Source: Pantoea sp. At-9b
Lineage (GTDB): Bacteria > Pseudomonadota > Gammaproteobacteria > Enterobacterales > Enterobacteriaceae
NCBI RefSeq assembly: GCF_000175935.2
Contig: NC_014837.1
Location: 3,844,001 to 3,908,000 of the forward strand
Direction of reading: 5' to 3'
DNA length: 64,000 nt
Shown here: one piece after another, positions 1 to 64,000 of the stretch
How positions within the stretch are numbered: position 1 is the first letter of the stretch
How the letters are laid out: each line of letters starts with the position of its first letter
Program-made: the position numbers and the translations under genes
The notes under the pieces: generated by a model
Told to the model about the DNA's origin: nothing
Database searches by the model: none
The model's input: the letters and a program-made list of their open reading frames with translations, nothing else

Positions 1-14
1 GACAAAAACAAAAA

Positions 15-30
15 CCCCGCCGAAGCGGGG
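15..30 (-). terminator. rnpB terminator hairpin (distal repeat copy)
   Basis: Same CCCCGC/GCGGGG stem with a four-base loop as at 124-139, displaced by 109 bp. On the minus strand it is followed by a T-rich stretch running to the window edge. Confidence 0.7.
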
Positions 31-123
31 TTGTTGCGTTAAAAAGTCGGAACTGACCGATAAGCCGGGTTCTTTTCATGGAAAGAGGAGTGGACAGTCA
101 TTCATTTCGGACAAAAACAACAA

Positions 124-139
124 CCCCGCCGAAGCGGGG
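124..139 (-). terminator. rnpB terminator hairpin (proximal copy)
   Basis: Read on the minus strand, CCCCGC-ttcg-GCGGGG is followed by a T-rich run. It lies about 15 bases after the mature 3' end of rnpB. A second copy of the same hairpin (15-30) gives a back-up terminator. Confidence 0.8.
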
Positions 140-154
140 TTTTTGCATTAAAAA

Positions 155-532
<378 letters not shown>

Positions 533-540
533 GGCGCGGG

Positions 541-569
541 ATAATAGGCGATCCGCCGTCGTTTGTCAC
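541..569 (-). promoter_or_regulatory. rnpB promoter
   Basis: On the minus strand GTGACA (564-569) and TATTAT (541-546) are 17 bp apart, followed by a GC-rich discriminator just before the RNA 5' end at 532. This looks like a strong, growth-rate-controlled sigma-70 promoter. The -35 box overlaps the rsmI stop codon. Confidence 0.7.
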
Positions 570-1429
570 GCCTCTTGCTGATCGAGTGCGTAGCGATACA
601 GTGCGTTCTTCTTCACACCGTGAATTTCCGCCGTCAGCGCGGCGGCTTTCTTCAATGGCAGCTCCTGTTGCAGCAGCGCCAGGGTACGCAGAGCCTCCGC
701 CGGTAACGCCTCTTCATCGGCCTTATGCCCTTCTACCACCAGCACCATCTCACCTTTGCGGCGATTGTCATCTTCCAGCACCCAGGCCAGCAACGCCGCT
801 ACCGGCGCGCCATGCAGTGATTCCCAGGTTTTGGTGATTTCACGCGCCAGCACCACATAGCGATCGCCACCCAACTCACTGACCATATCCTGTAAACTAT
901 CGATTAAACGGTGGGTCGATTCGTAGAAGATCAGGGTGCGCGGTTCCTGCGCCAGCGCACGCAAGGCATCGCAGCGTGCCTTGGTTTTCGCGGGCAGAAA
1001 CCCTTCGTAACAGAAACGATCGGACGGTAATCCCGCTGCGCTTAATGCTGTAATCGCCGCGCAGGCACCCGGCAACGGCACCACGCGGATACCTGCTTCA
1101 CGGCAACGACGCACCAGATGATAACCGGGATCGTTGATTAACGGCGTTCCGGCATCAGAAACCAGCGCAATGCTTTGGCCTTCCTGCAATTTGGCCAGCA
1201 GCACCTCGGCTTTCTGCTGCTCGTTGTGGTCGTGAAGTGCGAACAGTCGCGCATTGATGGCGAAATGTTGTAGCAACAGCCCGGTATGACGTGTATCTTC
1301 CGCAGCGACCAGATCGACGCTCGCAAGCACCGTTAACGCACGCTGCGTAATATCACCCAGGTTACCGATCGGGGTAGGAACGATATAGAGCGTGCTGGCA
1401 GAAATGTCTGCCCGATCGAGTTGTTTCAT
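566..1429 (-). CDS. rsmI: 16S rRNA (cytidine1402-2'-O)-methyltransferase RsmI
   Basis: Adds the 2'-O-methyl group of m4Cm1402 in the decoding centre of 16S rRNA, using S-adenosylmethionine. The 287-residue protein has the family's SAM-binding features: [14 protein letters not shown] at residues 15-28, [12 protein letters not shown] near 43-54, [16 protein letters not shown] near 90-105 and LPGACA near 118-123. Its length matches E. coli RsmI (286). It is divergent from lpoA with a 62 bp gap, as in E. coli. Its stop codon lies inside the rnpB promoter, so rsmI transcripts may run into rnpB. Confidence 0.97.
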
Positions 1430-1491
1430 TGTTTCATCCGAATTGCCGATTTAATATTGAGCATCTAGAAAAAAACATCACTGGATACAGT

Positions 1492-3552
1492 ATGCTTCCT
1501 TCAAAAGTCTTACGTCGTAAAGCAGGACGCTTTGTACCTGTTCTTCTCGCTGGGCTAATTTTAGCCGCCTGTAGCGGTCAGGGACCACAGCAAACGTCCA
1601 CCGTCAATGTTCAGGGTCCGATCACGGCCCAGTCTGACTATTACCTGCAGCAGGTGCAGCAAAGCAGCGATGATAGCAAGACCGACTGGCAATTACTTGC
1701 CATCCGTGCCTTGTTGAAGGAAGGAAAGTATCCACAAGCCAGCGATCAGATCAAACAATTGCCGCAGCAGCTCTCTGATGTGCAGCAGCAGGAATTGCAG
1801 TTGCTGCGAGCGCAGATGCAGATTGGTCAGCAGGATTTCAATGGCGCACAACAACTGTTGAGCCAGGTGAAAACTGACAGCCTGTCGCAGGATCAGCAGG
1901 CTCGCTATTACGGTCTGCAAATCGCAGCCGCCCAGAATCGTCCCTCGCTGGCATTGCTGCGCGCCTATATCGCTCAGGAACCGCTGCTGAAAGCGGCCGA
2001 TCACCAGAGCAATATTGACGCCACCTGGCAGGCGCTGACCCAGATGACCAAAGATCAGCTGAACAGCTTGGTGATCAATGCCGACGAGAATACCTTGCAA
2101 GGTTGGCTGGATCTGCTCAACACCTGGCATACCAACAGCCAGGACCCGGAGATGCTGAAAGCCGCCATCAAAGATTGGCAAACACGCTACCCGCTCAATC
2201 CGGCCGCCAAAACGCTGCCGACCGCGTTGGGTCAGGTGCAGAACTTCAGCAAAGCGTCTACCAGCACCATCGCGCTGCTGCTGCCGCTGAATGGTCAGGC
2301 ACAGATCTTCGCCAACGCCATCCAGAAAGGTTTTAACGATGCGAAAAACGGGGTGTTAACAGCACCGGCAGCCGCTCCACAACCGCAGCCAACCGCGGCA
2401 CCGGCCAGTGCTGATGCCAACGCCAACGCTCAGCAACCACAACAAGCCACGGCTACGCCAGATGCAACCGCCAATACGGTGGTCAGCCCGGCCGCTGCGG
2501 CCATCACCCCGGATCAAAGCAGCCAGCCACAACCTGCTGCTGCACCTGCCCCGACAGCCAGCACAGGCGATAGCAGCGCTCAGGTCAAAGTGTATGACAC
2601 CAGCAGCCAACCCATTCAGCAGGTGATGCAGCAGGCACAGCAGGATGGCGCGACCATCGTAGTGGGTCCGCTGCTGAAAAGTGACGTAGAAACCGTTGCC
2701 AACAGCAACTCGCCGCTTAACGTGCTGGCGTTGAACGAGCCAGAACAGATCCAGAACCATCCGAATATTTGTTACTTTGCGCTTTCTCCTGAAGACGAAG
2801 CGCGCGATGCCGCTCACCATATGTGGGACCAGGGCAAGCGTCAGCCGTTGCTTCTGTTGCCGCGTAACAGCTATGGCGATCGCGTCGGTAAAGCCTTTGC
2901 GCAAGAGTGGCAGACGCTGGGCGGTTCGACCGTGTTGCAACAACGTTTTGGCTCGGTCAGCGAGCTGAAACAAGGCATCAACAGTGGCGCGGGCATTAAC
3001 TTAAGCGGTACGCCGCTGATAGTGGAACCGGCACAGCCGCAGGGTGTGTCGATCGCCGGATTGAACATCCCGGCACCGCAGACCAGCGCTCCCGTGGCCG
3101 ATACCAGCGGTGGCAGCCTTGATGCGGTGTATATCGTTGCCAACCAGGATGAGTTACAGCTGATCAAGCCGATGATTGCAATGCGCACCAGCAGCCGCAG
3201 CAATATCGCGTTGTACGCCAGTTCACGCAGCTTCCAGGCCGGTGCCGGCCCGGATTTCCGCCTGGAGATGGATGGCCTGCAATTCAGTGATATTCCGTTG
3301 CTCTCCGGTAGCAACCCGGCACTGATGCAGCAAGCAGCAAAATCGTTTAATAACGATTATTCGCTGGTCCGCCTGTACGCGATGGGCATTGATGCCTGGA
3401 CGCTGGCGAACCACTTTAACCAGATGCGTCAGGTGCCGGGCTTTGCCATTGATGGCAACACCGGCAAGCTGAGCGCCACCCCGGATTGCGTGATCAACAG
3501 GAAGTTGGCATGGAACCAGTATCGTCAGGGACAAATCGTTCCGGTACAGTAA
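1492..3552 (+). CDS. lpoA: Outer-membrane lipoprotein LpoA, activator of PBP1A
   Basis: Outer-membrane lipoprotein that reaches through the periplasm to stimulate the transpeptidase activity of penicillin-binding protein 1A. I start at 1492 ([10 protein letters not shown]), which gives a lipoprotein signal ending in LILAAC-S at about residues 20-25; the upstream in-frame start at 1429 would put 21 non-signal residues in front. Residues about 30-260 form the helical TPR-like domain. About 265 to the end resembles a type I periplasmic-binding-protein fold. A Pro/Ala/Gln/Thr-rich stretch at about 286-360 interrupts the C-terminal domain. It is the first gene of lpoA-yraN-diaA-dolP and overlaps yraN by 43 bp. 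Confidence 0.95.
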
Positions 3553-3905
3553 ATCGCCAGCGCATTGGCGCTGAGCAAGAGCAGCAGGCGCGCCGCTATC
3601 TGGAGCGCGCCGGGCTGCAATGGATTGCCAGCAATGTTCGCTGTCGCAGCGGTGAGATTGACCTCATCATGCAGGATGGCGATTGCTGGGTGTTTGTCGA
3701 AGTGCGCTATCGACGTGATGCGCGTTTTGGCGGTGCGGCCGCCAGCGTGACACGTCAGAAACAACAAAAGCTACTCCGTACCGCAGCGCTATGGCTGCTG
3801 GGACGTAACGGCAGTTTTGACACGGTAAATTGCCGCTTTGACATCATAGCCATTACCGGGCGCGAGCTGGAGTGGCTGCCCGATGCCTTTCATGCTGATG
3901 TGTAG
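3510..3905 (+). CDS. yraN: YraN, UPF0102 nuclease-fold protein
   Basis: Small protein of the UPF0102 family with a restriction-endonuclease-like fold; the cellular role is not established. I start at 3510 (MEPVSSGTN), which has AGGAAG seven bases upstream and gives 131 residues, equal to E. coli YraN. The signature [21 protein letters not shown] (from about residue 48) holds the E/D...E-x-R pattern of the putative active site. [16 protein letters not shown] block follows. The start lies inside the end of lpoA, so translation of the two is probably coupled. Confidence 0.93.
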
Positions 3906-3919
3906 AACCAGGTGGTCTT

Positions 3920-4507
3920 GTGCAGGACAGAATTAAAGCGTGTTTTACCGAAAGTATTCAGACTCAAATCGCTGCCGCCGAGGCGCTGCCGGATGCTATT
4001 TCCCGCGCCGCCATGACGCTGGTGCAGTCGCTGTTGAGCGGTAACAAAATCCTCAGCTGTGGCAATGGCGCGTCAGCGGCCAATGCCCAGCACTTTGCCG
4101 CCAGCATGATTAACCGCTTTGAGACCGAGCGTCCCAGCCTGCCCGCGCTGGCGCTCAGTGCCGACAACGTGATGTTAACGGCCATTGGTAACGATCGGTT
4201 GCACGATGAAATTTATGCCAAGCAGGTGCGAGCGCTTGGCCAGGCCGGTGATGTTCTGCTGGCCATTTCCACCCGTGGCAACACCCGCGACATTATCAAA
4301 GCGGTTGAAGCTGCGGTTACACGCGATATGACCATCGTGGCGCTGACCGGCTACGACGGCGGTGAGCTGGCTGGCCTGCTCGGCCCACACGATGTGGAAA
4401 TTCGCATTCCGTCACATCGCAGTGCGCGTATTCAGGAGATGCATATGCTGACGCTGAACTGCCTGTGCGATTTGATCGATAACACCTTGTTCCCCCACCA
4501 GGAATGA
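3920..4507 (+). CDS. diaA: DnaA initiator-associating protein DiaA
   Basis: SIS-domain protein that binds DnaA and promotes its ordered assembly at oriC, keeping initiation synchronous. The start codon is GTG (3920). It has 195 residues, against 196 in E. coli. The SIS phosphosugar-binding fold is visible as [20 protein letters not shown] (about residues 44-63) and [16 protein letters not shown] (about 112-127). It is preceded by yraN with a 14 bp gap, and its stop overlaps the region just before the dolP ribosome-binding site. Confidence 0.96.
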
Positions 4508-4521
4508 CTGAAGGAGCTAAG

Positions 4522-5094
4522 ATGAAAGCATTGAACGCTGTCGCCATTCTTTTCACCGCCATGATGTTGCAGGGCTGCGTAGCCGTTGTTGCTGGCGGTG
4601 CCGCAGTGGCCACTAAAACCGCGACCGATCCCCGCACCGTGGGCACCCAGGTGGATGACGGTACGCTGGAATTGCGCGTCAGCAATGCGCTGGCAAAAGA
4701 TGAACAGATCAAAAATCAGGCGCGTGTCGTCGTGACCGCCTATCAGGGCAAAGTGCTGCTGACCGGTCAGTCACCGTCAGCGGATCTCGCCAGCCGCGCG
4801 AAACAGATCGCGATGGGCGTTGATGGCGCGACCGAGGTCTACAACGAAATCCGTACCGGCCAGAAGGTCAGCCTCGGAACGTCCTCTACCGATACCTGGA
4901 TTACCACCAAAATCCGCTCACAACTGCTGGGCAGCGATCAGGTGAAATCGTCAAACGTGAAAGTCACCACTGAAAACGGCGAAGTGTTCCTGCTGGGTCT
5001 GGTTACCCAACAGGAAGCCACTGCGGCGGCCGATCTTGCCAGCCGGGTGAGCGGCGTGAAGCACGTCACCACCGCCTTTACCATTCTGAAATAA
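4522..5094 (+). CDS. dolP: Outer-membrane lipoprotein DolP (division/outer-membrane integrity)
   Basis: Twin BON-domain lipoprotein that binds anionic phospholipids, locates to the division site and supports outer-membrane integrity. The start at 4522 has AAGGAG upstream and gives a lipoprotein signal with the lipobox LQGC (C at about residue 17). BON1 covers about 45-110 and BON2 about 120-190, the second ending in GVKHVTTAFTILK. Its length of 190 is like E. coli DolP (191). It is the last gene of the lpoA operon and is followed by a strong terminator at 5101. The sequence was formerly called YraP. Confidence 0.95.
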   Translation: MKALNAVAILFTAMMLQGCVAVVAGGAAVATKTATDPRTVGTQVDDGTLELRVSNALAKDEQIKNQARVVVTAYQGKVLLTGQSPSADLASRAKQIAMGVDGATEVYNEIRTGQKVSLGTSSTDTWITTKIRSQLLGSDQVKSSNVKVTTENGEVFLLGLVTQQEATAAADLASRVSGVKHVTTAFTILK

Positions 5095-5100
5095 ACCTTC

Positions 5101-5125
5101 AGGGCGGCATCCGCCGCCCTTTTTT
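5101..5125 (+). terminator. Terminator of the lpoA-dolP operon
   Basis: AGGGCGGC-atcc-GCCGCCCT followed by five T residues, six bases after the dolP stop. The T-run touches the stop codon of the convergent yhaK. Confidence 0.9.
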
Positions 5126-5826
5126 CACACCGGAATATCAATCACCAGCGCACGTAACGGCGTTTTTGCCTGCAACGTAATCTGCTGTTCCTCAGCCAGA
5201 AACGCGCCATCGCCACAACTCAGTTTTTCCTGATGCGCACTGCTCGCCTGCACATCCAGCGATCCGTGAATCGATTGCAGATAGGCACGTGGGCCATTCA
5301 GCTTCACGCTGTGCTGCTCACCGGGTGCCAGTGTCACCTGGTGAATCCACACCTGCTGACGCAGCTGTAAACTACCTTGTGCACCGTCTGGCGAGGCCAA
5401 CAGGAAAGAGGTCTGCGCAGGCAGCGTCATTTTCTGCAATAACGGGTTTTCACGCTCCGGGCAGGCCGACAGCCACAACTGCATGCGCGTCAGCGGTTGA
5501 TCTTTGCTGAGGTTGATTTCGCTGTAGCTCACGCCCTGACGCGCTGACAACAGCAGCGCTTCACCAGCACGCGCAATGATGTGGTTGCCCTCGCTATCGC
5601 GGTACTCGGCCTCGCCCTGCAACACCAGGTTGAGTACATCAACCTGCGGATAGGTACGTGGCTGGAAGGCAGCACCGGGTGCCAGCACTTCCTGATTGAG
5701 TACGCGCAACGAGGCATAGCCCATCAGTTTGGGGTCAAAATAGTGGCCAAATGAGAAGCTGTATCGCGCCTGCAACCAACCGAAATCGGCCTGGCCACAT
5801 GCTGACGCGCAGCGGGTTGTCATCAT
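5125..5826 (-). CDS. yhaK: Pirin-like bicupin YhaK
   Basis: Member of the pirin-related bicupin family. E. coli YhaK is a cytosolic protein reported to be sensitive to reactive oxygen species; its physiological substrate is unknown. The 233-residue sequence tracks E. coli YhaK closely: GQADFGWLQARYSFSFGHYF at about residues 11-30, VLNQEVLAPG at about 43-52 and a C-terminal PLRALVIDIPV. It is divergent from yhaJ with a 129 bp shared control region, as in E. coli, so YhaJ is the likely regulator. The ATG at 5823 is an equally good start. Confidence 0.93.
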   Translation of the reverse strand: MMTTRCASACGQADFGWLQARYSFSFGHYFDPKLMGYASLRVLNQEVLAPGAAFQPRTYPQVDVLNLVLQGEAEYRDSEGNHIIARAGEALLLSARQGVSYSEINLSKDQPLTRMQLWLSACPERENPLLQKMTLPAQTSFLLASPDGAQGSLQLRQQVWIHQVTLAPGEQHSVKLNGPRAYLQSIHGSLDVQASSAHQEKLSCGDGAFLAEEQQITLQAKTPLRALVIDIPV

Positions 5827-5955
5827 GATAGTCCTCCGACGCTCTGCGGGATGATACGACCGCAGGCTTTATAGGATTATGGTAAAAGGCTGGACGCCGG
5901 ATTGTTAGCCAGTTAATCTGCCTGGCATGTTCAAATTTCCTGACAGAGAAGCGGC

Positions 5956-6855
5956 ATGGCAAAAGAGCGCGCGTTAACCCTGGAAGCCTTACGTGTGATG
6001 GATGCTATTGACCGGCGCGGCAGCTTTGCCGCTGCGGCCGACGAGCTGGGACGTGTACCTTCCGCATTGAGCTACACCATGCAGAAGCTGGAGGAGGAGC
6101 TGGATGTGGTGCTGTTTGACCGTTCCGGCCACCGCACCAAATTCACCAATGTGGGCCGCATGCTGCTGGAGCGCGGGCGTGTGTTGCTGGAGGCCGCCGA
6201 CAAACTCACCACCGATGCCGAAGCGCTGGCTCGTGGTTGGGAGACGCATCTCACCATCGTTACCGAGGCGCTGGTGCCGACCGAACACCTGTTCCCGCTG
6301 GTGACCAAACTGGCGGATAAAGCCAATACGCAGATTTCCCTGGTGACCGAAGTGCTGGCCGGTGCCTGGGAACGTCTGGAGCAAGGACGTGCCGATATCG
6401 TCATTGCGCCGGATATGCACTTCCGCGCTTCAACTGAAATCAACACCCGCAAGCTGTACAGCATGATGAGCGTGTACGTCGCCAGCCCTGATCATCCGAT
6501 TCATCAGGAAGCGGAGCCACAGTCTGAAGTGACGCGTGTGAAGTATCGCGGCATTGCCGTGGCCGACACCGCCCGCGAGCGTCCAGTGTTGACCGTGCAG
6601 TTGCTGGATAAACAGCAGCGCCTGACGGTGAGTAGCATGGAGGACAAACGTAAAGCGCTGCTGGCCGGGCTTGGCGTAGCCACCATGCCTTACTCACTGG
6701 TGGAGCAGGATATCGCTGAAGGGCGTCTGCGCGTGGTGAGTGCCGAATATACCCGTGAAGTGGATATCATTATGGCGTGGCGGCGCGACAGCATGGGCGA
6801 AGCGAAAGCCTGGTGCCTGCGCGAGATCCCACGTCTGCTGGCGAAAAAAGGCTAA
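5956..6855 (+). CDS. yhaJ: LysR-type regulator YhaJ
   Basis: LysR-family transcription factor. In E. coli, YhaJ responds to quinol-type compounds and dinitrotoluene metabolites and controls yhaK and other genes. Residues 8-67 form the winged helix-turn-helix, with recognition region SFAAAADELGRVPSALSYTM at about 22-41. Residues about 95-295 are the effector-binding domain. The length is 299 residues. It starts at ATG with GAGAAG upstream. It is divergent from yhaK, and its stop codon lies in a terminator hairpin shared with the following repeat element. Confidence 0.93.
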   Translation: MAKERALTLEALRVMDAIDRRGSFAAAADELGRVPSALSYTMQKLEEELDVVLFDRSGHRTKFTNVGRMLLERGRVLLEAADKLTTDAEALARGWETHLTIVTEALVPTEHLFPLVTKLADKANTQISLVTEVLAGAWERLEQGRADIVIAPDMHFRASTEINTRKLYSMMSVYVASPDHPIHQEAEPQSEVTRVKYRGIAVADTARERPVLTVQLLDKQQRLTVSSMEDKRKALLAGLGVATMPYSLVEQDIAEGRLRVVSAEYTREVDIIMAWRRDSMGEAKAWCLREIPRLLAKKG

Positions 6856-6877
6856 TCCGCGCAGCGGGTTAGCCTTT
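6847..6877 (+). terminator. yhaJ terminator hairpin
   Basis: A 14-bp stem (aaaggctaatccgc / gcgggttagccttt) with a gca loop spans the yhaJ stop codon. It has only a short T-run, so it may act together with the palindromes that follow. Confidence 0.6.
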
Positions 6878-6879
6878 CC

Positions 6880-6993
6880 GTAGCGGCGCGATTTATCGCG
6901 CGGATTTTTCTGGCAACGTGTACGAAACCGCGCGATAAATCGCGCCGCTACGAAGGGTACGGAGACGCATTACGCGATTAATCGCGCCGCTAC
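6880..6993. repeat. Intergenic palindrome cluster (REP/BIME-like), three half-units
   Basis: GTAGCGGCGCGAT (6880) is followed by an inverted copy ending ATCGCGCCGCTACG (about 6930-6952) and a third half-unit with the same inverted end (6973-6993). The family recurs at 17111, 19688, 33518 and 45857. The last half-unit contains the TAG stop codon (6990-6992, minus strand) of the regulator gene to its right. It lies between convergent genes. Confidence 0.85.
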
Positions 6994-8909
6994 AGGCGAC
7001 TGAGGCAATCCATCGCCACCGCTTTGAAGCTGGTGAAATCACCACAGTCACGCAGTCTGGTGGTGGCGCGTTCGCGCAGGAAAGTCACGAACAGGTCATA
7101 GATCGCCATCGCCTCTTCGTATTCGCTTTTGCTGATGGCCAGCAGAAAAATCACCGACGCAGTTTCCTCGCCCCAGCTAATGCCATGCGGGGCTAACACG
7201 GTGTAGACCACGGTTTTCTTCGCCAGCAGCCCCAGCGAGTGCGGTAGCGCAATGCCTTCCCCCAACAGAGTGCTGACAATCGCTTCGCGTTCCTCAACCG
7301 ACGGATAAAAATCCGCTTCCACATAGCCTTCGTGCTGTAGCTGGTCACACAGTTGGCGGAACAGCGCCGATTGCGTCATCGGCTGGTCAATCACCAGGAA
7401 ATGCTGCGCATCGAAGTATTTTTCCAGCATATAAGGCCGGGTCCGATCCACCAGCACCAGCTTGCCAAGCTGCTCCAGCTGGAATTCTGTTGGGAATGGC
7501 GACATCACCACCACCGGGCTGTTTTTCTCGCGCAACCGGGCGGTGGAGATAACAAAATCCTCGTCGATAACGTCGATTGCTTCATACTCACGCTGCGACA
7601 GGCGTCCCGTTACCTGCAATTGAGGGTATTTACGCAGCAACATCGCCTCGATCATACGCAACGTAGAATTACCGCTATCGCACACCAGCAGCACCCGTGG
7701 GTGACGCTGATAACCCACGTCATAATGACGCTCCAGGCCCACACCAATATGCAGTACCAGGAAACCGATTTCGTTTTCACTGATGGTGTATGGCGTATAT
7801 TTTCCCCAACTGGTAACCGCCGCCAGGGTCATGTCATAGGCCATCGGGTAATGCTGCTTGATATTACTCAACAGCGGATTGGGGATATGGATCTGGTAAC
7901 GCACCCGGGTAATCATGGTTTTGATATGGGTGAGCAAATCAGCGCGCAGTTGCTCATCCTGTTGCAGACGGTAGTTGTAGTGGGTGTTGATGTAATTCAG
8001 CAGGTAATCCACCAGCGCGTCCGCATCATCGGCATTGATGGTGCTGGGAGCCAGCGCCTGAATCTGGCGGGCCGCGATGTTAACGCGCAGCCAGTTCTCT
8101 TCCGCCTGGGAAATCGGTTTGCCCACCAGCGGCCGCATCAGGTTCACCAACTGATGCGCGGCTTCGCGCACTTCATCACCCACATCTTCCGCGCCAGGAT
8201 CGTTGAGGGGAAACCCCTCGCTGATACGCCGTACCGCCACCGCGCAATAGATTTGCAGATAGCGCTCACCTTCATCGCTGAGGCGGATGGCGTGATGCGT
8301 GAAACATTGCTGGAGCAGCGGTTGCAGCTGCTCCAGCATCCCGCTGTGTAAGGTTTCTACCGTCAACAGCGGGCTATCCGGCGTTTCCTGATCAATTTGC
8401 CACAACAAATCGGTCAGGCAGGTACGGATCGCCGCTTCGCTGCCGAACAGCTTCATACCGTAACGCGGTTTGGTTTCAATATTCAGGTGATAGCGCCCGA
8501 GCCATTCACGCACCTCAGCCATATCGCTTTGCAGGGTCGCGCGGCTGACAAACCACTCCTCTGACAAATCTTCCAGTTTGAGCGAATAGGCTGCGGTGAG
8601 AAAACGACTGAGCAGATAACGCACCCGTTCCTGCGAAGTGCGTGGCACGCGCAACGGTGCTGCGGTCTGTGTCTGGAGTTGGCCAAAACGCAGCGCGTCC
8701 TCCACCTTCAGTTGATAACCCTCGCCACGCGCCAACACGAACTGCGCGCCATGCTGCGCCAGCAGCGCATTGAGCGCCGTGATATCGGTGCGCACCGTGC
8801 GGGTCGACACGGAAAAACGCCGTGCCAGCTCATCTTGCGGCAGCGTTTCATTTTGCAGCGCAGCGAAAAGTTGGGCCAGACGCTGGTTGGGAAATCTCAC
8901 GGGCTTCAC
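6990..8909 (-). CDS. MtlR/LicR-like PTS-regulated transcriptional activator
   Basis: BglG/MtlR-type activator and the last gene of the accessory operon. Numbered from the first GTG at 8909, it has an HTH_11 winged helix (about 8-65), a second Mga-like HTH (about 95-160) and two PTS regulation domains (about 190-300 and 305-400). A GatB-like EIIB domain (about 404-490) with phospho-cysteine C410 in VCDSGNST and a fructose-type EIIA domain (about 512-639) with H557 in ALPHS follow. PRD2 keeps H328 and H387; PRD1 has no histidine at either usual site. A second in-frame GTG at 8900, with AGGTGA five bases upstream, is a better start. The stop codon lies in a palindromic repeat. The regulator probably senses uptake through PTS phosphorylation and drives the upstream genes. 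Confidence 0.88.
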   Translation of the reverse strand: MKPVRFPNQRLAQLFAALQNETLPQDELARRFSVSTRTVRTDITALNALLAQHGAQFVLARGEGYQLKVEDALRFGQLQTQTAAPLRVPRTSQERVRYLLSRFLTAAYSLKLEDLSEEWFVSRATLQSDMAEVREWLGRYHLNIETKPRYGMKLFGSEAAIRTCLTDLLWQIDQETPDSPLLTVETLHSGMLEQLQPLLQQCFTHHAIRLSDEGERYLQIYCAVAVRRISEGFPLNDPGAEDVGDEVREAAHQLVNLMRPLVGKPISQAEENWLRVNIAARQIQALAPSTINADDADALVDYLLNYINTHYNYRLQQDEQLRADLLTHIKTMITRVRYQIHIPNPLLSNIKQHYPMAYDMTLAAVTSWGKYTPYTISENEIGFLVLHIGVGLERHYDVGYQRHPRVLLVCDSGNSTLRMIEAMLLRKYPQLQVTGRLSQREYEAIDVIDEDFVISTARLREKNSPVVVMSPFPTEFQLEQLGKLVLVDRTRPYMLEKYFDAQHFLVIDQPMTQSALFRQLCDQLQHEGYVEADFYPSVEEREAIVSTLLGEGIALPHSLGLLAKKTVVYTVLAPHGISWGEETASVIFLLAISKSEYEEAMAIYDLFVTFLRERATTRLRDCGDFTSFKAVAMDCLSRL

Positions 8910-8923
8910 CTGTTACTTAATTG

Positions 8924-9661
8924 TCACAACAACTTTTTGCACGTTGCCAGCAGCTGACGCACGTCTTCAATGCGTGTGTCGCCAGTTGCACTGTCGATAA
9001 TCGAACTATAGACGTGCGGAATCACTTTACTGACGCCCGCCTCCAGCGCAATACGCACAATCTCTTCAACGTTGTCGAGATCAATGCCGCCGGTTGGTTC
9101 CAGCCAGAAGTTGTGACGTGCACAGGCTTCCGCCACCGCGCGATACTCCGCCACCGCTTTCAGCCCGCCCATCGGGAAATATTTCACCGAACTGCCGCCC
9201 ATGTCCTGCAACAAGCGGATGGCACTGTCGATCGGCACGATGGCATCCGGCCCTTGCGCACTCAGCGGTCCGGTGGAGATTTTGACCAGGCCCGGCGTAC
9301 CGGTGGGGGAAATCAGACCGTTCACCACGGTGTCGTGCTGGCCGAGTAACGCGCGGCTGGTGGCAACGCCCGTGAACACCTGGTTAACGTGTTGTGGTTG
9401 CAGCTCAGCCGCAATCTCACTCACCATCGCCGATTGATTGGGATCGCCGGCACCCAGCCCGACAGAAATTGCATTATCAATCAGCGCCGCGTACTCGCGC
9501 ATGTCGGCAATCGCCGCCTCGGTGCTGGCGTAGTTTTTTGACAACACGCCCACCAGCACATAACCGTCCGCCGCTTCCCAGATATCACGCGCGTTCTGTT
9601 TAGAACCCGCCAGCACATTGAGGCACAGACGGCCCTGATAAAATTTCGGTGTCAGCGTCAT
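8924..9661 (-). CDS. KDGP aldolase family protein (DgaF-like)
   Basis: Predicted class I aldolase that splits 2-dehydro-3-deoxy-6-phosphogluconate or a close analogue into pyruvate and glyceraldehyde 3-phosphate. Its 245 residues match Salmonella DgaF (D-glucosaminate pathway) and the KDGP_aldolase family by sequence signature: RLCLNVLAGSKQNA at 11-24, ISVGLGAGDPNQ at 65-76, a candidate Schiff-base lysine K160 in SSVKYFPMGG, and PTGGIDLDNV at about 188-197. Its ATG overlaps the preceding DgaE-like gene by 4 bp, which suggests coupled translation. The pairing with DgaE supports a shared ammonia-lyase then aldolase route. Confidence 0.9.
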   Translation of the reverse strand: MTLTPKFYQGRLCLNVLAGSKQNARDIWEAADGYVLVGVLSKNYASTEAAIADMREYAALIDNAISVGLGAGDPNQSAMVSEIAAELQPQHVNQVFTGVATSRALLGQHDTVVNGLISPTGTPGLVKISTGPLSAQGPDAIVPIDSAIRLLQDMGGSSVKYFPMGGLKAVAEYRAVAEACARHNFWLEPTGGIDLDNVEEIVRIALEAGVSKVIPHVYSSIIDSATGDTRIEDVRQLLATCKKLL

Positions 9662-10779
9662 GCGCGTGTCTCCCCGTTGAGCAATCCCTGAATAGCGGTA
9701 AAAATGGTATGCAGCTGATCGGCACTGACGCTGCGTACATCAGCTTCGATAATCCCTTCATTGGCTTTGTAGCCACGGAAGTAGATAGCGATATCCCCGG
9801 TTTTCAGTGCCTGCACCAACTCGCCAGTGGCCCAGCCGGTTTGCGTCTCGTCGAACTTGATTTCGGCACGCGCGATGTCACGTCCGGCAGCATCCCACAC
9901 GACACGCGCGCTCACACCGTTCAGGGTGTTGAGGTTGGTGATAAACGGCGTCATTTTTTCTACCATCTCTGCGCCGGTGGTTTTCTCCTGCGACAGATAG
10001 TTTTCAATCGCCTGCGTCAGCCCCAGAATGCCTTCTTTGCCCACCTTCATCGCACGGCCAATGCCGTTGCTCTGGCGCTTCACCCACTCAACATAGTGTG
10101 AACGGCCAATCACCAGTCCACTGGTTGGCCCCTCAATCGCCTTCGCCCCGCTGTAGATCACCAGGTCAGCGCCCATCTGGTAATAGCACTGCAAATCCTC
10201 TTCGGCAGCGGCATCGACAATCAACGGGATACCATGCTTACGTGCCACCACCGCCGCCTGTTCGACGCTGAGGTGGCTTTTCTGCACGCAATGGTGAGAT
10301 TTGATGTACAGCAACGCGGCAGTGGTCGGCGTAATCGCCGCTGCCAGCTGTTCTGCCGAACATTCGTTGCTGTAGCCTGCTTCCACCAGGCGTCCACCGC
10401 CCAACGCCACCATGGTACCAACCGGTGCGCCAAAATTGACGTTATGCCCCTTCGGTACCACGATATCGTGCGGCACACTGAGGGGGGCGGCATGCAGGTT
10501 TTCCAGCAGCCAGGCATTATCTTTGACGATCACCGCTGCTACGCTCTGGGCGATACCGGCCGAGGCACAGGAGACCACCACCGCGTTTTCTACCTCAAGC
10601 AACCGGGCGATATACGCACCGGTTTTATCCACCAGATCTTTCATCTCAAAGTAGTGGTTGAGGCCGTATTTTACGGTATCCACCACATCCGCTGCCGGTG
10701 TCGACACGCCGAGAATGGTCATGCGGCCAGAGGCGTTGATGACCTGCTTCAGGTCATATTTTTCATAAATCGAAGACAT
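9658..10779 (-). CDS. DgaE-type PLP-dependent ammonia-lyase/dehydratase
   Basis: SelA-related fold-type I PLP enzyme. In Salmonella, DgaE converts D-glucosaminate 6-phosphate to 2-keto-3-deoxygluconate 6-phosphate with release of ammonia. Numbered from my start (10779, MSSIYEKYDL), the cofactor lysine is K213 in YSGAKAIEGP and the PLP-pyridine aspartate is D189 in IVDAAAEED. NASGRMTILG (15-24) is the family N-terminus. I prefer 10779 over the upstream ATG at 10797 because GAAGGGAAAG lies just ahead of it. It overlaps the deacetylase gene by 17 bp and the aldolase gene by 4 bp. The true substrate here may not be glucosaminate 6-phosphate. Confidence 0.88.
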   Translation of the reverse strand: MSSIYEKYDLKQVINASGRMTILGVSTPAADVVDTVKYGLNHYFEMKDLVDKTGAYIARLLEVENAVVVSCASAGIAQSVAAVIVKDNAWLLENLHAAPLSVPHDIVVPKGHNVNFGAPVGTMVALGGGRLVEAGYSNECSAEQLAAAITPTTAALLYIKSHHCVQKSHLSVEQAAVVARKHGIPLIVDAAAEEDLQCYYQMGADLVIYSGAKAIEGPTSGLVIGRSHYVEWVKRQSNGIGRAMKVGKEGILGLTQAIENYLSQEKTTGAEMVEKMTPFITNLNTLNGVSARVVWDAAGRDIARAEIKFDETQTGWATGELVQALKTGDIAIYFRGYKANEGIIEADVRSVSADQLHTIFTAIQGLLNGETRA

Positions 10780-11896
10780 GATTGGCTTTCCCTTCATCAG
10801 TCAGATGCCACTGGCCTGCCACCACGGCGGCCAGCGGCACCAGATGTTGCTCACCCAGCACCTGTTCGCCTTCAGCATCGACAAACGGGCGGGCTTCCTC
10901 TTTGACGGTAAAAATGGTCAGGTCGGCGTCGTAACCGACTGCCAGGCAACCTTTGTTTTTCAGTCGCAGACCGGTAGCAGCGTTACGTGTAACGCAGTCG
11001 ATCACCTGCGGCAGCGTCATACCCATGCTGAAGAATTTCGACATCACATGCGCCAGGCTGTGCACCGGGCCATTGAGACGGTTGCGGCAGTAAATATCAG
11101 AACTGATGGTGTCCGGCAGAATGCCCTGGGCAATCGCCTGGCGCGCCACTTCAAAGCTGAAGCTGGCGCTGCCGTGTCCGATATCCAGCCGCACGCCGCG
11201 CGCGATCGCGTTTTTCACCGCCGCTTTCAGCTCGCCCTGTGGCGTCAGGATGCGGTTGGGTTTGCCGTTGTAGCAATGCGTGATGATGTCGCCGGAGGTC
11301 AGCAGATCAGCGATCTCCTCCAGTACCGGCGGATTGTTGCCGATGTGCACCATCAGCGGCAGATTACCGGCCGCCTGCTGGATGGCTTTGGCACGGATTA
11401 ACGGTTGGATACCGTTTTCACCCACCACACTGCTGCTCATACGCGCTTTGAGGCCGACGATAAAGTCGGGACGGCGTTGAATGGCCTGTACCACTGCCTC
11501 GCCGTCGATCTGCGCCATATCGGCCAGTTCGTTCTGCGTGACAATACCGGTGCGGGCGATGTTGATCAGCGCACGAACGTCGGTGGTGACCTGGCGCGTC
11601 AGCTGATAAAAATCGTCAATATCATCAGCCCCCGTACTGCCAGCATCCACCACCGTGGTAACGCCTTGCGCGACGCCGATGGCATCCGCATCGTCATGAT
11701 AAATTGGCGATTTTGGGTAACAGTGAACGTGGCTGTCGATCCAGCCTGCGCTGACGTAAAAGCGTCCGGCCAGGTCGTGCTCCCTGGCGGTCTGGCCGCT
11801 TACCGCGCCCAGCGCAGCGATTTTGCCGTCCTGCCACGCGATATCCACCAGTTGCCCGTCGCACAGACGCGCACGACGGAGAATGACATCAAACAT
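10763..11896 (-). CDS. Amidohydrolase-superfamily deacetylase (COG3964-like)
   Basis: Predicted binuclear metal-dependent hydrolase of 377 residues. The subtype I amidohydrolase ligands are all present: H56 and H58 (DSHVH), K150 for carboxylation (VGLKARM), H184 (MVHIGN), H207 (THCYNG) and D267 (SSDIYC). Relatives in COG3964 are often mislabelled dihydroorotase. Two of them (from Agrobacterium and Enterococcus) were shown to deacetylate acetylated hydroxy acids such as acetyl-(R)-mandelate. Here it probably removes an acetyl or acyl group from the imported compound before the PLP enzyme and aldolase act. It is 9 bp after the DUF4310 gene. The substrate is inferred from context only. Confidence 0.85.
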   Translation of the reverse strand: MFDVILRRARLCDGQLVDIAWQDGKIAALGAVSGQTAREHDLAGRFYVSAGWIDSHVHCYPKSPIYHDDADAIGVAQGVTTVVDAGSTGADDIDDFYQLTRQVTTDVRALINIARTGIVTQNELADMAQIDGEAVVQAIQRRPDFIVGLKARMSSSVVGENGIQPLIRAKAIQQAAGNLPLMVHIGNNPPVLEEIADLLTSGDIITHCYNGKPNRILTPQGELKAAVKNAIARGVRLDIGHGSASFSFEVARQAIAQGILPDTISSDIYCRNRLNGPVHSLAHVMSKFFSMGMTLPQVIDCVTRNAATGLRLKNKGCLAVGYDADLTIFTVKEEARPFVDAEGEQVLGEQHLVPLAAVVAGQWHLTDEGKANHVFDL

Positions 11897-11905
11897 ATCC
11901 CCTCC

Positions 11906-12547
11906 TTAGAGAGAAATCGGGAAGATCGCGCCCAGCACCATGGCACCGAGAATCGCACCGCCGGTAATGGGCTTGTTCCACAGGTAGAACAACAGGGAAC
12001 CCACCAGCGAGCCGAGACCAATAGGAATCGAAGCGGTCATCGCCGAAAGGATGATCAACGGCCCGAGGAAGCGGCCCGAAGCGTTACCTGCCCCCATCAT
12101 CACGTCAGCACCGTAGGTGGAGTCGCTCTGATTGATGGTGAACTTACGCGCCAGGATGATGATGTAGCCAATCGCCACACCAATCACCAGACCGGTCGCC
12201 AGCGAGGCGGCGAAGTTCGCTACCGGGAAGACAATGCCCGCGCCCAGCAGCAGCGCCGGAACCCCAAGACCGACCCCGGTCTGAATCGCCCCGCCGATAT
12301 CGAGAATCCCCACCAGCGAACCTTCGATGATACGGGCAAACAGGAAGCTGGCACCGAACGCCGCGACGGCACCGTAGACACCGGTTTCCATGCCGGAACG
12401 CAGCATCGAGACAAACGCCACTTCGTTAAAAGCACCAATGCCGTACAGGTAGTACATATGCGTACCGGCAAATACCCCGGCGGAGAGCAGGCCGACAAAA
12501 ATCGGGAAAGACCAGTCGGCGTACCAGAACCCTTTGTTTTCGTTCAT
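11906..12547 (-). CDS. DUF4310 family membrane protein
   Basis: Integral membrane protein of 213 residues with no assigned function. About six hydrophobic segments are visible (around 13-32, 55-75, 85-103, 107-130, 155-175 and 185-210). They are joined by Gly-rich loops such as DIGGAIQTGVGLGVPALLLG. It lies directly downstream of the DUF4311 gene (12 bp gap), and the pair look like the membrane core of a transporter. The family is found only in this conserved cluster as far as I recall. A structural parallel with PTS EIIC or EIID is possible but not shown by the sequence. Confidence 0.85.
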   Translation of the reverse strand: MNENKGFWYADWSFPIFVGLLSAGVFAGTHMYYLYGIGAFNEVAFVSMLRSGMETGVYGAVAAFGASFLFARIIEGSLVGILDIGGAIQTGVGLGVPALLLGAGIVFPVANFAASLATGLVIGVAIGYIIILARKFTINQSDSTYGADVMMGAGNASGRFLGPLIILSAMTASIPIGLGSLVGSLLFYLWNKPITGGAILGAMVLGAIFPISL

Positions 12548-12559
12548 GCGGATGGCTCC

Positions 12560-13336
12560 TTATTTGCCGCTGAGGCTGTTGTGGATCATATCCAGCCAAC
12601 CCGGAATACCCAGTTGGAAGGATTGCAGCAGTTTCATATCGAAGCCGCGGAAGAAGCCGCTCAGCACGAATAGCAGCACGATGGCGATCATCATCACTTT
12701 GGTGACCTTGTTCCAACCGCTCTCCTCGACGCCTTTACCAATCAGGATGCCCAGTACCAGACCCGGCACGGCGTTACCCATAATCAGCTGAGCCAAACCG
12801 CCAAAAATGGTGGCCCAGAAGCCCGATTTTTTCCCGGCATCGATAGCGGCCAGCCAGAAGATCACCGGCATGACGGTGTTCACCAGCAGGTTAGCCGCCG
12901 GTACCAGTACTTTTACCGCTGTGACCTGCAACGCTGCTGGCACAGCAGAAGCCGTGCTATTCAAAAAGGCGACGACGATCATGCCGATGATGCCGCAGGC
13001 AATCGCCATCTTCTTCGGGTTGTGTAGTGTTTCGGCCACGTTGCGGTTTTTCACCATCAGAGCCGCCGCGCCCCAGTTGGGCAGAATGCGATGGTCAACA
13101 TCCTGGGTGAAAGAACCTGCTGCAACAGATGAAGCCCAGGCGTTAAAGAAAAAGCCGAGACCAAAGGAGAAGTGCGATGCCGGATCGCCCTCACAGGAAT
13201 TAAGCTCGCCCAATGTCCGGAACGCGCCCATGCCCTGCGTGGTAGGAGCATGGAACATGCGCGCCGCACCTGCTCCAACGCCAACCCCTACCAACCCGCC
13301 AATGATTAACGACTTAAACAAAATAATTAAAAACAT
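12560..13336 (-). CDS. DUF4311 family membrane protein
   Basis: Integral membrane protein of 258 residues. It begins with a hydrophobic helix (MFLIILFKSLIIGGLVGVGV) and then a conserved soluble stretch with HAPTTQGMGAFRTLGELNSC and DPASHFSFGLGFFFNAWASS. Further membrane segments lie at about 115-135, 143-165, 178-200 and 213-230. Function is unknown. The polar, Gly- and His-containing stretch between the first helices is a likely substrate-binding region (inference). It is flanked by DUF4312 (27 bp upstream) and DUF4310 (12 bp downstream) in one operon. Confidence 0.85.
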   Translation of the reverse strand: MFLIILFKSLIIGGLVGVGVGAGAARMFHAPTTQGMGAFRTLGELNSCEGDPASHFSFGLGFFFNAWASSVAAGSFTQDVDHRILPNWGAAALMVKNRNVAETLHNPKKMAIACGIIGMIVVAFLNSTASAVPAALQVTAVKVLVPAANLLVNTVMPVIFWLAAIDAGKKSGFWATIFGGLAQLIMGNAVPGLVLGILIGKGVEESGWNKVTKVMMIAIVLLFVLSGFFRGFDMKLLQSFQLGIPGWLDMIHNSLSGK

Positions 13337-13363
13337 GCGTTTACCTTTGTTTTTCGTCTGTTG

Positions 13364-13663
13364 TTAAGGTGCCGCCGTGAATTCCACCTGCTCGGTATCG
13401 ATCACGGTGACGCTAACGGTGATCTCCAGCTCCACGCTGTAGTTCCGTCGCTCACGCGCGAGGAAAAAGAACAAAAATTTCTCTGTCTTAACGCGCTCCT
13501 GCGCGCGCAGCACCCGAACATCCTGGGGTTCGATGCGCAGCAGAATCTTTTGTGTGGTGCGCAGCACCTGCTGCTGCACCTTACTCAGGGCATCGGCAAA
13601 GGCTTTGGCTTTGCTGTCACCTTTGCCCTGTACCGTTACCTGAGTCACGTATTGTTGTTTCAT
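13364..13663 (-). CDS. DUF4312 family protein
   Basis: Small soluble protein of 99 residues with no known function. It has no signal peptide or membrane segment. The pattern is alternating beta and alpha: a beta strand (YVTQVTVQGKG), a helix (SKAKAFADALSKVQQQVLRT), then strands KILLRIEPQDVRVLRAQE and YSVELEITVSVTVID. This gives a ferredoxin-like alpha/beta appearance. It is 2 bp after the SFCGS gene, so the two are probably made in similar amounts and may form a cytosolic complex at the membrane pair. Confidence 0.83.
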   Translation of the reverse strand: MKQQYVTQVTVQGKGDSKAKAFADALSKVQQQVLRTTQKILLRIEPQDVRVLRAQERVKTEKFLFFFLARERRNYSVELEITVSVTVIDTEQVEFTAAP

Positions 13664-13665
13664 AC

Positions 13666-14022
13666 TTAGCTGCCGTATTTTTTCTTCCAGGCCAGTACCA
13701 GCCGCTCCCCCAGTTCTTCTTTATCCATAAAGCCAAAACCGAGGACATTGGCACCTTCGTTAATCGCGGTGACGCCTTCATCAATCGAACGCATACCGTG
13801 TTTCGATTTGTAGCCATATTTGTTCTGCGCGGTAATCGCCCCTGCACCGCCGCTGCCGCAGAAGGAGATGCCGAAATCCGCATTCTCCGCCTTCATCACG
13901 TCGCCCAGCTTCATATCTGCGGCCACACCTGGCACCACCACCGCACGGCCACCGGCTTTTTCCACGCCTGCCGCTACTTTTTGTCCTTTACCCAGACGAT
14001 CGCCAATGACTACCGTTACCAT
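13666..14022 (-). CDS. Glycine-rich SFCGS family protein
   Basis: Cytosolic protein of 118 residues from the ATG at 14022, chosen because GAGAGGA lies eight bases upstream; a TTG two codons earlier is also in frame. The signature ISFCGSGGAGAITAQNK places a cysteine (C55) at the end of a predicted strand, followed by a Gly-rich loop and an N-K pair (67-68). A second block, NEGANVLGFGFM and ELGERLVLAW, follows. This layout resembles RpiB/LacAB isomerases (CGTG..., AANK, then N-D-ANVLALG) and less closely the PTS EIIB phospho-cysteine loop. No function is assigned to the family. Confidence 0.85.
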   Translation of the reverse strand: MVTVVIGDRLGKGQKVAAGVEKAGGRAVVVPGVAADMKLGDVMKAENADFGISFCGSGGAGAITAQNKYGYKSKHGMRSIDEGVTAINEGANVLGFGFMDKEELGERLVLAWKKKYGS

Positions 14023-14047
14023 GTTCAATTCCTCTCTGATTGCTGAC

Positions 14048-14380
14048 TTAATGAGTTCTTGCTACTTCAATGTGTACCGACAGCAGCCACGCTTCTTCAC
14101 GTGGCAGGTTGCCGAACAAATCCACCACCTGCTGCGCCAGCGCCATGGTCTCGGGCGAAATATCCTCGAACAACTCCGCTTCCACTTCCGGTAAGGCTTC
14201 ACCGGTCAGGGAGCGCGAGGCCATCGCCCGCACATGTGAGGCCAGCATCTGCTGCTGCACCGCATTAGGTTCGATGTGGTGCGCGGCATACAGCGCGGCA
14301 ATCTGCATCATCACGTTATCCGCCAGCGCCTGAATCGCTTCCGGCGTGCTTTGTTTCAGCGGAACAGCTTCACTACTCAC
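14048..14380 (-). CDS. Stand-alone PRD-domain protein, first gene of the accessory operon
   Basis: Small protein of 110 residues made of one PTS regulation domain. The two histidines expected of a PRD are present, in MLASHVRAMASR and WLLSVHIEVAR. It has no DNA-binding or RNA-binding domain, so it cannot regulate by itself in the usual PRD way. I prefer the GTG at 14380, eight bases after AGGAG, over the GTG at 14389 that abuts the Shine-Dalgarno sequence. It is followed 25 bp later by the SFCGS gene. It may report PTS phosphorylation state to the system, or partner the large PRD activator encoded at the operon's end. Confidence 0.83.
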   Translation of the reverse strand: MSSEAVPLKQSTPEAIQALADNVMMQIAALYAAHHIEPNAVQQQMLASHVRAMASRSLTGEALPEVEAELFEDISPETMALAQQVVDLFGNLPREEAWLLSVHIEVARTH

Positions 14381-14470
14381 CTGGCTCACTCCTGTTTACA
14401 GCGGACAATCACAGTTAATTCGCGTTGAGAAGAAATTACGCTGTTCGTGGTTGGCTGTGGAGACGCATCT

Positions 14471-14490
14471 TTTCCACCTCGAAGTGGAAA
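14471..14490. promoter_or_regulatory. Candidate operator palindrome upstream of the accessory operon
   Basis: TTTCCAC-ctcgaa-GTGGAAA is an 18-of-20 palindrome about 90 bp upstream of the first gene's start. No T-run follows on the minus strand, so it is unlikely to be a terminator. It may bind the operon's MtlR/LicR-like activator. Confidence 0.45.
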
Positions 14491-14503
14491 TCACGCGGGC
14501 AAC

Positions 14504-14519
14504 TGTGCGCCAGATCGCA
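14504..14519. promoter_or_regulatory. Candidate CRP-binding site
   Basis: TGTGC-gccaga-TCGCA matches the CRP consensus TGTGA-N6-TCACA at 8 of 10 positions. It lies just upstream of the candidate operator, the expected place for catabolite activation of a sugar operon. Confidence 0.4.
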
Positions 14520-14608
14520 GGATGCACGAATAATGCAAAACGCATCACGTTTTACACAGAATGATGGATTTAAGGCGAATAAGCAGTCAGATATGACCCG
14601 GGAAATAA

Positions 14609-14628
14609 GGCCAGCCGCATGGCTGGCC
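14609..14628 (-). terminator. cybC terminator
   Basis: GGCCAGCC-atgc-GGCTGGCC in the minus-strand sense, followed by TTATTT, six bases after the cybC stop. Confidence 0.7.
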
Positions 14629-14634
14629 TGGCTG

Positions 14635-15021
14635 TCAGCGGAATTTCTTATGGTTAACGCTACGAATATCGTCCAGTTTCTTCGCCTCAGTTTTGGCTTC
14701 ATCCAACTTGTTGGCTTTCGCCAGTTGATCGACGACATCAATCTGGGCAATCAGGGAATCCAGTCCGGCGTGAAAATCCTTCATTTCAGCGCTATCAGCA
14801 GGCTGTCCTGCCAGTTTTTCCGGGGTAGATTTTTTCGCATCCTCCGCCGCCTGGCGCATCTGGCCAAGCGCGGTTTGCATCTCCTGGGCATCGTCGGTTT
14901 TCTTCACCGTTTTCAGCCCATCATTCAGGGTGTGCATATCTTGCTTCAGATCAGCCGCAAACAGGCTGGTACTGGAGAACAACAGCGACAGAGACAACAT
15001 TGCAATCATATGCTTACGCAT
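14635..15021 (-). CDS. cybC: Soluble cytochrome b562
   Basis: Periplasmic four-helix-bundle haem protein. A 22-residue signal peptide ends at FAA/ADL. The mature protein of 106 residues keeps both haem ligands of E. coli cytochrome b562, Met7 (residue 29, ADLKQDM) and His102 (residue 124, SVNHKKFR). Otherwise it is rather diverged from the E. coli protein. It is next to pmbA, as in E. coli, but has its own ribosome-binding site (AAGGAA). A terminator stands between the two genes, so it is transcribed separately. The physiological electron partner is unknown in the family. Confidence 0.92.
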   Translation of the reverse strand: MRKHMIAMLSLSLLFSSTSLFAADLKQDMHTLNDGLKTVKKTDDAQEMQTALGQMRQAAEDAKKSTPEKLAGQPADSAEMKDFHAGLDSLIAQIDVVDQLAKANKLDEAKTEAKKLDDIRSVNHKKFR

Positions 15022-15052
15022 CGTTTATTCCTTTTTTATTTTACTGACAAAA

Positions 15053-15075
15053 AAGGCAGCCTTGCGGGCTGCCTT
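15053..15075 (-). terminator. pmbA terminator
   Basis: On the minus strand AAGGCAGCC-cgcaa-GGCTGCCTT is followed by a run of T. It lies about 15 bases after the pmbA stop and just before the cybC start region. Confidence 0.88.
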
Positions 15076-15090
15076 CAGGAAGCGATGTCA

Positions 15091-16431
15091 TTATTGCCCG
15101 GCGATTTTCATCTCCGGTAGCAGCACCGATCCACACTGGATGTTGCTGCGGGTTTCAATATCGTTGCCGACCGTGACCATATTGCGCCACATGTCCTTCA
15201 GGTTGCCCGCGATAGTGATTTCGCTCACCGGGTACTGAATTTCGCCGTTCTCCACCCAGTAACCGGCGGCACCGCGTGAGTAGTCGCCGGTAATGGCGCT
15301 GACGCCCTGCCCCATTAACTCCGTCACCACCAGACCGCGCCCCATCTGCTTCAGCAAGTCTTCAAAGCTGTGGCCCTGACCGGCAATACGCCAGTTGTGG
15401 ATGCCACCTGCATGGCCGGTGCTTTGCAGGCCGAGTTTACGCGCGGAATAGCTGGTCAGCAGCCAGTTTTGCAGCACGCCCTGCTTGATGATGTCACGCG
15501 CCTGAGTGCGTACCCCTTCGCTGTCGAACGGCGTTGAAGCCAGTCCCTTCAGCAGGTGCGGTTTCTCTTCGATGGTCAGCCACTCCGGCAGAATCTGCGT
15601 GCCCAGCGCATCCAGCAGGAAAGTGGATTTACGGTAGACACTGCCGCCGCTGATCGCGCCCACCAGATGGCCAAACAAGCCGGTGGCAACTTCAGGGGCG
15701 AAAATCACCGGCGCTTTCATGGTGGAGAGTTTGCGTGGGGCCAGGCGCGACAACACGCGACGGGCGCATTCGGCACCGACCCAGTCGGCACTTTGCAGGT
15801 CGTTGATATCACGGCCAATGGTGTAGGCGTAATCACGCTCCATTTCACCATTTTGCTCGGCAATCACGCAGCTGGAGAGCGAATGACGGCTGGAGCAGTA
15901 ACTCTGCAACATGCCGTGGCTGTTACCAAAGACTTTGATGCCGACATGGCTGTTAAAGCTGCCACCTTCGGTATTGGTGATGCGCGAGTCAGCTTGCAAC
16001 GCCGCCTGCTCTGCCTGCGCCGCCAGTTCAATGGCGCGATCGGCATCGATCTCCCACGGATGGTAGAGATCGAGATCCGGTGCCTCGAACGCCAGCAGAT
16101 CGCGATCGGCCGGACCGGCATTGGGATCGGTTGAGGTGTAGCGTGCGATATCGATCGCCGCCTGCACGGTGCGTTTGATGGCATCCGGGCTGAGGTCGGT
16201 AGAAGACGCACTGCCTTTACGATTCTGATGATAAACGGTGATGCCGAGCGCGCCATCGCTGTTAAATTCGACGTTTTCCACTTCGCCGTAGCGGGTACTG
16301 ACACCAATCCCGGTAGTTTTGGTGACCGCCACTTCCGCGCCATCCGTGCTGGCTTTCGCCAGTTCCAGCGCCTGTGCGACAGCCTGTTCCAACACTTTAC
16401 GTTGTTCTGCAACCTGAGTAGATACGTTCAT
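15091..16431 (-). CDS. pmbA: Metalloprotease subunit PmbA (TldE)
   Basis: Partner subunit of TldD in the TldD/TldE protease, which cleaves the leader of microcin B17 and degrades the CcdA antitoxin. TldE itself has no zinc-binding site and helps form the barrel with TldD. The 446-residue protein keeps the E. coli features [15 protein letters not shown] near 43-57, [17 protein letters not shown] near 246-262 and the C-terminal [13 protein letters not shown]. Length is close to E. coli (450). It is divergent from darP, as in E. coli. tldD is not in this window, which is normal. Confidence 0.96.
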
Positions 16432-16546
16432 CGACCTGCCGTCTAATCTTATGTATGAATATTTTGAGTCTATCAGACTCAGAGAACAATTTCGCAGTCA
16501 CCCGATAAACTGGTAGGATTAGCCTCTTTTTTTAGGGAGCCAAGAG

Positions 16547-17092
16547 ATGACCAAGCAGCCCGAAGACTGGCTCGATGATGTGCCGGATAATCAGGAAGAA
16601 GAAGACGAAGAGATTATCTGGGTCAGTAAAAGCGAAATCAAACGCGATGCCGAGGAGCTGAAGCGCCTGGGTGCCGAGTTAGTTGAACTGGGGAAAAACT
16701 CCCTCGACAAGATTCCACTCGACGAAGATTTGCGTGCCGCCATTGAACTGGCGCAGCGCATCAAGAAAGAAGGCCGTCGCCGCCAGTTGCAGCTGATCGG
16801 CAAAATGCTGCGCGCACGCGATGAAGACCCGATTCGCCAGGCACTGGATAAGCTGAAAAACCGCCACAACCAGCAGGTTGCGTTGTTCCATAAACTGGAA
16901 AACTTACGCGATCGCCTGATTGAGCAGGGTGATGATGTGATGGCGGAGGTGATTAACCTCTATCCGCAGGCAGATCGCCAGCAACTGCGTAGCATGATCC
17001 GTAATGCGCAGAAAGAGAAAGCCAGCAACAAACCACCGAAATCTGCGCGCCAGATTTTCCAGTACTTGCGTGAACTGGCTGAGGCTCAATAA
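16547..17092 (+). CDS. darP: Ribosome biogenesis protein DarP (YjgA)
   Basis: Binds the 50S precursor and helps late assembly of the peptidyl-transferase region. The 181-residue protein is almost wholly helical and charged, with an acidic N-terminus ([19 protein letters not shown]) and the conserved [18 protein letters not shown] at about 30-47. The basic [13 protein letters not shown] near 74-86 and [14 protein letters not shown] at the C-terminus follow. A good ribosome-binding site (AGGGAG) precedes the ATG. It is divergent from pmbA. Its 3' end meets mpl through a palindromic repeat. Confidence 0.95.
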
Positions 17093-17110
17093 GCTTCAAA
17101 CTGCTGAACC

Positions 17111-17140
17111 GTAACGGCGCGATAAATCGCGCCGTTACGG
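17111..17140. repeat. Intergenic palindrome (REP-like family)
   Basis: GTAACGGCGCGAT facing ATCGCGCCGTTACG around a short AA core forms a near-perfect palindrome between convergent darP and mpl. It is the same family as at 6880, with a compensatory T-to-A change in both arms (GTAAC/GTTAC). That paired change supports selection for the hairpin. Confidence 0.85.
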
Positions 17141-17141
17141 A

Positions 17142-18497
17142 TTAACGACCCAGCCTCTCCAGCAGTTTCTGATGAATCCCACCGAACCCGCCGTTGCTCA
17201 TCACCAGGATGTTATCGCCCGGTTGTGCCACCTTCGCGACCATCTCCACCAGCGTATCGATATCCGCGCTCCAGTGCGCAGGCTGGATGCAGGCATCGGC
17301 CACATCTGAAACCTGCCACGGAATGTGGTGTGGCTGGAACAGGAACACTTCATCGGCACGTCCCAAAGACGGTGCCAGATCGTTCTTGCTGACCCCCATC
17401 TTCATGGTATTGGAACGCGGCTCCAGTACTGCCAGGATACGCGCCGTGCCACCCACCTTGCTGCGTAGCGCCGCCAGGGTCGCCAGAATTGCGGTGGGGT
17501 GGTGAGCAAAATCGTCATAGACCTTGATGGCGTTCACTTCACCACGTAGTTCCAGACGGCGGCGCGCGTTGATAAAGCGTCCCAGCGCATCGCCCGCATC
17601 TTCGGGTTTCACCCCAACATGACGGGCGGCAGCCATCGCCATCAGGCCGTTGTGCATGTTGTGTTCACCCACCAGACCCCAGTTCACTTCCGCCACTTTC
17701 GCCCCGTCGAGCCAGGCTTCCCAGCGCGAGGCATCCGGCGTCAGCTTTTTCGCCTGCCAGTGACCGTTGTCACCCACGGTTTCCTGCTCGCTCCAGCAGC
17801 CCATCGCCATCACCTGCTTCAGATTGTGATCGTGTTCCGGCAGCAGGATCTTGCCCTGGCCCGGCACGATGCGGATCAGATGATGGAACTGTTTCTGGAT
17901 CGCCCGCAGATCGTCAAAGATATCCGCATGATCGAACTCCAGATTGTTGAGAATCAGCGTGCGCGGGCAGTAATGCACAAACTTGGATCGTTTGTCGAAA
18001 AAGGCGCTGTCATATTCATCCGCTTCGATAACGAAGAACGGGCTTTTTCCTAATTTTGCCGAAACATCAAAATTTCCCGGCACGCCACCAATAATGAAGC
18101 CCGGTTCAAGGCCACAAGCCTCCAGAATCCACGCTGCCATGCCGGCTGTGGTGGTTTTTCCATGAGTGCCCGCCACCGCCAGTACCCAACGGTCACGCAG
18201 CACGAAATCGTGTAGCCACTGAGGACCAGAAAGGTAAGGAATGTTGCGTTCCAGTACCGCTTCCACACAGGGATTACCGCGTGTCATGGCGTTGCCGATG
18301 ATCACCATGTCGGGTGCAGGATCGAGCTGGCTGGCATCATAACCTTCCGTTAATTCAATGCCTTGCTGCTCCAGCAAGGTACTCATTGGCGGATAGACAT
18401 TGGCGTCAGAGCCGGTCACCTGGTGGCCCAGTGAACGGGCCAGCATCGCCAGGCCGCCCATGAAAGTGCCACAAATCCCAAGGATGTGAATACGCAT
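17142..18497 (-). CDS. mpl: UDP-MurNAc:L-alanyl-gamma-D-glutamyl-meso-diaminopimelate ligase Mpl
   Basis: Cytosolic Mur-ligase-family enzyme that reattaches recycled murein tripeptide to UDP-N-acetylmuramic acid, saving new peptide synthesis. Its 451 residues begin with the Rossmann motif MRIHILGICGTFMGGLA. The ATP-binding loop AGTHGKTTTAGM is at about 109-120, and the Mur-ligase EADEYDSAFF and NLEFDHADIF blocks are at about 157-195. DDFAHHPTAI near 330 and EPRSNTMKMG near 360 complete the active site. It is divergent from fbp over a 169 bp control region, as in E. coli. Confidence 0.97.
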   Translation of the reverse strand: MRIHILGICGTFMGGLAMLARSLGHQVTGSDANVYPPMSTLLEQQGIELTEGYDASQLDPAPDMVIIGNAMTRGNPCVEAVLERNIPYLSGPQWLHDFVLRDRWVLAVAGTHGKTTTAGMAAWILEACGLEPGFIIGGVPGNFDVSAKLGKSPFFVIEADEYDSAFFDKRSKFVHYCPRTLILNNLEFDHADIFDDLRAIQKQFHHLIRIVPGQGKILLPEHDHNLKQVMAMGCWSEQETVGDNGHWQAKKLTPDASRWEAWLDGAKVAEVNWGLVGEHNMHNGLMAMAAARHVGVKPEDAGDALGRFINARRRLELRGEVNAIKVYDDFAHHPTAILATLAALRSKVGGTARILAVLEPRSNTMKMGVSKNDLAPSLGRADEVFLFQPHHIPWQVSDVADACIQPAHWSADIDTLVEMVAKVAQPGDNILVMSNGGFGGIHQKLLERLGR

Positions 18498-18666
18498 AAA
18501 TATGTTCCATTACTCATAAGTCCGGCGCTCAGTTTAACCCCGAGTTCAAGCGGAAGAAACGGATTTGGCCTATGGTTTTTGAAGTTCAATCGGCTAAACT
18601 GCGTAAGCATACGTTGGCAGTTTGTTACAGTGGCTGCCACTCCATCGTAGATTCAGGGAATGTGTT

Positions 18667-19674
18667 ATGAAAACGTTAGGCGAATTTATCGTCGAGAAGC
18701 AACACGACTTTCCTCACGCCACAGGTGAACTGACGGCGCTGATTTCAGCCATTAAGCTGGGCGCTAAAATTATCCACCGCGACATCAACAAAGCGGGTCT
18801 GGTGGATATTCTCGGTGCCAGCGGCGTGGAAAACGTTCAGGGTGAACAGCAGATGAAGCTGGACCTGTTCGCTAACGAAAAGCTGAAAGCGGCACTGAAA
18901 GCGCGCGGCATCGTGGCAGGTATCGCCTCCGAAGAGGAAGATGAGTTCGTCATCTTTGAAGGAGTCGAACATGGCAAATACGTGGTGCTGATGGACCCGC
19001 TCGACGGTTCTTCTAACATCGACGTTAACGTTTCCGTTGGCACAATCTTCTCCATCTACCACCGCGTTTCACCACCCGGCACACCGGTTACCGAAGCAGA
19101 CTTTATGCAGCCGGGTAGCAAGCAAGTTGCCGCAGGTTACGTGGTCTACGGTTCTTCCACCATGATGGTTTACACCACCGGGGTGGGTGTCCATGCCTTC
19201 ACTTACGATCCGTCGCTTGGCGTGTTCTGCCTGAGCCACGAACGTATGACCTTCCCGGAGAAGGGGTATACCTACTCCATCAACGAAGGTAACTACATTC
19301 GTTTCCCGCAGGGTGTGAAGAAATACCTGAAGTTCTGCCAGGAAGAGGATATCGCCACTAAGCGCCCTTATACCTCACGCTACATCGGGTCACTGGTGGC
19401 AGATTTCCATCGTAACCTGTTGAAAGGCGGAATTTATCTCTATCCAAGCACCGCCAGCCATCCGAAAGGTAAGCTGCGCCTGCTGTATGAGTGCAATCCG
19501 ATGGCGTTCCTTGCTGAGCAGGCGGGCGGTAAAGCCAGCGACGGTAAAAACCGTATTCTTGATATTCAGCCAGAAACCCTGCATCAACGCTGCCCGTTCT
19601 TCTGCGGCAATGATGCGATGGTGGATGACGTCGAGCGCTTCCTGCGCGAGTTCCCGGATGAGCATCAGGGCTGA
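18667..19674 (+). CDS. fbp: Fructose-1,6-bisphosphatase class 1
   Basis: Gluconeogenic enzyme that hydrolyses fructose 1,6-bisphosphate to fructose 6-phosphate; needs Mg2+ and is inhibited by AMP. The start at 18667 gives [12 protein letters not shown] as in E. coli; an in-frame start 45 bp upstream is not supported. Metal and substrate residues are in GIASEEEDE (about 96-104), [15 protein letters not shown] (about 115-129) and [20 protein letters not shown] near 270-290. It has 335 residues (E. coli 332), the extra ones at the C-terminus. A palindromic repeat follows the gene. Confidence 0.97.
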
Positions 19675-19687
19675 GTGACCGCATGAA

Positions 19688-19715
19688 GTAGCGGCGCGAT
19701 GAATCGCGCCGCTAC
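19688..19715. repeat. Intergenic palindrome (REP-like family), perfect copy
   Basis: GTAGCGGCGCGAT and ATCGCGCCGCTAC are exact inverses around a two-base centre (GA). It lies between convergent fbp and the chemoreceptor gene. It is the cleanest copy of the family in the window. Confidence 0.88.
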
Positions 19716-19719
19716 GGAT

Positions 19720-21282
19720 TTATACCGTGGTTATACGAAACTGCGCCATCGATTCCTGTAACTGCTGCGATTGCGCTTCCAGCGATTGGGTTGCCGCACT
19801 GGCTTCCTCCACCAACGCCGCATTCTGCTGCGCAACCTCATCCATTTGCGTCACCGCCTGATTCACCTGCTCAATACCGCGACTCTGTTCCTCTGAAGAG
19901 ACCGAAATCTCCTTCATCAGCGTCGTCACGCGCATTACCTCGCTGGAGATCTCATCCATCGTTTCGCCCGCCTGCGTCGCCATGGTGCTGCCCTCTCTGA
20001 CTCGGGTCTGTGACTCACTAATCAGCTCACGAATCTCCTTCGCAGCAGTGGCACTGCGTCCAGCCAGGGTGCGAACCTCATTCGCCACCACAGCGAAACC
20101 ACGCCCCTGCTCGCCAGCGCGTGCGGCTTCCACCGAGGCGTTAAGCGCAAGGATGTTGGTCTGGAAAGCGATGCCGTCAATCACGCTGAGAATATCGGCG
20201 ATACGATCGGAGCTGTGGGTGATCTCCTGCATCTTCTCGATCACGTAGCACACCACTTCTGCGCCACGGTCTGCGGTGTCTGAAACGCTGTTCGCCAGTT
20301 GATGTGCCTGCTGGGCATTGCTGGCGTTAAGCCGTACCGTGGCGGTGAGTTGCTCCATGCTGGCAGCGGTTTGTTCCAGTGACGCCGCCGACTCTTCGGT
20401 ACGCTGTGAAAGGTGTACCGTTCCGGCCGCCAGTTCGCGACTGCCGACATCAATTTGCAGGCTGGCTTCACGAACCTGGCTAACGGAATCGCGCAGGGCC
20501 AACTGCATGGTCGCCAGTGCCTGATTAAGCCGCCCCAGCTCATTGTGGGTGGCTTCCGGCAAAGTTTGTGACAGATCGCCAGCGGCCACCTGTTGCAGAT
20601 GACCAATCGCACTTTCCAGCGGTTTCAGCAACAGGCGACGCAGAAGCTGCCAGGCCAGCACGATCAACATCACCGTCAATAGCATGGCAATGCCAATCAG
20701 GATTTTCATCTGTGTTTCATTACGCGCGGCCTGCGCCAGGCGATCGCCAGACACCTGATCGGCATACTTACTGAAATCATTTACCGCTTTCGCGTAGCTG
20801 GCTGCCAGCGTGGAGAGATTCCCTTCCAGCACCGTGTAATATTCATCGGTGTACTGCTTTTGCAACGCATCCATCATGGGTGCGATACCTTGTTTAAGAT
20901 AAGCATCAAAACTGGCTGCCACCGCATCCGCCAGCGCTTTACCTTGTGCCGTCACCGTGCCCGCATCGACAAAATCCTTCAGATGCTGTTGCGATGTGGC
21001 GACATCGGCCTGGGCCTGTTTGGTTACCGCAGCGCCCTCATCCAACAGACCGATTTCGATCTTGCGCACCGCCAGCGCACCACTGGCACGGGCGCGCATC
21101 AGATCAGCGTTGCTTTGATACAGGCTATTGAGTTCGATCCCCTGGATGCGATTGATCACATCCAGCGACTGGTTCCCGGCATTGATGGCGTAAATCCCCA
21201 GCGTGCTGACCGCCAGCAGCAGCAACGTCATAAAAGCGAGTAGTGTGAGTAAACCGGTCCGCACTGATAAATTTTTGATCAT
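19720..21282 (-). CDS. Methyl-accepting chemotaxis protein (Tsr/Tar type)
   Basis: Inner-membrane chemoreceptor that signals to CheA/CheW. In its 520 residues, TM1 is about 10-32 and a four-helix-bundle ligand domain about 33-190. TM2 is about 191-213 and the HAMP domain about 214-266. The signalling tip [20 protein letters not shown] and [20 protein letters not shown] lie at about 365-405. The C-terminus ends FRITTV, without the NWETF tether that binds CheR/CheB in Tsr and Tar, so it is a low-tether receptor. The ligand cannot be read from the sequence. A sigma-28-type promoter lies 58 bp upstream. It is inserted between fbp and ppa relative to E. coli. Confidence 0.93.
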
Positions 21283-21339
21283 GTTAGTACCCGTGTGTGT
21301 AGAAAAAGGCAGAAATCCAGCAGCCCTAAAACGGATAAG

Positions 21340-21367
21340 TTATCGGCAGTCACTTCGCTAAACTTTA
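21340..21367 (-). promoter_or_regulatory. Sigma-28 (FliA) promoter of the chemoreceptor gene
   Basis: On the minus strand TAAAGTTT (21360-21367) and GCCGATAA (21340-21347) match the FliA -35 and -10 consensus at all 16 positions. The spacer is 12 bp against the usual 11. The predicted transcript starts about 50 bases before the ATG, linking the receptor to the flagellar class 3 genes. Confidence 0.8.
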
Positions 21368-21452
21368 ACCATTGTTGATGGTCAATCTGCTGATGATCAC
21401 CAGATCTTCAATGATGCTAAAGTCATCCCTAACCTACCTGAGGACGTTCAGT

Positions 21453-21866
21453 ATGAAAAAATGGCTCCCGGTTACTTGTCTGTTGCTGAGTAGTTATGCG
21501 ACCGCGCAAGGCAACCCCATCGACCAAAGCTTGCAGCAATGCCTGAACAGGGAGTCCAGCACCCTCGGGATGTCTCAATGTTACGATGCTGCTAATAAGG
21601 CGTGGGATCAGGAGATGAATAATCAGTACAACCAACTGATGAAAAAATTAACCGGTGAACCTAAAGCCAAACTTAAAAACGCCCAACGTGCCTGGCTGGC
21701 GTATCGCGATAGCTGGCTTGATGCCAGCAAGCGCTATTTTTCCGCCAGCCAAGGCACCATGGCCGTGCTTTCCGTCGGGGCGCAAGGGGTTAACCTGGTG
21801 CGTAATCAGGCGCTGATGCTGCAATCCATTAACAAAGGCAGTTGCGCGAATCCCGATGATTGTTGA
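21453..21866 (+). CDS. LprI-family (DUF1311) secreted protein
   Basis: Predicted periplasmic protein of 137 residues. The start at 21453 has TGAGGA upstream and gives a signal peptide MKKWLPVTCLLLSSYATAQG. The mature part has the LprI/DUF1311 core: QQCLNRESSTLGMSQCYDAA near residues 26-45, AWDQEMNNQYNQLMKKL, and AQRAWLAYRDSWLDA. Four cysteines (two N-terminal, two in the tail SCANPDDC) could form disulfides. Mycobacterial LprI inhibits lysozyme; whether this one does is unknown. It is divergent from the chemoreceptor and is not present here in E. coli. Confidence 0.85.
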   Translation: MKKWLPVTCLLLSSYATAQGNPIDQSLQQCLNRESSTLGMSQCYDAANKAWDQEMNNQYNQLMKKLTGEPKAKLKNAQRAWLAYRDSWLDASKRYFSASQGTMAVLSVGAQGVNLVRNQALMLQSINKGSCANPDDC

Positions 21867-21936
21867 TAAATGGGGGCGGTAAACACCGCTTCGCGCTGAC
21901 GATTGTCAGTGCTCTATCAATCCTCAGGGAGAAATC

Positions 21937-22386
21937 ATGGCTGCTTATGCCTCCACCATCATTCTGATTTGCCTCGCCGTTCTGAGTTATTTCGTCCACA
22001 ACAACGCGGTCACTATCTCAATCTTGATTCTGCTGGCGATTAAAATTACCCCGCTGGCACAGTTCTTTCCTTATGTCGAAAAGCAGGGGATTCAACTCGG
22101 GATTATTATTTTGACGGTAGCGGTGATGGCACCGCTGGCCAGCGGTTCGTTGCCGGCCTCTTCGTTAATCAAATCGTTTGCTAACTGGCAATCGATTGTG
22201 GCGATCCTGGTCGGCGTGTTTGTGGCATGGTTGGGTGGTCGCGGCGTGAACTTTATGAGCGCACAGCCCTCGGTGATTGGCGGCTTATTGATTGGTACGG
22301 TGATTGGTGTGGCTTTCTTCCGTGGGGTTCCGGTCGGACCACTGATTGCTGCAGGCATCGTCTCGCTGTTTGTCACCGCAAAGTAA
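21937..22386 (+). CDS. UPF0756 (DUF441) membrane protein, YeaL-like
   Basis: Integral membrane protein of 149 residues with four or five hydrophobic helices (about 5-20, 25-45, 52-72, 85-105 and 112-146) and no assigned function. It matches E. coli YeaL along its length, including [20 protein letters not shown] at about 37-56 and [18 protein letters not shown] at about 128-145. In E. coli yeaL is elsewhere on the chromosome, so this copy is out of E. coli context. It has a good ribosome-binding site (GGGAGAA). It is followed 100 bp later by ppa, which has its own promoter. Confidence 0.88.
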
Positions 22387-22442
22387 CCGGCTGGACCATT
22401 CCGAAACGCCAAAAAGGGGGCATACTTTCGGAGTCAGTTGGC

Positions 22443-22448
22443 TATAAT
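22443..22448 (+). promoter_or_regulatory. -10 box of the ppa promoter
   Basis: Perfect TATAAT 38 bp upstream of the ppa start codon. No good -35 box is visible at the correct distance, so the exact promoter architecture is uncertain. Confidence 0.5.
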
Positions 22449-22486
22449 AGCCGACACTCAACTTACGACTAATGAAGGAAAGCCAG

Positions 22487-23017
22487 ATGAGTTTGAACCA
22501 GGTGCCCGCAGGTAAAGATCTGCCAGAAGATATCTATGTCATCATCGAGATCCCGGCCAACGCCGATCCGATCAAATATGAAGTCGACAAAGAGTCTGGC
22601 GCCCTGTTTGTAGACCGTTTTATGTCTACCGCCATGTTCTATCCGTGCAACTACGGTTACATCAACCACACCCTGTCTCTGGATGGTGACCCGGTTGACG
22701 TACTGGTCCCGACCCCGTATCCGCTGGAGCCGGGTTCTGTTATCCGTTGCCGTCCGGTTGGCGTGTTGAAAATGACCGACGAATCCGGTGAAGATGCCAA
22801 ACTGGTTGCGGTTCCGCACACCAAGCTGAGCAAAGAGTACGATCACATCAAAGATGTGAACGACCTGCCGGAATTGCTGCGTGCGCAGATCACCCACTTC
22901 TTTGAACACTACAAAGATCTGGAAAAAGGCAAATGGGTGAAGGTTGACGGCTGGGATAACGCTGAAGCCGCTAAAGCTGAGATCATCTCCTCTTTCGAGC
23001 GCGCACAGAAGAAATAA
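22487..23017 (+). CDS. ppa: Inorganic pyrophosphatase
   Basis: Essential cytosolic hexameric enzyme that hydrolyses pyrophosphate from biosynthetic reactions. The start at 22487 ([18 protein letters not shown]) has AAGGAA upstream and gives 176 residues, as in E. coli. Active-site and metal ligands are visible in [17 protein letters not shown] (about 21-37), [13 protein letters not shown] near 52-64 and [15 protein letters not shown] at about 66-80 (the D-x-D-P-x-D signature). [19 protein letters not shown] near 115-133 also matches. The gene is highly conserved and followed by a strong terminator. Confidence 0.98.
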
Positions 23018-23049
23018 TCTGTTAATCGCAGCGGAAGATATCTATCAAC

Positions 23050-23076
23050 AGGCCCGATTCTCGGGCCTGTTTTTTT
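23050..23076 (+). terminator. ppa terminator
   Basis: AGGCCCGA-ttc-TCGGGCCT followed by GTTTTTTT, about 33 bp after the ppa stop and just before the end of the convergent glucosyltransferase gene. Confidence 0.92.
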
Positions 23077-23087
23077 CTCTGCCACGC

Positions 23088-24569
23088 CTAACGTGGACAT
23101 CCCTGCAACGTAAAATCGACCGTCAATCGATTTTCATGCTGGTACAGATCATAATCCTGGTGGTGTGCAATACGTTCCCCCTGACACAATCCCGCGCGCA
23201 GATTTTCATTGGTCACGGTAAGAGAGTCTTTCAACGGGTTCAGAACCTGATAGCCCTTGAGCGCCATATAGGGAAACGGAAACCACCAGTTGGCAAAATA
23301 TTCGGGGATCAGAACACCTAAAACCGGATAGTTTCTCAATGAATTTTGATACACCAGAGCACGAGGTGATGACCCAACGAACTGCATATAAAAGTGTTGA
23401 TCGGCGAGGGCAGCAGTATCATTTTTCAACTGATAAACAATACCCTGATTAATATTATCCTGTTGCTTAATCGCATTGCCGAAAACGTAAATGCTGGTCA
23501 CGGCGTAAAGCAAAGGTATTGCCATCACACCGGTAACAAAACACATTTTTCCTCTAAATGCCCAGGCAATCAACGTGGCACTGAACAACATAAACCCACT
23601 GATTGAAAGCAGTGCACGCGGAACCAACAGCGCATTATCCAGAAATAACAGGCTACCCGGGATCAGGGCAAACGCAACAAAAGGCAACGCCAGTGCGCAT
23701 AAACCCACAGCAATGCGTGATTTTCCCTTCTCCCGTCGGACATAACGCAACGCGATAATCGAGGCAGAAATAACCGATAAGACCAGAATGGCAAGTAATA
23801 CTGCCATGCCTTTCCCGTCTTTATAAAATGACTGGTTGATGAAGGCCCAATAGGCATGCAGGTTATTATTGATCGTCACCCATAGCTGATGAGTCGCAAT
23901 ATTGGGATGGTTTGCCGGATGGTCACCAGAAAACGTCGCCGGTACAATAATTTTCAAATAAATTATCGATGCAAGCAAAAACTCTGCCCCGCGTTGAAAC
24001 AAATGCATAACAATCATCGCCGGGCGATCATTATTGATGATTTGCCGAAACGTCATTACCAGGACCATCATCACCGCAATATTAACGGCAATCTGATAGA
24101 AACTATAGATGGCAACAATTATCGCCACACCAACCGCAAATCGAACCCATTTATTTAAGGGTGGCAAGAGTATCCATGCAAAACTTAACGCCAGCGCACA
24201 ACTCAGTGTCAGCACATCAAAGCGGTATGAAAAAATTTCAGCAAGATAAGGGTTTGCCAAAAAACTCAGTGTTGGCAGCACGCTCACCCAGCCAGGTAAA
24301 TCACTGAAGTTTTTATTATGATAAGCAGCGAAAACCAACGCCAGCAGGGCAACTGAGATAATCAATGGCAAGGGGAATATATCTGCCATGTGGCTGCTAA
24401 GAAAAAGTAATTTCATGATGACATCGGCTAACGGCCTGCCATCACCACCCCAGTTCGTGTATCCTTCAGTCGCCCTTCTGTTGTCATCAATATAATAGAT
24501 ATTAGCGATAAGCAGCGGCAGACAATAAAGAAATAGAGCAACAAGATAAATATTATAAGATTTTTTCAT
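23088..24569 (-). CDS. GtrII-type membrane glucosyltransferase (orphan)
   Basis: Polytopic inner-membrane protein of 493 residues with about eleven hydrophobic segments. It fits the Glucos_trans_II (GtrII) family, whose members move glucose from a lipid carrier to O-antigen in the periplasm and so change serotype. The family's N-terminal signature YYIDDNRRATEGYTNWGGDG at about 25-44 has the two-Asp DD pair expected of GT-C enzymes. Base composition is clearly more AT-rich than the flanking genes, a sign of transfer. It stands alone: no gtrA or gtrB is next to it, and those are needed to make and flip the lipid-linked glucose. It is inserted between ppa and ytfP, convergent with ppa. Confidence 0.82.
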   Translation of the reverse strand: MKKSYNIYLVALFLYCLPLLIANIYYIDDNRRATEGYTNWGGDGRPLADVIMKLLFLSSHMADIFPLPLIISVALLALVFAAYHNKNFSDLPGWVSVLPTLSFLANPYLAEIFSYRFDVLTLSCALALSFAWILLPPLNKWVRFAVGVAIIVAIYSFYQIAVNIAVMMVLVMTFRQIINNDRPAMIVMHLFQRGAEFLLASIIYLKIIVPATFSGDHPANHPNIATHQLWVTINNNLHAYWAFINQSFYKDGKGMAVLLAILVLSVISASIIALRYVRREKGKSRIAVGLCALALPFVAFALIPGSLLFLDNALLVPRALLSISGFMLFSATLIAWAFRGKMCFVTGVMAIPLLYAVTSIYVFGNAIKQQDNINQGIVYQLKNDTAALADQHFYMQFVGSSPRALVYQNSLRNYPVLGVLIPEYFANWWFPFPYMALKGYQVLNPLKDSLTVTNENLRAGLCQGERIAHHQDYDLYQHENRLTVDFTLQGCPR

Positions 24570-24664
24570 TTCCTTTCTCGTTTATCGTTTTATCCCAACC
24601 CCGTGAACAGATGTTACTCAACACACCCGATAAATCTTCCTGACAACGCCTGATCAAGGCCGTA

Positions 24665-24695
24665 AAAAAGGGTCATGTCCGACATGACCCTTTTT
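24665..24695 (-). terminator. Terminator after ytfP
   Basis: A 15-base inverted repeat (AAAAAGGGTCATGTC and its inverse) with A and T runs on its outer ends. It can act on both strands and lies 50 bp after the ytfP stop at the end of the tamA-tamB-ytfP operon. Confidence 0.9.
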
Positions 24696-24745
24696 AATCA
24701 CTGTAACCCTTCAGTTTAGTCATAACTAACCTGAATTTTTATCGG

Positions 24746-25102
24746 TTACTCATCCTTCGGCAGATCCTCACGCAGCAACCAGTCACCACTGGGAATACGC
24801 GTGAGGCCTTTGATTGAACGCTGATAAACGTATAACCAGGCGCTGCCGTAGGGCGTCTGGATCAATTGGCGCTTGTATTCGCCATTTCTGGTGCGCAAAG
24901 CATCCAGCTCGCCCAGGGTGCTGGCGTCGATGCGATAGACCTCGCAATAGACGCTCCCTTCCCCTTCAACCACGCCCGGGTAGTGGCCCAGATTGTAGAG
25001 TTCAAACCCTTCGATCTGATGGTCACCAAGCCATTGCGCATTCGTCATCCAGTGACTGTTTCCTTGTTTGCGCCGTAAACTGCCGTAGACAATTATTCGC
25101 AT
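24746..25102 (-). CDS. ytfP: YtfP, gamma-glutamylcyclotransferase-like protein
   Basis: Small cytosolic protein of 118 residues with the GGCT/AIG2-like fold; no physiological substrate is established. The substrate-loop motif is VYGSLRRKQGN at 4-14, and the likely acid/base glutamate lies in LDALRTRNGEYKRQLI near 67-82. Length and position match E. coli YtfP (113). Its start is two bases after the tamB stop, so it is in the tamA-tamB operon and probably translationally coupled. A terminator follows at 24665. Confidence 0.93.
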   Translation of the reverse strand: MRIIVYGSLRRKQGNSHWMTNAQWLGDHQIEGFELYNLGHYPGVVEGEGSVYCEVYRIDASTLGELDALRTRNGEYKRQLIQTPYGSAWLYVYQRSIKGLTRIPSGDWLLREDLPKDE

Positions 25103-25104
25103 TG

Positions 25105-28100
25105 CTAAAACTCAAACTGATAGAGCAAATCCAGTGCCTGATCAACGCCAGACACGGCTTCCAAATAGAGTTTGGGCATCAGGCGATAACGCAAGGTTAA
25201 AGTCGCCAGTGAATCAAATATGCCAACACCGTATTTTACTTGCAGACCCGGCAACACATAACCACTTACCTGCACCTGCTGGCTGTCGCCAACACCGGTG
25301 GTATCAAGCGCAAGGTTACTGACACCGAATGTCTCACCGATTTTACCCATAACCTGCCCACTTTGTGCAACCCCCAAGCCAATTAAGGCTGAAGTTAGCG
25401 CATTGCTGTCGCCGTTGGCATCGAGTCCCTGACCACGCAACAGATAAGAAAGCGCTTCCTGCTGCGACATCGCCGGGTCGGAAAAGATTTCAACTTTAGG
25501 TTCATCAGCTAATCCGGTTACGCGAATCCCGGCGGTGACATCATCCTCCGTCGATTCCGGATTGCGGATAGCTTCGAGGTTCAGATAGGGCTGATCAGGC
25601 GGCCCGGCGAATTGCAGCTCGCCTTTGCGCACAATCAAATCCTGGCCATAAGCACGGAAACGACCGTCAGGAATATTAATCTGGCCATTTAAACCAAGAC
25701 CGGTTTTATCCTGCACCAGCTTCAGATCACCATTCAGCTTCGCTTTCAGGCCGAAAGCCGACAAGCGTACATCGTTGCCGACGTGGATAACCAGATTGCT
25801 GTTAATCGGAATCGCGGTGCTTTTCGGCTGAATCGGCTTCAGGTTCTCGTCCAGCATCACCTCGTCGGACGACACGCCGGTCGCACTTTCCGGCACTTCC
25901 TGCACCGTGATACGCGCCCAAGGGATATCTACCCTGCCGTCAAGATTGAAGGCGGCAGGCGTGGCCTCAAACACCAGGTCTGGCGACACATCCATCCGCA
26001 CCATCGGCGGTACGGTGACACGTACCCGGCTGCCCTGGGCGGCAATCCGCGCGCGCCAGTTATCCAGCTGGCTCCAGTCGGCATTACCGTTGAGGTTGAT
26101 ATTGCCTTGCGCGGTTTGAATCAAGCCATTGAGGGTCGAACTCATCCCGTTAAATACCAGGTTAAGGTTAGCAGCCGTGAGATCAACCGGCATAAAGCTG
26201 GCTTCCACATCCACACCACTTAACGCCAACTGACCGAACACCTGCGGCTGTTGCAGATTACCACCGAGGCGTAGCGCGCTGTTGAGGCTGCCCTTGATCT
26301 TCTCGCCCTGCATCAATGCCGGGTTGAACATCGCCAGCGAAATGTTACTGATATTGACGTTCCCCGACAGCTGACGGCGTTTCTCCGGATCGGCGATTTG
26401 TACGTTACCACTCAGTTGCCCGTTATTCGCAATACGAATCAGCCAGTCGAGCTGAGCACGACCATTGCGCATGGCGGCATTGAGGTTGAGGGTATCGAAA
26501 GCAATAGGCAGCGTATTCCCCTGCACATCCTGCTCGACTTTCACCCCATTGCCCTTCAGTGCAACGGTGCCAGTTGGCAGTGCGCCGTCGGCTGTCCAGT
26601 TCACCCGCGCATCACCACTGAAGACGCCTGTCAGTTTGGTTTCATCGGTGAGGAAGGGTTTAATCATCGCCAAATCAAAACGGCTCAGTACCACGTGCGC
26701 GTGACCACTGGCTCCGGCTTCAATCGGTTCCGGCACACACACTTGCGCGTTCGGGTTCTGCCAGCAGTGTGGCCCGATAGTCGCGGTTTGCTTGCTGTTG
26801 AGATAATCAATCGCCATCGCCCGCGTCAAACGCCACTCGCCCACTGGCGTATCGAAACGGGTATTGTTCAACGTACCCTGCCAGTGCTGGGTTTTGCGAT
26901 CGAAGCTACCGTTGAGCGCCAGTTGGCCGGAGACCGGTTCACCCTGCACGTTCAGCTTCAGCTGATGCTGTTTTTCGTTACCGTCAGCGTTGAGCGTCAG
27001 CAAATTGATCGCCAGTGTGTCCTGCTTGAGTTGCTCAACGCGCAGTTGCAGCTTACCGGCCACCTGGTCGCTGGATTTCACATCGCCCTGCAACGCAACA
27101 CGCGCAATACTCAGCGCCTGCCAGCGCAGGCCTGTCGCGGTGAGATCAGCCAACACCTGCGGTGCCTGTAACGTTCCACGTGCCTTGATATTGCCTTTCA
27201 CCACACCACCTAATCCCGGCAGTGCATTGTCGAGGTGCGGCGCATCAATCACCGCGTCAAGGTTCAGGGCATCACCCAACTCGCCTTTGACATCAACGTG
27301 GTTACGCCCCAGCACCAGATTGATACCGGGGATTTTCCACTGGTTATAGCTATTGCCGGTCAGCGAGCCGTCCGCACTCACGGCGTTGTTTTTCACATTC
27401 CCTTTCAGTTGCAACTGCGGCACGCTCAGCTGCCAACTGCCCCCGTACAGGCTGCCGCGCGTGGCGATTTTACCTTCCAGCTTCGCGGGCCATTCCGGGT
27501 ATTGTTTGGCGGTGTTGATGCCGGACAGCGTCAGTTCACTGTGCCAGCTGATCGCTTTGCTCCAGTCCACCAGCGCCGTCAGATCGATATTGCCCTGTAG
27601 CGCGGCAACACGCAGTTTATCGAGGCTGAACTGCTGCACGTTGCCTTTACCATCAAGGGCGATGTCAGCAGGCGGAACGCCTTCTCCTTTCACTGCGGTA
27701 CGCAATGACATCACGTAATCGGTGGCTTTACCTTTGAACTGATAATCCAGCTTATCCGCCTGATACTGCACCGGGCCGGTCAGCGGCCAGCGCAGTTGCG
27801 GGCTGGTAAGTTTCAGCGACAACGGCAGCCCCACCGCCGCAGGCTGGGCGGCAGCATCTAACTGCGCCTGCACCGGGCCAGAGAGATTAAGCGCCAGCTT
27901 TAACTCATCACGCAGCGCGCCGCTCAGGTTCAGTTTGATCTTTTCCCCTTTAATTGGGTCGAGATTCACCGCACCGTTGAGCGCAAAATTGACCGGCCAG
28001 TTATCGGCCAGAGTGGCCTCACCGCTGGCGTTGACCTGCCCCTGCGTGGAATCCACATCGAAGGTTTCCAGTTGCAGATGGCGATCGTTCGTCTGGGCTT

Positions 28101-28875
28101 TCAGCAGCAGGCTGTTAATGGTGACATCGGTATCGCCGGTCAGGCGTAGTTGTTTACCGCTCAGCTCCTGTACGGTGATATCCAGCGGCAACTGGAAGTC
28201 TGGCAACGCCGGTAGTAGCGGCTGAGCAAACATCGCCTGTAGCGTCTCACCCAGCGGTTTTTCATCCGGCTGTGGCTGCTGAACTTTCGGCTGCACCACC
28301 TGCTCGTCGACCACTTTGGCTGCTTTAGGCAGCGCAATCAGCAGGCTTTCAATATGGGTGGGTGTCAGTGTCAGCGCACGGTCCTGCCAGTGCAGGCCGG
28401 TGGTGAAATCCAGCAGCGAAATCGCCGTGTCATCCACTTTAACGTTGATGTTATGCAGGCCGACTTTGCTGAGGGTGATCGGATAAGGGGTACTGAGATT
28501 GGTTGTCCCGCTCTCCGGTTCTGGCGCAGCCTGACTGGCCGGTGCCATTTTCTTGCTATCCACCACCACGCTGACATCCTGCAACGCAATGTCGTTGACA
28601 CACACCGCTGAGTGCAGCAGGCAATTCAACCTGAGCGCCAGATGGAAGCGCCCGGCATCCACGCTGACGCCTGGCATTTCATATTTCACGCCACTGAGCG
28701 TCAGATCGCGCCAGCCACCTTCCACCTTGTCGATCGACAATCCCGGCACCCAGCGATCGGCACCTTTCAATAACAGATGTAAACCCGGTGTGGTGCCAAT
28801 CAGGAACGCCACGCTGCCAAAGATCAGCAGCAGAAAAATACCAAAACCAATCAGGACCTTTTTCCACAGCTTCAT
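25105..28875 (-). CDS. tamB: Translocation and assembly module protein TamB
   Basis: Large AsmA-like envelope protein that spans the periplasm and works with TamA in outer-membrane protein assembly; TamB-type proteins are also implicated in phospholipid transport to the outer membrane. It has 1256 residues (E. coli 1259). The N-terminal signal anchor is about 4-28 ([20 protein letters not shown]). A long repetitive beta region follows, with a predicted hydrophobic groove. The conserved C-terminal DUF490 domain (about 900-1256) contains [14 protein letters not shown] and ends DLLYQFEF. Its ATG overlaps the tamA stop by 4 bp, so the two are coupled. Confidence 0.97.
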
Positions 28876-30611
28876 AGTTCAGGCCCCAGTCCGATATAAA
28901 ATTGCAATCCATGCTCCTCATCATCACCAATCGGACGAGCGATATCGAGTTTGATCGGCCCGACCGGAGAGGCCCAGCGAACGCCAAAGCCTGCGCCGGT
29001 TTTAAAGTTGCTTTGTTTGATGTCGTTCACCGCTTCGCCGGAATCGACAAACACCGCTCCCCACCATTTCCCGGTGACGTTGTACTGATATTCGAGTGAA
29101 CCGGTCGCCAGTTTCGAGGCACCGGTCAACTTGCCATTTTCATCACGCGGAGAGATCCCCTGGTATTTATAGCCGCGAATGCTGCGGTCGCCCCCGGCGA
29201 AGAAACGCAGGTCGGGCGGCACTTTGTCAAAATCGTTGGTTTCGATCCAGCCAAGATTGCCACGTACCACGAAACGGTTTTTCTCGCCCAGGGTGCGTAT
29301 CCAGACGTTTTGCGCCTGTAAGATCAGGAAATCGACATCCGAGCCCCAGGTCGTGTCAGAGACATCGGCGGAATAGCGTTGCGAATCACCCCAGTCAGGC
29401 ATCAGGCCACCACGCGAACGGGTGCGGCTGAGGCTGACGCCCGGATACAGCAGCATGGTGGTGTTCGTGACGCTACCCTGGGTAAAGTGATCGAGGCTCC
29501 AGCGCAGGTTGACGGCTTTTTGCCAACCGCTGCTGCTATCCCAGTTGCGTGACATGCCGAGCGTGGTGGTGTCGGCTTTGGTGTCGTTCAGATCGGTGCG
29601 TTTTACGCCACCCGAGAAGGTATAATATTGTTCCAGCGGGCTTTTTAGCAGCGGAACTTTGTAGCTGAGGTCGAGCTGCTGCTCCGGGGCGGATATATAC
29701 GCGCTGGTGGTCAGACTGTGGCCGCTGTCGTTAATCCACGGCTTTTTCCAGGTGCCTTTCAGGCGCGGCCCCACATCTGTGGAGTAACCAATACCGGTTT
29801 CGAGGGTGTTTTCCACACGCGGCGAAACCACCGCGTTTAGCGGCAACACCTTGGTTTGCCGCCCTTTGTCAAATTCCGGAGCCACCACCACGGAGTTAAA
29901 CCAGCCAGTGGCCGAGAGGCGGCGGTTAAGTTCGGCTAAATCACGTGAGCTGTAGGGATCACCTTCTTTGAATGGCACCAGATTACGCAGATAGGCTTCA
30001 TTAATCTGTGAACCCTGGAAGGTGACGTCGCCAAAGCGATAGCGCGGACCGCTGTCATAATCGATATCCCAAAACGCCTCACGACGTTCTACCGATACAC
30101 CAAGCTGACTCCGCTTAAAGTCACCGTCGAAATAGCCATTACGCAGCGCCAGGCTGGAAAAACCACTTTTAAATTTGTCGTAAGCGCCGTGATTGAGCTG
30201 GGTGCCCACTTTGGGGGTGCCCTGCTTTACCCAGGCTTTGTAGTCCGGATCATTTTTCGCTGCACCTTCCACCACGATGGTGCTGCCACCAATCTTCACC
30301 GGCTCCCCGGCAGTGACGCGCGCGATCAATACCGGCCGTCCGCCCTGGGGCGGTGCCGGGCGCGATTCAAAGTCAATCTGCGGTTCGTAGTAACCCAGCG
30401 CGTGCAGACCCTCTTTCACCGCGACAGAAACGCGCGCGCGAAAACGGCCGTCGTTGGAAACCTCATCGCTACCGATGGTCGAGAGGCGCGCCCTGACGTT
30501 TTTCTCTAAATCCCCGGATAAGCCTTCCAGCTGCAATCGCACCTTCGCCGCCTGAAGGGCAGGTGCAACCAGCAGCAGGCTGGCCAAGCAATAAACATGA
30601 AATCGTGGCAC
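28872..30611 (-). CDS. tamA: Translocation and assembly module protein TamA
   Basis: Outer-membrane Omp85-family protein, the partner of TamB. A signal peptide ends at LQAAKV (about residue 21). Three POTRA domains occupy about 24-265, and a 16-strand barrel of the bacterial surface antigen family runs from about 270 to 579. The barrel has the lid-lock type motif [20 protein letters not shown] near 460-479 and ends FYIGLGPEL. Length is 579 against 577 in E. coli. It is the first gene of tamA-tamB-ytfP. Its start is GTG with AGGAG upstream. In E. coli, msrA is divergently transcribed next to it; here that gene is missing. Confidence 0.97.
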
Positions 30612-30878
30612 GCTTACTCCTGTTAATAATGCCTGCCCCTATTCCGCAGGGGCATGTGTCTGTTTCGCGGGTAAAACCAGTGCAGGCATACCCATCAGCA
30701 TAGCCGCTCTTTTCCCCGAACAGCTGCATAAAAACGGCAACTAAGCCAAATCGCGTCTATTGTCGGCAAATGCCCGGATCGATACAACAGCCAGACGGCG
30801 CTTCTGCGTCTTCTTGACAAGCACTCAGACTAATCTTAATGCGCGCATCGTCTCCGCTGGCGGCATGATAAGCGCTGC

Positions 30879-30887
30879 TGCTATAAT
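30879..30887 (+). promoter_or_regulatory. Extended -10 promoter of paeA
   Basis: TGcTATAAT is a perfect extended -10 element with a weak -35 region. It would start a transcript near 30894, giving paeA an untranslated leader of about 170 bases. Confidence 0.6.
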
Positions 30888-30954
30888 CAGCGTCCTGCAG
30901 GCTTTGCCTGCGTTCATTTCTGCCCCGACGTTTACTGCCTTGTCGAATTGGCGC

Positions 30955-31062
30955 AGACATTTTTGGCACGGATAGCCCTGTTTGACTGGTGAGTACCGGA
31001 TGTACGCCCTTTCTGAGCTGCCCAGGCCAAAAATGACAAGTGATTAACCCAACGGACCTTTT
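30955..31062 (+). promoter_or_regulatory. Structured 5' leader of paeA (possible cis-acting RNA)
   Basis: CATTTTTGGC (30958-30967) is fully complementary to GCCAAAAATG (31026-31035). This gives a 10-bp closing stem around 58 bases that themselves contain GTAC-cggat-GTAC. The 3' arm ends 27 bases before the ATG. The ribosome-binding site (CGGA) is weak, which fits regulation at initiation. The ligand, if any, is unknown. Confidence 0.45.
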
Positions 31063-32406
31063 ATGCTCGATAGCTTACTTGTCATCCTTTTACTGATTAT
31101 TATCAGTGCGTTTTTTTCTCTGTCGGAGATCTCGCTGGCGGCTGCCCGTAAGATCAAGCTCAAACTGCTGGCCGACGAAGGCAATATCAACGCACAGCGT
31201 GTCCTGAAGATGCAGGAGACGCCAGGTATGTTCTTCACCGTGGTGCAGATCGGCCTGAATGCGGTCGCCATCCTTGGCGGTATCGTCGGTGACGCCGCAT
31301 TTTCGCCCGCCTTTAACTCGCTGTTCATCCGCTTTGTTTCACCAGAACTGGCCGATCAGCTGAGCTTTATCTGCTCCTTCACCATCGTCACCAGCATGTT
31401 CATTCTGTTTGCCGATTTAACCCCGAAACGCGTGGGTATGATCGCGCCAGAAGCCATTGCGCTGCGTATCATCAATCCGATGCGTTTCTGCCTGTTGGTG
31501 TTCCGCCCGCTGGTCTGGCTGTTTAACGGCCTTGCGAACGTCTTCTTCCGTATCTTTAATCTGCCGATGGTGCGTAAAGATGACATCACCTCCGATGACA
31601 TCTATGCCGTGGTGGAAGCCGGTGCGCTGGCCGGGGTGCTGCGCAAGCAGGAGCATGAGCTGATTGAGAACGTGTTCGAACTGGAATCGCGTACCGTGCC
31701 CTCTTCCATGACATCACGTGAAAATATCGTCTGGTTCGATCTGCACGAAGACGAGAACAGCCTGAAAGCTAAAATCGCCGAACATCCGCACTCCAAGTTC
31801 CTCGTCTGCGATGGCGATATTGACCATATCGTCGGCTATGTCGATTCCAAAGAGCTGCTGCTGCGCGTGCTGGGCAACCAGAGCATGACGCTGAATAGCG
31901 GAGTACAAATTCGCTCCGCGCTGATTGTGCCGGATACGCTGACGTTATCGGAAGCGCTGGAAAGCTTCAAAACTGCCGGTGAAGATTTTGCGGTGATCAT
32001 GAACGAATACGCGCTGGTGGTCGGTATTATTACGCTCAACGACGTGATGACTACGCTCATGGGTGACCTGGTCGGCCAGGGTCTGGAAGAGCAGATTGTG
32101 GCGCGTGATGAGAACTCATGGCTGGTGGAAGGCGGTACGCCGATTGATGACGTGATGCGTGTGCTGCACATCGATGAATTCCCGCAGTCGGGCAATTACG
32201 AAACCATCGGCGGCTTTATGATGTATATGCTGCGTAAGATCCCGAAACGTACCGATTTCGTGAAATTCGCGGGTTACAAGTTCGAAGTGGTCGATATTGA
32301 TAGCTATCGCATTGATCAGTTGCTGGTAACACGCATTGATGAACGCCCGCCGGTGCTGAATGTGGCGAAGAGCGCCGTCGCTGATGCGGAAAACCCCTCA
32401 TCGTAA
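31063..32406 (+). CDS. paeA: Polyamine exporter PaeA (YtfL), CNNM/CorC family
   Basis: Inner-membrane protein. In Salmonella and E. coli, PaeA (formerly YtfL) protects against cadaverine and putrescine and is considered their exporter. The 447-residue chain has an N-terminal CNNM/DUF21 domain with about four membrane segments (about 4-26, 58-80, 98-118 and 130-155). Two CBS domains (about 205-325) and a CorC/HlyC domain (about 340-430) follow. FFSLSEISLAAARKIKLK at about 17-34 is the family signature. It is convergent with ytfK across a two-way terminator. It has a long structured leader, and msrA, its usual neighbour, is absent. Confidence 0.94.
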   Translation: MLDSLLVILLLIIISAFFSLSEISLAAARKIKLKLLADEGNINAQRVLKMQETPGMFFTVVQIGLNAVAILGGIVGDAAFSPAFNSLFIRFVSPELADQLSFICSFTIVTSMFILFADLTPKRVGMIAPEAIALRIINPMRFCLLVFRPLVWLFNGLANVFFRIFNLPMVRKDDITSDDIYAVVEAGALAGVLRKQEHELIENVFELESRTVPSSMTSRENIVWFDLHEDENSLKAKIAEHPHSKFLVCDGDIDHIVGYVDSKELLLRVLGNQSMTLNSGVQIRSALIVPDTLTLSEALESFKTAGEDFAVIMNEYALVVGIITLNDVMTTLMGDLVGQGLEEQIVARDENSWLVEGGTPIDDVMRVLHIDEFPQSGNYETIGGFMMYMLRKIPKRTDFVKFAGYKFEVVDIDSYRIDQLLVTRIDERPPVLNVAKSAVADAENPSS

Positions 32407-32414
32407 AAAAACTT

Positions 32415-32437
32415 AGGGCGCCATCGGCGCCCTTTCT
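32415..32437. terminator. Two-way terminator between paeA and ytfK
   Basis: AGGGCGCC-atc-GGCGCCCT. On the plus strand a TTCTTCT tail follows. On the minus strand a run of seven T follows after AAG. It serves both convergent genes. Confidence 0.85.
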
Positions 32438-32442
32438 TCTGC

Positions 32443-32649
32443 TTAATGGTACTCGGCTTGTAGCCGCAGCACTTGGCGATTGATTTCAGACATCACACTT
32501 AAGTGCTGTACGTCTTTGACACGCGGGATAAGCACTTTCCCTTTGTCGAACTCGAATGCGCCAACGTCCTTGATATACAACCTTCCTTTAAATAGCGTTT
32601 TTACATATTTCGCAATTTGCAGCGGATTATAACGCTGGAAGATCTTCAT
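32443..32649 (-). CDS. ytfK: YtfK, stress-response modulator acting on SpoT
   Basis: Small DUF1107 protein of 68 residues. E. coli YtfK binds SpoT and tips it toward (p)ppGpp synthesis during phosphate or fatty-acid starvation. The sequence begins [20 protein letters not shown] and continues [20 protein letters not shown], as in E. coli (also 68 residues). It has no signal or membrane segment. The position between paeA and ytfJ is conserved. On the minus strand a TATAGT -10 candidate lies at 32733-32738. Confidence 0.95.
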
Positions 32650-32966
32650 ACTGTTCTAACTCCTGTACAGATGTAAAACGCTTCGCCGTTGCCAAAATCG
32701 GTACGAGCCCATGAAGCGAAAATGAGGCCTAAACTATAGAACATCCTGCGTTGCGGATGTTCCGAAAAAATGAATTTTTTACTGAATTGACACATCATTA
32801 CAGAACACTCTGTTATCACGGTCACACAATCCAGTATAAACCTTCAGACATTAAGGAATTGTGGCGTCGGTTACAAAGCTGTGAAATCTTCGCGACAGGG
32901 CGCATCATCCACGCTTATTATTGCAGGAACATGACTAACTGGTCGGATCACTAAGGAGCGACTTTC
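32650..32966. promoter_or_regulatory. ytfK/ytfJ divergent control region
   Basis: 317 bp without a gene I can support. It holds an 8-bp hairpin (GAACATCC/GGATGTTC, 32739-32762) and a sigma-70 promoter for ytfJ: TTGACA (32787-32792) and TGTTAT (32811-32816) with an 18-bp spacer. A 66-codon frame across 32757-32954 exists but has no ribosome-binding site and would start upstream of that promoter. Confidence 0.6.
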
Positions 32967-33521
32967 ATGCGATTGCCACATCTGCTGTTTGCACTGGCAC
33001 TGGTTTTGCCCAATATCGCCGCAGCCCACCTGTTCAAACAAGGGGAGCGCGTACCCGCAGTCGGTGTGAATGACAAAGGAGAATTGCTCTGGCAACAGGA
33101 CAAATTCAGTTATCGCCCGTGGAATAGCGCCCAACTGATTGGCAAGGTGCGAGTCATTCAACACATTGCCGGGCGATCGTCAGCAAAAGAACAAAATGCG
33201 GCACTGATTGAAGCCATCAAAGCTGCCGGTCTACCGCATGACCGCTATCAGACCACCACGGTGGTCAACACAGACGATGCGATTCCGGGAACCGGTATGT
33301 TTGTGCGCAGCAGCATCGAAAGCAATAAACAGCAGTATCCGTGGTCGCAATTTATTGTTGATAGCAATGGCAATGCGCGCAAAGCCTGGCAGCTGGAAAG
33401 TGGTGGCTCAGCGATTGTGGTGCTGGATAAGAGCGGGCATGTCCAGTTCGCTAAAGATGGCGCACTGACGCAGCAAGAAGTACAGCAGGTGATGACGCTG
33501 TTACATCAACTACTGAAGTAG
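32967..33521 (+). CDS. ytfJ: YtfJ family periplasmic protein
   Basis: Predicted periplasmic protein of 184 residues with a thioredoxin-like fold and unknown function. The signal peptide is MRLPHLLFALALVLPNIAAA and is followed directly by HLF. Family blocks are GKVRVIQHIAGRSSAKEQNA near 59-78, YQTTTVVNTDDAIPGTGMFV near 94-113, and WQLESGGSAIVVLDKSGHVQ near 139-158. A strong ribosome-binding site (AAGGAG) precedes it. The TAG stop codon is part of a palindromic repeat (GTAGCGGCG), so the C-terminus HQLLK ends exactly at the repeat edge. Confidence 0.93.
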   Translation: MRLPHLLFALALVLPNIAAAHLFKQGERVPAVGVNDKGELLWQQDKFSYRPWNSAQLIGKVRVIQHIAGRSSAKEQNAALIEAIKAAGLPHDRYQTTTVVNTDDAIPGTGMFVRSSIESNKQQYPWSQFIVDSNGNARKAWQLESGGSAIVVLDKSGHVQFAKDGALTQQEVQQVMTLLHQLLK

Positions 33522-33547
33522 CGGCGCGCGATTGATCACGCCGCTAC
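33518..33547. repeat. Intergenic palindrome (REP-like family) supplying the ytfJ stop codon
   Basis: GTAGCGGCGCGCG-attgat-CACGCCGCTAC is a slightly degenerate copy of the family between convergent ytfJ and cysQ. Its first TAG is the ytfJ stop codon. Confidence 0.85.
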
Positions 33548-33555
33548 GGAAAACG

Positions 33556-34302
33556 CTAAAACAGCGACACACGAAAGCCTGGGTTGAGGAAAGATTCACG
33601 CGGGGCGTAATCGAGGGTTTTACCGGTCCAGTCATGCACGTGCGCGCCTGCGGCAATCGCGACAGCGTGTCCGGCACCGGTATCCCAAATGTTGGTCGGC
33701 CCAAAACGCGGGTAGAGCTGTGCTTTGCCCTCTGCCACCAGACAGAACTTCAGCGATGAACCGATGGCTGTGGTCTGATGCTCACCCAGTTGCTGGATAT
33801 ACTCTTTCAGCTCCTCATCCTTGTCGAAATGAGAACGGCTGATCACCACCAGCGGTGGACGTGCATCGCGCACATGAATTTGGGTTTTATTGCCGCCTTC
33901 TTCTTTCCAGGCTTTGCCTTCTGCCGCGGAATACAGCACGCCAATCGCAGGGGCATACACCACCCCCAGTACCGGTTTGCCATTTTCAATCAGGGCAATA
34001 TTGACCGTGAACTCGCCATTGCGCTTGATAAATTCTTTGGTGCCGTCGAGCGGATCAACCAGCCAGTAACGCTGCCAGTGCTGACGAATTTCCCAGCCCG
34101 GAGGATCCTCTTCAGACAGGACCGGCACCTCTGGTGTCAGGCTATTCAGACCCGCGACAATCACTTTATGTGCGGCGAGATCGGCTGCCGTGACCGGGGA
34201 ATCATCCGCCTTGCGTTCGATATCCATCGGCTGCACGCCGTTATAAACCTGCATAATCGCATCGCCCGCCGCACGCGCCAGCTGGCAAATTTGCTCTAAC
34301 AT
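33556..34302 (-). CDS. cysQ: 3'(2'),5'-bisphosphate nucleotidase CysQ
   Basis: Hydrolyses 3'-phosphoadenosine 5'-phosphate (PAP) to AMP and keeps sulfate assimilation from being poisoned by PAP. It belongs to the inositol-monophosphatase superfamily. Metal ligands lie in SEEDPPGW (about 63-70), the signature [12 protein letters not shown] at about 80-91 and [10 protein letters not shown] near 207-216. The length of 248 is like E. coli CysQ (246). It is divergent from cpdB with a 284 bp gap, as in E. coli. Its 3' end faces ytfJ across a palindromic repeat. Confidence 0.97.
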
Positions 34303-34586
34303 ACTTCACCTCTTTTCTGCTGATTCTGCTTACTCGCTGCCAACGGTAAACCTGTAACCATTTTAGCAGGCGACCGGTTTTAACCGGCGTTCACGCCTGG
34401 GGCGAGAGCAATCTATTTTAATATCAATATCATAGTTCATCGCCTGCCGTCATCTATGACATCTCGCGCTACGGTATCAGTACAACAACATGGCAAAACC
34501 CTGAAGCACATCACGTTTTCATCTGACAATTTGTCACCTTTTTACATTATTTTGAGAGGCCCATTGGACAGCAACAAGGAGAAAAC

Positions 34587-36533
34587 ATGTTCAAAGTGAG
34601 CATGGCGTTACTGACACTCGGCCTTTCTGCCAGCCTGGCACAGGCCGCAACGGTGGATCTGCGCATTCTGGAAACCACCGATCTGCACAGCAATATGATG
34701 GACTTCGACTATTACAAAGATACCCCGACGGAAAAATTTGGCCTGGTGCGCACCGCGACGCTGATTCATCAGGCGCGTGCGGAGGTCAAAAATAGCGTGC
34801 TGGTGGACAATGGCGACATCATTCAGGGCAGCCCACTGGGCGATTACATGGCCGCGAAAGGGCTGAAACCCGGCGAAGTCCACCCGGTGTATAAAGCACT
34901 TAATACGCTGGATTACAGCGTTGGCAATCTCGGCAACCACGAATTTAATTATGGTCTGCCCTATCTGAAAAAAGCGCTGGCCGGCGCGCGTTTTCCTTAT
35001 GTGAACGCCAACATTATTGACCTGAAAAGCGGAAAACCACTGTTTACCCCTTACTTAATCAAGGAAACTACCGTCACTGACCGCGACGGCAAGCCACAAA
35101 AGTTAAAAATTGGTTATATCGGCTTCGTTCCGCCGCAGATTATGATTTGGGATCGCAACAATCTGCAGGGAAAAGTTCGCGTTGATGACATCACGGAAAC
35201 AGCGAAGCGTTATGTGCCGGAAATGCGTACAAAAGGTGCTGAAATAATCATCGCTATCCCGCATTCCGGTTTAAGCAGTGAGCCGTATCACGCCCTGGCA
35301 GAAAACTCGGTTTACTATCTCAGCCAGGTCGCAGGTATTGATGCCATCATGTTTGGGCATGCCCATGCGGTGTTCCCGAGCAAGGATTTTGCGGCGATTA
35401 AAGGCGCTGATATCACTCAGGGGACGCTGAATGGTGTGCCCGCCGTGATGCCGGGCATGTGGGGCGATCATCTTGGTGTGGTCGATTTGGTGCTCAATAA
35501 TGCGGGTGGCCGCTGGCAAGTGACGCAGGGCAAAGCGGAGGCGCGTCCGATCTACGACAGCGCAGCCAAAAAATCACTGGCGGCCGAAGACGCCGGATTG
35601 GTGAAAGTGCTGGCTCAGGACCATCGTGCGACGCGGGCATTCGTCGCCAAACCGATCGGCAAATCCGCTGATGTGATGTATAGCTATCTGGCGCTGGTAC
35701 AGGACGATCCAACGGTACAGATCGTCAATAATGCGCAGCGTGCTTATGTCGAACATTTTATTCAGGGCGATCCCGACCTCAGCCGGTTGCCGGTACTGAG
35801 CGCCGCCGCGCCCTTCAAAGCCGGTGGACGCAAAAACGATCCGGCCAGCTACGTGGAAGTGGAGAAAGGCAATCTGACCTTCCGTAACGCCGCCGACCTC
35901 TATCTCTATCCCAATACCCTGGTGGTGATGAAGGTCAGTGGGGCGCAGGTGAAGGAGTGGCTGGAGTGCTCCGCCGGGCAATTTAACCAGATCGATCCGC
36001 ACAGCACGCAACCCCAGGCGCTGATCAACTGGGATTTCCGCACCTACAATTTTGATGTCATTGACGGCGTGCAGTACCAAATTGATGTCACCCAACCGGC
36101 GCGTTACGACAGCGAATGTCAGTTGATCAATAAAGATGCTTCGCGCATTAAGGATCTACGCTGGCAGGGTAAACCCATTGACCCCGGCATGACCTTCCTG
36201 GTGGCCACCAATAACTATCGTGCTTACGGCGGCAAGTTTGCGGGTACAGGGGATAAGTTTGTGGCGTTTGCTTCACCGGATGAGAACCGCTCCGTGGTCG
36301 CGGCTTATATCAGCAGCGAAACCAAAGCGCAGGGTGAGGTGAAACCGCAGGCTGACCATAACTGGCGTCTGGCACCGATTCATAGCGATACAGCGTTAGA
36401 TATTCGTTTTGAAACCGCACCTGGCGCGAAAGCGACCGGCTTTATCCAGCAACACGCGGATTATCCAATGAAAACGGTGGGAAGTGATGAGATTGGTTTT
36501 GCCATCTGGCAGGTCAATTTACAGCAGCCGTAA
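34587..36533 (+). CDS. cpdB: 2',3'-cyclic-nucleotide 2'-phosphodiesterase/3'-nucleotidase CpdB
   Basis: Periplasmic bifunctional enzyme that degrades 2',3'-cyclic nucleotides and 3'-nucleotides, letting the cell use external nucleotides. The signal peptide [20 protein letters not shown] is removed. The metallophosphoesterase domain follows: [10 protein letters not shown] at about 27-36, [15 protein letters not shown] near 73-87, [11 protein letters not shown] near 114-124 and [11 protein letters not shown] near 257-267. The C-terminal 5'-nucleotidase domain (about 360-560) binds the base. Length is 648 (E. coli 647). It has AAGGAG before the ATG. Confidence 0.97.
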
Positions 36534-36541
36534 GGAATGGC

Positions 36542-36560
36542 GGGCGGCATCGTGCCGCCC
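36542..36560. terminator. Hairpin between convergent cpdB and fklB
   Basis: GGGCGGCA-tcg-TGCCGCCC, a perfect 8-bp stem eight bases after the cpdB stop. No long T-run follows on either strand, so termination strength is uncertain. Confidence 0.55.
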
Positions 36561-36570
36561 AGCCTGAGCC

Positions 36571-37191
36571 TTACAGAATTTCCAACAGCTCAACTTCAAA
36601 GATCAGGGTGCTGAACGGCGGGATGGAAGCACCTGCGCCACGCTCGCCGTAAGCGATGTTGTGTGGGATCACCAGTTCCCATTTGGAGCCAACCGGCATC
36701 AGGGTCAGCGCTTCAATCCAGCCAGCAATCACGCCGCTTACCGGGAATTCCGCCGGTTCGCCACGCGCCACAGAGCTATCAAACACGGTGCCGTCGATCA
36801 GCTTACCGGTGTAGTGTACACGCACACGGTCCTGACGAGACGGGATAGCCCCATCACCCTGTTTGATCACGCTGAATTGCAGACCTGATTCGGTGCTGCT
36901 CACGCCTTCACGCTGTGCATGCTGCTCAAGGAACTTCTGGCCTTCTGCTGCCATCGCCTGTACACGTTCACGACGCACACCTTCAGCACGTTCGTGTACT
37001 TCGCGCAGTGCACGATGGACCACATCAACCGGAACTGCCGGTGAATTCCCTTCCAGCGCGTCGCGCAGGCCCGCGAGCAGCGCTTCCGGTTGCAGGCCCT
37101 GCAATCCGGACTCCAGCAGCTGCTGGCCTACCTGTAAACCGATACCGTAACTTGCTTGTGCTTCGACGCTGTCGAATGAAGGGGTCGTCAT
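36571..37191 (-). CDS. fklB: FKBP-type peptidyl-prolyl isomerase FklB (FKBP22)
   Basis: Dimeric cytosolic prolyl isomerase of the FKBP22 type. Residues 1-85 are the helical dimerisation domain ([19 protein letters not shown]). Residues about 100-206 are the FKBP domain with [39 protein letters not shown] and the C-terminal [13 protein letters not shown]. Length is 206, as in E. coli. It is convergent with cpdB and divergent from ytfB. In E. coli, cycA lies between cpdB and fklB; here it is absent. Confidence 0.96.
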
Positions 37192-37524
37192 CTTGTTTCC
37201 TTAATCCCGGAGAAAAATAGAAACGGCAGCATAACAGCGCAGGCCGCTGGCGTAAAATCTCACGCATCACAGATGACATTTCTCAGGGAAAGAGAAACAA
37301 TACAGATGTGAAATTTTTCAATGCTGGCAGGCACTTCGCCCCAACATTGCCCATACTACAATAGAGGAGAGGATGAACCTTTCCTCCGTCGAGATAAGAG
37401 AGAATACATGGGCCAGATCGCCCCACGACGTCGCAGGACGCGCGCACCGCGTACTATTTTACCCTGGTTGCAACGTTGGCTGCCGCAAGGCAAACGCCAG
37501 GCCGCCAGTGAGGAGGATTCACGA

Positions 37525-38052
37525 ATGGCTTCTGCTACCCCTTCCCGTGTTGCCGAAGGTCTGAACCGTGTCTGGCATTTGCTGGACAACGTCCGCTGGA
37601 TGGATCCCCTGCCCGCGCTGCATCGTCGCGGTATCGTCATTGCCCTGCTGGTCATCCTGCTGGCCTTCCTGTGGCCGAGTAGCACCCCGCAGTACCCGGT
37701 AGAACGCCCGGTCAGCGATAGCGCACCTAAAGAGGTGCCGATGCAGGCGGAGATTTATGACAACAAGGCAGCACCTGCGCCTGATTCACAAGGCGAATGG
37801 CATACCTACACCGTCGCATCCGGCCAGACACTGGCGCAGCTGTTCCGCGATAACAATTTACCGGTAAATGATGTGTTTGCGATGGCACGAGTGGAAGGCA
37901 ACGATCAACCGCTGAGCGCGTTGCAAAGTGGTCAAGAGGTGAAGATTCGTCAAAATGCGCAGGGGGTAGTGACAGGCTTGACGGTGGATAGCGGCAACGG
38001 ACCGGTGCTGTTTACCCGCCAGCCGGACGGCAGCTTTATTCGCGCGCAATAA
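37525..38052 (+). CDS. ytfB: YtfB/OapA-family cell-division-associated protein
   Basis: Single-pass inner-membrane protein with a periplasmic LysM-like/OapA domain. E. coli YtfB locates to the divisome and binds glycans. I start at 37525 (MASATPSRVAEGLNRVW), eight bases after a perfect AGGAGG and aligned with the E. coli N-terminus, giving 175 residues. The membrane helix is about 36-52 (GIVIALLVILLAFLWP). The OapA domain (about 90-175) has WHTYTVASGQTLAQLFRDNN and ends LFTRQPDGSFIRAQ. The frame is open to an upstream ATG at 37408, adding an Arg-rich cytosolic segment. The linker is much shorter than in E. coli (212 residues in all). Confidence 0.9.
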   Translation: MASATPSRVAEGLNRVWHLLDNVRWMDPLPALHRRGIVIALLVILLAFLWPSSTPQYPVERPVSDSAPKEVPMQAEIYDNKAAPAPDSQGEWHTYTVASGQTLAQLFRDNNLPVNDVFAMARVEGNDQPLSALQSGQEVKIRQNAQGVVTGLTVDSGNGPVLFTRQPDGSFIRAQ

Positions 38053-38054
38053 CA

Positions 38055-38081
38055 AAAAAGCCGGCACAAGGCCGGCTTTTT
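38055..38081. terminator. Two-way terminator between ytfB and rplI
   Basis: AAAAAGCCGGC-acaag-GCCGGCTTTTT gives a 6-bp GC core with A/T extensions on both sides. It ends ytfB on the plus strand and the rpsF-priB-rpsR-rplI operon on the minus strand. Confidence 0.92.
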
Positions 38082-38098
38082 CGCATCACTGAGTAAAA

Positions 38099-38560
<462 letters not shown>

Positions 38561-38586
38561 TTAAAGTCGTGGTTGACGGCGGCCGA

Positions 38587-39136
<550 letters not shown>

Positions 39137-39142
39137 GTTGGA

Positions 39143-39605
<463 letters not shown>

Positions 39606-39612
39606 CGTTATA

Positions 39613-39926
39613 GGTTGTGATTCATCCGAAAAATGAAACACACCTCTGAATGCAGCTGAAAAATTGACGCGTAATCATACTGACGTTGTCCGCTAAACTC
39701 AAGCGCACAATTCATCAAATGGTGGGTAACGTGCCAGGGAAGGAGCCTTTTTGTGCTAATGATGGCGATTCAGTGGGTTAAGCGGCACGGCAGCAAAAAG
39801 TCTGAACAACAGGTTCAACAGGACTGTCTGGCAGCAATTGGGTGAAGAACTAAACTATTAATGGGCGCAACGGTTCGGCTTGTCGTCGGCGTCTGAGAGT
39901 GAATTCCCTGTAGTGAGGAGTCGATT
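39613..39926. other. Region between the rpsF promoter and a small secreted ORF
   Basis: About 310 bp. It holds upstream promoter DNA for rpsF and one possible 30-codon ORF (39753-39845), listed separately. I see no RNA gene or repeat in it. Confidence 0.5.
39753..39845 (+). CDS. Possible 30-residue small protein
   Basis: GTG start seven bases after AAGGAG, then 30 codons to TGA. It would encode a short, basic then Gln-rich peptide (LMMAIQWVKRHGSKKSEQQ...). There is no similarity I recognise. The good ribosome-binding site is the only support, so this is weak. Confidence 0.25.
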   Translation: MLMMAIQWVKRHGSKKSEQQVQQDCLAAIG

Positions 39927-40133
39927 ATGAAAACTTTCGTTATCGCTACTTTACTGGGTCTCTTCCTGTCTACTCCCGCGGTTGCCAGCACTACTGATTA
40001 TGCGCAGCAGATGCGAAGCAACAGCAGCCAAGCGGCATCAGGCCCTGTCTACGTCAACCGGCTGGGCGCACCCAGTGATAACCACACCGGCGCCAATAGC
40101 AGCGCGGCTGACCGGTTATCGTCACAATTGTAG
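39927..40133 (+). CDS. Small secreted protein of unknown function
   Basis: A 68-residue protein that I do not recognise. A clear signal peptide (MKTFVIATLLGLFLSTPAVA) leaves about 48 mature residues rich in Ser, Asn, Ala and Gln (RSNSSQAASGPVYVNRLG, then NHTGANSSAADRLSSQL). It has no cysteine and looks disordered. TGAGGAG lies just upstream, and the codon use looks normal for the region. It lies between rpsF and yjfP, where E. coli carries other small periplasmic proteins of the YhcN/BhsA type, but this sequence does not show their domain. Confidence 0.65.
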   Translation: MKTFVIATLLGLFLSTPAVASTTDYAQQMRSNSSQAASGPVYVNRLGAPSDNHTGANSSAADRLSSQL

Positions 40134-40182
40134 TCCGGTGTGTCGTAACGGGCTGGCGGTTGATTGCCAGCCCGAATTCGTT

Positions 40183-40932
40183 TTACAGATGATGTTTGAA
40201 AAAACTCACCAGCGCGCACAGGGCTGAAGGGGTGATTTTGTGCCCGATCTGCTTCTCCGACAGATAGGTTAGCTTCCCGTCCAACTGCGCGGCACGTAAC
40301 GCTTTTTCCAGCCGCACCGTTTCCGCAAACGGCACCACTTCATCGGCCTCCCCATGCCACAGCAGCAGAGGTCGGTTCGCCAGCATGGCAAGATGCTGAC
40401 TGGGATCGTAGGGGGCCAGCGGGGCCAGGCGTGCCGCAAAGGTTTCCTTTTGCTCCGGCGTGCGCGCCACCAGCGGTGGAAACAGCGTATGGCTCAGTTG
40501 CATAAAGTAACCCGATCCCATCATACAGGCGACGCTGTGAATCTGTGGATAGCGCGCCATGGCACCCAGTGCCGTCATTCCCCCCATCGACGCACCGGCC
40601 ACCGCAAAGCGTTCGTCCGCAATCCAGTCATTTTCGCGTAACGCCGCTTCCAGTTTCGGCACTTCGTCGATGTTTTGTTTGAGGATCTCCCAGAAATGCG
40701 TCATCCGGGTTTCGGTATCACCGTTATAGCGCGCGCCATGCATGTCTGCATCTGGCATTACCACGCGAAAGCCTGCCTGCGCCAGGGCGACCGCAAAGTA
40801 GCTGTACACCTCTTTCGACGAGGTGAAGCCATGATAAAACAGCACGGTCGGTAGACGCGCCTGACGCTGTCCTGCCGGTGCTGCATGGATACACTGGATT
40901 CCTGCCAGCGTTTCCGTTGCCAGTTCAATCAT
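40183..40932 (-). CDS. yjfP: Esterase YjfP (alpha/beta hydrolase)
   Basis: Cytosolic carboxylesterase of the alpha/beta-hydrolase fold. E. coli YjfP acts on short acyl esters in vitro. The start at 40932 (MIELATETLAG) has GGAGG upstream and gives 249 residues, as in E. coli; the frame is open 24 codons further up without support. Key motifs are the oxyanion block VLFYHGFTSSKEVYSYF near 30-46, the nucleophile elbow AGASMGGMTA (Ser about 117) and LLLWHGEADEVVPF near 192-205 with the acid residue. The histidine lies in QIGHKITPSAL. Confidence 0.93.
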   Translation of the reverse strand: MIELATETLAGIQCIHAAPAGQRQARLPTVLFYHGFTSSKEVYSYFAVALAQAGFRVVMPDADMHGARYNGDTETRMTHFWEILKQNIDEVPKLEAALRENDWIADERFAVAGASMGGMTALGAMARYPQIHSVACMMGSGYFMQLSHTLFPPLVARTPEQKETFAARLAPLAPYDPSQHLAMLANRPLLLWHGEADEVVPFAETVRLEKALRAAQLDGKLTYLSEKQIGHKITPSALCALVSFFKHHL

Positions 40933-40944
40933 GTCGCCTCCGTT

Positions 40945-40963
40945 GAGAATGATTATCACCTGC
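40945..40963. promoter_or_regulatory. Possible Fur box between yjfP and a chemoreceptor gene
   Basis: GAGAATGATTATCACCTGC matches the 19-bp Fur consensus at 13 positions, with the left part nearly perfect. It lies 13 bp upstream of the yjfP start codon. The right third is poor, so binding is uncertain. Confidence 0.35.
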
Positions 40964-41029
40964 TCAAGTGTAAACCCTGCGCCCCAAAACGCGAGGCACT
41001 TCACATTTTTGTGTGAATAATTTCTACCC

Positions 41030-41056
41030 TAAACCTTTTCACTCACCTGCCGTTGA
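41030..41056 (+). promoter_or_regulatory. Sigma-28 (FliA) promoter of the second chemoreceptor gene
   Basis: TAAACCTT (41030-41037), an 11-bp spacer and GCCGTTGA (41049-41056): 12 of 16 consensus positions at the exact FliA spacing, 37 bp upstream of the start codon. Confidence 0.65.
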
Positions 41057-41093
41057 TCTTGTATCCCCTCATCCACATCAACATAGGTACTTT

Positions 41094-43025
41094 ATGAAGC
41101 GTCTCTCTCTCAGCGCAATGGGGCTCGGCATCAAGCTGTCTGTACTGACGTCTTTAAGCGTAGCCGTGGTACTGCTGACCCTCACCCTTACCCTGAGCCA
41201 CAACGCCGCGCGTCAGTTGGAAACCCTGGCGACAGACGATATGCAGAACCAGGTGCAGGGCATCAGCGAGATGGCCAGCATGTTTAATACCACCTTGTCT
41301 GCCGAGGTGGCGAATTACACCCGACTCTTCCAGAGTTTTCTGCCCAAACGCTTTAGCCGCGACGAAAGCGCGCGGATTCAGGTGGGCGATATCAGCACGC
41401 CAACCCTGCGTGCCGGTTTGAAAACCCTCAACCTCGACCAGATCGCTGTGGATGATTTTCTCGATCGTACCGGCGCGGTCTCGACCGTATTTGTGCGTGA
41501 CGGCGATGATTATGTACGCATCGCGACTTCACTGAAGAAGGAAGACGGCAACCGTGCCATCGGTACCCGACTGGACCGCAGCACCGCCGCCTGGCGCAGC
41601 GTGAACCAGGGCGAAGCTTATCGCGGTCTGGCGACCTTGTTTGGTCATCGTTATATCACACAGTATCAACCTGTCACCGATGACAGCGGCGCGGTGATCG
41701 GCATTCTGTTTGTCGGGGTGCAAATCGATAAACAGTACGCGCTGATGCGCGAAAAAGTGCTGGCCCGCCATCTTGGCGACAGTGGACATTTCTTTGTGCT
41801 GAACGGTGCCGCCGGTGCCACACAGGGGCAATATCTGTTTGATAATCAGCGTGAAGGCAAGTTGCCGCTGTGGGATGCAGCAACGCAGCAACAGCTGCTG
41901 AGCCAGCCGAAGGGATTGGTCGCCCTGTCACTTGAAGGTGAAACCAGGCTGCTGGCCTGGCAGCAGTTACCTGGCTGGAACTGGATTATTGCCGGAGAAG
42001 TCAGCCGGGCCAGTCTGCTGGCACCCATTACCCACAGCCGTAACCTGTTCCTTGCTCTTGGCCTGGCGCTGGTGCTGGCCTTTGCGATCGGCTTTATGTG
42101 GTACAGCCGCCGCGCTATCACCCGTCCGCTTCATCAGGTGATCCATCTGGCCGAAGCCTATGCGGCGGGTAATCTTCAGGCGCACCTCGATTCGACGCGT
42201 CATGATGAAATCGGTCAACTGGTGACGGCAATTAACGGCATCGGCGATGGCCTGGCGCAAATCGTCGGCCAGGTACGGCAAACGGCGCAGCAGATTAGTC
42301 AGGGCACCGATAACATCGCGGCCAGTAGCCAGAACATCAGTGAGCAGATTGGTCGTCAGGCCAGCAGCGTAGAGCAGACTTCCGCCAGTATGGAACAGTT
42401 TGGCGCGACCGTGGCACAAACCGCCGCCAACGTGCGTCAGGCGCTGGCGCTGGTAAGCGAGGCTGACCAGACCGTGTTGCAGGGTGGCAAAACCGTGTCG
42501 CGCTCAGTCAGTACCATGACGGAAATCCGCGTCGCTTCGCAAAGCATTGCCGATATCACCCATGTGATTGAGTCTATCGCGTTCCAGACCAATATTCTGG
42601 CGCTGAATGCGGCCGTAGAAGCGGCACGCGCCGGTGAGCACGGCAAAGGCTTTGCGGTTGTGGCAGCAGAAGTGCGCGCGCTGGCGCAGCGCAGTGCCCA
42701 GGCGGCCAAAGAGATCGACGGGCTGATCGCCAGCTCCATCAGTAAGGTCGCTGAGGGGCATACCCTGTCTGAACAGACGCGTGATGCCATGCAGCACATT
42801 GTGGAACATATCGCGCAGGTAAAAGCCCTGATGGGTGAGATCAATATCGCCGCACAGGAACAGGCATCCGGTATTGGTCAGGTGAATCAGGCGATGAACC
42901 ATATCAGCCAAGCAACCCATCAGAACAGCGATCTGGTCTCAGAATCTGAGGCCAGCGCACAAAGCCTGAGTCAGCAGGGCCATCACTTGACGCAGTTGGT
43001 GAGTATTTTTCATCTCAAGTCATAA
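41094..43025 (+). CDS. Methyl-accepting chemotaxis protein with Cache ligand domain
   Basis: Inner-membrane chemoreceptor of 643 residues. The start at 41094 ([10 protein letters not shown]) is chosen because it follows the sigma-28 promoter and has AGGT upstream. TM1 is about 12-35. A large periplasmic sensor of the Cache_3-Cache_2 type covers about 36-330 ([18 protein letters not shown] and [15 protein letters not shown]). TM2 is about 335-355 and HAMP about 356-410. The signalling domain with [20 protein letters not shown] lies near 510-530. The C-terminus (SIFHLKS) lacks a CheR-binding pentapeptide. Cache sensors often bind small organic acids or amino acids; the ligand here is unknown. 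bsmA follows. Confidence 0.93.
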
Positions 43026-43080
43026 TGCGCCAAAGGAAGATGGCTTACACTTGAGCCATCTTCCCTGAACCGGAGTCGTC

Positions 43081-43407
43081 ATGCGTGTATCGTTATTTCT
43101 GGCGTTGAGCCTGCTGCTGAGCGGCTGCTCGGCATTGACGCCTACCCCGAAACCCCCGCCGCCGCCCACAACACATGCCCAGGAAATAAACCGGGCACAG
43201 AGCTATGGCCTGCCCAAACTCGGCACCATCAGCGCGCAGGTGCGCGGTTCGCCGGATGATGCCCAGCGGGCCATTGCCGCCAGAGCGAATCAGTTAGGTG
43301 CCACTTATTATCAGGTTTTAATGCTGGATGAGACGGTATTGCCCGGTTTCTGGTACGCCACCGCCATCCTTTACGGCCCATCAACCGGAACAGGCGCGCA
43401 GCAGTAA
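43081..43407 (+). CDS. bsmA: Biofilm stress/motility lipoprotein BsmA (YjfO)
   Basis: Small DUF1471-family lipoprotein of 108 residues linked in E. coli to biofilm stress tolerance and motility. The lipobox is LLSGC at residues 12-16, followed by a Pro-rich linker (TPTPKPPPPPTTHA). The DUF1471 core AQSYGLPKLGTISAQVRGSP is near 39-58, with YYQVLMLDETVLPGFWYATA near 77-96. E. coli BsmA has the same order. It is convergent with aidB, and the two reading frames overlap by 27 bp at their 3' ends. Confidence 0.9.
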   Translation: MRVSLFLALSLLLSGCSALTPTPKPPPPPTTHAQEINRAQSYGLPKLGTISAQVRGSPDDAQRAIAARANQLGATYYQVLMLDETVLPGFWYATAILYGPSTGTGAQQ

Positions 43408-45009
43408 CCGTGAGTTGAGATCGTGACTTAATGGCCGCTGCCCGCGCGTATCGAGAAACTGTTGGCACCAGCCATCGGCCAGTGGCGGTTCCGCTACGTT
43501 GAGCAGGATGGCGGCAGTGGCCAGTTGCAACAACTCCGTTGTCACCGCACGTGCCTGCCCCTCCGGCACATTGCCGAGACGCAGGCGCAATTGCCGCCAG
43601 CGGCGGTCAAAATGACGATTGCAGCCTTTCACCGCCTCCAGTTCGTCGCTGAGCATCACCAGCGCATCGGATTGCCGGTTCAGAACGCGTAACACGTCCA
43701 GGCACATCACGTTGCCGGAACCTTCCCAGATGCTGTTGACCGGCATCTCACGATACAGACGGGGCAGTTCGCTCTCTTCGCAATAACCGATGCCGCCGAG
43801 TACCTCCATCGCCTCAGCCACGAAGGGGATTCCGGCCTGACAAATCACGTATTTGGCCGCCGGGGTGAACAGACGTGCGTAGAGACGTTCATGCTCGCTC
43901 ACCGGGGTTGACCAGGCGCGCGCCAGGCGGAGCAGCAGAGCCGTTTGTCCTTCCAGTTGGAGCGCCTGCTGCGCCAGCACGGTGCGCATTAGCGGTTGAT
44001 CGCTCAGGTTTTTACCCATCACCTGACGCTGCTGCGCATGATGCAGGGCGATAGAGAAGGCACGACGCATCAGCCCGTGACTGCCGAGCGCGCAATCGAA
44101 CCGCGTCATCCCCCCCATTTTCAGGATCAGCCGTATTCCATCGCCCTCGTCACCCATCAGCCAGCCGATGGCGTCCTGAAACTCCACTTCACAGCTGGCA
44201 TTGGAACGGTTGCCAAGTTTGTCTTTCAGACGTTCAAGGCGGATGGCGTTACGTGCACCATCCGGCAACAGGCGCGGCAGGAAAAAGCAGCTCAGGCCAC
44301 CAGCGGTCTGCGCCAGGATCAGGTGCGCATCGCTTTGTGGCACCGAGAAAAACCATTTGTGACCCACGATACGATAAGCCTCACCTGGCCCGCGCCCACC
44401 CAGCGGTTCCGCACGCGTGCTGTTGCTGAGTACGTCGGTGCCACCCTGCTTTTCTGTCATCCCCATACCAATCAGCAAACCGCGCTTGTTACTGCCGGGT
44501 TGATGGTGCGCATCATAACGGTCGCTCAGCAACGCATCGCGCCAGTCGAGGTAGGGTGCAGGTAAATAATTTTGCAGGAGCGGAATCGCAGCATGGGTCA
44601 TGGTCACCGGGCACAGGGAACCAGCTTCCACCTGAGCGTGCAGCATAAAGCGTGCCGCGCGCGCCACCATCGCATTCGGTTGGACATCAGGTTGCCAGCT
44701 CAGATTATGCAGACGGCTGGCGCATAATCCCTGCATCAGCAGATGCCAGGCGGGATGAAAGCGCACCTCATCCAGTCGCTCGCCACGCGCGTCATAGCGC
44801 AGCAATTCCGGGGGCTGAGCATTAGCCAGTCGCCCCAGCTCAAGGGATTCGGCGCTGCCGAGTTGCAGGCCGACGGATGCCAGCCATTCGCGATCCCAGC
44901 TGGCCCCTTCGCGCGCGACCGCTTCGCATAATGGCAGGTCGCGGGTGAACAGGTTGCTGTTGCTGAGTGGCTGAGGTTGATTGAAAACGTTGTGGGTTAT
45001 CCAGGTCAT
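43381..45009 (-). CDS. aidB: Acyl-CoA-dehydrogenase-like adaptive-response protein AidB
   Basis: Flavoprotein of the acyl-CoA dehydrogenase family, induced in E. coli by Ada during alkylation stress and able to bind DNA. It has 542 residues (E. coli 541). Visible blocks include WITHNVFNQPQPLSNSNLF at the start, LLIGMGMTEKQGGTDVLSN near 180-198 (FAD/substrate loop), KWFFSVPQSDAHLI near 217-230 and VLGGIGYCEESELPRLYREM near 403-422 with NSIWEGSGNVM. The bsmA-aidB-rlmB order is like E. coli. Whether Ada controls it cannot be told here. Confidence 0.95.
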   Translation of the reverse strand: MTWITHNVFNQPQPLSNSNLFTRDLPLCEAVAREGASWDREWLASVGLQLGSAESLELGRLANAQPPELLRYDARGERLDEVRFHPAWHLLMQGLCASRLHNLSWQPDVQPNAMVARAARFMLHAQVEAGSLCPVTMTHAAIPLLQNYLPAPYLDWRDALLSDRYDAHHQPGSNKRGLLIGMGMTEKQGGTDVLSNSTRAEPLGGRGPGEAYRIVGHKWFFSVPQSDAHLILAQTAGGLSCFFLPRLLPDGARNAIRLERLKDKLGNRSNASCEVEFQDAIGWLMGDEGDGIRLILKMGGMTRFDCALGSHGLMRRAFSIALHHAQQRQVMGKNLSDQPLMRTVLAQQALQLEGQTALLLRLARAWSTPVSEHERLYARLFTPAAKYVICQAGIPFVAEAMEVLGGIGYCEESELPRLYREMPVNSIWEGSGNVMCLDVLRVLNRQSDALVMLSDELEAVKGCNRHFDRRWRQLRLRLGNVPEGQARAVTTELLQLATAAILLNVAEPPLADGWCQQFLDTRGQRPLSHDLNSRLLLRACSG

Positions 45010-45094
45010 AACGGCTCCTCGCGAATCTCCGCCATACTAAGTATGAGGACGAAGCGCAGTTATGCCTGGCACAGAAACTAATTTGCGGCAGGGA

Positions 45095-45829
45095 TCACGC
45101 CTGACGTTGACGCACCGCCTCAAACAGGCAGATGCCGGTGGCGACCGAGACGTTGAGCGAGGAGACACTGCCCGCCATCGGAATACTGATCAGTTCATCG
45201 CAATGTTCACGGGTCAGACGGCGCATGCCCTCACCCTCCGCTCCCATGACCAGCGCCAGGGCAGCCGGCAGCTTGCTTTGATACAGCGTATGATCGGCTT
45301 CACCGGCGGTGCCGACGATCCAGATCTGATACTCCTGTAACAAACGCATGGTGCGCGCCAGATTGGTGACACGGATCAACGGGACATTTTCTGCGGCACC
45401 GCAAGCCACTTTCTTCGCCGTGGCATTCAGTTGCGCCGAGCGATCCTTTGGCACAATCACCGCATGCACGCCAGCCGCATCAGCGCTACGCAAGCAGGCA
45501 CCGAGGTTATGGGGATCGGTAACGCCATCGAGGATCAGCAGGAACGGGTTTTCGATCGATTCCAGCAAATCCGGCAGGTCACCTTCCTGGTAATTTTTAC
45601 CTGGCTTAACGCGTGCCACGATCCCCTGATGCACCCCACCTTCCACCTGACTGTCGAGCCACTGACGGTTCGCCAGTTGCACGGCGATTCCCTGAGCTTC
45701 CAGTGCCGCGACCAGCGGTTGCAGGCGACGATCGTCACGGCCTTTAAGGATAAAAACTTCCTGAAAACGCTGAGGATCGCGCTCCAGCAGTGCCTGCACG
45801 GCATGGATACCAAAAATTATTTCACTCAT
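45095..45829 (-). CDS. rlmB: 23S rRNA (guanosine2251-2'-O)-methyltransferase RlmB
   Basis: SPOUT-class methyltransferase that modifies G2251 in the peptidyl-transferase loop of 23S rRNA. It has 244 residues (E. coli 243). The N-terminal substrate-binding domain is about 1-75. The knotted SpoU domain follows with [18 protein letters not shown] near 111-128, [17 protein letters not shown] near 194-210 and [19 protein letters not shown] near 213-231 (motifs 1-3). It is downstream of rnr on the same strand, with a palindromic element in between. Confidence 0.97.
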
Positions 45830-45856
45830 TACTTAGCTCAAGGTTGGATGTCGAAC

Positions 45857-45914
45857 GTAGCGGCGCAATTTATTGCGCGCATTTTAAAAGACGCGCGATG
45901 AATCGCGCCGCTAC
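45857..45914. repeat. Paired palindromes between rnr and rlmB (BIME-like)
   Basis: Two copies of the family stand head to head: GTAGCGGCGCAATTTATTGC (45857 on) and ...GATGAATCGCGCCGCTAC (to 45914), with a 10-base linker. This is the only member of the family here between genes on the same strand, in the rnr-rlmB spacer. It could affect transcript decay or read-through into rlmB. Confidence 0.8.
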
Positions 45915-45938
45915 GAAAAATGCCGAAACTTTACGGCA

Positions 45939-48377
45939 TCAGGCTTCGCTGGTTTTTTTCTTCGCCGCACGCTTCGCCTTCGTGGCGGCGGCGATTTTAC
46001 GGGTTTTTTCCGAGACTTTTTTGCTTTTTTTCTCGCTTTTGGCTTTCGCAGGTTTTTTCTTGTCACTGCGGAAAGCGGCATCTGGCTCGAAATTCACGTT
46101 TTTACCGGCATCACGGCGACGCTTCGCCGGTGGTTTAGCGCCGCGTTTCTCGCGCTCGCGGGCGGTTTTACCCTCACCCCGCGGCACACGCTTGCTGGAA
46201 ATCAGCGCGAAGTCGATTTTGCGTTCATCCATGTGTACCGCTTCAACCCGCACTTCTACCGCATCACCGAGACGATAAGTACGCCCGCCGGACTCGCCGA
46301 TCAGACGCTGCCCCACCGGATCAAAGCGGTAGTAATCATTATCCAGCGATGACACGTGCACCAGACCATCAATAAACAGATCGTTGAGGCGCACGAAGAA
46401 ACCAAAGCCAGTCACGCTGGAGATCACGCCGTTGAAGACATTACCCACCTGATCCTGCATAAAGTCGCATTTCAGCCAGTCGGCAACATCGCGGGTCGCT
46501 TCATCCGCACGGCGCTCAGTCATGGAGCAGTGCTGACCGAGTTGCAACATCTGCTGCATATCGTAGTGATAACCGCCGGTAGCGGTGGTGTTGCCTTTCT
46601 CTTCGCCCTGCTCTTTCGCCAGCAGATATTTGATGGCGCGGTGCAGTAGCAGATCCGGATAGCGACGAATCGGCGAGGTAAAGTGTGCATACGACGCCAG
46701 CGCCAGGCCAAAGTGGCCGCGGTTTTCCGGGTCGTACACCGCTTGTTTCATTGAGCGCAGCAGCATGGTTTGCAGCATTTCCGCATCCGGTCGGTCGGCG
46801 ATCTGCGTCAGCAACTCAGCATAATCGATCGGCTGCGGTTTGCTGCCACCCGGCAGGCTCAGGCCCAGCTCGTTGAGCACGGTACGGAAACTGGTGATGC
46901 TATCATCGCTGGGACGATCGTGATCGCGGAACAGCGCCGGTTCTTCATTCTTCTCCACAAAGCGCGCTGAGGCGATGTTCGCGAGAATCATGCACTCTTC
47001 AATCAGCTTGTGCGCATCATTACGGACCGTGCGCTCAACCCGCTCAATACGACGATCGGCGTTGAAGATAAACTTGGCTTCTTCGGTTTCAAACGAAATC
47101 CCGCCACGCTGCTCGCGCGCCTGCTCCAGCACCTGATACATGCGGTGCAACTCTTCAAGGTGTTTCACCAGTGGCGCATATTGTTCACGCAGCTCCGGGT
47201 TACCTTGCAGAATATTCCACACTTTGGTGTAGGTCAGACGGGCGTGTGAATTCATCACCGCTTCGTAGTGTTTATAACCGGTGAGCTTGCCGGTGGCAGA
47301 GATGGTCATTTCACACACCATACACAGGCGATCGACCTGCGGGTTTAGTGAACACAGACCATTTGACAGCACTTCCGGCAGCATTGGGACGACCTGCGAT
47401 GGGAAATAGACCGAGGTGCCACGCTGGTGCGCTTCATTGTCCAGCGCGGTGCCCGGGCGCACGTAGTAGCTGACATCCGCAATCGCCACCCATAAGCGCC
47501 AGCCGCCACCGCGTTTTTTCTCGCAGTAGACCGCATCGTCGAAATCGCGTGCATCTTCGCCATCAATGGTGACTAACGGCAGTTGGCGCAGATCGACGCG
47601 GCCTTTCTTCGCCTCTTCCGGGACGTCTTCTTTCAGTTTGGCGATCTGCTTTTCTACCGCTTCCGGCCAAACATGGGGGATTTCATGGGTGCGCAGCGCC
47701 ATATCGACAGCCAGGCCGGTGCCCATATTGTCGCCCAGCACTTCGGTGACTTTACCCAAGGCTTTGGTACGACGTGTCGGACGCTGGGTGATCTCCACCA
47801 CCACCACAGAACCCATACGCGCGTTCAGCGTCTGATCTTGCGGGATGAGGATATCAAAGCTCAGACGGCTGTCGTCCGGCACGACAAAGCCCGCGCCAGC
47901 ATCGGTGAAGTAGCGACCGACAATCTGGCTGTTACGCGGTTCGAGCACACGTACTACGCGCGCCTCGCGGCGACCTTTACGATCCGCACCGCCAGGCTGC
48001 GCCAGAATGACATCGCCATGCAGGCAGAGCTTCAACTGCTCAGCGGAGAGGTAGAAATCATCTTTCTGCCCTTCCACGCGCAGGAAGCCATAGCCATCCC
48101 GGTGGCCAATCACTTTGCCGCGTAGCAGATCGAGGCGTTCCGGCAGGGCGTAACATTGGCGACGCGTAAAGATCAGTTGCCCATCGCGCTCCATCGCCCG
48201 CAGGCGACGGCGCAGTGCTTCCAGCTGCTCTTCGCTGCTGATGTTGAGTTCCTGCGCGATTTCATCACGGTTGGCAGGCTTTTCACGCTTTTCTAATAGC
48301 GCCAGGATAAATTCCCGACTGGGGATCGGGTTTTCATATTTTTCAGCTTCTCTTTCCTGAAAAGGGTCTTTTGACAT
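45939..48377 (-). CDS. rnr: Ribonuclease R
   Basis: 3'-to-5' exoribonuclease of the RNB family that degrades structured RNA, tmRNA-tagged messages and defective rRNA. The start at 48377 ([20 protein letters not shown]) has AGGAACC upstream and gives 812 residues (E. coli 813). Order: winged-helix domain (about 20-90), two cold-shock domains (about 90-240), the RNB catalytic domain (about 260-590, metal site [20 protein letters not shown]), S1 (about 645-725) and a Lys-rich tail ending AAKKKTSEA. It lies downstream of nsrR, as in E. coli. Confidence 0.97.
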
Positions 48378-48393
48378 TACGGTTCCTCCGATG

Positions 48394-48837
48394 TCATTTT
48401 TGATGGATTGCCACCGGCGGTTCGGACAATAAAATTTGGTACAAAGAGTCGTTGCCTTTGACAAGATCGGCTAGCGTGTAATTGTCCAGTTCCCTGAGGA
48501 ATAACTGGACCGCATCGTTCAGGGCTTTACGCAAGCGACAGGCTGGCGTAATTGAACACTCATTACAATTAACCAATTGTAATGGCTCCATTTTTCTTAC
48601 AACGTCGCCAATGACTATTTTTTCCGGGTCCATGCCTAAACGAATTCCGCCGTTTTTACCGCGCGTTGCGGCCACGAACCCGGCCCGGCTGAGCTGGTTG
48701 ATGATTTTGACCATGTGATTGCGCGACACCCCGTAGGTATCGGTCACTTCGGTAATGTTGGTCTGTGTGCCTTCCGGCAACGTCGCCATATATATCAGGG
48801 CGCGCAGACCGTAATCAGTAAAACTTGTAAGCTGCAC
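48394..48837 (-). CDS. nsrR: Nitric-oxide-sensing repressor NsrR
   Basis: Rrf2-family repressor whose [4Fe-4S] cluster reacts with nitric oxide and releases genes such as hmp. It has 147 residues (E. coli 141). The winged helix covers about 1-60 ([19 protein letters not shown]). Cluster cysteines are C91, C94 and C100 in [15 protein letters not shown]. The first two are two residues apart, where E. coli NsrR has four between them (C91/C96/C102). The C-terminus is a few residues longer than in E. coli. It is followed 16 bp later by rnr. Confidence 0.93.
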
Positions 48838-49000
48838 ATTTACCTCAGTGAATCATCAGATGTTATTGTTATGCGCCAGCAGGCGTGGTGTTTAATTATG
48901 ATGATAAACCAGTGCGTGAAGGCCGGTGCGTTTTTTTCAGGCAACTATCGATATTTGCAAGAAAAAATGGTGTGAGCGGAGTCAAAGAGCAGATAAACAG

Positions 49001-49021
49001 AGGCCGGACTGAGTCCGGCCT
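49001..49021 (-). terminator. purA terminator
   Basis: AGGCCGGAC-tga-GTCCGGCCT, seven bases after the purA stop on the minus strand, with a modest T-rich tail (CTGTTTAT). Confidence 0.65.
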
Positions 49022-49028
49022 GAGGGGA

Positions 49029-50348
<1,320 letters not shown>

Positions 50349-50393
50349 TTAAAAATGGATTCTACCACCTGATTTTCTCTCTTTCAGCTCTTT

Positions 50394-50409
50394 TAGCATA
50401 CGATTGCGT
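50394..50409 (-). promoter_or_regulatory. Candidate PurR box upstream of purA
   Basis: On the minus strand ACGCAATCGTATGCTA matches the PurR consensus at 12 of 16 positions, including the ACGCAAnCGT core. E. coli purA is also under PurR control. Confidence 0.6.
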
Positions 50410-50480
50410 GGTTTTTTGCCTGAGTTTTGATCGATACAACATGTTGGGGAGAAATCTGCGCTAAGGCACAATTCTGTGCG

Positions 50481-50683
50481 CTAATTTAGCTCGCATGCAC
50501 GCTGACCATGTAATAAATCACCACGCCAGCCACCACCAGACCGCCGCCAAAACGATGTAACAAACGATCCGGCATCTGCGCCATTGCGAGGATCATGCGC
50601 CGCCAGATGCGCGGTAAAAACATCGGCCCCAGCCCTTCCAGAACCAGCACCAACGCCAGTGCCATCCAGATGGTTGTGTTCAT
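50481..50683 (-). CDS. yjeT: YjeT, DUF2065 inner-membrane protein
   Basis: Small membrane protein of about 65 residues with two hydrophobic helices (about 4-20 and 45-62) and no known function. It matches E. coli YjeT: MNTTIWMALALVLVLEGLGP, then FGGGLVVAGVVIYYMV. Three ATG codons lie in tandem (50689, 50686, 50683); the last has the best spacing from GGGGAA and fits the E. coli start. It lies between hflC and purA, after the hflC terminator. Confidence 0.9.
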
Positions 50684-50700
50684 CATCATTTCCCCAAAAA

Positions 50701-50724
50701 AAGGCCGACATCATTGTCGGCCTT
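50701..50724 (-). terminator. hflC terminator
   Basis: On the minus strand AAGGCCGAC-aatgat-GTCGGCCTT is followed by TTTTTTT, 17 bp after the hflC stop. It ends the long nnr-to-hflC transcription unit. Confidence 0.92.
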
Positions 50725-50740
50725 AGCTTTATATCAGTTA

Positions 50741-51745
50741 TTAACGCGTGGCGTTAGAGGGCGCTTTCATATAGCGGAAGAAATCGCTATCCGGGCTCAA
50801 AACCAGAATATCCTGATTATCGGCAAAGCTGTTCTCATACGCACGCAGGCTACGGATAAAGGCGTAGAAATCCGGATCCTGACTGAACGCATCGGCAAAC
50901 AGTTTCGCCGCTTCAGCATCCCCTTCACCGCGAGTAATCAGGGCTTCACGCTGCGCTTCAGCCAGTGTACGGGTTACCTGGTAATCCGCCTGAGCACGCA
51001 GTTTTTCCGCCTCTTCCTGACCTTGTGAACGCTGGCTACGCGCGACCGCTTCACGCTCGGCGCGCATACGGTTGTAGATCGCATCAGACACCTCAGCCGG
51101 CAGGTTGATTTGCTTAATCCGCACGTCAACCACTTCAATGCCGAGCGCCGCCATACTGTTCGGATTCGGTGCCGGTTCGTTGCTGTTGGTTTCGCGCTCC
51201 ACACGTGCTGCCGCATTGGCAATCGCATCGTCAGCGGCTGGCGTCTGAACTTCGTCATCGTTGCCAGCACTACCGGTGTTCAGCGCATCGCGGACATCGG
51301 TGGTCAAGCGGCCACGTGAGTCAGTCACGATGTCTTTCACATCCAGACGTCCCATTTCAGAACGCAGACGGTCACTGAATTTACGTTTCAGCAGCACTTC
51401 AGCCTGCGAAACGTCACCCCCACCCGTTGCCAGGTAGTAACGGCTGAAGTCGCTGATACGCCATTTGATGTAGGAATCAACGATCAGATCTTTTTTCTCT
51501 TTGGTGACAAAACGATCTGCCTGGTTGTCCATGGTCTGAATGCGTGCGTCCAGCGATTTCACGGTTTCAATAAACGGAATCTTGAAATGCAGGCCCGGTG
51601 CGTACACCAGCGGTTTGTTTTCGCTATCACGCAGAACCTTGCCGAAACGCAGCACGATGCCGCGCTGACCTTCCTGCACCACGAACAGTGACGCGTACAG
51701 CGCCACCAGCACGACAATAACTACGGCGATAATTGGCTTACGCAT
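50741..51745 (-). CDS. hflC: FtsH regulator HflC
   Basis: Band-7/SPFH inner-membrane protein that forms, with HflK, a large cage around the FtsH protease and controls its access to substrates. It has 334 residues, as in E. coli. The N-terminal signal anchor is about 5-22 (IAVVIVVLVALYASLFVV). The SPFH domain follows with VLRFGKVLRDSENKPLVYAP near 31-50. A long coiled-coil (RAEREAVARSQRSQGQEEAEKLRA near 230-253) and a C-terminal cap complete the chain. It starts 3 bp after the hflK stop. Confidence 0.97.
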   Translation of the reverse strand: MRKPIIAVVIVVLVALYASLFVVQEGQRGIVLRFGKVLRDSENKPLVYAPGLHFKIPFIETVKSLDARIQTMDNQADRFVTKEKKDLIVDSYIKWRISDFSRYYLATGGGDVSQAEVLLKRKFSDRLRSEMGRLDVKDIVTDSRGRLTTDVRDALNTGSAGNDDEVQTPAADDAIANAAARVERETNSNEPAPNPNSMAALGIEVVDVRIKQINLPAEVSDAIYNRMRAEREAVARSQRSQGQEEAEKLRAQADYQVTRTLAEAQREALITRGEGDAEAAKLFADAFSQDPDFYAFIRSLRAYENSFADNQDILVLSPDSDFFRYMKAPSNATR

Positions 51746-51748
51746 CGA

Positions 51749-52987
51749 TTATTCCCTCCCCAGACGCTGGGTATCGTTACGCAGCGCATTAGCGCGACGC
51801 TGATCCATGATGCTGCTCGGACTGTACGATGACGTGTCGCTGCTGCTGGCGTTGCTATCCGCAGGTGGCAACTTCATCAAGTCGGTATTTTTCTGACCGG
51901 TTTGACCCGCTACGGGCTGACCGCCACGCATCAATTGATCCAGCGGCAGTACCATCAGGTTATTGCTACGGTCGCTAACCAGTACTTTGCGAGTATGGCT
52001 GAGCACGCGTTCCATACTTTCGATGTAGAGACGCTCTTTAGTGATCTGCGGAGCCGCCTTATATTCCGGCAGCATGAGCGCAAAACGCGCCACTTCACCT
52101 TGCGCTTCTAGCACGGTGCGCGCTTTGTAAGCCCGCGACTCTTCAAGAATACGCTGTGCCTGACCATTAGCCCGTGGCTGGACTTCGTTGGCATAGGCTT
52201 CCGCTTCACGCACGTACTGCTCGCGGTTTTCACGTGCCGCGATCGCATCGTCAAACGAGGCTTTCACCTCTTCCGGTGGACGAGCCGCCTGGAAGTTCAC
52301 GTCGAGCAGCGTAATCCCCATGTTGTACGGACGAATGGTTTCGTCAATTTCACGCTGGGTTTCACTACGCACCACGGTACGGCCTTCCGTCAGGATGCGG
52401 TCCATGGTGGAACGACCAATGACGCCACGCAGTGCACTGTCCGTTGCCTGACGCAGACTATCGTCAGCACTGGTCACGGCAAACAGATAACGCTCCGGAT
52501 CGGTGACACGATACTGCACGTTCATTTCCACGCGCACGACGTTCTCGTCCGAGGTCAGCATCACGCCAGAAGCAGCGAGTTCACGCACGGCTTCCACGTT
52601 GACCGCCTGGACATGATCGATAAAAGTCGGTTTCCAGTTGAGACCCGGCTCCACCAGATGACTAAATTTACCGAAGCGGGTGACGACGCCACGCTCCGCT
52701 TCTTTGATGGTGTAGAATCCGCTGGCCGCCCAGATAATTACTGCCGCAGCGGCAACAATGCCAACCAATTTGCCACCGCTACCACCGCTGCGCTGGCCGC
52801 TGTTGTCACTCTGTTTGCCACCGCCCAGTCCACCGAGTTTTTTACTCAGTTTACGGAAGATATCATCCAGATCAGGTGGTCCTTGATCGCGACCTCCTTT
52901 GTTTCCCCCAGAGTTGCCGCCTTGATTATTGCTGCTTCCCCACGGGTCGCGGTCCTGTCCGTTATTACCGGGCTGATTCCACGCCAT
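51749..52987 (-). CDS. hflK: FtsH regulator HflK
   Basis: SPFH-domain partner of HflC in the FtsH-HflKC complex. The start at 52987 (MAWNQPGNNGQDRDPW) matches E. coli and gives 412 residues (E. coli 419). A Gly/Asn-rich cytosolic N-terminus of about 70 residues comes before the single membrane helix (LVGIVAAAAVIIWAASGFY, about 73-91). The SPFH domain and coiled-coil follow (REQYVREAEAYANEVQPRAN near 255-274). It lies directly before hflC and after hflX. Confidence 0.97.
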   Translation of the reverse strand: MAWNQPGNNGQDRDPWGSSNNQGGNSGGNKGGRDQGPPDLDDIFRKLSKKLGGLGGGKQSDNSGQRSGGSGGKLVGIVAAAAVIIWAASGFYTIKEAERGVVTRFGKFSHLVEPGLNWKPTFIDHVQAVNVEAVRELAASGVMLTSDENVVRVEMNVQYRVTDPERYLFAVTSADDSLRQATDSALRGVIGRSTMDRILTEGRTVVRSETQREIDETIRPYNMGITLLDVNFQAARPPEEVKASFDDAIAARENREQYVREAEAYANEVQPRANGQAQRILEESRAYKARTVLEAQGEVARFALMLPEYKAAPQITKERLYIESMERVLSHTRKVLVSDRSNNLMVLPLDQLMRGGQPVAGQTGQKNTDLMKLPPADSNASSSDTSSYSPSSIMDQRRANALRNDTQRLGRE

Positions 52988-53067
52988 GTCTCTACTCCAT
53001 TTATTGTATTTACGTTTTACCTGGCAGCCGATGATCTGGCTTTTACGGTAAATGAGTTGGGCAACGG

Positions 53068-54348
53068 TCAAACAATATAACTGGCTAGCGACGGCTCTTG
53101 TTTACACAGACGACGCCAGTCCACAATCGGCATTCGTACATGTAAACCTACACTGCCATCATCTTCATTCCATTCTTTCTCAATCGCCTGTAGCTGGTAG
53201 AAGCGACTGCGCAGACGCCCGGCTTCTGGTGGCAAACGCAGATCATACTGCGCGATTTCACCGGCCAGACGTTCTGAAAGTGCCTGCCACAATAATGGCA
53301 GACCGACCCCGGTCTGCGCCGACAGCCAGACACGAATCGGTTTATTCTCTTCATCACGATCAATACGTGGCACAAAACCGTCCAACATATCGATCTTGTT
53401 CATGATCAGCAGGGTTGGAATTTCATCGGCTTCAATCTCTGCCAACACTTCGTTAACCGCCTCGATGTTGTCATTGACGCGTAAATCAGCGGCATCAATC
53501 ACATGCATCAGTAAGGTAGCCTGACGTGTTTCCTGCAATGTTGCCTTAAATGCAGCCACCAAATCGTGAGGCAGGTGACGAATAAAACCTACCGTGTCGG
53601 CCAACACCACTTCGCCCACATCCGCCACATTAAGACGGCGTAAGGTAGGGTCCAGCGTTGCAAACAGCTGATCCGCAGCATAAACATCCGCAGACGTGAT
53701 GGCGTTAAACAGGGTGGATTTACCGGCGTTGGTGTAGCCCACCAGCGATACGGTTGGCACATCCGCTTTGGCGCGCGCCTGGCGTCCCTGTTCACGCTGT
53801 TTTTCCACGCGCTCAAGACGGGAAAGGATCAGGCTGATACGGTTACGCAGCAAACGACGGTCCGTTTCCAGCTGGGTTTCACCCGGACCACGCAAACCGA
53901 TACCGCCTTTCTGACGCTCCAGGTGCGTCCAGCCACGAACCAGGCGTGTTGCCAGATGGCGTAGCTGTGCCAGCTCGACCTGCAATTTACCCTCATGGGT
54001 GCGGGCGCGCTGAGCAAAAATATCAAGAATTAAGCCGGTGCGATCGACAACGCGACATTCGCACAGCCGCTCAAGGTTTCGTTCCTGAGCAGGGGATAAG
54101 GCATGATCGAATAAAACGACCGATGCTCCACTCGCTTTCACCGCATCGGCAATTTCAACTGCCTTTCCTTCACCGACAAAATATTTGGGATGTGGCGCTT
54201 TACGACTGCCAGTAATTACCTGCAGCGCTTCGACGCCCGCAGAAGAGACAAGAGTTTCAAACTCCTGCAAATCTTCCAGCTCTTTGTCTTGGGAGAACCA
54301 GATGTGTACCAGTACGGCCTGCTCACCGGCATCATAACGGTCAAACAA
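53068..54348 (-). CDS. hflX: Ribosome-associated GTPase HflX
   Basis: GTPase that binds the ribosomal E site and splits stalled 70S ribosomes, notably under heat stress. It has 426 residues, as in E. coli. The N-terminal HflX domain (about 1-190) contains [10 protein letters not shown] near 155-164. The GTPase domain has G1 [13 protein letters not shown] near 204-216, G3 [10 protein letters not shown] near 250-259 and G4 NKID near 318-321. It lies between hfq and hflK in the conserved order. Confidence 0.97.
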
Positions 54349-54428
54349 GCTATAACCTCGCTAAAATAAATAACCAGGACGGGAAAACGGTCTCGCTCTC
54401 CAGCCCTGGCTTCACGGCAACACAAAAA

Positions 54429-54740
54429 TTATTCTGCGTTATCGCCGTCTTGTTGTGGCTGCGACTGAGCGGCCTGGTTGCTTCCGCCGTGGTGGTAATT
54501 GCTGCTTCCGCCCGTCGCATTGTTGCTATGGTGCGATACCGGACGTGAAGGAACCACTGTAGAGATGGCGTGCTTGTACACCATCTGGCTAACCGTGTTT
54601 TTTAACAGAATAACGAACTGATCGAAGGATTCAATCTGCCCTTGCAGCTTAATACCATTCACCAAATAGATCGAAACCGGTACACGTTCACGACGCAGTG
54701 CGTTCAAAAACGGGTCTTGTAATGATTGCCCCTTAGCCAT
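54429..54740 (-). CDS. hfq: RNA chaperone Hfq
   Basis: Hexameric Sm-like RNA chaperone that pairs small RNAs with their target messages. It has 103 residues (E. coli 102). The Sm core is fully conserved: [20 protein letters not shown] at about 5-24 (proximal and rim sites), [15 protein letters not shown] and [14 protein letters not shown] near 55-68. The C-terminal tail is His/Asn/Gly/Gln-rich ([17 protein letters not shown]) and ends DGDNAE, keeping the acidic tip. It lies between miaA and hflX. Confidence 0.99.
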
Positions 54741-54842
54741 TCTATCTTTTCCTTATATGCTTGTTGTTTGTTACTTTTTGAACCGTGGTTCAGAAAAACT
54801 GCGTAAAAAATTTGCGCACGATAACGGATCAATTGTACACAA

Positions 54843-55793
54843 TCATCCCTGCTTCGCACTAACAACCTGAAGCACCGCATTACGCGCTAAATCTGGCTCG
54901 TCACTGTCTAACCAGTGCACGTCAGGCCAGCCACGTAACCAAGTCATCTGGCGTTTCGCGAGCTGCCGGGTTGCGCAAATTCCCCGATAAACCATTTCGT
55001 TGTAATCGATTTCGCCAGTGAGGTAAGACCACATTTGACGATAACCAACACAGCGAATGGAAGGCATATCCGTATGCAAATCACCTCGTGCAAACAGAGC
55101 GCGAGCCTCCGCTTCAAATCCTGACGCCAGCATCTGGTTGTAACGCAACGCAATGCGTTGATGTAGCACTTCGCGGTTCGCCGGAGCGATTGCGAACTGA
55201 TACACGTCGTAGGGTAACGCTTCACCGGATGTTTTTGTCAGTTCCGTTAAAGTTTTACCCGAAATAAAAAAAACTTCCAGTGCTCGCGAAAGTCTCTGCG
55301 GATCATTCGGATGAATACGACCACCGGCGACCGGATCGATTTCACACAGCTGGCGGTGCAAGGCGTCCCAACCTTTCTCCGCCGCCATTTGCTCTATCCG
55401 CTGACGCACGTCCGGATCGGCCGAGGGCAGCGGCGACAATCCTTCAAGCAACGCCTTGAAGTAGAGCATGGTTCCACCAACAAGCAACGGAATCTTACCC
55501 CTTTGGGTGATTTCCGCCATTTCTGCCAACGCATCACGACGAAACTCGGCAGCGGAATACGCCTCCGCCGGGTCGCGAATGTCCAGCAAACGATGGGGTG
55601 CCTGCGCTAACTCCTCTTCGGACGGCTTCGCCGTGCCAATATCCATCCCGCGATAGATTAAGGCAGAGTCAACGCTAATAAGTTCCACCGGAAGATGCTG
55701 ACGCAATGAAATTGCCAGCGCCGTCTTACCGGAGGCTGTCGGGCCCATCAAAAAAATTGCCTTAGGCCGGCTAGCCTGGTTCTGTTCACTCAT
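54843..55793 (-). CDS. miaA: tRNA dimethylallyltransferase MiaA
   Basis: Adds the dimethylallyl group to A37 of tRNAs reading UNN codons, the first step to ms2i6A37. It has 316 residues, as in E. coli. The P-loop-like substrate site is [14 protein letters not shown] near 17-30, followed by [19 protein letters not shown] near 38-56. [20 protein letters not shown] is near 103-122 and [14 protein letters not shown] near 280-293. Its ATG overlaps the mutL stop by 8 bp, so translation is coupled to mutL. Confidence 0.98.
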
Positions 55794-57627
55794 GCTTCAA
55801 CGCGTTAATCGCACTCTCAATCTCAACGGCCTGTAACAGACCAGATGGCGGTGACTTTAACAGTTGCGGGCATAGCCGTTCCAGCTCCGTCAGCAACGCA
55901 ATCGCCTGCGAGTGATTCCAGTGTGCGGCCTCTGCATCGTCACGACGAGCCAGCCACTGGGCCAGCGCGAATGCAGAAACCTCTTGCTGCCGGGCGAGAT
56001 AGCCTAACAGTTCTGGAATCAAGATTTGTAAATTTTGTGTTCGTAACGGTAAAGGCACGGCGCGGAGCGTCACATGCTGGCCTTCCCGTTGTAAATCAAT
56101 GCCCATTGCGGTTAACAACGCTGATTGTCGACCGATTACCGCCATCTCTTCTGCTGCAACTTTCAGCCTGACAGGGATCAGCAACGGTTGAGGTTTCAGC
56201 CCCTCTTCCCCTGGTTGTAACTGGGCCTGTTTTAGCCAGCGCGCCGCCACCGGTAAAGAGAGCAATTGCAGCGTGTCACCCCGTTCCAGCAAGGCGTAAC
56301 ATTGACGTATCACGCTCAGTACCCGCCCAAAACTCTGCGCATGCGCCGCCAGCGGCGTGGCACTTTCAGGCTTACGCACCGGTGCCGGATCCGCGGGCGT
56401 TTTGACCGGGGCCGGGGCACTGACCGGCGTTTGCATCAGTTTCTGATACGCCGCGCCTTCACGTGCACTGTAGGTCGGCTCTTGTGGCTGCCAGCCACCA
56501 CCTGACACACCGGAACGACGTAGCGTGGTCGCCGGTTGGGAAAAATGGTTGCTCCCCGCCGCCTGCCGATTCTCCGGCTGCCACTGTGGCGCGGGTTCTT
56601 CTGCATGGGCAAGAGGCAATTCGGCAGCACGGCTGGCCTGCAACGCGCTCATCACCCCTTGCCAGATAAAATCATGGACCAGACGTGACTGGTGAAAACG
56701 CACTTCGTGCTTGGCCGGATGGACATTAACATCCACCTGGTGCGGATCAATTTCCAGATAGAGCACGTAAGCCGGTTGCTGCTCGTCACCCAATTGCGTT
56801 TGATAAGCCTGGCGAATCGCATGGTTGATCAACTTATCGCGCATCATGCGGCCATTGACGTAGCAATATTGCAGATCCGTCACCTGACGTGAGCCAGCCG
56901 GGTCGGCCACCCAGCCACGCAGCGCTAAATCATCATGCTGCCAGTCAATCCTCAGCGCATGCTGCATAAAGGTGGTGCCGCAAATCGCCCCCAGTCGGCG
57001 CTCGCGCTGTGCATCCTGGCTCACGCCACGATACTGGCGCATCAGCTTGCCGTTATGACTGAGCGAAATCGCCACATCAAAGCGCGCCAGCGCAATACGC
57101 CGGATCACTTCATCAATATGGGTAAACTCCGTTTTTTCCGTGCGCATAAACTTGCGTCGAGCCGGGGTGTTGTAAAACAGATCGAGCACTTCCAGCGTAG
57201 TACCAACCGGATGCGCCGCCGGTTTTACCGTCACCGCCATGTCACGCCCTTCCGCGTAGGCTTGCCAGGCTTCGGTTTGTGCTTCAGTACGGGAGGTGAG
57301 CGTCAGGCGGGAAACCGAACTGATACTGGCGAGCGCTTCGCCACGAAAACCCAGACTGACAATGGCTTCAAGATCGTCCAGCGAGGCAATTTTGCTGGTT
57401 GCATGTCGCGCCAGCGCCATCGCCAGTTCGTCTTTAGCAATACCACAGCCGTTATCACGAATGCGGATTAACTTCGCGCCACCCTTCTCGATATCCACAT
57501 CAATACGTGTCGCACCGGCATCGAGACTGTTTTCCACCAGCTCTTTCACCACCGATGCCGGACGCTCCACCACTTCGCCTGCGGCAATTTGGTTTGCCAG
57601 CTGCGGCGGTAAAATTTGTATAGGCAT
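55786..57627 (-). CDS. mutL: DNA mismatch repair protein MutL
   Basis: GHKL-ATPase that links mismatch recognition by MutS to MutH and UvrD. The start at 57627 ([20 protein letters not shown]) gives 613 residues (E. coli 615). ATP-site motifs are [14 protein letters not shown] near 35-48, [13 protein letters not shown] near 56-68 and [17 protein letters not shown] near 92-108. A Pro-rich linker spans about 335-425. The C-terminal dimerisation domain follows; it lacks the endonuclease motif, as expected in species with MutH. It sits between amiB and miaA. Confidence 0.98.
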
Positions 57628-57670
57628 GCTGATGATCCTTGTAGCTGGCTGGCCCACCCGGGGCCAGCAA

Positions 57671-59320
57671 TCAGGATTGCGGGATTTTCAGGGTTTGCCC
57701 CAGCATCACGTTAGATGACTTCATATTATTCGCCTGCATGATGGCATTGGGACTGACACCATAATGGGCGGCAATCGCTGTCAGCGAGTCGCCGCGTACC
57801 ACTTTATGACGTACCGGACCACGGGAAGCACTTGCGGTCACGGTCGATTTCGCCGGGACTTTCAGGCGCTGCCCCACCCAAACAACATCACGTTTCAGGC
57901 TGTTCATGTCACGCAGCGTCGCCATGCTAACCCCGTATTTGGCGGCAATACCTGACAAGGTTTCACCACGCGTCACGGTATGGCGTTGCGTTGCGCCGGT
58001 ATATTGCACCGTGCCGGTCGCCGGATTGCTGGCGACGCTTACCGCTGGTGCGTTATCCAGCGGTCGGTTTTCTTCCTTTGGCATCGATTGCAACGGATGC
58101 GCCAGGAAGTAGTTACGCAGCCCTTTATATATCGACTGCGCAATCTTCTCCTGATAAGCGCTACTGCCCAGCAGCCGCTCCTCTGTCAGGTTACTGATAA
58201 AGCCGGTTTCGACCAATAAAGAAGGGATATCCGGTGAACGCAATACGCCGAGACTGGCATGCTCAGGTAAGCGTTTATGCAACGGCGTGATGCCACGCAG
58301 CTGCTGCAACACTTTCACCGCCACGTCATAACCGACGCGTTGCGAATGGCCGAATTGCAGATCCAACACGGCCTGGCTCAGGTACGGATCGGCCTGGGTA
58401 TTCGCCAGCAGATCGCCCGCACCGCCCAACAGTTCCGATTGTTTCTCTTTCTGCTCCAGCCAGTTGGCCATCTCACTGTTGGCGCGACGGTTGGATAACA
58501 CCCACACCGATGCACCGGTTGCCGAGTGGCTGGGTGCCGCATCCGCGTGGATCGAAACCAACAGGTTAGCGTTCTCTTTACGTGCGACGTCAGAACGGCC
58601 CATCACCGAGATAAAATAATCACCGGTACGGGTCAGCACCGGTTTGAACATCGGGTCCTGATCCATCAACGCTTTCAGTTTGCGTGCGATGGCGATAGTG
58701 ACGTTTTTCTCATGCAACCCGCGCTGCCCGGTTGCCCCCGGGTCCTGACCACCGTGACCGGCATCAATCGCGACAATCACCTGTTCATTGCGGCTCACCG
58801 CGCCACCGGGGCGGATGGTGGTATTGCTGCTGCTGACCGTCGTCACCGGGTTCGCGTTAAACGGATTCCCCTGGCTGCTGCTTGATGTTTCGCGCACCGA
58901 GCTGACCGGTGCGGCATTACGTTTCGCGGTTTGCGTACCGCGAATGGTGAACACCACACGATACTGATTACCGTCGCGCTGCGTCGTCGCACGCGTGCGC
59001 GCCGCCTGGGTCAATTCAAACACCAGACGAATACTCTGCTTATCCTGCGCTTTGCTGTTGCGGATGCGCTTGACGATATTTTCGCCGCTGAAGGTCAGTG
59101 GCAGTCCCTGGATATTGCCGCTCTGGCGGATATCCAACACCACGCGGTCGGGATTGTGTAGTGGGAAGAAACCATACACCGGCTGACCATTAAAGCTCAG
59201 CGTGACGGTTGCCTGGCTATCGCCGTTATCGACTTTTATGTCCGCTAAGGTAGCGGCCAGTGTCGAGCCTGAGAACAGACAGAGCAGCGCCACCAACGCG
59301 ATTTTCATCCGTGACATCAT
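57671..59320 (-). CDS. amiB: N-acetylmuramoyl-L-alanine amidase AmiB with two LysM domains
   Basis: Periplasmic zinc amidase that splits septal murein for daughter-cell separation and is activated by EnvC. The signal peptide ends at about residue 23. An AMIN domain (about 25-125) directs it to the septum. The Amidase_3 domain (about 185-405) has zinc ligands in [16 protein letters not shown] and [12 protein letters not shown], the catalytic [10 protein letters not shown], and the autoinhibitory insert [18 protein letters not shown]. Two LysM domains (about 452-495 and 503-547) end the chain. At 549 residues it is about 100 longer than E. coli AmiB, which has one LysM. Its start overlaps the tsaE stop by 4 bp. 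Confidence 0.95.
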
Positions 59321-59793
59321 GCCTGATCCCTGCGCGACTGGAGGTGTTGCAGCAGAGTTTCACCCTGCGCTGAAATGGCCTGGAGTTCGGCTTCACGCGC
59401 GTTATCAACGTAGCGCAACGTCAGCGCCAGGTCCGGCTCGGGCAACACACCCGCGCCCTGCTGTGGCCATTCAACCAGGCAAATGGCGTCACCGCTGAAA
59501 TAGTCGCGGATCCCCATAAACTCCAGCTCTTCCGGATCGGCCAGGCGATACAGGTCGAAGTGATAAAGCGTGCGACTTGCCAGCGTGTAGGGTTCGACCA
59601 GCGTATAAGTAGGGCTTTTCACATTGCCCTGATGGCCCAGCGCCTGCAAAAAACCACGACTGAACGTGGTCTTACCCGCGCCCAGATCGCCATACAAATA
59701 AATGACCAGCGCGCTGTGGCACTCGCGGGCCAGTTGTGCGCCAAGGTCAAGGGTTGCCGCTTCATCGGGCAAAGGAATAACACAGGTCTTCAT
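59317..59793 (-). CDS. tsaE: tRNA threonylcarbamoyladenosine biosynthesis ATPase TsaE
   Basis: ATPase that works with TsaB and TsaD to make threonylcarbamoyl-A37 in ANN-decoding tRNAs. It has 158 residues (E. coli 153). The P-loop is [18 protein letters not shown] near 36-53. The segment [10 protein letters not shown] is near 60-69, the Walker B-type YHFDLYRL near 77-84 and CLVEWPQQG near 105-113. It is between nnr (3 bp gap) and amiB (4 bp overlap). Confidence 0.97.
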
Positions 59794-59796
59794 TCT

Positions 59797-61314
59797 TTAT
59801 TGTTGGATCATCTCAGGATTAACAAACTGCCACAGCAGCTCGAACAAATCAGTGGCCAGCATTCCGCGTGTACCGCGCTGGCGGGCTACGGCATCGGCTG
59901 CTGCGCCATGCGCCACACAGCCTGCACAGGCCGCATCAAACAGGGCCAGTTTTTGGCCCATCAGCGCGGCAATAATGCCGCTTAATACATCACCCATACC
60001 GCCAGAGGCCATACCGGCATTACCCACATCGGCAATCGCCAGCCTTCCGCCGGTATCGGCTATTACCGTGCCCGCGCCTTTTAGCACCACCACGCCTCCG
60101 TAGCGCTTTACCAGCGCCTGGGCGGCATGGATGCGGTCACTCTCAATTTCGCTGGTCTTGACGCCCAGCAGACGCGCGGCTTCGCCGGGATGCGGCGTAA
60201 TGATGCGATTCTGACGGTAATCCGCATTGATTGCCAGCAGGTTAAGCGCATCCGCATCCCAAAGCATCGGCTTTTCACAGGCGGCGACGGTTTTCAGCGC
60301 CTGTTTACCCCAATCGCGCTGACCTAAACCAGGGCCAATGGCAATCACATCCGCCCATTCCAGCGCGTGCTGTAGCCGTTCTTCGACCAACGCATCCACC
60401 ATCAGTTCCGGTCGCGCGGTGAGTATTGGGGCGATATTATCTTCATGCGTCAGCACGCGCACAAGCCCTGCTCCCGCCCGCAACGCAGCTTCTGCCGTCA
60501 TGCGAATCGCGCCTGCGGTGCCCCGATCTCCGCCGACCACCAGCAAGCGGCCATGATCGCCTTTATGCGAGGTGGCTTTACGCGGCGTCAGCCAGCCAGC
60601 GAGATCCTGCTCGTCAACACGCTGCATCGGGGCCGGGTTGCCTGTCAGAAAAGCCGACAGCCCCAGTTCATCCACATGCAACTGCCCGACATAATCACGC
60701 GCTTTGCCGGTGAGTTGTCCGGGCTTCAAGACAATCATGCTTAAGGTATGCCTCGCCAGCATCACCGCCCCTGGCGCAGTGCCATCGGCAGCCACCAACC
60801 CTGACGGCATATCAATCGCCAGCACCGGTGCAGCATGGGCATTGGCAAGCGTAATCAGAACATCATAAGGTGCCGCGGGCGCACGGTTCAGCCCGGTGCC
60901 CAGCAGGGCGTCAATGATCACCTCAACCGGCTCGGGCCAGGCGGCATCCGCGGCATGAATTACGCCACCTGATGCCAACCAGGCATCGCGCGCTTGCTGC
61001 GCTTCGCCCGGCAGAGGTTTATTCCCTTCACAGGCCAGCAGCGTGACCGTGATACCTGCCGCTTGCGCCAGGCGCGCCACCACATAACCGTCCCCGCCGT
61101 TATTGCCATGCCCACAAAGAATCAACCAGTGGCTGGCTTCAGGCCACAGGCGACGCGCCAGTTCATAACTGGCCTGCCCGGCGCGCTGCATCAGTTCATA
61201 CAGGGTCAGCCCCAGGCTGTCGGCGGCATCACGCTCCAGTTGTCCGATAGCCTGCGCGGGCCAGACAGAGTGTGATAAACTGCCCGTGTTAGCGTTCAAT
61301 TCCTGGTTTCTCAT
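59797..61314 (-). CDS. nnr: Bifunctional NAD(P)HX epimerase/dehydratase Nnr
   Basis: Repairs hydrated NADH and NADPH: the N-terminal YjeF_N epimerase (about 15-225; CGHGNNGGDGYVVARLA near 69-85) and the C-terminal ADP-dependent dehydratase (about 230-500; SHKGDHGRLLVVGGDRGTAG near 250-269, NAGMASGGMGDVLSGIIAAL near 440-459). It has 505 residues, near E. coli (515). Its ATG at 61312-61314 overlaps the ATG of divergent queG by two bases. It heads the long minus-strand unit tsaE-amiB-mutL-miaA-hfq-hflX-hflK-hflC. Confidence 0.96.
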   Translation of the reverse strand: MRNQELNANTGSLSHSVWPAQAIGQLERDAADSLGLTLYELMQRAGQASYELARRLWPEASHWLILCGHGNNGGDGYVVARLAQAAGITVTLLACEGNKPLPGEAQQARDAWLASGGVIHAADAAWPEPVEVIIDALLGTGLNRAPAAPYDVLITLANAHAAPVLAIDMPSGLVAADGTAPGAVMLARHTLSMIVLKPGQLTGKARDYVGQLHVDELGLSAFLTGNPAPMQRVDEQDLAGWLTPRKATSHKGDHGRLLVVGGDRGTAGAIRMTAEAALRAGAGLVRVLTHEDNIAPILTARPELMVDALVEERLQHALEWADVIAIGPGLGQRDWGKQALKTVAACEKPMLWDADALNLLAINADYRQNRIITPHPGEAARLLGVKTSEIESDRIHAAQALVKRYGGVVVLKGAGTVIADTGGRLAIADVGNAGMASGGMGDVLSGIIAALMGQKLALFDAACAGCVAHGAAADAVARQRGTRGMLATDLFELLWQFVNPEMIQQ

Positions 61315-62452
61315 GTCATACCCTCTCGATCTTCATCAGCTTGCTCAACAGATTAAACTCTGGGGGCGCGAACTTGGCTTCCAGCAAGTCGGTATTTGCG
61401 ATACAGACCTGCGTGTTGAAGAGCCCAGGCTCCAGGCGTGGCTGGAGAAACAATACCACGGCGAGATGGAATGGATGGCGCGACATGGCATGATGCGTGC
61501 GCGTCCGCATGAGTTACTGCCCGGTACGCTGCGGGTGATCAGCGTTCGCATGAACTACCTGCCTGCTAAAGCGGCCTTTGCCAGTACGCTTAAAAACCCA
61601 CAGCTTGGCTATGTCAGCCGTTATGCGCTGGGCCGCGATTATCACAAAGTATTACGCAATCGACTGAAAAAGCTCGGGGAAATGATTCAGACGCACTGCG
61701 GCGAACTGAATTTTCGCCCGTTTGTTGATTCCGCCCCGCTGCTGGAGCGCCCACTGGCAGCCAAAGCGGGTCTGGGCTGGACCGGTAAACATTCACTGAT
61801 TCTCAACCGTGAAGCGGGTTCGTGGTTTTTCCTCGGCGAACTGCTGATCGACTTGCCGTTGCCGGTCGATACCCCTCAGGAGGAACAGTGTGGCCGCTGC
61901 GTGGCCTGTATGACCATCTGCCCCACCTCCGCCATCGTCGAGCCTTATACCGTCGATGCGCGACGCTGCATCTCATACCTGACCATTGAGTTGGAAGGTG
62001 CCATTCCGGAAGAGTTTCGCCCGCTGATTGGCAACCGTATCTATGGTTGTGACGATTGTCAGCTGATTTGTCCGTGGAACCGTTACGGTCAGTTGACGGA
62101 TGAAGACGATTTTTCACCGCGTGCCGTGCTGCATGCTCCACCGCTCACGACACTGTTTATGTGGGATGAGGCAAAATTTTTGCGCGTTACGGAAGGATCC
62201 GCCATTCGCCGTATTGGGCATCTGCGTTGGTTACGTAATGTGGCGGTGGCGCTGGGCAATGCCCCCTGGTCAGAAGAAAATATCGCCGTGCTGCAACAGC
62301 GTTGCGGAGAGCATCCATTGCTGGATGAGCATATTGAATGGGCGTTGGCACAACAGCGTGAGAAACGCGCCGCCCTCAAGGTTGAGGTTCAACCGGCACA
62401 GAAATTGCGTCTGGTACGCGCCATCGAAAAAGGTTTATCACGTGATGCGTGA
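61313..62452 (+). CDS. queG: Epoxyqueuosine reductase QueG
   Basis: Cobalamin- and iron-sulfur-dependent enzyme that reduces epoxyqueuosine to queuosine in tRNA, the last step of the pathway. The start at 61313 (MSYPLDLHQLAQQIKLWG) matches E. coli; 379 residues are predicted (same size). Two 4Fe-4S motifs are visible: CGRCVACMTICPTSAI near 194-209 and CDDCQLICPWN near 247-257. RPFVDSAPLLERPLAAKAGL near 137-156 contains the catalytic aspartate region. It is divergent from nnr with overlapping start codons. The datA-like locus and three tRNA-Gly genes lie downstream. Confidence 0.97.
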   Translation: MSYPLDLHQLAQQIKLWGRELGFQQVGICDTDLRVEEPRLQAWLEKQYHGEMEWMARHGMMRARPHELLPGTLRVISVRMNYLPAKAAFASTLKNPQLGYVSRYALGRDYHKVLRNRLKKLGEMIQTHCGELNFRPFVDSAPLLERPLAAKAGLGWTGKHSLILNREAGSWFFLGELLIDLPLPVDTPQEEQCGRCVACMTICPTSAIVEPYTVDARRCISYLTIELEGAIPEEFRPLIGNRIYGCDDCQLICPWNRYGQLTDEDDFSPRAVLHAPPLTTLFMWDEAKFLRVTEGSAIRRIGHLRWLRNVAVALGNAPWSEENIAVLQQRCGEHPLLDEHIEWALAQQREKRAALKVEVQPAQKLRLVRAIEKGLSRDA

Positions 62453-62877
62453 TTGAACAAATTTGCAGGATAAAATCCTTTTCCACATGCTGTGAATAAA
62501 ATTATCAGGCCGATTAGCGGTATGCCCCGTTATATCGTCTAATAAGTTTAACAACAGTCTGAAACATGAAAATAGGCATATAAATCAATAAATTACTGAT
62601 TTATCGTAAACATTTATACATAATTTCAGCGCTATGCAGTCGTCCAGAGCCTGTGGATAACTCTGTTCAAAACGGTTTTGCATATAGGGTAAAGCGCCGT
62701 CTGAATGCGCCGGGCAGATTGTGGATAACCTGCTGGCCGATCATGGCAGCAACTGTCGTCAGTTCATCAATTTTTGACTTTGCAGCATGGCGCAAACGTT
62801 CCAGAAAACGGTCTGGCTGCCACAGTTTTAGTTTTGCTCGTGACCGAAGACAAATAACTTAAATGAATATAAAAATC
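62453..62877. promoter_or_regulatory. datA: datA-like DnaA-box/IHF locus
   Basis: Gene-free 425 bp between queG and the tRNA-Gly genes, exactly where E. coli has datA, the site at which IHF and DnaA stimulate hydrolysis of DnaA-bound ATP. Three sites match the DnaA box TTATnCACA in full (as TGTGAATAA 62491-62499, TGTGGATAA 62652-62660 and TGTGGATAA 62720-62728). Weaker boxes lie at 62479-62487 and 62614-62622. A perfect IHF site (AATCAAtaaaTTA, 62583-62595) sits between the first two strong boxes in AT-rich DNA. The role is inferred from position and motifs. Confidence 0.8.
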
Positions 62878-62953
<76 letters not shown>

Positions 62954-62978
62954 GTAGGAGGTACTGCTATACAAATTT

Positions 62979-63054
<76 letters not shown>

Positions 63055-63080
63055 ATAGGAGGTACTGCTGAACCAAATTT

Positions 63081-63156
<76 letters not shown>

Positions 63157-63206
63157 ATCATCTTGGTTCTGACCGCACCGAAATTCTTCATCGGTACGGG
63201 GTGCGC

Positions 63207-63234
63207 ATTATACGAGAAATCCTTTCCATCGCAA
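63207..63234 (-). promoter_or_regulatory. Promoter of the tRNA-Gly operon
   Basis: On the minus strand TTGCGA (63229-63234), a 16-bp spacer and TATAAT (63207-63212), followed by the GC-rich discriminator GCGCACCCCG. That discriminator is typical of stable-RNA promoters under stringent control. Confidence 0.8.
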
Positions 63235-63318
63235 GAGCCTGAAAGCAAAATTTTGCGCTTTGCGCGCGTTTGCCGATTAATTCAGCAACCTGCTGTTTTC
63301 CTGCGCACCCGGCGGCGA

Positions 63319-63867
63319 TTAAAGCTGCAAAAAATGCTCGCGATAGTATGCCAGTTCCGCGACTGACTCGCGGATATCATCCAGCGCCTGGTGGCTGCCG
63401 CTCTTTTTGAAGCCTGGCAGGATATCGGGCTTCCAGCGACGTGCCAGTTCTTTCAGCGTGCTGACATCAAGGTAACGGTAGTGGAAATAGGCTTCCAGCT
63501 CCGGCATGTATTTGAACAGAAAGCGACGATCCTGGCCGATGCTGTTGCCACAAATCGGCGAGGTATTGGCAGGCACCCACTGTTTGAGAAATTCGATGGT
63601 CGCCAGTTCAGCGGCGTGATCGTCAAACTGACTGGCCTTCACACGATCCACCAGACCGCTATTGGTATGGGTACGCACATTCCAGTCATCCATCAGCGCC
63701 AGCTGCGCATCAGATTGATGCACCGCCATCACCGGCCCTTCCGCCAGGATATTCAGATTGGCATCCGTCACCAGCGTGGCGATCTCAATGATGCGATCGC
63801 GCTCTGGATCCAGCCCGGTCATTTCGAGGTCGATCCAAATCAGATTGTTTTCATTTCCAGCTGTCAT
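63319..63867 (-). CDS. orn: Oligoribonuclease
   Basis: Essential DEDDh exonuclease that degrades two- to five-nucleotide RNAs, including pGpG from cyclic-di-GMP turnover. The start at 63867 ([20 protein letters not shown]) gives 182 residues (E. coli 181); the frame is open ten codons upstream. Catalytic acidic residues are in [14 protein letters not shown] near 11-24 (D-x-E), the middle Asp in [12 protein letters not shown] near 106-117, and [10 protein letters not shown] near 158-167 (His and Asp). It is divergent from rsgA, as in E. coli. Confidence 0.98.
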
Positions 63868-63969
63868 GCATTTTCCGCCCGTTGCCAAAGTCGTCATTAC
63901 ACTAAATTAAGGTGTATCATAGACGTTTTGCCCAGCGGGGCGAAGCCTGGCGAAAGCATGAGAGGATGC

Positions 63970-64000
63970 GTGAGCAAAAATAAACTGTCGAAGGGTCAAC
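63970..64000 (+). CDS. rsgA: Ribosome small-subunit-dependent GTPase RsgA (5' fragment)
   Basis: Only the first ten codons are in the window, cut by the right edge. The GTG start (63970), after AGAGG, encodes MSKNKLSKGQ, identical to the start of E. coli RsgA, which also uses GTG. The protein is a circularly permuted GTPase in 30S maturation. It is divergent from orn, the conserved arrangement. Confidence 0.9.
   Translation, partial: MSKNKLSKGQ

Follow-up and report, generated by a model that had tools for sequence, protein, structure and literature searches.

A nine-gene operon of Pantoea sp. At-9b that may join a PTS-linked membrane system to the catabolism of an N-acylated hexosaminate

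The window that we analyzed, 64,000 nt of Pantoea sp. At-9b (NC_014837.1, positions 3,844,001-3,908,000), raises the question of what a DgaE-like ammonia-lyase and a DgaF-type aldolase do in one gene cluster with five protein families of unknown function. The sequence-only reading had placed nine co-directional minus-strand genes at 6990-14380; all nine ORFs are present in the order that it gave, and their NCBIfam/Pfam assignments match the families that it named. We favor, at slightly less than even odds, a catabolic operon with one regulated promoter that serves PTS-dependent uptake, deacetylation, deamination, and aldol cleavage of an N-acetylated 2-amino-2-deoxy-aldonate. The features are as follows.

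14471..14490, no strand assigned: operator palindrome TTTCCACCTCGAAGTGGAAA (+ strand), ~90 bp upstream of the first gene
14048..14380, minus strand: stand-alone PRD protein (EF_0829 family; TIGR03582, 122.3 bits)
13666..14028, minus strand: SFCGS protein (EF_0830), predicted RpiB/LacAB fold, invariant Cys57
13364..13663, minus strand: DUF4312 protein (EF_0831), 99 aa (TIGR03578, 128.6 bits)
12560..13336, minus strand: DUF4311 membrane protein (EF_0832), putative translocator subunit (TIGR03580, 509.8 bits)
11906..12547, minus strand: DUF4310 membrane protein (EF_0833), putative translocator subunit (TIGR03579, 386.6 bits)
10763..11896, minus strand: predicted cog3964-type amidohydrolase/deacetylase (EF_0837; TIGR03583, 549.8 bits)
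9658..10779, minus strand: predicted DgaE-like PLP ammonia-lyase (TIGR01437, 588.4 bits)
8924..9661, minus strand: DgaF-type 2-dehydro-3-deoxy-phosphogluconate aldolase (NF047796, 382.4, cut-off 300; TIGR03581, 396, cut-off 222.4)
6990..8909, minus strand: PRD/PTS-type transcription activator (Pfam HTH_11, Mga, PRD, and PTS_EIIA_2 domains)

From the PRD gene through DUF4310 to the amidohydrolase gene, the gaps are 19, 2, 27, 12, and 9 bp; the amidohydrolase and DgaE-like genes overlap by 17-35 bp, depending on which DgaE-like start is used (10797 in the ORF list, from which residues are numbered here, or the likely ATG at 10779), followed by a 4 bp overlap with the aldolase gene and a 14 bp gap to the activator gene. 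For the first gene, GTG 14380, the start in the sequence-only reading, is preferred over the ORF-list start at GTG 14389 because of an AGGAG upstream at the usual distance and because of conservation. Between 5000 and 17000, terminator-like matches are no more numerous than chance predicts (13, against 13.0 expected). Profiles TIGR03582, TIGR03577, TIGR03578, TIGR03580, TIGR03579, TIGR03583, TIGR01437, TIGR03581, and NF047796 score above NCBIfam curated cut-offs, all seven EF_0829/AHA_3910 families (TIGR03577-TIGR03583) among them. NCBIfam/TIGRFAMs already lists these families as EF_0829/AHA_3910 "hypothetical equivalogs" (hypoth_equivalog) under model names that state no function, and our literature search found no paper on the EF_0829/AHA_3910 system; relative to those entries, the substrate, fold, and operator are proposals added here. 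New as well are the Bartonella HPr-Enzyme I fusion and the conservation of both histidines in the stand-alone PRD protein. Beyond the sequence-only reading lie the DgaE-like score under the strict DgaE cut-off, the SFCGS fold, the operator, and the variants in E. faecalis, Bartonella, and Klebsiella.

To what extent do these genes travel together? Among the best 80 of 497 related loci, 78 carry the complete set of nine in unchanged order, or 76 on a recount at 70% coverage per protein: in L009 and L078 the downstream genes are missing where the locus stops at a contig end, and in L071 and L074 a divergent PRD protein is covered to only 62%. Being the best of 497, these loci come from close Enterobacterales, and order-wide genome samples are the fairer test. 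There, DUF4311 and the amidohydrolase (EF_0837) score above cut-off in the identical 14 of 148 genomes of the order. The sequence-only reading had named usual occurrence of the unknown families without the enzymes as fatal to its proposal, and the samples show the opposite. SFCGS is found in 13 of the 14, the exception being G323, an assembly 75% complete whose DUF4311 gene lies at a contig edge, and the DgaE family (E<=1e-40) in all 14 operon genomes, with a decayed copy in G334. This sharing of transporter-type and catabolic genes by the same genomes was counted for our explanation. The expected recurrence in Enterococcus, Aeromonas, and enterobacteria is borne out by NCBIfam names and related loci, with an Aeromonas match found for these families; the AHA tags in the NCBIfam names presumably stand for Aeromonas hydrophila.

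The operator is conserved as well. A TTTCC-N10-GGAAA palindrome lies upstream of 95 of 97 operons, against a chance expectation of 2.7, when the best upstream site with <=2 mismatches to TTTCCA-N8-TGGAAA is taken (57 exact, 30 with one mismatch, 8 with two). A search for further sites, which covered 7 of 15 operon genomes, found none sharing the inner core in the six whose operon site is exact, and the 14471-14490 palindrome is likely bound by the PRD activator that the operon itself encodes. In that activator, His328, His387, and His557 are present in 92/95, 93/95, and 92/95 sequences, respectively, the remainder being gaps. The stand-alone PRD protein, in which no DNA-binding domain was found, has both PRD histidines, His52 and His106 (numbered from GTG 14389), invariant in 97/97 sequences; its Pfam PRD score of 15.4 falls below the gathering cut-off of 23, which the Bartonella copy passes (24.5). 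We suggest that the PTS (PEP, Enzyme I, HPr) would phosphorylate the PRD histidines of both proteins and that the activator would read the 14471-14490 operator. On two Bartonella plasmids the operon is followed directly by an HPr-Enzyme I fusion, which may serve the regulator only; this fusion was counted for the PTS-dependent explanation, as were invariant His52/His106 and the SFCGS Cys57.

The enzymes tie the operon to Dga-type catabolism, as the sequence-only reading had claimed from gene content, and the co-occurrence above supports that link. The deacylation step that it had added also finds its enzyme, a predicted metal-dependent amidohydrolase with PDB relatives 8wzy, 2ics, and 2ogj, whose candidate binuclear metal ligands H56, H58, K150, H207, H241, and D267 are present in 95/95 sequences and H184 in 94/95; the roles of these residues we take by analogy with the superfamily. 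Enzymes of cog3964 reportedly accept N-acetyl-D-serine and acetyl-(R)-hydroxy acids as substrates (attributed to Ornelas, 2013), and characterized relatives cleave acetate esters. C2 of D-glucosaminate is D-type (2R), which, with those substrates, was counted for our explanation. In the DgaE-like protein, H169, K219, and R310 are present in 91/95 sequences and R341 and R355 in 90/95, the remainder being gaps, and alignment to DGL (7lc0) reveals that the DgaE proton donor and the proposed phosphate-binding Arg cluster are retained. The aldolase, with PDB relatives 3m0z/3lm7, passes the DgaF equivalog cut-off, which was likewise counted in favor. The amidohydrolase would thus take off acetate, the DgaE-like lyase would take off ammonia to give KDPG, and DgaF would cleave KDPG to pyruvate and glyceraldehyde-3-phosphate.

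Salmonella dgaABCDEF shares the DgaE-family ammonia-lyase, the DgaF aldolase, and the KDPG end intermediate, but its EIIABCD permease is replaced here by DUF4310/4311/4312, SFCGS, and the PRD protein, a deacetylase is added, and the DgaE-like enzyme lies outside the equivalog (NF047797, 367.5 vs 600 bits). That the locus is an ordinary classical D-glucosaminate PTS operon is thus very improbable, despite its DgaF equivalog and DgaE-family enzyme: no EIIA/B/C/D permease genes lie among the nine, a mannose-family PTS permease search (NCBIfam, Pfam) returned none of them, and in G166 this operon stands alongside a classical EIIA-EIIB-EIIC-EIID-DgaE-DgaF operon (EII genes recognized by eye) whose DgaE scores 710.9 on NF047797 (cut-off 600). 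The coexistence in G166 also fits the earlier claim that a new membrane system stands in for the PTS permease, the part concerning replacement; the importer role itself is likely.

That role would fall to DUF4311 and DUF4310 in the inner membrane, with the stand-alone PRD protein, SFCGS, and DUF4312 as soluble partners. Both membrane proteins have hydrophobic segments by hydropathy, with many invariant polar residues in DUF4311, whereas hydropathy finds none in DUF4312. In E. faecalis, SFCGS (74%) and DUF4310 and DUF4311 (69%) are better conserved than all other proteins (28-63%). A PTS-controlled signaling or accessory complex, with uptake left to a Lac/Cel-type PTS in E. faecalis and to an unlinked system elsewhere, is quite unlikely: the E. 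faecalis operon does contain a lactose/cellobiose/chitobiose-family EIIC, the pair matches no known transporter family above cut-off (NCBIfam, Pfam), and SFCGS has a predicted enzyme fold, but this part of the operon is the best conserved, and within operons L097-L099 and L134-L146 no further transporter gene came to light. Two observations were counted against our explanation here, a failed model of the membrane pair (pLDDT 51.2) and a GPH-type sugar symporter-like gene (by eye) that, in L135, immediately precedes the operon in the same orientation.

SFCGS is predicted to belong to the RpiB/LacAB fold, with Cys57, invariant in 97/97, in a CGxG loop aligned with the catalytic Cys of RpiB; this assignment is new here. 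No RpiB turned up when PDB sequences were searched by profile. Relative to the RpiB/LacAB sugar-phosphate isomerases, predicted fold and Cys position are alike, but the SFCGS gene is fixed beside the membrane pair, and the alignment holds no His counterpart to RpiB His99, which acts in ring opening. One bold reading, which we consider improbable, makes the first five genes a PEP-dependent group-translocation system unrelated to known PTS Enzyme II: DUF4311/DUF4310 would translocate, the PRD protein (His52/His106) would act as Enzyme IIA, and SFCGS (Cys57) as Enzyme IIB or substrate-handling subunit. No PTS Enzyme II match was found in these five proteins (NCBIfam, Pfam). E. coli yhfSTUVWXYZ, whose other enzymes differ, likewise encodes a PRD protein standing alone (YhfY), a Cys protein resembling RpiB (YhfU), and an orphan membrane protein (YhfT), and would then be a second, separately built system with the same parts list; homology of the membrane proteins to YhfT is not detectable (hhalign P 0.22-0.24), and a direct SFCGS-YhfU comparison is not significant (P 0.12).

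When is phosphate added? We give even odds to phosphorylation of the substrate ahead of DgaE, with uptake or the step right behind it as the likeliest stage; that the importer itself adds the phosphate is doubtful. On the other hand, a non-phosphorylating importer may be followed by unphosphorylated deacetylation and deamination, with an unlinked kinase acting on KDG before DgaF and the PTS only regulating, a course that we regard as possible though tentative. The Pseudoalteromonas ong pathway runs so in the accessible text of PMC9537276, KdgK scores above cut-off elsewhere in 12 of 15 operon genomes (counted against our explanation), and in E. faecalis a PfkB kinase resembling KDG kinases adjoins the aldolase gene, which with the EIIC there suits late phosphorylation and another importer in that species and was likewise counted against our explanation. 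Against it, G349 (complete, one contig) and G389 hold the operon without KdgK above cut-off, albeit with other PfkB-type matches; no kinase was found among the nine genes (NCBIfam, Pfam), in the annotation of the Bartonella and Klebsiella operons, or by eye in L134-L146; and the Arg cluster is conserved, all three being counted for phosphorylation ahead of DgaE. The same cluster is also retained in 8t7j, and the DGL residues are from the available portion of PMC9529869, where the phosphate site is a product of manual docking; both points were counted against.

The substrate is probably an N-acylated hexosaminate, and the best single candidate, held tentatively, is N-acetyl-D-glucosaminate (GlcNAc1A), the C1-oxidized end of chitin. 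The classical dga operon of G166 argues for something other than plain glucosaminate. In L099, L134, L136, L137, and L146, a lactonase gene (signal-peptide-like N-terminus in all but L136) separates DgaF from the regulator and points to an aldonate or lactone; the insertions recognized by eye in L134-L146 are otherwise two unrelated ORFs in L138. In E. faecalis, the chitobiose-family EIIC and a MupG-type 6-phosphoglycosidase inside the operon suggest a chitin-type disaccharide. The ong cluster of Pseudoalteromonas, acting on oxidized chitin (N-acetyl-D-glucosaminate), likewise deacetylates and deaminates toward KDPG with an amidohydrolase-superfamily deacetylase. According to the accessible parts of PMC9537276 and PMC12017989, it imports through an SSS symporter and relies on a subtype V deacetylase and a D-amino-acid-deaminase-like enzyme, with KdgK acting once the amino group is gone. 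The nine genes include no match to an SSS transporter, D-aminoacylase-type, OngC-type, or kinase family (NCBIfam, Pfam), and the set OngIT, OngB, OngC, and KdgK is not found in this cluster.

It is somewhat unlikely that the same logic serves a different substrate, whether another N-acyl hexosaminate (N-acetyl-D-mannosaminate or -galactosaminate), a derivative with a formyl or larger N-acyl group, or an aldonate that is O-acetylated. C2/C3 stereochemistry disappears en route to KDPG, which lets more than one input arrive at DgaF; the DgaE-like enzyme sits well outside the strict equivalog, and cog3964 relatives have the esterase activity noted above. LPMO_10 is absent from eight operon genomes, and its enrichment is not significant (6/14 vs 32/134 others, p=0.19), which was counted against our explanation. 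An O-acetyl substrate, however, leaves the PLP ammonia-lyase without explanation, and the E. faecalis genes favor a GlcNAc-type disaccharide there.

Five families of unknown function from Enterococcus, alphaproteobacteria (Bartonella), and enterobacteria would gain a concrete, testable job, and if the importer claim is true, a new transport class is joined to the PTS. As far as the text at hand of PMC11653859 goes, LPMOs occur in two Aeromonas strains that have no clear OngB/OngC, and the possibility of different deacetylases and deaminases is left open there; GlcNAc1A as substrate would close that gap. Aeromonas carries these families. Additionally, EF0838, still entered as a selenium transferase in the portion of a functional genomics source available to us (PMC7701990), has that annotation corrected by the present analysis.

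The operon of nine minus-strand ORFs in the window is confirmed, and NCBIfam and Pfam bear out each family named in the sequence-only reading, in the order solo PRD protein, SFCGS protein, DUF4312, DUF4311, DUF4310, amidohydrolase, DgaE-like enzyme, DgaF and activator. The tight spacing it described also holds, with intergenic distances of 2-27 bp and otherwise short overlaps, and terminator-like matches are not above chance. The interpretation that it placed on the operon is partly supported and is sharpened here.

14380 (or 14389) to 6990, minus strand: the nine ORFs of the operon
14635-15021: cytochrome b562 gene (cybC), operon flank, named by eye
5956-6855, plus strand: LysR-type gene, operon flank, named by eye

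The surrounding genome is 6.31 Mb in size, and among the best 80 of 497 matches the closest named relatives of the window's DUF4311 protein are from Pantoea, with the copy of Pantoea sp. AS-PWVM4 being 100% identical. Elsewhere in the window, three tandem tRNA-Gly(gcc) genes occupy 62878-63156 on the minus strand. NCBIfam already names these families without giving a function; searches by family names and locus tags, which cover subscription journals thinly, returned no paper on the system, just four with mentions of single locus tags. In an E. faecalis Tn-seq study, EF0839 is placed possibly in amino-sugar processing with an eda-type mechanism (PMC7701990), and EF0839 or its identical twin EF2975 surfaced in a urine expression screen (PMC2912369).

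The unknown families are inherited together with the catabolic ones. DUF4311 lies above cut-off in 14 of 148 genomes of an even sample of the order, and the EF_0837 amidohydrolase in exactly the same 14 (Fisher p 6.8e-20, kinship ignored); a check for the opposite pattern, with the unknown families mostly found apart from their catabolic partners, came out negative. SFCGS passes its cut-off in all but one of these genomes (13 of 14); the exception is G323, a genome 75% complete with its DUF4311 at a contig edge. Within the same sample, DgaE-family matches at E<=1e-40 were found in all 14 genomes and also in G334, which carries a decayed operon (L149, ~6597-9776) with fragments of SFCGS, amidohydrolase and regulator, a DgaE-like ORF that is still open, and no DUF4311 match. 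DUF4311 was found in 7 of 299 genomes of a phylum sample and in 1 of 274 of a class-wide sample, the latter being the window's own genome. A search of E. coli with the DUF4311-DUF4310 DNA (20,395 records/5,426 genomes) gave no match. Six plasmid records contain DUF4311, and all four examined (Enterococcus, two Bartonella and Klebsiella) also contain the amidohydrolase and DgaE-like genes; the gene context in Bacillota and alphaproteobacteria comes from these plasmid records only.

For comparison we used 97 operons, of which 80 are close relatives and at least two pairs (L066/L135 and L048/L138) look like one contig each. All nine proteins are found at 70% coverage each in 76 of the 80 close loci (the best 80 of 497), in 9 of the 13 loci L134-L146, and in 3 of the four plasmid loci L096-L099. 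The count is failed by L143, L144 and L145 through a divergent PRD protein (65-68% covered), by the E. faecalis locus L096 through a divergent regulator (23% covered), and by L138, with a regulator match of 47% coverage in a sequence that may end inside the regulator gene. In L138, the place after DgaF that the regulator takes in other operons is occupied (1168-3383) by two unrelated ORFs of 587 and 151 aa. Several genes of L060 were matched piecewise, the extracted DgaE sequences of L031, L032, L063 and L069 contain gaps, and some genes in the L134-L146 gene lists are masked by longer ORFs on the opposite strand.

All 95 copies of the amidohydrolase keep H56, H58, K150, H207, H241 and D267, and 94 keep H184; together we take these to be the ligand set of a binuclear amidohydrolase. 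Distant (~30%) relatives of this enzyme are found at L147, L148 and L150; those at L147 and L148 presumably sit with TRAP-type transporter genes, and L148 has what we take to be an acid-sugar kinase-like gene nearby, neighbors that are consistent with the broader family acting on acid sugars. Alignment of the DgaE-like enzyme with DGL (PDB 7lc0) places Lys219, His169 (DGL His163, the proton donor) and Arg310/341/355 (DGL Arg301/332/346) at positions kept in 90-91 of 95 copies, the rest being gaps; in Bartonella L097, the adjacent His168 is Ala. The three arginines point to a phosphorylated substrate; this falls short of proof because in DGL the phosphate was positioned at them through manual docking (PMC9529869), and because PDB 8t7j has the same three arginines. 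DgaF scores over its equivalog cut-off. Together, the enzymes could convert an acetyl-amino-aldonate(-6-P) to the amino-aldonate(-6-P) and acetate, then to 2-keto-3-deoxy-6-phosphogluconate (KDPG) and ammonia, and KDPG would be cleaved to pyruvate and glyceraldehyde-3-phosphate.

As to where the phosphate enters, none of the nine operon genes in the window encodes a kinase. Of the 15 operon genomes, 12 have KdgK above cut-off. The other three are G323, which is incomplete, G349, which is complete in one contig, and G389, which has a completeness rating of 100%. If the substrate is phosphorylated during or shortly after uptake, the lack of KdgK in G349 and G389 would be accounted for, but both contain other PfkB-type matches. 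We consider the chances of such early phosphorylation evenly balanced.

Variants in other organisms bear on the nature of the nutrient. A 7-bladed lactonase gene lies between DgaF and the regulator on the Klebsiella plasmid L099 and also in L134, L136, L137 and L146, where it was assigned by N-terminus likeness; by eye, the N-terminus is signal-peptide-like in all but L136. Its presence in the operon makes an aldonate or its lactone the likely nutrient. The E. faecalis operon starts with the regulator gene and has genes inserted ahead of the amidohydrolase: an EIIC that belongs to the lactose/cellobiose/chitobiose family (TIGR00410, 393 bits), a membrane protein of 99 aa and a 6-phosphoglycosidase of the MupG type. 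Its aldolase is followed by a PfkB kinase that is KDG-kinase-like but below KDG kinase cut-offs. This arrangement suggests a phosphorylated disaccharide precursor and a kinase-based route there. The KDGP aldolase ORF of the E. faecalis record NZ_CP143580 (L096 18573-19064) is just 163 aa long, unannotated and matched in two pieces. A second DgaE of G166, which scores 710.9 bits to strict DgaE, belongs to a classical EIIA-EIIB-EIIC-EIID-DgaE-DgaF operon. In G166, then, the operon studied here does not stand in for dga, and its substrate is likely to be a different one.

We tentatively propose N-acetyl-D-glucosaminate as the substrate, at somewhat less than even likelihood, because it suits not only the enzymes and the D-type C2 centre but also the lactonase and the chitobiose-type EIIC of E. 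faecalis. Its route here would be "phosphorylate first", an option that Jiang et al. weighed and ruled out for Pseudoalteromonas (PMC9537276). An Aeromonas study describes LPMOs, with OngB/OngC matches that are distant or absent, and leaves other deacetylases/deaminases possible (PMC11653859). The window's genome has two LPMO_10 genes (G000:C1:2313742 and 3643683). It counts against this substrate that LPMO_10 is not significantly tied to the operon (6 of 14 genomes with the operon versus 32 of 134 without, p=0.19; p=0.31 without the window's own genome). A link to LPMOs is unsupported as a requirement and gives no proof that the substrate comes from chitin.

Regulation appears confined to the operon. 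The palindrome TTTCC-N10-GGAAA (consensus) lies upstream, at window 14471-14490, and 95 of 97 upstream regions, Bartonella included, match TTTCCA-N8-TGGAAA with at most two mismatches (57 exact, 30 with one, 8 with two), against 2.7 expected by chance. The misses are L056 and E. faecalis L096, the latter being no fair test because its different gene order makes the searched stretch coding. Every one of the 57 exact palindromes in 1.95 Mb of loci is upstream of the operon. A scan of 7 of the 15 operon genomes gave 15 exact sites versus 7 for a backwards-read control pattern; six lie at the operon, one each in six genomes, and the other nine do not share the inner core, so the regulon, judged from these sites, appears to be the operon alone. 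TAATTT at ~14438-14433 could be a -10 box, which would put the palindrome near -55, a usual position for an activator site.

The activator, product of the last gene, combines HTH, Mga, PRD and EIIA2 domains. Of 95 copies, 92 have its His328, 93 its His387 and 92 its His557, with gaps in the others; the E. faecalis regulator gave no EIIA2 match. The solo PRD protein (EF_0829) has no other Pfam domain above cut-off and, at identities down to 34% in E. faecalis, keeps both H52 and H106 in 97 of 97 operons. On the two Bartonella plasmids, an HPr-Enzyme I fusion gene (HPr residues 9-86, EI 117-640) directly follows the operon, which contains no recognizable Enzyme II. Such a copy, with its own PEP-to-HPr chain and without an Enzyme II, indicates that some operon product must be PTS-phosphorylated, be it the regulator or the solo PRD protein, if not both. 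The Bartonella HY761 plasmid (L098 121-7085) has an inverted duplication of replication/partition genes just before the operon. In L139-L142, the operon adjoins what we take to be hpf, rapZ and (as an ORF in L142) npr of the nitrogen-PTS cluster, another PTS neighborhood. L135 has, immediately upstream of the operon and in the same orientation, a gene (9831-11303) that by eye resembles those of GPH/MelB sugar symporters.

The relation of SFCGS to RpiB emerges only from comparing folds, from hhalign and from weak NCBIfam/Pfam matches under the cut-offs; a PDB-sequence profile search with the SFCGS alignment returned no RpiB (best E 0.54), nor did a single-sequence search. For the membrane pair, a 36-row model of P0063, which holds both membrane domains in one protein, reached pLDDT 51.2, and Foldseek returned nothing at E<=0.001; we do not claim a new fold. 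The idea that DUF4311 and DUF4310 are halves of E. coli YhfT arose by eye and from a sub-cut-off E. coli signal, and is rejected on present evidence (hhalign P 0.24 and 0.22). Sub-cut-off PF14188 matches elsewhere include L089, L090 and L108; the L089 match is presumably a DjlA-like protein, and that of L090 spans the same profile range.

Like the present operon, the orphan E. coli yhf operon (L002 4936-12345) combines a solo PRD protein, an RpiB-like Cys protein and a membrane protein, YhfT; homology between the membrane proteins of the two is not detectable. YhfU (DUF2620) aligns with RpiB at hhalign P 1.3e-4 over 29 columns, with its Cys falling on RpiB's catalytic Cys, and YhfY has a PRD match below cut-off (E 7e-4) and an hhalign P of 7e-4 to EF_0829. 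YhfU thus resembles proteins of the RpiB type, and YhfY a solo PRD protein. The parts list common to both operons makes it worth stating that the transport part of the present operon could be categorically new.
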